Part shown: in pieces, positions 1 through 33,017 of the stretch
Numbering within the stretch: the first letter of the stretch is position 1
Layout of the letters: the number at the start of each line of letters is the position of its first letter
Source of the DNA: Bifidobacterium pluvialisilvae
Lineage (GTDB): Bacteria > Actinomycetota > Actinomycetes > Actinomycetales > Bifidobacteriaceae
Assembly: GCF_019331695.1 (NCBI RefSeq)
Contig: NZ_JAHBBI010000017.1
Span: 1 to 33,017 of the forward strand
Direction: 5' to 3'
Length of the DNA: 33,017 nt
Program-made: the position numbers and the translations under genes
The notes under the pieces: model-generated
Told to the model about the DNA's origin: nothing
What the model saw: the letters and a program-made list of their open reading frames with translations, nothing else
Databases searched by the model: none

Positions 1-130
1 GCCGTGCCGGGCAACGAGTGAATAACCTACACCAACCCACACCACCACGCAACCCCGGCCACAACCAACAACCCCAAAACCACTGAAAACACAAGCATCC
101 ACCGGCGTGTCGCAAAAAGGCAAAACGGCA

Positions 131-1087
131 TCAGCCGAGGCGCAGCTCCTGCTGCATATCCATCACGCCGGCCTCGGCCTCCCACAACCGAGCGTCATAG
201 GCACCCGCGCCATCGCGGACGGCCAGCTCCAGACCGGTACGCGCGATCTCATACCAATGCAACGCCTCGGCGCAATCATGCCGGCAGCCCTTCGCATCCG
301 CATACGCCCTGGCGATACGCAATGCGGCGGACCCCCAGATGTGGGGCCGCTCGTCCTTTCCCAGATCGAACGCCCTGCGGAACATCGTCAACGCGCCGGC
401 ATAATCCGGTTCGCATCCCCGTCCCTCATCAAGCATGTCGCCGTATTTGTAGCAGCCTTCGGCGATATCGGCCTCGGCCGCATGACGGAACGCCTCCAAA
501 GCCATGACGTCGGTATCCGGCTTGGGCGCGGCCTCACCGAAATTGTCGTAATACGAACGGAAATACCGTCCTTCGCAGCGGTCGTACGCATAGACGTACC
601 CCAGACACAGCCAGCCGAACGGATTGCCACGCCCCGCCGAATGACGGTAGAGAATCTCCGCGGCCTTGAAGCAGTCAAGACGACGCCCATGGTCCTTCGG
701 GGCCGTGTATCCCATGCCCTCCTCGTAATACATGCCGCCGTAATGCAACGCATCGTCGCCGTACGGATCGGATTGGTCCGCCTTGTCGCATACGGCTGAA
801 TCATCGATTCCGGCGTCATAGAACGGGACGCCGAGCGACGTCCTCGACGCCTGTCCGATGCCGAGCGGCGGTATGAGCTCACACTGTTGGACAAACGGAT
901 AGCAGTCGATGCGGTCGCGTCCCATGACGCCGTCCTCCTCCACGGGAACGGTGATGAACATCAGCGGAAGAATCGGCCCGATGATCGGATCGTCATAGAG
1001 GAACCACACATCGCCGTAATCAAGAACGGGGATGTCGTCGTGGGCATGCCACAACGGCCATGGCGCAGGACCTTCGTGATCAGTCAT
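131..1087 (-). CDS. Sel1/TPR-repeat protein, last gene of a J-domain/HIRAN operon
   Basis: A 318-residue protein with no signal peptide or membrane segment. The C-terminal two thirds hold Sel1-like (TPR-type) helical repeats, best seen at residues about 142-170 (AAEILYRHSAGRG), 197-243 (ALEAFRHAAEADIAEGCYKYG, then EGRGCEPDYAGALTMFRRA) and 252-287 (AALRIARAYADAKG). The N-terminal 100 residues are aromatic- and acid-rich (VLDYGDVWFLYDDP) and match no domain I know. Sel1 repeats normally form a protein-binding solenoid, so a scaffold or adaptor role is the best inference. The start overlaps the stop of the HIRAN-like gene by 8 nt, so the two are probably translationally coupled. The true function is unknown. 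Confidence 0.8.
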   Translation of the reverse strand: MTDHEGPAPWPLWHAHDDIPVLDYGDVWFLYDDPIIGPILPLMFITVPVEEDGVMGRDRIDCYPFVQQCELIPPLGIGQASRTSLGVPFYDAGIDDSAVCDKADQSDPYGDDALHYGGMYYEEGMGYTAPKDHGRRLDCFKAAEILYRHSAGRGNPFGWLCLGYVYAYDRCEGRYFRSYYDNFGEAAPKPDTDVMALEAFRHAAEADIAEGCYKYGDMLDEGRGCEPDYAGALTMFRRAFDLGKDERPHIWGSAALRIARAYADAKGCRHDCAEALHWYEIARTGLELAVRDGAGAYDARLWEAEAGVMDMQQELRLG

Positions 1088-1580
1088 CCAGCACCAGCCT
1101 TACCCATATGCGGCGGTAGTCCCCCAGCCGTTCCGTCTCGAGATGTTCCGCGTATACGTGTTTGCCGGCGTCCATGAGACGCGCGATGATCTCGTTCTCA
1201 TGCGCGCGAAGGTAACCGACGCGTGTCTCACCGGCATACGCCTCCACCGTCCACCGGTCCTGGGCGTCATCCGGCTCCCGTTGCAGACGAAGACGACCAT
1301 CCGAACCACGAGTCCGCAGACTCCGCAGCATGGCATCGTCGGCACCGCTGTTGTCGAACGCCCGGCAGCCGACCAGATAGGTTCTCTCCACGAGCGTGAT
1401 GACATTGGCATACGGCTGGGGAATATCGAGACCACCGTCCGTCATCCCCAGCAACGACAGTTCCCCGGAACCGCCGCCCATCGGCATCGGTAGCATTGCC
1501 GCCGATGACAGAGCCTCCTCTTCAGCCGACGTCTCCTCGGACGACGCCCCATGGCTCGCCTGTTGCGATGATTCACTCAT
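1080..1580 (-). CDS. Small HIRAN-like domain protein
   Basis: A 166-residue cytoplasmic protein. Residues 1-55 are Ser/Glu/Gly-rich and probably disordered. Residues about 60-150 resemble a HIRAN domain: a first strand with a VGC/VGT-type motif (TYLVGCRAFD, 67-76), a central LRLQREPDD strand (97-105) matching the family pattern L-x-R-E-P-x-N/D, a VGYL strand (121-124) and the following helix ARLMDAGK. HIRAN domains occur in SWI2/SNF2 proteins such as HLTF and Rad5, where they bind DNA 3' ends, and as stand-alone bacterial domains predicted to sense abnormal DNA. The start ATG overlaps the J-domain gene stop as ATGA, and the 3' end overlaps the Sel1 gene. The HIRAN assignment is by eye from motif order. 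Confidence 0.72.
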   Translation of the reverse strand: MSESSQQASHGASSEETSAEEEALSSAAMLPMPMGGGSGELSLLGMTDGGLDIPQPYANVITLVERTYLVGCRAFDNSGADDAMLRSLRTRGSDGRLRLQREPDDAQDRWTVEAYAGETRVGYLRAHENEIIARLMDAGKHVYAEHLETERLGDYRRIWVRLVLDD

Positions 1581-2386
1581 CGACGCTTCCTCTCCTCATT
1601 GAGCAGATCTTCATACCGTCCATCGTAATGCCGCCGACTGGCCATGCACTCATCGATGCGTCCACGAAGCCCGGCGACCTGTCCGCTGACCCATTCGGGG
1701 TCCCGCAGACGTTCGGCCAACGTGTATGGCTCGGTGGAAGTCAGCTGGAGCAGACGGTCACGGACGGCATCAAGCCGGCCGTTCAGCAGTTCGATCTCCA
1801 TGCGAAGTTCGTCATCGGTCAGCCCATCAAACCGTTCGTCGTCAGTCATGTCCATGGTGGCGGCGTCAAGTGCCCTCAGCATATCCAGAGAGCCGTCGGC
1901 GAGCGCGTGCTGCGCCATCGCATAGTATTCGGCACGTTTCCGGTCCCCGGGATATAAGTCCGGGTGGAGGCGTCTGGCCAGTTTCCGGAACAGTCGCTTC
2001 AGTTCCCTCGCCTTGTCCGCATGCATCGGCGAGGAACGGTCGCGTCTGCGTAGCCATGCGTCCATGCTCTTCGCTTGTTCGGCGACCTGTCGTCGCCAGT
2101 CGGCGAACTCCCGGTCGAGCGCCTTGTCAATGGCTTCACCGTCAATGGGTTTGTTGCTGTTCATCGAGGCACGTGCCATCGCATACCGTCGTTTGGCGCG
2201 TCGCGCGGCCAGCTGCTCTTTGAGTAATCGTACGCGCCATACGCCTATCTTCACCCAGAAATCCGTTTTGATTTGCGGAATGACCTGCTGGTTCAGCTCC
2301 TCGATTCGCGCAACGGTCTGTGCGATGTCGCCCCGTATCTCGGCAATTGACGCCAGCAGCGTCTCGCGGTCGGCATCATCGTCCAT
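1577..2386 (-). CDS. J-domain protein with flanking coiled coils
   Basis: A 269-residue protein. Residues about 125-170 look like a divergent J domain: a basic helix (LKRLFRKLARRL), the diagnostic HPD tripeptide at 141-143, a PGD turn, then an amphipathic helix ending ADGSLDMLRAL. The HPD loop is what stimulates DnaK ATPase in DnaJ-family co-chaperones. There is no Gly/Phe region or zinc-finger domain, so this is not housekeeping DnaJ. The flanks (about 10-75 and 190-265) are charged and heptad-like, suggesting coiled coils. The start is supported by AAAGGA 8 nt upstream. It heads an overlapping three-gene operon with the HIRAN-like and Sel1 genes, so it may recruit DnaK to whatever those two bind. 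Confidence 0.78.
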   Translation of the reverse strand: MDDDADRETLLASIAEIRGDIAQTVARIEELNQQVIPQIKTDFWVKIGVWRVRLLKEQLAARRAKRRYAMARASMNSNKPIDGEAIDKALDREFADWRRQVAEQAKSMDAWLRRRDRSSPMHADKARELKRLFRKLARRLHPDLYPGDRKRAEYYAMAQHALADGSLDMLRALDAATMDMTDDERFDGLTDDELRMEIELLNGRLDAVRDRLLQLTSTEPYTLAERLRDPEWVSGQVAGLRGRIDECMASRRHYDGRYEDLLNEERKRR

Positions 2387-2388
2387 CG

Positions 2389-2472
2389 TCAGGTCCTTTC
2401 CCCATTCATGGGCGGCCTCCTCGCCACATCGACGACGTGGAGCGTCCCCGTCATCGGCGTGGTGGTCTTCAT
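2389..2472 (-). CDS. Possible 27-codon leader ORF before the J-domain gene
   Basis: A short frame of 27 codons (begins MKTTTPMTG, ends NGERT) has a purine-rich GAAGGTGAAAG stretch just upstream of its ATG and stops 2 nt before the J-domain start codon. The J-domain Shine-Dalgarno lies inside its last codons, so its translation could couple to or gate the operon. No homology is recognised and it may be chance. Confidence 0.22.
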   Translation of the reverse strand: MKTTTPMTGTLHVVDVARRPPMNGERT

Positions 2473-2521
2473 GTCGCTTTCACCTTCGACAATACGCCGT
2501 TTCTCGACGTCGGATAAACGG

Positions 2522-2527
2522 TAGAAT
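2522..2527 (+). promoter_or_regulatory. Candidate -10 element for the aldo/keto reductase
   Basis: TAGAAT matches the sigma-70 -10 consensus at 5 of 6 positions and lies 47 nt before the ATG. No good -35 is visible (TTTCTC at 2500-2505 is the nearest). The 188-nt region between the divergent J-domain and reductase genes holds nothing else firm apart from the possible leader ORF. Confidence 0.35.
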
Positions 2528-2574
2528 TATGCGGGATATCATAATCGTCATATCAAGTCGTAAAGGAATGCATC

Positions 2575-3429
2575 ATGACTCTGCTCGAACCTCCGGCCAT
2601 CCCCGTGCGCAGGGCGCACGACGGTCTGGAACTGCCTTCCATCGGATTCGGCACCTACAAGGTCAATGGCTTCGCTGGCGTCGGCGCGATAAAGTCTGCG
2701 CTTGAGGTCGGTTATCGTCTGCTTGATTCCGCATTCAACTACGAGAACGAGGGTGTGGTCGGCAAGGCGATTCGCGAATCCGAGGTGCCGCGTGAGGACA
2801 TCATCGTCACGTCGAAGCTTCCGGGCCGTCATCATCAGTACGATCAGGCGCGAACCACCATCGAGGAGTCCGTGGCCCGTATGGGACTCGACTACATCGA
2901 CCTGTATCTCATCCATTGGCCGAACCCCTCGCAGGGCCAGTTCGTGGAGGCGTGGCAGGCTCTGGTGGACGCGCAGAGGCAAGGCATCGTGAAGCATATC
3001 GGCGTGAGCAATTTCCTGCCCGGACACATCGATCTGCTCATCCGCGCCACGGGCGTGACTCCGGCGGTCAACCAGGTCGAGTTGCATCCGTTCTTCCAGC
3101 AGAAGGAGCAGCGCGCGTACGATGACGCCCACGGCATCATCACCGAGGCATGGAGCCCGCTGGGCCGCGCCAACCAGATGCTTAGGGACCCGGACATCGT
3201 ACGCATCGCCGAAAAGCATGGCGTCTCCCCCGTCGCCGTGATTCTGCGCTGGCATGTGCAGCTTGGCGATGTGGCCATTCCGAAGTCGATGAACCGCGAG
3301 CGCCAGCGTGCCAATCTCGATCTGACCGGTTTCGAACTCGACGAGCGGGATATGCGTGACATCGACGCCATGGACAATCCGGAGGGGCGTACGTTCGAGC
3401 AGGATCCCCATTGGCACGAGGAGGACTGA
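2575..3429 (+). CDS. Aldo/keto reductase (2,5-diketo-D-gluconate reductase-like)
   Basis: A 284-residue NAD(P)H-dependent carbonyl reductase of the aldo/keto reductase superfamily, a full-length single-domain TIM barrel. The catalytic tetrad is visible: Asp51 and Tyr56 in DSAFNYENE, Lys81 in VTSKLPGR and His114 in LIHWPNP. The cofactor-side motif IPKSMNRERQRANLDL lies near the C-terminus, as in the family. The start ATG follows AAAGGA at 8 nt. The physiological substrate cannot be read from sequence. It stands alone, divergent from the J-domain operon and convergent with merR/ftsR, with only 41 nt between the two stops. Confidence 0.93.
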   Translation: MTLLEPPAIPVRRAHDGLELPSIGFGTYKVNGFAGVGAIKSALEVGYRLLDSAFNYENEGVVGKAIRESEVPREDIIVTSKLPGRHHQYDQARTTIEESVARMGLDYIDLYLIHWPNPSQGQFVEAWQALVDAQRQGIVKHIGVSNFLPGHIDLLIRATGVTPAVNQVELHPFFQQKEQRAYDDAHGIITEAWSPLGRANQMLRDPDIVRIAEKHGVSPVAVILRWHVQLGDVAIPKSMNRERQRANLDLTGFELDERDMRDIDAMDNPEGRTFEQDPHWHEED

Positions 3430-3444
3430 GGACGGCTGAGGACC

Positions 3445-3472
3445 GACGGCTGACGGCTGACGGCTGACGGCT
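3445..3472. repeat. 7-bp tandem repeat (GACGGCT)x4
   Basis: Four perfect head-to-tail copies of GACGGCT, with a further isolated copy at 3431-3437. The array fills the junction between the convergent reductase and merR/ftsR genes, and its right end forms most of the merR stop codon (TAG, at 3473-3471 on the minus strand). Copy-number change would leave the reductase intact but could shift the end of the regulator. Confidence 0.9.
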
Positions 3473-4163
3473 AGGCGACGGTCTTGCGCCGCCGGTCGTG
3501 GCCGTCATGGCTGCGTGACCGCTGTGCCATGTGCTTTTTCAGGCGTCGTTCGGTGATTTCGTCAAGAGGACGTTCCTCCCGCCCCTCACCGGCGGCGTCT
3601 TGTCGTGGCGTCCGTTGCACCCGGTTGGTCAGGTCCACGAATTCCTCGTGGGACAAGGCCTCCCGGGTCCGGTGCCATAGCACCCCGACCGAGACGCCGA
3701 AGACGGCTTCTCCCCCGCGTACGAGCGCGATGACCTCCTCATCGGTAAGGCATTCATGCACGGTCTGGCCGTCGCACATGATGGTGATGTCCTCGAGTTC
3801 CGAGGCGCTGTGCTGCATGAGGCAGTCTATGGCACCGGTGACGTTCTGCAGGTTGATGCCCGCGTCGAGGAGCTTTTTCGATACGGCGAGGATGACGACG
3901 TCCTTGAACGAATACAGGCGCCGCGACCCCGAACCGTGCGATGGGCTGATCGATGGTTCGACGATCTGCTTTCTGGCCCAGTAATCCAATTGCCGATAGG
4001 TGATTCCCGCCACTCGCGAGGCTACGGTGCCTCGATATCCGCGGGTCTCATGGGGGTCCCCGTCGTCGAAGAGCTGCCCCTGCACGGCATCCGCTGCCGT
4101 AAGATCCGTGCGATCCTGCAGGGGCACATGGAGGCTCAATCGAACGCCATCGTTGTCTCCCAT
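3471..4163 (-). CDS. ftsR: MerR-family regulator, FtsR/Rv1828-like
   Basis: A MerR-type DNA-binding regulator of about 230 residues. The winged helix-turn-helix begins at GITYRQLDYWAR and continues through a GSGSRRLYSFKDV wing, both very typical of the Rv1828/FtsR group. The C-terminus is a basic tail (RRRKTVA). In Corynebacterium glutamicum the homologue FtsR activates ftsZ, and the M. tuberculosis homologue is Rv1828, next to garA as here. The first ATG at 4172 directly abuts GGAAGG and cannot use it; the ATG three codons later, at 4163, has that sequence at a workable distance and is preferred. The symbol is transferred by family and position, not from a demonstrated target. Confidence 0.85.
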   Translation of the reverse strand: MGDNDGVRLSLHVPLQDRTDLTAADAVQGQLFDDGDPHETRGYRGTVASRVAGITYRQLDYWARKQIVEPSISPSHGSGSRRLYSFKDVVILAVSKKLLDAGINLQNVTGAIDCLMQHSASELEDITIMCDGQTVHECLTDEEVIALVRGGEAVFGVSVGVLWHRTREALSHEEFVDLTNRVQRTPRQDAAGEGREERPLDEITERRLKKHMAQRSRSHDGHDRRRKTVA

Positions 4164-4224
4164 ATCGGTCATCCTTCCGCAGGTTGACTTGCCATCATGT
4201 TCAGTCTAACCGCGGAGGATGCCG

Positions 4225-4665
4225 TCACGCCGCTACGACGGCTGATTTCGTGAAGAAGACCAGACGGAATTTTCCGATCATGATCTCGTCGCCGTTCTTC
4301 AGCACGGCCTCATCGACACGCTGACGGTTCACATAGGTTCCGTTGAGCGATCCGGCGTCCTGCACGGTGAACTGTCCGTTGACGCGACGGAAGACCGCAT
4401 GGGAACGGGACACGGTGGAATCGTCGAGAAGGATGTCGGAACGGGGGTCTCGTCCGACGTTTACGACATCCTCGTCCAAAAGATAGCGCGAACCGGAAAC
4501 CGCTCCACGGGTGGAGATCAGCAATGCGGAATTCGCGTCCAGACGTGCGATGGTGTCCAGGTCCTGCTGGGTCAGGGGACGATCGCCCGCGGTCGTGATC
4601 GGAATATGGATGGCCGGGATACCGATGATGGTGGTCTCGCCGGCGGTTGGAATCGAATCAGTCAT
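4225..4665 (-). CDS. garA: FHA-domain signalling protein, GarA/OdhI family
   Basis: A 146-residue protein. The N-terminus carries the ETT phospho-switch motif (residues 10-12) that PknB/PknG-type kinases phosphorylate in GarA and OdhI. The FHA domain spans about 50-140, with phosphothreonine-binding residues Gly71-Arg72, SRSH at 86-89 and Asn108-Gly109-Thr110. In relatives the unphosphorylated protein inhibits 2-oxoglutarate dehydrogenase and controls glutamate dehydrogenase and glutamate synthase, and phosphorylation makes it bind its own FHA domain and switch off. The start lies 5 nt after the DUF881 stop with no visible Shine-Dalgarno, so translation may depend on coupling. Family and position are clear; the targets in this organism are unknown. 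Confidence 0.9.
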   Translation of the reverse strand: MTDSIPTAGETTIIGIPAIHIPITTAGDRPLTQQDLDTIARLDANSALLISTRGAVSGSRYLLDEDVVNVGRDPRSDILLDDSTVSRSHAVFRRVNGQFTVQDAGSLNGTYVNRQRVDEAVLKNGDEIMIGKFRLVFFTKSAVVAA

Positions 4666-4670
4666 AATTG

Positions 4671-5501
4671 TTATTCTACAGTCCTTGCGTACTTATAGTC
4701 GGTTGATTGTCGTACGGCGTTGATCTGGACGCTGTCCGACTGTACCACACTGACGGCGGCACCGTGTTTGACCCTCAGCTGCGAGCCGACGCCTCCGGCG
4801 ATCTGTATGGCGTTCTGCAGGGCCGAGGGATCACCGATCGCCTTGATGGTGTATGGCGGCGTCACGGATTGCCCACTGCACGAGACGCCGGATTCCGTGT
4901 CGGTGAACGAGGTGGAGGTGACCACGCGCACCCCGTTGAATTCCATGACCTCGGCGCCGGCGTTACGCAGCTCCTCGATGAGGGTGAACATCATGGATGC
5001 GGGGATGTGGCCGCTCCGTTGCCCGACGGTGATGACCACGCCCTTGCCTTCTGCGGGAAGACGGCCGGAGAGGATGCCACTGCTCTCCTCGTTCTCCTTG
5101 GCGACCCGTTCGACCTCCTTCTGCTTGTCGGCGGCGGATTTGATGGATCTGAGCTGTTCGGAAAGTTGGGTCTTCTGCTGTTCGAGCGTGTCCACCTGGG
5201 CGCTGGTCTCATCGAGCAGGCGGACGAGCTCGTCCTCGCTCAATGTGGCGTATGACGATTGGGAGTTCTGTATCTGGGTGACGTATCCGAATCCCAGCAA
5301 CGCGCAGAGGATGATGACGAGCAGCGTGGTGAGGATGCGCCCCCTCCCGGTGCCCTTGCGGATGGAACGCGCCGGCTTCTTCTTCACCTGCGGGAACGTG
5401 CCGGTGGAGACATCGTCGTTGATCTCGTCGGCCATTTCCTGATGCAGCAGGCGGTTCAGCGCCCTGGGCTGCTTGTGCTTGTGATTGGTCTCTTTTGCCA
5501 T
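4671..5501 (-). CDS. DUF881 membrane-anchored coiled-coil protein (distal copy)
   Basis: A 276-residue protein of the DUF881 (YlxW-like) family. A basic N-terminus of about 45 residues precedes one transmembrane helix (ILTTLLVIILCALLGFGYV), then a coiled coil (LVRLLDETSAQVDTLEQQK and onward to about 130), then the DUF881 domain with its characteristic GKGVVITVG, LRNAGAEVMEFNGVRV and PYTIKAIGD motifs. Topology predicts an external C-terminal domain. It is the second of two DUF881 genes flanking sbp, as in mycobacteria (Rv1825 and Rv1823). In Firmicutes the equivalents lie near ftsA/ftsZ, but the biochemical role is unknown. AGGA precedes the ATG. Confidence 0.9.
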   Translation of the reverse strand: MAKETNHKHKQPRALNRLLHQEMADEINDDVSTGTFPQVKKKPARSIRKGTGRGRILTTLLVIILCALLGFGYVTQIQNSQSSYATLSEDELVRLLDETSAQVDTLEQQKTQLSEQLRSIKSAADKQKEVERVAKENEESSGILSGRLPAEGKGVVITVGQRSGHIPASMMFTLIEELRNAGAEVMEFNGVRVVTSTSFTDTESGVSCSGQSVTPPYTIKAIGDPSALQNAIQIAGGVGSQLRVKHGAAVSVVQSDSVQINAVRQSTDYKYARTVE

Positions 5502-5520
5502 GATGTCCTGCCTCGGCCCT

Positions 5521-5853
5521 TCATCCTCTGAAGATGAACCGTCGAATGGCCGATACGTTGGAGAAGATTCGTATGCCCAGGACGACGATCACCGCGGTGG
5601 TCAGCTGGGAGCCGACGCCGAGCTGGTCACCGAGAAAGACCAGAAGCACTGCGGTGATGACGTTGGAGAGGAACGAGATGACGAAGACTCGGTCGGAGAA
5701 GCTGCGCTCGAAATACGCGCGAGCCGATCCGAGCAACGCGTCGATCGCGGCCACCACCATGATGGGAAGGTAGGGTTGGAGCGCGACGGGAACGTCGGGT
5801 TTGATGAAGATGCCCACGACGACGCCCACGATGAGACCGATGATTGCCGGCAT
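5521..5853 (-). CDS. sbp: Small basic protein (Sbp, DUF1290 family)
   Basis: A 110-residue integral membrane protein with about three hydrophobic helices (IIGLIVGVVVGIFI, VFVISFLSNVITAVLLVFLG, TTAVIVVLGIRIFSNV) and a conserved AAIDALLGSARAYFE segment diagnostic of the family. It begins 2 nt after the stop of the upstream DUF881 gene, whose last codons contain its AAGGGGAAG ribosome binding site. The same DUF881-Sbp-DUF881 sandwich occurs in mycobacteria (Rv1823-Rv1825), and in Bacillus sbp lies beside ftsA/ftsZ. The molecular function is unknown; a link to division or envelope assembly is inferred from context. Confidence 0.92.
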   Translation of the reverse strand: MPAIIGLIVGVVVGIFIKPDVPVALQPYLPIMVVAAIDALLGSARAYFERSFSDRVFVISFLSNVITAVLLVFLGDQLGVGSQLTTAVIVVLGIRIFSNVSAIRRFIFRG

Positions 5854-5855
5854 GT

Positions 5856-6827
5856 CTATTCTTCCCCTTTATGCGCGTATTTCAGGTCGGGTGACCCCGA
5901 TGCCTCAAGTGTAATAGTACCGTTGCGCGACACGTCGGGGTAGATGCCCACCTGCGAGAGCGAGTCATACAAGGTGGCGTTGTTCTGTTTGCTGGTGGCG
6001 CGGACGAGGGATCCACGATCCCCTATGGCCTGGATTTTGTACGGGCTCTGCACCGAGGTCACACCGACGAGGATGGTCTGCCCGGCGACGCGTATGGACG
6101 ACTGCACGCCGATTCTGATGCCGTTGATGGCGATGGCCTCCGCGCCGGCCCCCCAGAGTCTCGATACGAACGCCTGCAGGTCGTTGTCGGACACCACGCG
6201 GATGGCGTGGCCCTTGTCGTCTCTGGGCAGGTCCCCTTTTTGGTCCTCCGCGGCGATGGGGTCCGCCAGTGTCACGGTGACGCCGGGCCCGGTCACGGCT
6301 GCGGTGCCGTTGAGTATGGCGTCCCTTTTGGTGGTGGAGTCGTCGCTGGATTGCATGCTGTTGGTCAGCGATTCGATCTGCGAACGCTGCGAGGCCACGT
6401 CGGATTGAAGCGCATGCTGCTTGTCGTTCAATGCCGCGACCTGGCTGGCCAGCTCCTCGCGGATCTTCTGCCGGGTGTTCATATGCAGTTCCTGCACGAT
6501 GACGCAGCCGGAAATCCCGACGATCACGCAGAAGACGAAGGTGAGGATTCTCGTGACCCACTTCACGGCCGTGGACTGGCTCTGCGGCAGCAGCGTGGAA
6601 TCCTCGAACAGTGGGTCGAGCGGCCGGTTGGTCAGGTCGTCGATGAGGTGGAGCGATTCGTCATTGACCTTGCGACGGCGCGACCGGCCGGGAACGTGCG
6701 CCTCATCCTGTACGGCATGGCGGTTGATCAGTCCGAAAACGGAGCGCGAGAACGCGCTGCGCCGGCGTATGGGGGTGTTGTCCGGATCCACGTCGAAGGA
6801 GACCGGCGGCCGTCCGTCAATCGACAT
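5856..6827 (-). CDS. DUF881 membrane-anchored coiled-coil protein (proximal copy)
   Basis: A 323-residue paralogue of the DUF881 protein downstream, with a longer cytoplasmic N-terminus of about 90 residues that includes an Arg-rich SRRRKV patch. One transmembrane helix (VTRILTFVFCVIVGISGCVIV) and a coiled coil (about 115-160) follow. The DUF881 domain has GPGVTVTLAD, LWGAGAEAIAINGIRI and PYKIQAIGDRGSL. Its start overlaps the pgsA stop by 11 nt and sbp follows within 2 nt, so pgsA, this gene, sbp and the second DUF881 gene should share a transcript. The two paralogues could form a heteromer around Sbp; that is inference. Confidence 0.9.
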   Translation of the reverse strand: MSIDGRPPVSFDVDPDNTPIRRRSAFSRSVFGLINRHAVQDEAHVPGRSRRRKVNDESLHLIDDLTNRPLDPLFEDSTLLPQSQSTAVKWVTRILTFVFCVIVGISGCVIVQELHMNTRQKIREELASQVAALNDKQHALQSDVASQRSQIESLTNSMQSSDDSTTKRDAILNGTAAVTGPGVTVTLADPIAAEDQKGDLPRDDKGHAIRVVSDNDLQAFVSRLWGAGAEAIAINGIRIGVQSSIRVAGQTILVGVTSVQSPYKIQAIGDRGSLVRATSKQNNATLYDSLSQVGIYPDVSRNGTITLEASGSPDLKYAHKGEE

Positions 6828-7467
6828 TGGTCCGCCTCGTGCGTTTACCGATGTCCTTATGCAGCAGCGCGTATCCCTGCAGGATGTAGATCAGTCCCGC
6901 CGTCCAGTACAGTGCGGCGCCCCATATGGCACCGGCCACGCCGATGAGGTGGAGCACCTGGAAGAACGGCCGCGTGCTCAGATCGGCGACGATGAGCACC
7001 GGTACGGACATGAGCAGCAGCGCGGTGCCGGACTTCCCGACGAAATGCACGGGCAAAGGGCCGTAGTCATACTGCGCCAGCAGCAGCACTTCGAGAAGCA
7101 TGACCACGTCACGGGAGCCGACGGCTATGAGCAGCCACCACGGCAGGATCTGCGTCCATCCCAGAGCAAGCATGGAGAAGATGATCAGCAGGCGGTCGGC
7201 GATGGGGTCGAGAATCTGCCCTATGCGGCTTACCTGGTTGAATCGACGCGCGATGTATCCGTCGATGCCATCGGATGCCGATGATATGGCGAGGACGACC
7301 AGCGACCAGACCAGATACCGCTTGGAGATGAGCACCGCTATGACCGGTATGGAGAGAATGCGCAGGAAACTGATCGCATTCGGCACCGTCCATATGATGT
7401 TCTGCGGCTCCGGACTGAACGCCTCGTCCTCGCCATGACGGCCGTCGTTATGTGTATGACTGCTCAT
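6817..7467 (-). CDS. pgsA: CDP-alcohol phosphatidyltransferase, PgsA-like
   Basis: A membrane enzyme of about 216 residues that transfers a phosphatidyl group from CDP-diacylglycerol to an alcohol. The signature DG(x)2AR(x)8G(x)3D(x)3D is present, beginning SDGIDGYIARR and ending GQILDPIADR, with both metal-binding Asp pairs intact. About five or six transmembrane helices follow. It corresponds by position to mycobacterial Rv1822 (PgsA2), so glycerol-3-phosphate is the likely acceptor but is not proven by sequence. A longer frame with a GTG start at 7527 would overlap hisG by 47 nt; the ATG at 7467 (MSSHTHND) leaves a 13-nt gap and is preferred, though its ribosome binding site is weak. Its substrate is made by CdsA, also in this window. 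Confidence 0.88.
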   Translation of the reverse strand: MSSHTHNDGRHGEDEAFSPEPQNIIWTVPNAISFLRILSIPVIAVLISKRYLVWSLVVLAISSASDGIDGYIARRFNQVSRIGQILDPIADRLLIIFSMLALGWTQILPWWLLIAVGSRDVVMLLEVLLLAQYDYGPLPVHFVGKSGTALLLMSVPVLIVADLSTRPFFQVLHLIGVAGAIWGAALYWTAGLIYILQGYALLHKDIGKRTRRTNVD

Positions 7468-7480
7468 GCGTCCCGTTGGT

Positions 7481-8332
7481 TCACATTCGGGACGCCTGCA
7501 GGGCGGTGACGATGATGCCGCGCGCACCCACCTCGTACAGGCGGTCCATAAGCTGGTTGACCTTGGCCTTCGGCACCATCACGCGCACGGCATTCCACTG
7601 CTTGTCGTGCAACGGGGAGATGGTGGGGCTTTCGAATCCGGGGGTCACGTCCACGGCGGCGGCGACCTTCGACACGGGGATGTCGTAGTCCATGAGCACG
7701 TAGCGCTGTGCGGTGAGCACGCCTTCGAGGCGCCGGCTGAGCACGGTCAGACGCTCGTCCTTCGGGTCGAGACGCGGCGAACGAATAAGGCAGGCCTCGG
7801 AGTGCATGATCGGGTCGGCGAAGATGCGCAGGCCGGCATTGCGCAGCGTGGTGCCGGTGGAGACCACGTCGGCGATGAGGTCCGCGACCCCCAACTGGAC
7901 CGAGGACTCGACCGCGCCGTCAAGGTGGATGGTCTCGGCGCTGATGCCGTGCTCCTGCAGGTAATCGTGCACAAGCTTGTCGAATGACGTGCCGACGCGC
8001 TTGCCCTCGATGTCCTCGAGCTTCGCGAAGGAGGATTCGTTCGGCGCGGCGAAGCGGAACGTGGAGGCGCCGAACCCGAGCGGCATGTGCTCGATGGCCT
8101 CGGTGCCGGAGTTCCTGAGCAGGTCCTCGCCGGTGATGCCGCAGTCGATGGTGCCGCGGCCGACGTATACGGCGATGTCCAATGGACGAAGATAGAACAG
8201 TTCGATGCCGTTGTCCGGATCCTCGACGACGAGCTGCCGTGAATTGGTGCGGAGCCTGTAGCCGGCCTCGGCCAGCATGTTCCAGGCGGGTTCGGACAGC
8301 ATGCCCTTGTTGGGCACTGCGATTCTCAGCAT
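7481..8332 (-). CDS. hisG: ATP phosphoribosyltransferase, long form
   Basis: A 283-residue enzyme for the first committed step of histidine synthesis, joining ATP and PRPP. The N-terminal [15 protein letters not shown], the [12 protein letters not shown] motif and the PRPP-binding segment [13 protein letters not shown] are all present. The length and a C-terminal domain of about 80 residues (from about 205) mark it as the long HisG form, which binds histidine for feedback inhibition and needs no HisZ. AAGGGGA precedes the ATG. hisE lies 70 nt upstream, so HisG and the enzyme acting on its product are co-transcribed. Confidence 0.96.
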
Positions 8333-8402
8333 GTTTTCCCCTTAGTGATGAATTGACGGGCCGTCTGGTGATCCATGCGGCCCTGATGCGCCTGACTCGA
8401 GG

Positions 8403-8666
8403 TCACAGGTGCTTGTAGACGTCTTCGAGGCTGATGCCGCGGTCGATCATCATGACCTGAATGTGGTAGAGCAGCTGGCTGAGTTCCTCGGCGGTGCGGT
8501 CGGCACCCTCGTATTCGGCGGCGATCCAGCTTTCCCCGGCCTCTTCGACAAGCTTCTTGCCGATGAAATGCGTGCCCTTGGCCAGTTCCTCGACCGTAAG
8601 CGACCCTTCGGTCTTGGCTTCGGCTTTTGCGCTCAGTTCTTCGAACAAGGAATCGAAGGTCTTCAT
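8403..8666 (-). CDS. hisE: Phosphoribosyl-ATP pyrophosphatase
   Basis: An 87-residue single-domain enzyme that hydrolyses phosphoribosyl-ATP to phosphoribosyl-AMP, the second step of histidine synthesis. It is all-helical, with the MazG/HisE metal-binding pattern in [14 protein letters not shown] and the paired acidic helix [15 protein letters not shown]. The frame stays open upstream, but the ATG at 8666 ([11 protein letters not shown]) has AAGGAGA about 10 nt before it and gives the usual family length. HisI is a separate gene in this cluster, so there is no HisIE fusion here. Confidence 0.95.
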
Positions 8667-8690
8667 AACTTGGGGTTCTCCTTTGATGGA

Positions 8691-8715
8691 GTCGGACGGC
8701 GGAGTGCCGTCCGAC
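8691..8715. other. Perfect 10-bp stem-loop in the rpe-hisE gap
   Basis: GTCGGACGGC and GCCGTCCGAC flank a 5-nt loop, a perfect 10-bp GC-rich stem lying 25 nt before hisE in the direction of transcription. The only T-run (GGTTTTCC) is on the plus-strand side, so it does not look like an intrinsic terminator for the minus-strand operon. An RNA stability or processing element is possible. Confidence 0.6.
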
Positions 8716-8749
8716 GGTTTTCCGGCCCGCCGGTGACGGGCCGCGTGGC

Positions 8750-9424
8750 TCAGGCCTGATATGCGGCCTGGGCGTTGTTCCTGATCTCGTCGATGGCCTT
8801 GGCGGGATCGTCGGCGCAGTATACCGCGGAACCGGCGACCAGCACGTCCGCACCGGCTTCGGCCACGATGTGCGCGGTGGAGGGGCTCACGCCGCCATCG
8901 ACCTGAATATGGGTGTCGAGGCCGCGGCGCGTGATCTCGTCGCGCAGGCGACGGGTCTTGGCCATCTGGTTGGCGAGGAACTTCTGTCCTCCGAAACCGG
9001 GTTCGACGGTCATGATGAGAATCATGTCGAACTCGTCGAGGATGTCGAAGATGGGCTCGACGGGCTCGGCGGGCCGGACCGCGAAGCAGGCCTTGCAGCC
9101 CATGTCGCGCAGCTGGCGGGCCAGTCGCACGGGCGCATGGGTGGCGCCCATGTGGAATGTCACGGACTGCGCGCCGCACTTGGCGAATTCGGGGGCCCAT
9201 CGATCAGGGTCCTCGATCATGAGGTGGACGTCGACCGGCAGCGGGCTGACCTCGCAGATGCGCTTGACGATGGGCTCGCCCAGGGTCAGGTTGGGGACGA
9301 AGTGATGGTCCATCACATCGACGTGCACGAGGTCGGCGTTGGCGATGGCGTGGAGGTCACGCTCAAGGTTGCAGAAATCCGCCGATAGGATACTTGGTGC
9401 AATTTGAATCGTCATGATGCCCAT
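8750..9424 (-). CDS. rpe: Ribulose-phosphate 3-epimerase
   Basis: A 224-residue TIM-barrel enzyme interconverting ribulose-5-phosphate and xylulose-5-phosphate. Motifs are [10 protein letters not shown] at the N-terminus, the metal ligands in [36 protein letters not shown] and the phosphate-binding VDGGV. In bifidobacteria xylulose-5-phosphate is the substrate of phosphoketolase, so this step feeds the bifid shunt. The start is ambiguous: ATG at 9424 or three codons later at 9415, neither with a clear Shine-Dalgarno. It sits between lgt and hisE; ribose-5-phosphate also leads to PRPP for histidine and tryptophan, which may explain the neighbourhood. Confidence 0.96.
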
Positions 9425-9495
9425 TCTAGGGAAACTGAACGACGATGCGCGGACGCGGCACCATCATTCATGCGCTGTTCATGTTTCGACGGCGG

Positions 9496-10455
9496 CTATC
9501 TGCGCGGGACGGGGCGCGTCGTAGACCCGTCGCTTCGGGTTCCGGACGCCTCCTTCTGGGCGATGCGTTCCAGCTCGTCCGCGCTCACCGCGGTGAGGCG
9601 GCGGGACAACTCCGCCCTGTCGCTGCCCTTGGCCTGCAACCCTATGAAGAGGATAACGCCGAGAAGGAACACGATGATTGCGGTCCACACGTTGATGCGC
9701 AGCCCGAGTATCTCGGTGGAGTAGTTGATGCGCAGCATCTCGATCCACGAGCGCCCCGCGCCGTACCACATGAGGTACATCGAGAATATCTGTCCGCCTT
9801 TCAGCATGTGAGACAACCGGTTGCCGACGATCACAATCAGGGCGGCACCCACGAGGTTCCAGATCATCTCATAGAGGAAGGTGGGGTGGAACAGGGTGCC
9901 CACCGGGCACGGCTGGCCGTTGTAGCACACCTGCGTCTTGCCCATGGCGTCGGCGCCGTTCAGCGCCAGGCCCCACGGCAGGGTGGTGGGCTTCCCATAC
10001 AGCTCCTGGTTGAACCAGTTGCCCAGACGTCCGATCGCCTGGGCGACCATGAGACCGGGCGCCAGGGCATCGGCAAGCAGGGGGAACGGATACCGCTTGT
10101 GCCGGCACCACAGGAACGCGGCGAGGGCGCCAGCGCCGATGCCGCCGAAGATGGCCATGCCGCCTTCCCACACCTTCAGGATGTTGATCAGACTGCCCGT
10201 GGGAGGGAAATACGCGTACGGCGTGGTGATGCAGTGGTAGAGACGGGCGCCGACGAGCCCGCTGGGCACGGCGACCAGCGTGGTGTCGAGCACCTGGTCG
10301 AAGAACCCGCCGTCCTTCTTCCAGCGCACGCTGAGGATCCATACGGCGAAGCACACGCCAATCAGGATACAGATCGCATACATGTGAATGGTCACGGGTC
10401 CGATGTGGAACTCGGAGAAGGTCGGGGAAGGAATCGACGCTATGGTGGTCATCAT
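9496..10455 (-). CDS. lgt: Prolipoprotein diacylglyceryl transferase
   Basis: An integral membrane enzyme of about 319 residues that transfers diacylglycerol from phosphatidylglycerol to the lipobox Cys of prolipoproteins. Several transmembrane helices are evident, together with the family motifs GGMAIFGG and GRLGNWFNQELYG. The C-terminal 50 residues are charged and cytoplasmic (ELSRRLTAVSADELER). The frame is open to 10491, but the ATG at 10455 (MMTTIASIPSP) follows a CGAGG sequence and gives a normal N-terminus. The lipoprotein at 28436 is a plausible substrate, and PgsA-type enzymes supply the lipid donor. It has no obvious link with the trp and his genes around it. Confidence 0.95.
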   Translation of the reverse strand: MMTTIASIPSPTFSEFHIGPVTIHMYAICILIGVCFAVWILSVRWKKDGGFFDQVLDTTLVAVPSGLVGARLYHCITTPYAYFPPTGSLINILKVWEGGMAIFGGIGAGALAAFLWCRHKRYPFPLLADALAPGLMVAQAIGRLGNWFNQELYGKPTTLPWGLALNGADAMGKTQVCYNGQPCPVGTLFHPTFLYEMIWNLVGAALIVIVGNRLSHMLKGGQIFSMYLMWYGAGRSWIEMLRINYSTEILGLRINVWTAIIVFLLGVILFIGLQAKGSDRAELSRRLTAVSADELERIAQKEASGTRSDGSTTRPVPRR

Positions 10456-10541
10456 GCCTCGTTCGTGGCGGTGGGCCGTCCGTGCACTCATGGCCTCGGA
10501 CCATGGATGCGGCGGCCGTCACCGCATAGTGGTTGTTTCGT

Positions 10542-11414
10542 TCAGTTCCTCGCGCCGCGTACGCCCTCGGCGAGCTCGTCGGTCTTGGCGGCGAGCAGCT
10601 TCAGTCCTTCGGAGGCGTCACGGGCCGTCCGATTGTCATCGTTCAGCAGCGTATGCACCAGGGCCGAGCCCACGATCACGCCATCGGCGTAGGAGCCGAC
10701 CTTGGCCGCCTGCTCCGCGGTGGAGACGCCGATGCCCACGCATACGTTGCGGGCCCCGGCCCGACGTGTGCGGTCGACGAGCACCTCGGGCGAGGCGTCG
10801 ATGCTGGCGCGTTCGCCGGTGACGCCCATACGGGCTGCCGCATACACGAAGCCGCGGGCATTGCGCGCGACGGTCACGAGTCGTTCGTCGGCCGAATCCG
10901 GGGAGACCAGGAAGATGCGGTCGAGACCGTGGCGGTCGGACGCCTCAATCCACTCCCCTGCCTCGTCGGGGATGAGATCGGGGGTGATGAGGCCTGCGCC
11001 GCCGGCATTCTCGAAATCGGTGGCGAAGCGTTCGACGCCGTAATGGTAGATGAGGTTCCAATAGCTCATGACCAGCGGTACGCCGCCGGCGTTGGCCACG
11101 GCCTCCACCGCCTCGAAGACGCGTTTGATGGTTTCGCCGCTCCTCAGGGCGATGGAGGATGCGGCCTGGATGACCGGACCATCCATGACGGGGTCGGAGT
11201 ACGGCAGGCCGATTTCGACGGCGTCGACGCCGTGTTCGACCATGGTCCGCAGCGCATCGAGGGAGACGTCCGGATTCGGGAAGCCGTACGGCAGATAGCC
11301 GATGAACGCCGGACGGTTCTGTCCACGCAACGTGTCGAACATCGCCTCGGTGGCGCTGGGCTTGTGGCTGATGCCCAGCGGCTGTCCGGAGGGCGTGGTT
11401 GTTGCATTCGTCAT
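10542..11414 (-). CDS. trpA: Tryptophan synthase alpha subunit
   Basis: A 290-residue TIM-barrel enzyme that cleaves indole-3-glycerol phosphate to indole and glyceraldehyde-3-phosphate. Visible motifs are FIGYLPYGFPN, the catalytic Glu in DAVEIGLPYSDPVMDGP (the loop Asp is also present), and VGIGVSTAEQA with the phosphate-binding GVIVGSA. A longer start at 11441 exists, but the ATG at 11414 (MTNATTTPSG) has AGGAG at a suitable distance. It begins 31 nt after the trpCB stop, so the alpha subunit is made from the same transcript as its fused partner. Confidence 0.96.
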   Translation of the reverse strand: MTNATTTPSGQPLGISHKPSATEAMFDTLRGQNRPAFIGYLPYGFPNPDVSLDALRTMVEHGVDAVEIGLPYSDPVMDGPVIQAASSIALRSGETIKRVFEAVEAVANAGGVPLVMSYWNLIYHYGVERFATDFENAGGAGLITPDLIPDEAGEWIEASDRHGLDRIFLVSPDSADERLVTVARNARGFVYAAARMGVTGERASIDASPEVLVDRTRRAGARNVCVGIGVSTAEQAAKVGSYADGVIVGSALVHTLLNDDNRTARDASEGLKLLAAKTDELAEGVRGARN

Positions 11415-11445
11415 TGTTGTATTCGCTCCTCTTGCACTCATGTAC

Positions 11446-13536
<2,091 letters not shown>

Positions 13537-13574
13537 GATTCTCCTTTTCGGTGTGGTTGGGATCAACAGCACAC

Positions 13575-13597
13575 CTTATAGCACAGTTCGGCCGTGC
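13575..13597 (-). promoter_or_regulatory. Candidate extended -10 promoter with hairpin before trpCB
   Basis: In the 75-nt gap between trpE and trpCB the minus strand reads TGCTATAAG (hexamer at 13580-13575), an extended -10 pattern, about 38 nt before the trpCB ATG. Directly upstream, 13597-13581 can fold as GCACGG-ccgaa-CTGTGC. No clear -35 is seen. This may be an internal promoter with an operator or a small RNA hairpin. Confidence 0.35.
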
Positions 13598-13611
13598 TTC
13601 GCTCGAATATT

Positions 13612-15192
13612 CTATCTGGCGGCTTTCAGCTGGGCCGCGATCTGCACTGCCTCGACGGAGGCCTCGGCCTTGTTGCGGGTCTCCTGCCATTCGTTCGCCG
13701 GAACGGAGTCGAGCACGATGCCGGCGCCGGCCTGGACGCTGGCCTCATGGTCCCGGAGGAACGCGGTGCGGATGGCGATGGCCATGTCCATGTTGCCCGA
13801 GAAATCGAAATAACCGACGGTGCCGCCGTAGATGCCGCGGTCGGCCACCTCAAGCTCGTCGATGATGTCGATGGCGCGGGGCTTGGGAGCCCCGGAGAGC
13901 GTGCCCGCGGGGAACGCGGACTTGAAGACGTCGAATGCGGTCAGGTCCGGATCCACCCGACCGGTGACCGTCGAGCAGATGTGCATGATGTGGCTGAACC
14001 GTTTGATGTCCATGAGCTTGACGACTTCGACGCTGCTGGGTACGCACACCTTGCTCAGATCGTTGCGGGAGAGGTCCACAAGCATGATGTGCTCGCTGCG
14101 TTCCTTGGGGTCGGCGAGCAGCTCCTTGGCCAGCCGCTCGTCCTCTTCCGGGGTGGCGCCGCGCGGGCGGGAACCCGCGATCGGGAAGGTGAGCGCGTGG
14201 CCGTTGTCCACTTTGATGAGCGTCTCGGGGCTGGATCCGATGACGTTGAAGTCACGGCCCTGCGTATCGGTCAGTGTCATGAAATACATGTACGGGCTGG
14301 GATTGAGCGTGCGCAGGACACGATAGACGTCGAAGGGATCGGCCGGGGAGTCGAGGTCGAGCCGCTGGGAGATCACCGTCTGGAATACGTCGCCGTCCAC
14401 GATATGGCGCTTGGTCTCCTCCACGGCGCGCTCATAATCCGCCTTGGCGCTGCGGAACCGCAGCTCCGGACGGGGACGGGTCTCATCAAGCACGCTCACG
14501 CGGGCCTCGCCGTCCACGGGGGTCGCGGCCTTGCGCTGCATGGCGTTCAGTCGTTCGACCGCCTCGTCGTAGGCGGCGTCGGCCCGGGTGGGCTTGTCGT
14601 CCACGTTCACGGCGTTGGCGATCAGCCACACGGATCCGCTGACATGGTCGACCACGGCGATGTCCGTGGCCAGGGCGAGGGCCAGCTCCGGCTGTCCGGT
14701 CTCGTCGGGCGCCTGGGCACGCAGGGTGGGCTCCCAGTGACGGATGACGTCCCAGCCGACCGATCCGACCAAGCCGCTGGTGAGGTTGGGAAGACCTTTG
14801 ACACGCGGGGCCTTCAACGTCTTCAACGCCGCATGCGCCACCTCGATGACATCGCCATGGGTCGGTACGCCGACCGGCACTTCGCCGCTCCAGTCGGCCT
14901 GGCCGTGGTTGGAACGCAGCTGGGCGATGGAGTTGACGCCGATGAAGCTGTACCGGCTCCAGGAGCCGCCATATTCCGCGGATTCGAGGATGAACGTGCC
15001 GGAACGTCCTCCGGCGAGGCGCTCGTAGAAGCCGACGGGCGTCAGGGAGTCGGCAAGCAGTCTCCTGACGATGGGCACCACACGATAGCCGGCATCGGCG
15101 AGGGAGTGGAACTCCTCACGGCTCGGCCAGGTACCGCCCCAATTGAGATGTTCGACGCTGCATTCGATGTTCCTGGGGGTCTCCATGCCCAT
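13612..15192 (-). CDS. trpE: Anthranilate synthase component I
   Basis: A 526-residue chorismate-using enzyme making anthranilate. The N-terminal regulatory motif ILES is present (GTFILESAEYGG, family LLES), implying tryptophan feedback inhibition. The C-terminal chorismate domain has GSSPETLIK, the RPRGATPEED segment, VDLSRNDLSKV and GAPKPRAIDIIDELE. Its ATG overlaps the hisI stop as TGATG with AAGGAGG 7 nt upstream, so it is translationally coupled to hisI; a GTG one codon earlier is less likely. The glutamine amidotransferase partner TrpG is not in the window. Confidence 0.96.
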   Translation of the reverse strand: MGMETPRNIECSVEHLNWGGTWPSREEFHSLADAGYRVVPIVRRLLADSLTPVGFYERLAGGRSGTFILESAEYGGSWSRYSFIGVNSIAQLRSNHGQADWSGEVPVGVPTHGDVIEVAHAALKTLKAPRVKGLPNLTSGLVGSVGWDVIRHWEPTLRAQAPDETGQPELALALATDIAVVDHVSGSVWLIANAVNVDDKPTRADAAYDEAVERLNAMQRKAATPVDGEARVSVLDETRPRPELRFRSAKADYERAVEETKRHIVDGDVFQTVISQRLDLDSPADPFDVYRVLRTLNPSPYMYFMTLTDTQGRDFNVIGSSPETLIKVDNGHALTFPIAGSRPRGATPEEDERLAKELLADPKERSEHIMLVDLSRNDLSKVCVPSSVEVVKLMDIKRFSHIMHICSTVTGRVDPDLTAFDVFKSAFPAGTLSGAPKPRAIDIIDELEVADRGIYGGTVGYFDFSGNMDMAIAIRTAFLRDHEASVQAGAGIVLDSVPANEWQETRNKAEASVEAVQIAAQLKAAR

Positions 15193-15608
15193 CACTCGTC
15201 CTCCTTCTGCTGCGGCGTACGGTGGCCGACGACGACGGGCAACGGTCCGCCCTCGTCGAAGCAGGAGCGTTTGCCGGTGTGGCAGGCGGCGCCCACCTGG
15301 TCGACCTCGACCAGAAGCGCGTCTCCGTCACAGTCCAGGGACACCGCCTTGACGTACTGCACGTGTCCGGAGGTGTCCCCCTTGCGCCAGTATTCCTGAC
15401 GGGACCGTGACCAGAACGTGACGCGGCCGCTGGTAAGCGTCCGGCGCAGTGCCTCCTCGTTCATATAACCGACCATCAGCACCTGCTTCGTGTCGTACTG
15501 CTGGATGACCGCCGCGACGAGTCCCTTGGCGTCCTTCTTCAGGCGCCGTGCGATCCGCGGATCGAGCTGCGTGGCATTATCGTATGTTTCCTGCATTGTT
15601 GTCGTCAT
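15192..15608 (-). CDS. hisI: Phosphoribosyl-AMP cyclohydrolase
   Basis: A 138-residue stand-alone HisI that opens the purine ring of phosphoribosyl-AMP, the third step of histidine synthesis. Metal-binding Cys and Asp residues are visible in [13 protein letters not shown] and [12 protein letters not shown], and [12 protein letters not shown] and [15 protein letters not shown] are family hallmarks. A second ATG four codons in (15596) has better spacing from GAGGA and could be used. The stop overlaps trpE, linking histidine and tryptophan synthesis on one message. Confidence 0.96.
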
Positions 15609-15677
15609 TCCTCGCTATCACCTTGTGCACATATGCATGGACGTGCACGGAAAGCCTGTTCTCCCCGTCCTACGGTC

Positions 15678-15694
15678 GCACATTCGGAATGTGC
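15678..15694. other. Short palindrome between hisF and hisI
   Basis: GCACATT-CGG-AATGTGC, a 7-bp perfect inverted repeat with a 3-nt loop, 19 nt after the hisF stop. There is no following T-run on the minus strand, so an operator or a processing hairpin is more likely than a terminator. The rest of the 104-nt gap shows nothing further. Confidence 0.4.
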
Positions 15695-15712
15695 CTGCAT
15701 CGTATGGACCGT

Positions 15713-16483
15713 CTATCGGACGTCGTATCCGTGCTTCGCCAGCTCGGCCTTGACCTCGGGAATCGTGACCTGGCCGAAATGGAAGACGGATGCCGCGAGC
15801 ACCGCGTCCGCGCCTGCCTTGATGGCGGGGGGAAAATCCTCCGCCTTGCCGGCACCGCCGCTGGCGATGATGGGGATGGAGACCTCGTTGCGGACCTTCT
15901 CGATCATTTCGAGATCGAATCCGTTCTTCGTGCCGTCGGCGTCCATGGAATTCAGCAGGATCTCGCCGGCGCCGAGCTGCTCGGCCCGCCTGACCCACCA
16001 CAGGGCGTCGATGCCCGTGGATTTGCGGCCTCCCATGGTGGTGACCTCAAACCCCGATTTCGTGTGGCGTTCACCCTGCTCGCGTCGCGCGTCGACCGAG
16101 AGGACGAGGACCTGCCTGCCGAAGCGGCCGGAGACGTCGCTGATCATCTGCGGATTGTTGATGGCCGCCGTGTTGACGCCCACCTTGTCGGCGCCGCAGC
16201 GCAGCAACATGTCGACATCGTCGACGGTGCGTACTCCCCCGCCCACGGTAAGGGGGATGAACAGCTCCTCGGCCGTGCGTCGCACCACGTCGTACATGGT
16301 CTGGCGATGCGAACTGGATGCGGTGACGTCAAGGAAGGTCAGCTCGTCGGCCCCCTGACGATAGTATTCCGCCGCGAGCTCGACCGGATCGCCGGCATCC
16401 CGCAGGTTTTCGAAGTGGACGCCTTTCACCACGCGCCCAGCATCCACATCCAAACACGGTATCACTCTCACCGCCAGTGACAT
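15713..16483 (-). CDS. hisF: Imidazole glycerol phosphate synthase, cyclase subunit
   Basis: A 256-residue TIM barrel that, with the HisH glutaminase, converts PRFAR to imidazole glycerol phosphate and AICAR. The two catalytic aspartates are in [15 protein letters not shown] and VLSVDARRE, and phosphate-binding loops in VGGGVRT and [13 protein letters not shown] are visible. The ATG at 16483 follows AAGGGG by 6 nt; a GTG two codons upstream is not needed. HisH and HisA are not in the window. Confidence 0.97.
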
Positions 16484-16565
16484 GTTCACCCCTTTTGCAG
16501 ATGGTCCATCGCGCGCGTCGACTCGCGCACTAGCAACAGGGTAACGTCACTTGGCGACGCTCCCG

Positions 16566-17747
16566 TTACGACTCGCGGGAGAATCGCTCCTTCGCCGCGA
16601 GCTGGCCGCAGGCGCCGTCGATGTCGGAACCGCGGGTGTCTCGCAGGGTCGCGGTGATGCCCGCCTGATGCAGGATGTCCAGGAACACCTTCTCGTCGTG
16701 CGGGTCGGAGGCCGTCCATTTCGACCCCTCGATGGGGTTGAGCGGGATGGGGTTCACATGTGCCCAGTTGTCTCCGTAATGGTTGAGCCGGTTGGCCAAC
16801 TGCCTCGCGTGGACGGCTTGGTCGTTGATGCCCCGCATCAGTGCGTATTCGATGCTCACGCGGCGCTTGCTGGCGAGATAGTAGTCGTGGGCGGCGTCCA
16901 GCACCTGCGTGGTGTTGAATCGTCGATTCATCGGCACGAGTTCGTCGCGCAGCTTGTCGTTGGGGGCATGGAGAGAGACGGCCAGACGTACGGGGATGCC
17001 TTCGGCGGTCAGTTTCTTGATGCCGGGTACCACGCCGACGGTCGAGACCGTGATGTTGCGCGCCGAGATGCCGAAGCCCTCCGGGGGCTGGGCGCTGATC
17101 TGCCGGATGGCGGAGAGCACGGAGCGATAGTTGCCCATGGGCTCGCCCATACCCATGAACACCACGTTGCTCAGTCGTCCTGGGCCGCCGGCGACTTCTC
17201 CATCTCGCATGGCCTTGGCCGCCACACGGACCTGTTCGAGAATCTCTCCCGTGGACATGTTGCGGGTGAGCCCAAGCTTACCGGTCGCGCAGAATGGGCA
17301 TCCCATGCCGCAGCCCACCTGGCTGGAGATGCATAGTGTGGTGCGGTTCGGGTATCGCATCAGCACCGATTCGATGCGGGAGCCGTCGAACAGCCTCCAC
17401 AGCGTCTTGACGGTGGTGCCGTTGTCCGCCTTCTGCCTCAGGAGCGGTTCGATCAGGACGGGGAAGTATGAGGCGATGACGTCATCTCGCCGTGCCGCCG
17501 GCAAATCGGTGTAGTCCTCCGGGTCCACGCTCAGATGGGAGTAATAGTGGTTGGCCAGCTGCTTGACCCGGAATTTCGGCAGGCCGAGCCCCTTGGCGAC
17601 GGCGATGCGTTCATCGTCGTCCATATCGGCGAAGTGCAGCGGAGGCTTGCCTCGGCGGGCATGGTCCTTGGAGAGGATGTCACGGAACGGACCGCTCTCT
17701 CCCCCGGCTGTGATGCCGCTTTCCGGATGTTCGACCGCATCGGTCAT
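16566..17747 (-). CDS. rlmN: Dual-specificity 23S rRNA/tRNA adenine-C2 methyltransferase (radical SAM)
   Basis: A 393-residue radical SAM enzyme methylating C2 of A2503 in 23S rRNA and A37 in some tRNAs. The CxxxCxxC iron-sulfur motif lies in VGCGMGCPFCATGKLGL, followed by MGMGEPMGNY and, near the C-terminus, the conserved resolving-Cys region RDTRGSDIDGACGQLA. Length is typical. AAGGAG lies 9 nt before the ATG. It follows cdsA by 57 nt and precedes hisF by 82 nt; that gap contains an imperfect GC palindrome at 16511-16528 but no clear terminator. Confidence 0.96.
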   Translation of the reverse strand: MTDAVEHPESGITAGGESGPFRDILSKDHARRGKPPLHFADMDDDERIAVAKGLGLPKFRVKQLANHYYSHLSVDPEDYTDLPAARRDDVIASYFPVLIEPLLRQKADNGTTVKTLWRLFDGSRIESVLMRYPNRTTLCISSQVGCGMGCPFCATGKLGLTRNMSTGEILEQVRVAAKAMRDGEVAGGPGRLSNVVFMGMGEPMGNYRSVLSAIRQISAQPPEGFGISARNITVSTVGVVPGIKKLTAEGIPVRLAVSLHAPNDKLRDELVPMNRRFNTTQVLDAAHDYYLASKRRVSIEYALMRGINDQAVHARQLANRLNHYGDNWAHVNPIPLNPIEGSKWTASDPHDEKVFLDILHQAGITATLRDTRGSDIDGACGQLAAKERFSRES

Positions 17748-17804
17748 GACTTCGTCGCTCCTTCGGAAGAATGGAAAATGGTGTTGGCGATGGCGTGGTT
17801 ACGA

Positions 17805-18788
17805 CTACAGGCCGGTCGCGGCGATGACGAGGAAGATGAACGGCGCGGCCATGAGGATGGAGTCGGCGCGGTCGAGGACACCGCCATGTCCCTTGAGCAG
17901 ATGCCCCATGTCCTTGATGCCCAGATCGCGTTTGAGCATCGACGCGCACAGGTCGCCGAACGTGCCCACCACGCCGACGAGCACGCCGAACAGTATCGGG
18001 ACCCACCACCGGGACGCCCAGACTGAACGGTCGTAGGTGACCAGGAAGATCACGAGGGCGCCGACGAAGCAGAAGAGTATCGAGCCAAGTAGGCCCTCGA
18101 CTGACTTCTTCGGCGAGATGCGGGGGGAAAGCTTGTGCTTGCCGAGCCATGCGCCGAACGCGAGGCCGCCGATGTCCCCCAGCGCGGGGACGAACACAAG
18201 CAGGAACGCGTGGGCCACCGGGTGCTCCCAGGTCAGCGGCATGATGATGAATCCCGCGAGGAACGGCACATACAGCACCACAAGCAGGGACACCGTCACA
18301 TTGGTGAAACGCGTCACCGGCCCGGACTCGTCCCCGTCGTTGAAGGATGATTCGCTGCGCATGTGGGCGTCCGCGCGGGAGAGTTTGGAGGCCACCGCCA
18401 TGGAGACGCGGCGTCCGACCATGGTCAGTCTGGTGGACGCCGCCAGTCCGACGAAGACGAGCGTCAGCAGCGTGGACACGCACATCGCCACGGCGTGCGC
18501 CGGGGCGAAGTATGTCGCGCCCAATATGCCGATCGCCCCGATCCACAGGGCCAGGACGGGTATGCGGATGCCCACCGTCGCGAAATCGACGCGAAGCTCC
18601 CATAGGGCGAGTACCACGAAGATGATGATCAGTCCGACGAAGACGTCGACGCTTGCGGCGAGACACAGCAGAATGACCAGTACCAGCACCACGCCGGTGC
18701 CTATGGCCTGGGGCATGTTGCGTCCCGTACGCTTGTTGATCGTGTCGATGGCCTCTTCGGCCTCTTCCTTACGCTTTGATGGGCTCAT
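17805..18788 (-). CDS. cdsA: Phosphatidate cytidylyltransferase
   Basis: A 327-residue polytopic membrane enzyme making CDP-diacylglycerol from phosphatidic acid and CTP. The C-terminal signature is complete: LKRDLGIKDMGHLLKGHGG followed by VLDRADSILM. About seven or eight hydrophobic helices are evident. The first 25 residues are charged and cytoplasmic. The product feeds the CDP-alcohol phosphatidyltransferase encoded at 6817. It follows frr by 22 nt in the order pyrH-frr-cdsA common in bacteria. The Shine-Dalgarno is weak. Confidence 0.95.
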   Translation of the reverse strand: MSPSKRKEEAEEAIDTINKRTGRNMPQAIGTGVVLVLVILLCLAASVDVFVGLIIIFVVLALWELRVDFATVGIRIPVLALWIGAIGILGATYFAPAHAVAMCVSTLLTLVFVGLAASTRLTMVGRRVSMAVASKLSRADAHMRSESSFNDGDESGPVTRFTNVTVSLLVVLYVPFLAGFIIMPLTWEHPVAHAFLLVFVPALGDIGGLAFGAWLGKHKLSPRISPKKSVEGLLGSILFCFVGALVIFLVTYDRSVWASRWWVPILFGVLVGVVGTFGDLCASMLKRDLGIKDMGHLLKGHGGVLDRADSILMAAPFIFLVIAATGL

Positions 18789-18810
18789 ACCGCTGCACCG
18801 TCTGGGTTGC

Positions 18811-19365
18811 TCAGACCTCGAGAATTTCCTTTTCCTTCGCCGCGAACAGGGAATCGATCTCGTCGGTGACCTTCTTGGTGACCTTGTCGAGATCCTTCTG
18901 CAGGCGGTTGCCCTCGTCCTCGCCCATGTCGCCGTCCTTGACGGAGGCTTCGATGGATTCCTTGACCTTGCGGCGGATGTTGCGGATGGCGACCTTGCCG
19001 TCCTCCGCCTTGCCCTTGGCGAGCTTGACGTATTCCTTGCGCCGCTCCTCGGTCAGCTCGGGCAGGGTGATGCGGATCACGTTGCCGTCACGGTTGGGGT
19101 TGACGCCCAGATCGGAATCGCGAAGGGCCTTCTCCACGGCGGAGGCCTGGGTCACATCGAACGGGGTGATCGCCAGGGTGCGGGGCTCGGGAACGCCGAT
19201 GGTGGCCATCTGCTTCAGCGGGGTGGGGGCGCCGTAGTAGTCGACGACGATGCCGTTGAGCAGGGCGGGGTTCGCGCGGCCGGTACGGATTCCCGCGAAA
19301 TTCTCCTTGGTGGACTCCACGGTCTTGCCCATCTGGGCGGTTGCCTGATCAATGATTGCTGCCAT
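18811..19365 (-). CDS. frr: Ribosome recycling factor
   Basis: A 184-residue protein of normal length that splits post-termination ribosomes together with EF-G. Hallmarks are the conserved GIRTGRANPALLNGI, VDYYGAPTPLKQMA and ALRDSDLGVNPNRDGN, and a Lys/Glu-rich long helix at the C-terminus. AAGGAG precedes the ATG by 7 nt. The 90-nt gap to pyrH contains a 7-bp hairpin (19382-19401) before the frr start. Confidence 0.97.
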   Translation of the reverse strand: MAAIIDQATAQMGKTVESTKENFAGIRTGRANPALLNGIVVDYYGAPTPLKQMATIGVPEPRTLAITPFDVTQASAVEKALRDSDLGVNPNRDGNVIRITLPELTEERRKEYVKLAKGKAEDGKVAIRNIRRKVKESIEASVKDGDMGEDEGNRLQKDLDKVTKKVTDEIDSLFAAKEKEILEV

Positions 19366-19455
19366 AATGTCTCCTTGTCATGCCATGCGTCCAGGCATGG
19401 CTGAACTTCCCTGTCCTTGGAAGATGTCTTGCCTATTCTACCGTGCCGAGGCCCG

Positions 19456-20220
19456 CTACCGTGTCTTCGACTCGACGGCGCTGACCAGCGTGCCGAGGTC
19501 CTCCCCTTCGAGCACGCGGGTGACGTTGCCGGGCGTCTCCAGTCCGAACACGCGAATCGGCAGGGTGTTGTCGCGCGCCATGGACAATGCGGAGGCGTCC
19601 ATGACCGCGAGGTTGTCCACCAGGGCGCGGTTGTAGCTGAGCTGGGTGAACATCTTCGCCTGGTCGTCCTTACGGGGGTCGGCGGTGTATACGCCGTCCA
19701 CGCCGTTCTTGCCCATGAGGACCTCGGAGCAGTGAATCTCCAGGGCGCGCTGGATGGACACGGTGTCGGTGGAGAAATAAGGCATGCCGGCGCCGGCGCC
19801 GAACACGACCACACGGCCCTTCTCCAGATGGCGGATGGCCTTCAGCGGGATGTACGGCTCCGTGACCTGCGTCATCTGGATTGCGGACTGCACGCGGGTG
19901 GCCTGCCCCTCCTGTTCGAGGAAGTCCTGCAGCGCAAGGCAGTTCATGACCGTGCCGAGCATACCCATGTAGTCGCCGCGAGAACGGTCGATGCCGGCCT
20001 GCTGCAGCTCGGCGCCGCGGAAGAAGTTGCCTCCGCCGACCACGATGGCGACCTGGACGCCATGCCTGACGGCCGCGGCCACCTCTCCGGCGATACGACG
20101 CACGACGTTGGGGTCGATGCCGATGTGGCCGCCTCCGAAGGCCTCTCCGGAGAGTTTGAGCAGGACCCTTCGGGGGGATGAGGGGGAAGGAACCGAGTTG
20201 TTGGAACAGTTGTCAGCCAT
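19456..20220 (-). CDS. pyrH: Uridylate kinase
   Basis: A 254-residue amino-acid-kinase-fold enzyme phosphorylating UMP to UDP. Motifs are [53 protein letters not shown] and [10 protein letters not shown]. The frame extends upstream to 20298, but the ATG at 20220 (MADNCSNN) has GAAAGG just before it and gives a family-typical length with a short polar N-terminal extension. It lies downstream of the tsf terminator, so it probably also needs its own promoter in the 140-nt gap, where none is convincing. Confidence 0.96.
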
Positions 20221-20298
20221 GTGACACCTTTCGTCTCGTGAAAAAACCGAAATCCATGGTAACGGTGAACAATGACAACGACGACCGTGCTCACCCAC

Positions 20299-20329
20299 AA
20301 AAAAAGACGGCCCCCGAAGGGGCCGCCTT
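20299..20329 (-). terminator. Intrinsic terminator after tsf
   Basis: On the minus strand GGCGGCCCC-TTCG-GGGGCCGTC, with a UUCG-type tetraloop, is followed by seven T residues. It lies 33 nt after the tsf stop and separates rpsB-tsf from pyrH-frr. Confidence 0.9.
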
Positions 20330-20362
20330 CATCATCATGCCGAATCACGGATGAGGGAGGAC

Positions 20363-21214
20363 CTACTCCTCCTCGCCCTTGCCGACCTCGATGCGGGCGA
20401 AGGACAGGGCCTTGCCGCCGACTTCCTTGAACAGGTCGCCGACCGTCTTGGACGGGTCCTTGACGAACTGCTGCTCAAGCAGGACGTTGTCCTTGAAGAA
20501 GGCGTTGAGGCGACCCTCGACGATCTTCGGGACGATCTTCTCCGGCTTGCCTTCGGCAAGGGACTTCTCAGTGGCGACGCGACGCTCGGACTCGACGACG
20601 TCGGACGGCACGTCCTCACGGGTCAGCCACTTGGGAGCCATGGCGGAAATCTGCAGGGCGGCCTCATGGGCGACCTTGGCACCGGCCTCGTCGGTGACGA
20701 TCATGGCCACGATGCTCGGCGGCATCTCAGCGGACTTCTTGTGGGCGTAGACCTCGACGTGGGGGCCTTCGACCTTGGCGTACTGGCCGAGCTTGACGTG
20801 CTCGCCGAACAGCGCGGCGGCCTCTTCGATGGCCTCCTTGACGGTGCCGTCCTCGGCGGCGGCCGCAAGAACGGCGTCGGCGTCGGCGGCCTCGGCCTTG
20901 ACGGCGTCGGCGAGGATGCCGTCGGCGAACTCCACGAACTTCGGGGTCTTGGCCACGAAATCGGTCTCGGAGTTGAGCTCGGCGGCGTAGCCGACCTGGC
21001 CATTGGCGGACTCGACCACGGTGGAGGCGATGGTGCCTTCCTGGGCCTTGCGGCCTTCGCGCTTGCCGGCGGCCTGAATACCCTTGGCGCGGATGATTTC
21101 CTTGGCGCGGGCGACGTCACCTTCAGCCTCGGTAAGAGCCTTCTTGACGTCCATCATGCCGGCACCGGTGTCTTCACGAACCTGCTTGATGAGAGCGGCA
21201 GTGATCTTTGCCAT
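20363..21214 (-). CDS. tsf: Elongation factor Ts
   Basis: A 283-residue guanine nucleotide exchange factor for EF-Tu. The N-terminal UBA-like domain carries ALIKQVREDTGAGMMDVKKA, and the core TDFVAK motif (SETDFVAKTPKF) that displaces EF-Tu-bound magnesium is present. GAGGAG precedes the ATG. It pairs with rpsB in the usual order, 103 nt downstream, with a stem-loop between the two genes and a strong terminator after it. Confidence 0.98.
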   Translation of the reverse strand: MAKITAALIKQVREDTGAGMMDVKKALTEAEGDVARAKEIIRAKGIQAAGKREGRKAQEGTIASTVVESANGQVGYAAELNSETDFVAKTPKFVEFADGILADAVKAEAADADAVLAAAAEDGTVKEAIEEAAALFGEHVKLGQYAKVEGPHVEVYAHKKSAEMPPSIVAMIVTDEAGAKVAHEAALQISAMAPKWLTREDVPSDVVESERRVATEKSLAEGKPEKIVPKIVEGRLNAFFKDNVLLEQQFVKDPSKTVGDLFKEVGGKALSFARIEVGKGEEE

Positions 21215-21278
21215 AGCTTTTCTGTCTCCTCAAATACATGTACGACCGTGTTGTCACGATCATTACCATCATAAGACG

Positions 21279-21307
21279 TCAGCCGCTCGCTTTGCGCGAA
21301 CGGCTGA
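21279..21307 (-). terminator. Stem-loop between rpsB and tsf, possible attenuator
   Basis: TCAGCCGTTCGC-GCAAA-GCGAGCGGCTGA on the minus strand forms a 12-bp stem with one G-T pair, 10 nt after the rpsB stop. There is no T-run after it, so it may only partly terminate or may protect the rpsB 3' end, lowering tsf relative to rpsB. Confidence 0.5.
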
Positions 21308-21317
21308 AATCATAAGG

Positions 21318-22154
21318 TCACTCGGCCTTGGCCTCTTCGGCCTTCGGCTTGTCGGCTTCGGCCGCGGGGGCGGCCTCGGCGTCGTCCTTCTTCAGCAGCT
21401 CGGTCTCCCACTCGGGCAGAGGCTGGGCCTCGTCCTTGCCATCGGCCTTGTCGGCGGCCTTGCCGGAACGCTCCAGCAGACCATCGGCCACGGCGTCGGC
21501 GGCGAGGGTGGTCAGCAGTTCGACGGCGCGGATGGCGTCGTCGTTGGCCGGAATCGGGTAGTCGACGAGATCGGGGTCGGTGTTGGTGTCGACCAGGGCG
21601 ACGACCGGGATGTGCAGCTTGTGGGCTTCCTCGACGGCCAGGGATTCCTTGTTGATGTCCACGACGAACAGGGCGGAGGGGGTGCGGTTCATGTTACGGA
21701 TGCCGCCAAGCTGCTTGACCAGCTTGTCCTTCTCGCGCTCAAGAAGGAGGAGCTCCTTCTTGGTCAGACCGGAGGAGTGCACGTCGGAGAAGTCGATCTC
21801 CTCGAGCTCCTTCATGCGGGCGACGCGCTTCGACACGGTCTGGAAGTTGGTGAGCATGCCGCCGAGCCAGCGCTCGGACACGTAGGGCATGTTGACGCGG
21901 GTGGCCTGCTCGGTGATGGCCTCCACGGCCTGCTTCTTGGTGCCGACGAACAGAATCGTGCCGTTGTGGGCGACGGTGGCCTTGATGAAGTCATAGGCCT
22001 TGTCGATCAGGTCGAGGGACTTGAACAGGTTGATGATGTGGATGCCGTTGCGCTCCATCAAGATGTACTGCTTCATCTTGGGGTTCCAGCGGCGGGTCTG
22101 ATGACCGAAGTGAACGCCAGCCTTGAGCATCTGGCTCATGGTAATCTGTGCCAT
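21318..22154 (-). CDS. rpsB: 30S ribosomal protein S2
   Basis: A 278-residue S2 protein of the small ribosomal subunit. The N-terminal [42 protein letters not shown] and the [12 protein letters not shown] region are all canonical. A Lys/Glu/Ala-rich C-terminal tail (ending KAEEAKAE) is typical of actinobacterial S2. The frame is open to 22262, but the ATG at 22154 has AAAGG upstream and the conserved N-terminus. A leader of about 180 nt precedes it. Confidence 0.98.
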
Positions 22155-22291
22155 GCCATATACCTTTCTTGTCGGTTGTTTCCTGGTCATGCGCACCTGC
22201 GTGCAACCTTCTCGAGGAAGGCCGACCGACACAGGCCGTCGCGGGCATGACGCGTATTTCACGTGCGGTTTCGGATCGTTGGAATGCGGTT

Positions 22292-22346
22292 TCCCACGGC
22301 TGCGACCCCATGGGAGACCAAAAAAGCACGCGATTTTCTATGATAG
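22292..22346 (-). promoter_or_regulatory. Candidate rpsB promoter and leader hairpin
   Basis: An extended -10, TGCTATCAT (hexamer at 22346-22341), lies just after the def stop, with a poor -35 (TTCCCG). The expected transcript would have a leader of about 180 nt. That leader begins with an 8-bp stem, TCCCATGG-ggtcgcag-CCGTGGGA (22315-22292), and has a second small hairpin, CCTTC-CTCGA-GAAGG. S2 autoregulates through a leader in E. coli; similar use here is only a suggestion. Confidence 0.4.
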
Positions 22347-22359
22347 CACATCATCAAAG

Positions 22360-22839
22360 CTACCGGGAACGCATCATCCTCATGGCCTGACGGCGCTCCT
22401 CCTTCTCCAACCGGTCGAGATACACATGGCCGTCCAGATGGTCGCATTCATGCTGGAGCATGCGACCCATGAGGCCCGTCCCCTCAAGCGTCACCGGCTT
22501 GCCGTCCAGGTCGATGCCGGACACCCTCGCGTAATCCGCGCGCCGGGTCTTGTACCATAGCCCGGGAACCGAAAGACATCCCTCGTCTCCGTACTGTTCC
22601 CCACGCGTCTCCTCGATCACGGGGTTGAGGATGTATCCGACCTTTCCCTCGATGTTGTAGGAGAAGGCGCGGAGCCCCACACCGATCTGGTTCGCGGAAA
22701 GACCGGCCCTGCCGGGATCGTCGACGGTCTCCAGCAGGTCCGTCACCAGACGTTCGATGGCTGGCGTGATGCTGCGGATGGGGTCGCAGGGCGTGCGCAG
22801 AATCGGATCCGGCACCACACGAATCTCTCGAATTGCCAC
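22360..22839 (-). CDS. def: Peptide deformylase
   Basis: A 159-residue metalloenzyme removing the formyl group from nascent proteins. All three signature motifs are present: GLSANQIG (family GLAAxQIG, here with Ser), EGCLS with the Cys metal ligand, and QHECDHLDG with the HExxH-type His ligands. It starts with GTG (frame [11 protein letters not shown]), with AAGGAG 9 nt upstream inside the end of the acyl-CoA ligase gene. Only 6 nt separate it from that gene, so they are co-transcribed. Confidence 0.95.
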
Positions 22840-22845
22840 TGGTCT

Positions 22846-24933
22846 TCACTCCTTGTCGTCGTTGTCGTCGGCCGTTTCGCCATGTTCAAGGGTATCCGAG
22901 GCCTCGACCTCGCCCTCCGCGGAGTCGTGGCGCTTCTTCGACATGCCCGCGAGGGAGTCGCCGACGTTCTTCGCCTTGCCGAGCATGGGCTCGAGACGGT
23001 CCCTCGCCTCCTTGATGCGGGGAATCGCGTTCTCCTGGGCCTTGTCCATCAGGGGCGAGATCGATTCCGTTGCCTTCTCCAGCAGCTGCTTGGACGATGG
23101 TACGGGCTGCGTCCTGCCCGACGGCTTCGGCGCATACATCACCTTGTCGAGAAGCTCCTCGTACCGCCGAAGCACCGCGGGACGGACCACCTTCATGCTG
23201 GGGGTGAGCGTACCGTCGTCCTGGTTGAATTCCTTGTCGAGGATGATGAACTTGCGAATCGACTCCGCACGGGAGACGGTGGCGTTGGCACGGTCGACAT
23301 ACTGCTGGACCAATGCCCTCACGGCATCGTTCTCGGCCGCCTGCGCGGCGTCCATGGATGCGTCGAGGCCCTGGGCCGACAACCACGAGGCCAGCATGTC
23401 GGGATCCAGCGTCACCAGCGCCGATATGAACGGACGTCCGTCCCCGATGACCACGGCCTGCGAGACGATCGGGCAGGTCATCACGGTGTCCTCCATGGGG
23501 GCCGGCGAGACGTTCTTGCCCCCCGCGGTGATGATGATGTCCTTCTTGCGACCGGTGATGAAGGTGAAGCCGTTGTCGTCGATGCGCGCGAGATCGCCTG
23601 TGTGCAGCCACCCGTCCGGTTCGAGAACCTGCGCGGTGAGTTCCGGCTGCTTGTAGTAGCCAAGGAAGACGCTCGCCCCCCTGATCATCAGCTCGTCGTC
23701 ATCCGCGAGCCTCACCTCCATGCATCCGGGAAGCCCGACCGAACCGATCTCGTTGCGGTCCTGGAAGTTCACCATGCAGGGCGCCGCGGTCTCGGTCATG
23801 CCATACCCCTGAATGAAGGTGATGCCGTCGAAGCCGTTGAAGAAATGGGCGAGATCGGTGTTCAGCGGGGCGCCGCCGCATGCGAGGTACTTGAGGTTCG
23901 GCCCCAACGCCGACCGGATGGACGCGCCCACCGTCTTCATGTAGAAGACGTGTTCGATGCGAGCGCCCAGAGGATGCCGCCCCTTGTCCTGTTCGTCCTT
24001 GGACCATTGGATGAAGTGGGAGACCGCCTTGGCGAAGATGCGACCCTGCAGGCCGGCACCGGCCTTCTGCGAGGCGGCGTTGTACACCTTCTCGAACACA
24101 CGGGGGACCCCGAGAAGATACGTGGGCTTGAATCCGCGCAGGTCCGCGAGCAGATGCTTGGCGCCGGGAATGTATCCGACCACGCCATGCGAGCCTATGG
24201 CCACATACTGGATGTATCTGGCGAAGCAGTGCGCCAGCGGCAGGAACAGCAACAGGCGGCTCGGCTGGTAGAGCATGTCGTTGAGCACCTCGTAGCCGTT
24301 GAGCACGGTGTGGGTGAAGTTGCGATGGGACAGCATCGCGCCCTTGGGCTTGCCCGTGGAACCGGACGTGTACACGATGGTGGCGAGATCGTCGGCCTTC
24401 ACCGCATCGATGGCGGCGTCCAGCTCCTCGTCGGAGACCTGTCCTCCGAAGTCGATGACCGCGTCCAGGCCCTCCGCCTTGAAGTTGAACACATACTGCA
24501 GGCACTCCTGGTCCTTGCGGATCAGCTCCAGGGTCTGGGCATGCTCGTAGTCCCCCGCGAAGGCGATCCGCGGCTGGACGTCACCGACGATGTTGGCGGT
24601 CTGCTCGGGAGAGTCCGTCTCGTACACCGGCACGCTGACCGCGCCGATGGCGGCGCATGCGAAGTCCACCACGCCCCATGGGTAGCAGGTGGCCGAATAG
24701 ATGACGACGTTGTCCCCGGCCTTCACACCCAATCCCATCAGCCCCTTGGCCACCTCGCGCACCGTATGGTGCATCTCGGCGGCCGTGACGTCATGCCACT
24801 GGCGGGTCTCGTCATCCTGCCATTGCGCGATGCAATCCTCTGGATCACGGGAGAACCGGTGGGCGAGCAGTGAGTAGATCGTGTCCTTTTCCGTGGTGGG
24901 ATGAATGACATCCACTGAATATTCACGCAGCAT
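22846..24933 (-). CDS. fadD: Long-chain fatty acid-CoA ligase with C-terminal tail
   Basis: A 695-residue AMP-forming acyl-CoA synthetase activating fatty acids with ATP and CoA. The P-loop TSGSTGKPKG is at 189-198, GYGMTET follows, then DGWLHTGDLARID, the linker motif GRKKDIIITAGGKNVSP and the C-terminal catalytic Lys region GTLTPSMKV. The ATG at 24933 (MLREYS) is chosen over a GTG two codons upstream because the paralogue at 30076 starts at the same point (MLKEYT). From about residue 603 a 93-residue tail follows that the paralogue lacks: a charged amphipathic helix (EKATESISPLMDKAQENA) and an acidic end (TADDNDDKE). The fatty acid preference is unknown. Confidence 0.93.
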   Translation of the reverse strand: MLREYSVDVIHPTTEKDTIYSLLAHRFSRDPEDCIAQWQDDETRQWHDVTAAEMHHTVREVAKGLMGLGVKAGDNVVIYSATCYPWGVVDFACAAIGAVSVPVYETDSPEQTANIVGDVQPRIAFAGDYEHAQTLELIRKDQECLQYVFNFKAEGLDAVIDFGGQVSDEELDAAIDAVKADDLATIVYTSGSTGKPKGAMLSHRNFTHTVLNGYEVLNDMLYQPSRLLLFLPLAHCFARYIQYVAIGSHGVVGYIPGAKHLLADLRGFKPTYLLGVPRVFEKVYNAASQKAGAGLQGRIFAKAVSHFIQWSKDEQDKGRHPLGARIEHVFYMKTVGASIRSALGPNLKYLACGGAPLNTDLAHFFNGFDGITFIQGYGMTETAAPCMVNFQDRNEIGSVGLPGCMEVRLADDDELMIRGASVFLGYYKQPELTAQVLEPDGWLHTGDLARIDDNGFTFITGRKKDIIITAGGKNVSPAPMEDTVMTCPIVSQAVVIGDGRPFISALVTLDPDMLASWLSAQGLDASMDAAQAAENDAVRALVQQYVDRANATVSRAESIRKFIILDKEFNQDDGTLTPSMKVVRPAVLRRYEELLDKVMYAPKPSGRTQPVPSSKQLLEKATESISPLMDKAQENAIPRIKEARDRLEPMLGKAKNVGDSLAGMSKKRHDSAEGEVEASDTLEHGETADDNDDKE

Positions 24934-24999
24934 AGACACTACTATAGGACGCTTCGCATGCGTCCCACGCCACCCCGCCGGAAACCCGCACGCGGCCTA

Positions 25000-25467
25000 T
25001 CAGCCGAAGTCAAGGAAGGTGCAGACCCAGCGGGAGCCCCACCGCCGCAGGACGATGCTGGACTGGTAGATCTCCTTGCCGATGGTCAGCCCCGCGCAGG
25101 CGTCGAAATGGTCCGGATTGAGCACGGTGCCGTACAGGTACAGCGGCACGGGAGGCAGATTGCCGTGCAGGGGGCTGTCCTTACGGCTCAGCCGCAGCAG
25201 CTTCGCCATGAACTCCAGACGGCTGATGCCCTTCTCGGTCACATTCCTGTCGAGGGACCTTCCCGAGAGACGGCCTCGCGCCACATCGGAGGCAAGGCAC
25301 ACCAGCTGGAAGGCCCTGACCGCCACATCCGCGCTCTCCTGCATGCTGAGATCGCTGGGAACCAGACGGTTCACGCGGACCCTCACGCCGCCCGGAGCGC
25401 CGTAGCATCCCGGCAGAATGAATGAGAACTCGCCCTCATGCTCGGGATCCTGCTTGAAATCGTACAT
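25000..25467 (-). CDS. Rv3235-like protein (DUF6459 candidate)
   Basis: A 155-residue soluble protein. The C-terminal SRWVCTFLDFG closely resembles the ending of actinobacterial Rv3235-family proteins (RWVCTxLxxG), and the middle helix region with ASDVARGRLSGRSLDRNVTE fits that family's R-rich segment. The function of the family is unknown; in many actinobacteria it lies next to secA, which is not seen here. A longer start at 25542 is possible, but the ATG at 25467 (MYDFKQDPE) has GGAAGG about 9 nt upstream. It ends 67 nt before fadD, probably in the same transcript. The assignment is by eye and moderate. Confidence 0.65.
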   Translation of the reverse strand: MYDFKQDPEHEGEFSFILPGCYGAPGGVRVRVNRLVPSDLSMQESADVAVRAFQLVCLASDVARGRLSGRSLDRNVTEKGISRLEFMAKLLRLSRKDSPLHGNLPPVPLYLYGTVLNPDHFDACAGLTIGKEIYQSSIVLRRWGSRWVCTFLDFG

Positions 25468-25528
25468 CTTCTCGCCCTTCCTGGCTCGACCCCGTGGGCG
25501 CTCGTCTGTGCGCACCCGTTTAAGGGGG

Positions 25529-25538
25529 TTGTATACAA
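25529..25538. promoter_or_regulatory. Palindrome TTGTATACAA, GntR-type operator candidate
   Basis: A perfect 10-bp palindrome matching the TTGTATACAA-like half-site pattern of GntR-family operators, 62 nt upstream of the Rv3235-like start. On the minus strand it also contains TATACA, which could act as a -10. A TTGACT lies upstream but 25 nt away, too far for a standard -35. Confidence 0.35.
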
Positions 25539-25632
25539 GCATGAGGGTGAACGCTCACAGAGTCAAGTCGACAGCGGAAAATATGGACAATTCAGGCGAA
25601 AAACCGGCCTGCAATCGTTGACATCGAAACAG

Positions 25633-25642
25633 CAAACGTTTG
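25633..25642. promoter_or_regulatory. Palindrome CAAACGTTTG, LacI-type operator candidate
   Basis: A perfect 10-bp palindrome with the central AACGTT typical of LacI-family operators, in the gap between guaB3 and the Rv3235-like gene. No sugar gene adjoins it. The 270-nt gap also holds the GntR-like palindrome, the guaB3 terminator hairpin and a motif shared with the left end of the window. Confidence 0.35.
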
Positions 25643-25683
25643 ACCCCTCCCACCCGGCGTGTCGAAAAAGGGGGCAACAACGA

Positions 25684-25709
25684 CGATGGGTGGCATACGC
25701 CACCCATCG
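25684..25709 (-). terminator. Stem-loop after guaB3
   Basis: CGATGGGTGGC-GTAT-GCCACCCATCG on the minus strand is a perfect 11-bp stem with a 4-nt loop, 27 nt after the guaB3 stop. A T5 run follows 14 nt further on rather than directly, so termination is likely but not textbook. Confidence 0.65.
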
Positions 25710-25736
25710 ATTGCAAAAACCTATGCGGAAAAGACG

Positions 25737-26861
25737 TCACAGGCTCTCGTACGGCGTCACCACGACACCGCAACGCTGGAACTCCTTGACGTCAAGGTAT
25801 CCCGTGGACGCCATGGCCCGACGAAGCGCGCCGATGAAGTTCACGGTGCCATCCGCCTGATGGCTGGGCCCGAACAGAATCTGACGCATGTCGCCCGCGG
25901 TGCCCACATGGAAACGGCGGCCGCGCGGCAACTCGGCATGATGGGCCTCGGCGCCCCACAGTTCGCCCTGGCCGGGGGCCTCGGAGGCCCGTGCCAGCGG
26001 AGCGCTGAGCATGACGGCATCCGCGCCAAGGGCGAACGCCTTGACGAAGTTGCCCGAGACGCCAGTGCCGCCATCGGCGATGACATGCACATAGCGCCCA
26101 CCGGACTCATCCATGTAGTCGCGTCGGGCCGCGGCCACATCGGCGATGGCCGTCGCCATCGGGGCGTGCATGCCGATGGTGGTGCGCATGGTGGAGACGG
26201 CGCCTCCGCCGATGCCCACCAGCACGCCGGCGGCGCCGGTGCGCATGAGATGCAACGCCGCCTGATAGGTCGCCGCGCCACCCACGATGACCGGGACGTC
26301 AAGCTCGTAGATGAACTTCTTCAGGTTCAGGGGTTCATGCGAGCGCGACACGTGCTCGGCGGAGACCGCGGTGCCTCGGATGACGAACAGGTCGACGCCG
26401 GCCTCGAGCACGGTGGAATAGAACTCCTGGGTGCGCTGCGGCGTCAGCGAGCCTGCGACGGTCACGCCTGCATCACGAATCTCATGCAGCCTTTTGGTGA
26501 TCAGATCGGCCCGGATGGGAGCCTTGTACAGCTCCTGCATGCGTGCCGTGGCCTGCTCCTGCGGGGCCTTCGCGATCTCCGCGAGCAGCGGCTCTGGGTC
26601 GTCATAGCGGGTCCACAGCCCTTCGAGATCCAGGACCCCGAGGCCTCCCAGACGCCCCAGCTCGATCACCGTGGCCGGGCTCATCACCGAATCCATGGGC
26701 GCGCCGATGACCGGGATGTCGAACTCGTAGGCGTCCACCTGCCACGCCGTCGACACATCGCCGGGGTCACGGGTGCGTCGCGACGGCACGATGGCCACAT
26801 CGTCCAGGGAATAGCACAGACGGCCGGACTTGCCCAGGCCGATTTCAGTCTCTTGAGTCAT
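25737..26861 (-). CDS. guaB3: GuaB3 family IMP dehydrogenase-related protein
   Basis: A 374-residue TIM-barrel protein of the actinobacterial GuaB3 group, recognised by YSLDDVAIVPSRRTRDP, VIGAPMDSVMSP, ADVAAARRDYMDESGGRY and ARASEAPGQGELWG. It lacks the CBS domains of true IMP dehydrogenase. The loop that carries the catalytic Cys in IMPDH reads GIGGGAVSTMRTT, with Ser223 where Cys would be. Mycobacterial and streptomycete GuaB3 also lack the Cys as I recall them, and cyanobacterial GuaB3 has been linked to GMP reduction, so the activity here is open. No Shine-Dalgarno is seen; TAGCCT 7 nt before the ATG could be a -10 for a leaderless mRNA. Confidence 0.9.
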   Translation of the reverse strand: MTQETEIGLGKSGRLCYSLDDVAIVPSRRTRDPGDVSTAWQVDAYEFDIPVIGAPMDSVMSPATVIELGRLGGLGVLDLEGLWTRYDDPEPLLAEIAKAPQEQATARMQELYKAPIRADLITKRLHEIRDAGVTVAGSLTPQRTQEFYSTVLEAGVDLFVIRGTAVSAEHVSRSHEPLNLKKFIYELDVPVIVGGAATYQAALHLMRTGAAGVLVGIGGGAVSTMRTTIGMHAPMATAIADVAAARRDYMDESGGRYVHVIADGGTGVSGNFVKAFALGADAVMLSAPLARASEAPGQGELWGAEAHHAELPRGRRFHVGTAGDMRQILFGPSHQADGTVNFIGALRRAMASTGYLDVKEFQRCGVVVTPYESL

Positions 26862-27004
26862 GCTTCTTAGGCTAATGCGCCGTGACGACGATACCGCCCC
26901 GTGTGAAACTGGACATTATTCGCATGATGAAACATGAATCGTGTATGAAAAGGATGTTGTATCGATAACGCATGCGATCATGCCGTTAGAAGGAGTACTA
27001 TCCC

Positions 27005-28225
27005 ATGGCGAAAATCAAAGTCGAAGGCAAGGTCGTCGAACTTGACGGCGACGAGATGACCCGTGTCATCTGGAAGGACATCAAGGACCGTCTCATCCTG
27101 CCGTACCTCGACATCGACCTCGACTACTATGACCTCGGCATCGAGAACCGTGACGCGACCGACGACCAGGTGACGATCGACGCCGCCGAGGCCATCAAAC
27201 GCGAGCACGTCGGCGTCAAGTGCGCCACCATCACCCCGGATGAGGCCCGTGTCAAGGAATTCGGCCTGAAGAAGATGTGGAAGTCCCCCAACGGCACCAT
27301 CCGCAACATCCTCGGCGGCACGATCTTCCGCGAGCCGATCGTCATGAGCAACGTGCCCCGTCTCGTGCCCGGCTGGACCAAGCCGATCGTCGTGGCCCGC
27401 CACGCCTTCGGCGACCAGTACAAGGCCACCGACTTCAAGGTGCCGGGCGCCGGCCGGCTCACCGTCACCTTCACCCCCACGGACGGCTCGGAACCCATCG
27501 AGCACGTGGTCTACGACTACGGCGAGGACGGCGGCGTGGCACAGGTGCAGTACAACGTCAACGACTCCATCCGCGGCTTCGCCCGCGCCTGCTTCAACTA
27601 CGGCCTCATGCGCCACTACCCCGTCTACCTCTCCACCAAGAACACCATCCTCAAGGCGTACGACGGGCAGTTCAAGGACATCTTCGCCGAGGTGTTCGAA
27701 ACCGAGTACAAGGAGAAGTTCGAGGCCGAGGGCCTGACCTACGAGCACCGGCTCATCGACGACATGGTCGCCAGCTCCCTCAAGTGGCACGGCGGCTACA
27801 TCTGGGCGTGCAAGAACTACGACGGCGACGTGCAATCCGATTCCGTGGCCCAGGGCTTCGGCTCGCTGGGACTCATGACCTCCGTGCTCATGACCCCGGA
27901 CGGACAGACCGTCGAGGCCGAGGCCGCACACGGCACCGTGACCCGCCATTACCGTCGCTGGCAGAAGGGCGAGAAGACCTCCACCAACCCGATCGCCTCC
28001 ATCTTCGCCTGGACCGGCGGCCTCAAGCACCGCGCGGACCTCGACGGCACGCCCGAGGTCCGTCATTTCGCGGAGACCCTGGAGAAGGTCATCGTCGACA
28101 CCGTCGAAGGCGGCCAGATGACCAAGGACCTCGCCATGCTCATCGGCCCCGATCAGGCGTGGCTGGACACCGAGGGCTTCATGAACGCATTGGACGAGAA
28201 CCTCGCCAAGGCGCTCACCGCCTGA
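27005..28225 (+). CDS. icd: NADP-dependent isocitrate dehydrogenase
   Basis: A 406-residue homodimeric enzyme oxidising isocitrate to 2-oxoglutarate. It belongs to the eukaryote-like subfamily, with [13 protein letters not shown] at the N-terminus, isocitrate-binding [32 protein letters not shown] and the NADP-side [15 protein letters not shown] and [19 protein letters not shown] lies about 10 nt before the ATG. In bifidobacteria, which have a partial TCA cycle, it supplies 2-oxoglutarate for glutamate. It is divergent from guaB3; the 143-nt gap between them shows no clear promoter for icd. A strong terminator follows, so it is monocistronic. Confidence 0.97.
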
Positions 28226-28256
28226 CGTCCGATATTCCCGACGACTCCATATTCCC

Positions 28257-28297
28257 GGAGGATGCCCGGCGTGCGCCCGGCATCCTCCTTTCTTTTA
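28257..28297 (+). terminator. Intrinsic terminator after icd
   Basis: GGAGGATGCC and GGCATCCTCC form a perfect 10-bp stem around a 12-nt GC-rich loop, followed by TTTCTTTT. It ends 31 nt after the icd stop. Confidence 0.9.
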
Positions 28298-28354
28298 CGG
28301 GTTTCTTTACGGAATCTCATTACGTCCGCCCCCGCATGCGTCTGCGAAATGCCT

Positions 28355-28360
28355 TACAAT
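28355..28360 (+). promoter_or_regulatory. Candidate -10 element for the lipoprotein gene
   Basis: TACAAT matches the -10 consensus at 5 of 6 positions, 75 nt before the lipoprotein ATG. No -35 match at normal spacing. It lies after the icd terminator, so the lipoprotein should have its own promoter here. Confidence 0.4.
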
Positions 28361-28435
28361 CCCCATAGCCGGTAATTACAACGGACCATGGGCCCATCCG
28401 AAACGACCCGTGGGTCCCAGTGAAGGATGTGATGT

Positions 28436-29992
28436 ATGTCTGTGCGTGGATGGAGCAATCGCGGCGCGGCCCTCGTCGGGGCGCTGACAGGGCTGGCCAT
28501 GCTGTTCTCGCTCGCCGCATGCGGCGAAACGAACGATGCCTCGCCAAACCCCTCCGGCGCCTCCGTCTCCGGGACGACGACCACCCCAGCGGATATGGGG
28601 TCGGCCTTGGTGTCGCTTCCCGACGACGGCATCACGCTTTCGCAAAGCACCCCGTTGAACAAGTGGACCAGGCTGAACGACGACATCACCGATTCGCTCG
28701 TCGGTCTCGGATTCGACAAGGACGACGTCGAATCCGTCAAATCCAAGACGCTGGACGACCAGGCCGACGCCATCGAGGACTATGTCGCCGAACATGGCTC
28801 CCCGGCCGCGCAAGGCAAGGCCTCGGGCACCTCCTCCCCATCGTCCAAGGCGACCAATGCATCCAAGGATCCGAGGAAGCGCACCGTCGTCATCGCCCCC
28901 GTCGCCGACCCCGACGACATCACACGCCAATACGGCGATTACGTCTCGCAGACCGTAAAGACGTCGGACGGCAAACAGACCGCCGGCACCAAGCATCTGG
29001 TATCGGCGTTGAACGCGGCGAAGAAATCAGGCATGTCCGTCATCCTCGTTGCCAACACCGTGGAGGGGTTCACCTCCGATACGTATGTCGGCATGTCCAC
29101 GGCACGGGAGATCGCGCATACGCAGGCGACACTGGTGGCCAACAAGCTGGCGCTCGCCCAGACGACCGCCAAAAATCCGAAAAGCATCGAAATCATGCTG
29201 CCCGCCAGCGATGACGACGAGACCAACAAGGAGGTCTTCGCCGGCATCTGGCAGGTGCTGGGACCGTACTTCCGCTCCGGCGTCGCAGTCAGTCCCTCGG
29301 GTCTGCTGGATTCCTCCAGTGATGAGAACAGCTGGAGCAAAGTCGTGTTCAAGGCTTCCGATCAGAACGCCGCGAAATCCGAATTCATGCATCGTCTCGG
29401 TGCGGACGGAAAGTCCTCGCTCCGCCCATCAGTAGACGGTGTGATAGCCATGAACGACATGGTGGCGGCGGGCGTCACCAGCGCGCTTTCGGATATGAAA
29501 TACCAAGGGTCGGCCGCCGACATCAATCCCGAAATCACCATTGGGGGCATCGTCGACAATATCGCCGGCAACAGGGATCTGAAAAAAGACAAGGTGCCGG
29601 AACCCAAGAAGGACGATTCGTCCTCCGTCGAACAGTCGCCGTCCAAGAAGGACCAGACCTCGTCCGGGACCGTCGACGATCCGGCATGGCCCATCGTCAC
29701 CGGATACGGCGTCTACCTGTCCAACATCCTTCAGGTCGTCAACGGCCACCAGTGGAGCACCGGTCTGGAGAACCGCAAACAGTACGCCGACGACATCGCA
29801 CTGGCCGTCAAGGCCTTGAACACGGGAACGGCCCTCACGAAGGTCGATGGCCTCAAAATCGCGGGAACCACCGAAATGAACGGCAGCAAGGTGCCCACCA
29901 TCCATGAGGACATCATCAGCGTCTCCGCCAGCAATATGAAGAAGACCCTTATCGACCCGGGGTACATCCGTCCGGCCGACGCGGGACTCTAG
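28436..29992 (+). CDS. Lipoprotein with periplasmic-binding-protein fold
   Basis: A 518-residue secreted lipoprotein. The signal peptide (basic start, hydrophobic ALVGALTGLAMLFSL) ends in the lipobox LAAC with Cys29. A Ser/Thr-rich tether (30-55) follows. The fold looks like type I sugar-binding proteins of ABC transporters: VVIAPVADP, GMSVILVANTVEGF, DGVIAMNDMVAAGVTSALSDM (family pattern of ligand-hinge strands) and ITIGGIVDN. It is longer than usual because of two low-complexity insertions, about 118-147 (Ser/Ala/Lys) and 378-412 (Lys/Asp/Ser). No permease or ATPase gene is nearby, so it may act as an orphan sensor or partner of a distant transporter. AAGGA precedes the ATG by 8 nt. The ligand is unknown. 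Confidence 0.82.
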   Translation: MSVRGWSNRGAALVGALTGLAMLFSLAACGETNDASPNPSGASVSGTTTTPADMGSALVSLPDDGITLSQSTPLNKWTRLNDDITDSLVGLGFDKDDVESVKSKTLDDQADAIEDYVAEHGSPAAQGKASGTSSPSSKATNASKDPRKRTVVIAPVADPDDITRQYGDYVSQTVKTSDGKQTAGTKHLVSALNAAKKSGMSVILVANTVEGFTSDTYVGMSTAREIAHTQATLVANKLALAQTTAKNPKSIEIMLPASDDDETNKEVFAGIWQVLGPYFRSGVAVSPSGLLDSSSDENSWSKVVFKASDQNAAKSEFMHRLGADGKSSLRPSVDGVIAMNDMVAAGVTSALSDMKYQGSAADINPEITIGGIVDNIAGNRDLKKDKVPEPKKDDSSSVEQSPSKKDQTSSGTVDDPAWPIVTGYGVYLSNILQVVNGHQWSTGLENRKQYADDIALAVKALNTGTALTKVDGLKIAGTTEMNGSKVPTIHEDIISVSASNMKKTLIDPGYIRPADAGL

Positions 29993-30015
29993 AATCCGGA
30001 ATCTAGGGCAATCCA

Positions 30016-30064
30016 ATATGGATTCGGCCAGCCGCATGTGCGATGCGTCCGGCCGAATCCATAT
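30016..30064. terminator. Long stem-loop between convergent genes
   Basis: ATATGGATTCGGCC and GGCCGAATCCATAT form a perfect 14-bp stem, and the 21-nt loop can form an inner CGCAT/ATGCG stem. It lies between the lipoprotein stop (29992) and the stop of the second acyl-CoA ligase (30076). It could serve both strands, but neither side has a T-run. Confidence 0.7.
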
Positions 30065-30075
30065 GCCGGCATGAC

Positions 30076-31893
30076 TCAGACGGCTTTCCTAGGCACGTAT
30101 ATGGTCTGGTCTATCAGCTTGGCATACCGCTGCTCTATGACTGCGCGCCTGGCTTTCATGCTGGGTGTCAGCATGCCGTTCGACTCCGTGAAGTCCTCGT
30201 CGAGAATCTCGAATTTGCGGATGGATTCCGCGCGTGACACCAGCGCGTTGGCGGCGTCCACGGCGCGATCGACCTCCGTCGCGATAATGGGGTTGTCTTT
30301 GGCTTCGGCCAACGAAGCCACCGGTTCGGCGCCCTGCGACTTCAGCCATGCATTCGCGTCGGCCAGATCGATGGTGATGAGAGCGGCGATGAACGGCCTC
30401 CGATCACCGATGACAAGACACTGGTCCACGACCGGCGAGGTCATCACCGACGCCTCAAGGATGCCGGGCGAGACGTTCTTGCCTCCCGCAGTGATGATCA
30501 GGTCCTTTTTGCGACCGGTGATGGTGATGAATCCATCGGCGTCGATATCGCCAAGATCGCCGGTATGCAACCATCCGTCGACAATCTGACGTGTGGTGAT
30601 CTCGGGATGGTTATGGTAGCCCTTGCACACCGCGCGGCTTTTGACGCACAACTCGCCGTCATCGTCCACGCCGAAACTCACGCCTTCCAACGGCAGGCCG
30701 ACCGTGCCGATTTTATAGCCGGACGTCGGGTTCACACAGGCCGGGGCGCAGGTTTCGGTCATGCCATAGCCTTCGAGCAGAGGCAGTCCGATGCCATTGA
30801 AGAAATGGGCGATGGAATCATCCAGAGGCGCGCCGCCGGACACGGCGTATTCGACATGCCCTCCGAACACGTCCATGATACTTGAATAGATCAACGTGTT
30901 GTACAGTGAATGCTTGGCGCTGAGGCCAAGGGGCATCTTCTCCCCTGACTGCTGGACGTGGGACCATGCGCGTGCCGTATCCGCCGCATCGTAGAACAGC
31001 CTGCCCTTCAAGCCCCTGCCTGCTTTCTGAGACGCGGCATTGTAGATCTTTTCGAAGATGCGTGGCACCGCGAGCACGAAAGTCGGCTTGAATGCCTGGA
31101 AATCCGGAATGATGGTCTTCAAGTTGCTGGAAAGTCCCAAGGTCACGTTCCCGGCGAAGCAGAAGAACTGCATGTATCGCGCGAACACATGGGCAAGAGG
31201 CAGGAACAGCAGCAGCCTGCGGTTGGGCTTCATGGCGATGTCGGGCATGGAATTGCATCCTGAGTACGCGATGTACACGAAACCACCATGGGTGAGTTCG
31301 ATGCCTTTGGGGGCTCCCGTCGATCCCGACGTGTACACGATCGTGGCGAGATCATCCCCGTTGACGGCGTTCTCACGGTTCCAGAACTCGTCGTCGGCGA
31401 TGGTACGCCCGAATTCGGCAAGCGTGTCGAGTGCGCCAAGGCCGATCACATAGACGTCGTTGAGATATGCCGCCTGGTCACGAATCGACTCGACCTTGTC
31501 GCGCTGGACATCGTCTTCGACGAACGCCATGCGTACCTTCGCGTCATTGAAAATCATCTTGACCTGAAGCGCCGAGTTGGTTTCGTATACCGGCACGGTC
31601 AGTGCGCCAATCGACATGATGGCGAGGTCCAACGCGGTCCATTCCCAACGCGTATGGGAGATCACGGCCACGGAATCGCCTTTGGTGATGCCCTTGGCGA
31701 TCAGTCCCTTGGCCAAGGAAATCACGAGGCCCTGGAATTCCTCGGCCGTGAACGACTGCCATTCCCCGTTGCTGTCCTTGTATTCCACGAGGGAATCCTG
31801 CGGCGTACGTCCTGCCCTCTCCTCCAGGATGGAAAAGATGTTCTTGTTCGAATCGACGCTGATCGTTTCAGGACGAGTATATTCCTTCAGCAT
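30076..31893 (-). CDS. fadD: Long-chain fatty acid-CoA ligase, second copy
   Basis: A 605-residue AMP-forming acyl-CoA synthetase with the P-loop TSGSTGAPKG (188-197), EGYGMTET, DGWLHTGDLGDID, GRKKDLIITAGGKNVSP and the C-terminal GMLTPSMKARR region. It ends soon after the catalytic C-terminal domain (YVPRKAV), without the tail seen in the copy at 22846. The ATG at 31893 has GGGAG upstream, and the 28 extra upstream codons look non-coding. It is monocistronic or follows the M23 gene by 85 nt. Bifidobacteria are not known for beta-oxidation, so the acyl-CoA probably goes to lipid synthesis or exchange; that is inference. Confidence 0.95.
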   Translation of the reverse strand: MLKEYTRPETISVDSNKNIFSILEERAGRTPQDSLVEYKDSNGEWQSFTAEEFQGLVISLAKGLIAKGITKGDSVAVISHTRWEWTALDLAIMSIGALTVPVYETNSALQVKMIFNDAKVRMAFVEDDVQRDKVESIRDQAAYLNDVYVIGLGALDTLAEFGRTIADDEFWNRENAVNGDDLATIVYTSGSTGAPKGIELTHGGFVYIAYSGCNSMPDIAMKPNRRLLLFLPLAHVFARYMQFFCFAGNVTLGLSSNLKTIIPDFQAFKPTFVLAVPRIFEKIYNAASQKAGRGLKGRLFYDAADTARAWSHVQQSGEKMPLGLSAKHSLYNTLIYSSIMDVFGGHVEYAVSGGAPLDDSIAHFFNGIGLPLLEGYGMTETCAPACVNPTSGYKIGTVGLPLEGVSFGVDDDGELCVKSRAVCKGYHNHPEITTRQIVDGWLHTGDLGDIDADGFITITGRKKDLIITAGGKNVSPGILEASVMTSPVVDQCLVIGDRRPFIAALITIDLADANAWLKSQGAEPVASLAEAKDNPIIATEVDRAVDAANALVSRAESIRKFEILDEDFTESNGMLTPSMKARRAVIEQRYAKLIDQTIYVPRKAV

Positions 31894-31978
31894 ACTTGCT
31901 CCCTGTCTTTGACTCGCTACTTTGGATTCTACACAATGGGTGGGGTTTGTCGTGTATATCGGTGGCGAATCGCACACA

Positions 31979-32593
31979 TCACAACGGTTTCAACACGATG
32001 CGCTGTGGATTGACGGCATGCTCGGGATCCATGTACGTTGTCCTGCCCGTTTTCATGCCCCAATGCACGCAGGATTCCCCACAATGGTCCGAACCGCCTC
32101 GAACCGTGGCGAACCGCTGTCCCTGCACCACCGCGGAGCCTGGAGGGAGATCGCTGACGGCCGGCTCATACGTCGTGATGATGCCCGCATCATGTTCGAT
32201 GGTGACGACATGCTTCGTGGCGACCGTTCCCGCGAATGCGATCCGTCCGTCCTCTGGAGCGATGAGCCGTTGATTCTTCACCGTGGACAGGTCGACTCCA
32301 CGATGCCCCGGCATCCACGGCTGTGACGGATTGTCGAAGGAACGTGTGACGACCGGCCCATTGCCGTCATCGACATCGATCGGCCAGATATACGCCATGC
32401 GACATGAGGAATACCGGGAGGCGATGTCGTCATGCGCTGACGCGTACTCGGAAGACCGCATGATGGATACGGCACCTGCGATCATGCCTATGAGGCAGGC
32501 GACCGCTACGAGCCGTAGACGTGTATCGTTCCGTCTGCGTTCGTTCTCCTGCCGAATCCAGCTCCGACGTCTGCGTATGCGATGTCGCCTCAT
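31979..32593 (-). CDS. Membrane-anchored M23 (LytM-type) peptidase
   Basis: A protein of about 204 residues. A very basic N-terminus (MRRHRIRRRR) precedes one transmembrane segment (LVAVACLIGMIAGAVSIM), giving an external C-terminal domain. That domain is M23: HRGVD supplies the HxxxD zinc ligands, LIAPEDGRIAFAG is the usual core strand, and the last motif reads CVHWGMKTG, where the first His of HxH is Cys. The CxH variant is, as I recall, frequent in actinobacterial M23 proteins, so activity is uncertain rather than lost. Peptidoglycan peptide cleavage is the family role. The ATG at 32593 has GGAGG upstream and is chosen over an earlier ATG at 32629. Confidence 0.9.
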   Translation of the reverse strand: MRRHRIRRRRSWIRQENERRRNDTRLRLVAVACLIGMIAGAVSIMRSSEYASAHDDIASRYSSCRMAYIWPIDVDDGNGPVVTRSFDNPSQPWMPGHRGVDLSTVKNQRLIAPEDGRIAFAGTVATKHVVTIEHDAGIITTYEPAVSDLPPGSAVVQGQRFATVRGGSDHCGESCVHWGMKTGRTTYMDPEHAVNPQRIVLKPL

Positions 32594-32721
32594 GTGCCCT
32601 CCTCCTTTTCTGCAGGTCATGGTTTCCATCGCATCAGCAATGGGTCTTTCCAGTACATCAGAAAAACGGGGAAGGCAGCGTAATCTGCCGATGATGTTGA
32701 TGAACGTGCATCAGCGTTGTG

Positions 32722-32746
32722 AATATTGAGAATATGAGGCAATATG
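32722..32746. repeat. Three phased AATAT direct repeats before the M23 gene
   Basis: AATATT at 32722, AATATG at 32731 and AATATG at 32741, spaced 9 and 10 nt, so they lie on one face of the helix. They sit about 130 nt upstream of the M23 start in a gap of about 250 nt that otherwise shows only the 5S terminator. A regulator site or upstream promoter element is possible. Confidence 0.4.
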
Positions 32747-32840
32747 AAACAACAACCACGGTAATCAATCACATGCGTTGTGGTGTGGGTATGGGAGGTC
32801 CCCGGTGGCGATGTGGCCTGTCGGGGGTCCCCGCGTCTGG

Positions 32841-32882
32841 ATATAAGAGGAGGCCCGGTGGCGTGTGCCATCGGGCCTCCTC
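32841..32882 (-). terminator. Intrinsic terminator of the rRNA operon
   Basis: GAGGAGGCCCGATGG-CACACG-CCACCGGGCCTCCTC on the minus strand is a 15-bp stem with one imperfect pair, followed by TTATAT. It lies directly after the 5S rRNA 3' end. Confidence 0.88.
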
Positions 32883-32893
32883 GTGAAGAATGT

Positions 32894-33012
32894 GTTGCGG
32901 CGGTGTGCTACTCTCCCACACCCTGTCGGGTGCAGTACCATCGCCGTGCCGGGTCTTAGCTTCCGGGTTCGGAATGGGACCGGGCGTCTCCCCCGGGCCA
33001 TGACCGCCGCAA
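32894..33012 (-). rRNA. rrf: 5S ribosomal RNA
   Basis: About 119 nt on the minus strand, from TTGCGGCGGTCATGG to the complementary ACCGCCGCAA, which pair as helix I. The internal CCCATTCCGAACCCGGAAG and GATGGTACTGC segments are universal 5S signatures. It is read leftward into the terminator; the 23S and 16S genes should lie just beyond the right edge. Exact ends are good to a few bases. Confidence 0.97.
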
Positions 33013-33017
33013 AATCT

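Follow-up and report, generated by a model that had tools for sequence, protein, structure and literature searches.

Overlapping genes for a J-domain, a HIRAN, and a Sel1-repeat protein in Bifidobacterium pluvialisilvae: a possible DNA-directed DnaK co-chaperone

Organization of the locus

The window analyzed here is the entire 33,017-base contig of Bifidobacterium pluvialisilvae, taken from a source genome of 2.66 Mb in 21 contigs. Three genes occupy positions 131–2386 on the minus strand: gene J (1577–2386; 269 aa), whose product has a J domain set between long coiled coils, gene H (1080–1580; 166 aa), encoding a HIRAN protein, and gene S (131–1087; 318 aa), encoding a Sel1-repeat protein. 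J and H overlap by 4 nt (ATGA; 1577–1580, minus strand), and H and S by 8 nt (1080–1087, minus strand), exactly as the initial annotation had placed them. Upstream of J lie an aldo/keto reductase gene on the opposite strand and then MerR and FHA genes; the sequence 3′ of S is limited to 130 bases.

Tight spacing was found to recur among relatives. Across 33 J–H loci, the start of H falls between −16 and +45 nt relative to the end of J, and the 8-nt H/S overlap with ATG occurs in 26 of 36 H–S neighbor pairs, both spacings being best cases because the script took the start nearest the upstream stop. A conserved end of H may be partly responsible for the recurrent H/S overlap. The dN/dS values relative to B. 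simiarum were estimated as ~0.24 (J), ~0.24 (H), and ~0.15 (S) by the Nei–Gojobori method, and are rough, with dS >1. Since relatives of J, H, and S stand side by side at 30–79% protein identity with such low dN/dS values, the open reading frames are more than chance.

The J protein

The J-domain core (residues 123–164; positions 1895–2020, minus strand) comprises helix II, the HPD loop, and helix III, as delimited by a Pfam match to residues 125–161 and by predicted helices, with the HPD motif itself at residues 141–143 (1958–1966, minus strand). The Pfam DnaJ match of the window's J (E 4.9e-4, 20.6 bits) lies under the curated cut-off of 27.8; among relatives, the match in L041 (29.7 bits) lies above it and those in L042 and L034 below. 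A profile built from 15 J proteins matched DnaJ domains of solved structures, with a best E of 4e-6, and in the structural model of J (pLDDT 91.7) helices 123–140 and 149–164 flank the HPD, with long coiled coils on either side. Thus, the HPD J domain between coiled coils proposed in the initial annotation, below cut-off by Pfam alone, is borne out by profile and model, and the HPD between modeled helices II and III is as expected of J-domain (DnaJ/Hsp40) proteins.

The HPD is intact in 29 of 30 J proteins, 15 from the J alignment and 15 from a second, distant family described below, the exception being L045, which has HPS. The window's genome also encodes HSP70 (DnaK; E 1.2e-239). To judge from the motif, J would be able in principle to recruit DnaK via its HPD, and might stimulate it.

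Several variants of J were observed. The HPS-type protein (L045:1008–1904), in which DnaK recruitment is perhaps lost, is preceded by an AAA+ ATPase gene. Another J protein (L041:4674–5969) carries an additional N-terminal ~160 aa outside any Pfam family, and one relative (L038:7379–7945) is without a J domain and without an adjoining HIRAN gene. At L044:5229–5951, beside a HIRAN gene, the J tail is fused to a different N-terminus, terminase-like by eye; this fusion is either a prophage junction or the product of a chimeric contig.

The H protein and its putative DNA-end pocket

The HIRAN core of H (residues 95–145; positions 1146–1298, minus strand) is defined by a Pfam match of E 3.7e-6 and 27.1 bits, which passes the curated cut-off of 24.7; the relative in L042 matches far more strongly (E 1e-18, 67.4 bits). 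Furthermore, a profile of 15 H proteins matched PDB entry 3k2y (protein lp_0118) with E 2.6e-17 and human HLTF with E about 2e-6, in agreement with the earlier description of the middle protein as HIRAN-like.

The H proteins were compared with residues N91, Y93, and D94 of the HLTF 3′-end pocket. The D94 equivalent is Asp in all 44 H proteins compared and the N91 equivalent is Asn in 38 of the 44, while the Y93 equivalent is Tyr in 10, Phe in 9, and His in 8. The window's H has D, D, and Q at N90, N91, and Y93, respectively, and keeps the D94 equivalent; the N91 and Y93 equivalents are also altered in all four of the remaining named Bifidobacterium sequences of the alignment. On these residue comparisons, DNA binding is plausible for the H family, and strict HLTF-like 3′-end recognition by the window's H is doubtful because two of the three checked pocket residues are changed. 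A published survey likewise describes the HipN HIRAN domains of Actinobacteria as exceptional in not retaining most DNA-contacting motifs (PMC8262856).

The S protein

From residue 107 on, the modeled S protein is a Sel1 helical solenoid (residues 107–318; positions 134–769, minus strand). A Foldseek search of the model against the PDB gave 31 matches at E ≤0.001 (best E 2.6e-6), the top ones being Sel1 proteins, and upheld the Sel1 assignment of the initial annotation, for which the Pfam match (E 6.6e-6, 26.9 bits) falls below the cut-off of 30.7. The N-terminal part (residues 1–106; positions 770–1087, minus strand) is conserved and was modeled with low confidence (pLDDT about 30); an LP-x-[IV]W-x-T...GR...YP-type motif within it recurs in many, though not all, of the second family's S proteins. 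A further Sel1 protein is encoded immediately upstream of J in B. simiarum (L009:8329–9036), giving the order Sel1-J-H-S.

The altered pocket of the Bifidobacterium H proteins, together with S being the best conserved of the trio in the Bifidobacterium dN/dS comparison and with housekeeping neighbors at several loci (by eye), would fit general protein quality control, in which J and S act as a client-specific co-chaperone and the H fold binds protein and not DNA. However, the invariant D94 equivalent and the Asn kept at N91 in 38 of 44 H proteins speak for DNA, as do the recurring DNA-enzyme neighbors described below, and this reading is considered distinctly unlikely.

Occurrence in Bifidobacteriaceae

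Of 189 genomes searched in the family, 7 gave an H and J turned up in the same 7, namely those of the window, G170, and B. simiarum, B. rousetti, B. aesculapii, B. stellenboschense, and B. choloepi. S adjoins J-H in every one of them, with the order J-H-S in six and S-J-H in B. choloepi. Type I restriction genes lie near the trio in B. stellenboschense. The aldo/keto reductase, FHA, and MerR genes that neighbor the trio in the window are also present in B. simiarum (by eye), where a cluster of genes, most of them unassigned, separates the reductase gene from the other two. Three adjacent genes without a Pfam family were observed upstream of the B. simiarum trio (L009:2639–6913), the third with a weak match to DruD in PADLOC.

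Occurrence beyond the family

Across 396 genomes of the phylum, the J profile matched in 14, with full-length J genes in 5 besides the window's genome; all 5 adjoin a HIRAN gene, and none has S beside it. The H profile matched in 39 of these genomes. Of the 30 H loci listed, 6 (that of the window included) carry J, 2 more carry S, and 1 is truncated at a contig end; in the remaining 21, no J or S gene lies within ~1.5 kb. The S profile matched in 6 of the 396 genomes, 4 of them strongly, and an H of this kind is present in all 4 as well, although in G254 S and J-H are on separate contigs.

The second, distant family is that of G254, which we presume to be Eggerthellaceae (138 genomes); H was found there in 39 genomes at 42 places. 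The 30 places covered (about 1.5 kb on each side) comprise 15 with J-H-S in that order, 13 with H-S, one with J-H, and one in which H stands alone, with a contig end about 0.8 kb away. The 13 include L119, where the contig stops at the position at which J would stand. L138 and L139 also show J-H-S and lie outside the 30, so that 32 of the 42 places were covered. Joint conservation, whose absence the initial annotation had named as grounds for refutation, is thus seen in all 7 family carriers and in 15 of the 30 second-family loci. The trio is not obligate, because some loci have J-H but lack S and others have H-S but lack J.

In IMG/VR contigs, J directly precedes H in five of six H loci, four of them distinct, and the sixth, L044, has the J tail only. 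L046 shows the order S-J-H through a Sel1-type protein before J; this protein, truncated at the sequence edge, has a weak Pfam match (E 0.007) and gave no match to the S profile.

Pairwise distances of J and H were found to be correlated across 33 loci (Spearman 0.61), with none of 500 permutations as high, while J and S were weakly correlated (Spearman 0.30, P about 0.014, 24 loci) and H and S showed no correlation (rho −0.02, 24 loci). These correlations indicate co-inheritance at most, because they carry no species-tree control, and the H–S result speaks against tight co-evolution of H and S.

Carriage as prophage or plasmid cargo was rejected by searches of phage and plasmid records. The window's H and the J of L034 had no match in 50,697 phage records, and the window's S and the same J had none in 72,556 plasmid records. 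The H of L034 matched 3 plasmid and 10 phage records, and the 5 of those 13 that were searched with the J profile gave no J. In PHROGs, only families of unknown function were matched, none of them by the window's J. On a Paracoccus plasmid, genes for Ku and DNA ligase D were observed in the vicinity of a HIRAN gene (L051:588–935).

Flanking genes

Flanks were compared for 24 J-H loci (L009–L013, L033–L037, L039, L041, L042, L045, L046, L130–L136, L138, and L139). Restriction, methylase, NERD-helicase, Vsr, or hipA genes, confirmed by family searches, were found in 9 of the 24 flanks (L012, L013, L033, L034, L035, L041, L042, L045, and L134, the L134 methylase being a fragment at the sequence edge), a count that has no matched background and to which virus-collection contigs, possibly biased towards restriction and defense-type genes, contribute. 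No such gene was identified in the other 15, for which ORF lists were inspected by eye and family searches were run on chosen genes.

DNA-related neighbors also occur at H-S loci of one genus (L099, L100, and L137), which lie near AddAB-like helicase-nuclease genes, a Y-family polymerase, and DUF2130, with AbiEii also present at L099; family searches confirmed the L137 nucleases and polymerase and the L099 DUF2130 and AbiEii, and the rest were assigned by eye. DUF2130 stands immediately before J in L036. An ADP-ribosylglycohydrolase gene comes immediately after J-H-S in L136 and after S-J-H in L046 (2 of the 24 flanks), and lies about 5 kb away in L045; a DUF3990 gene was observed near J-H-S and its ADP-ribosylglycohydrolase in L136 (L136:5590–6291). 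Several loci lie amid housekeeping genes (by eye). Overall, the flank evidence leans towards genome conflict or repair.

These neighbors bear on a sensing-type antiphage system, in which the trio would detect foreign DNA or perturbation of the DnaK cycle and then activate or assist an effector encoded nearby. Such a role would suit the patchy presence (7 of 189 genomes) in differing surroundings (by eye), the defense-type genes confirmed in 9 of 24 flanks, and the match of the L034 H to the PADLOC candidate PDC-M03B (E 3e-17), and one defense protein, bNACHT25, is reported to need host DnaJ (PMC12169576). However, the trio itself has no effector-like enzyme, several surroundings are of the housekeeping kind, the window's three proteins match no PADLOC family better than E 0.035, and the window's H and the distant J have no counterpart in the phage records searched. 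An antiphage sensor is regarded as somewhat unlikely.

A hipA gene accompanies S-J-H in B. choloepi (L013) and J-H in L033, with hipB beside each by eye, and HIRAN–HipA pairs have been described (PMC8262856; PMC11706625). This would accord with toxin-antitoxin-like control, in which H would supply the HIRAN component of a hip kinase system, with J and S as its handlers. Yet hipA is present in just 2 of the 24 flanks, and no HipS-like part was found in the window's H, whose weak PADLOC match (PDC-M03B, E 0.035) is confined to the HIRAN half; such control is thus very improbable.

Relation to known systems

The HIRAN domain of HLTF/Rad5 resembles H through the profile match to HLTF (E about 2e-6) and the kept Asp94 equivalent, whereas H is without a helicase and two other pocket residues are changed in the window. 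DnaK co-chaperones of the DnaJ/CbpA type that act on nucleoprotein complexes have, like J, an HPD J domain through which DnaK could in principle be recruited, whereas the J domain of J lies inside coiled coils and a separate HIRAN protein would be what directs it to DNA.

HIRAN has been described as a neighbor of hip kinases (PMC8262856; PMC11706625) and, in ADP-ribose-linked systems, of the ARPP protein (PMC9503650). The HIRAN–hip kinase systems (HipN, HipL, and the PADLOC candidate PDC-M03) likewise combine a bacterial HIRAN with a partner gene and a proposed sensing of DNA ends, whereas in J-H-S the partners are J and Sel1, no HipS-like part was detected in H, and the unit has no kinase. 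The two-gene ARPP–HIRAN neighborhoods place HIRAN beside a protein otherwise found in ADP-ribosylglycohydrolase-centered systems (PMC9503650), and the glycohydrolase directly following the trio in L136 and L046 resembles them; unlike in those neighborhoods, it is adjacent in 2 of 24 flanks and ~5 kb off in L045.

No description of HIRAN with a J or Sel1 partner was found in the open-access literature, a scope with most subscription journals outside it. One paper co-mentioning HIRAN and DnaJ (PMC7464499) has HIRAN only within a reference title, and one co-mentioning HIRAN and Sel1 (PMC3482391) contains HIRAN a single time. J-H-S is thus apparently an undescribed, conserved union of known domains.

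A proposed mechanism

J-H-S is best, if tentatively, read as a DNA-directed DnaK co-chaperone serving genome defense or repair, with a probability of roughly 0.4. The domains, the HPD, the coupling of the genes, the joint inheritance of J and H, and the DnaK gene are observed; complex formation, DNA binding, and DnaK stimulation, and with them a client, a purpose, and a phenotype, we infer as follows. J, H, and S would be produced as one translationally coupled unit, which H would address to DNA through its HIRAN domain, probably at exposed ends or single strands, while the Sel1 solenoid of S would bind a protein client or hold the parts together. J would offer its HPD to the cell's DnaK, which would then load onto the protein complex present there, dismantling or altering it. 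Such an activity might be used in genome conflict or repair, for example in unloading stalled or invading nucleoprotein complexes.

This co-chaperone reading draws on the HIRAN, J, and Sel1 matches, the near-invariant HPD, the J-H(-S) linkage, the HSP70 gene, and the DNA-related neighbors. Against it stand the altered N91 and Y93 equivalents, the non-correlation of H and S, the HPS of L045, and the mixed flanks, as well as the 13 of 30 second-family loci in which J was unseen, the 5 distant J-H pairs without S beside them, and the 21 of 30 listed HIRAN loci of the phylum without J or S within ~1.5 kb. A more specific version, in which a HIRAN sensor of DNA ends or single strands and a Sel1 client adaptor fire Hsp70 at complexes on foreign or broken DNA in defense or repair, with ADP-ribosylglycohydrolase added in some lineages, is considered unlikely. 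The initial interpretation—a chaperone brought to damaged DNA or stalled complexes—is, as a whole, partly supported.

The conserved, coupled partnership of a bacterial HIRAN protein with J offers a concrete, testable link from DNA sensing to the DnaK machine, in a system small enough to be purified whole. If it serves defense, J-H-S would represent a new way of using a chaperone against invaders; if it serves repair, it would be a dedicated remodeler of stuck complexes.
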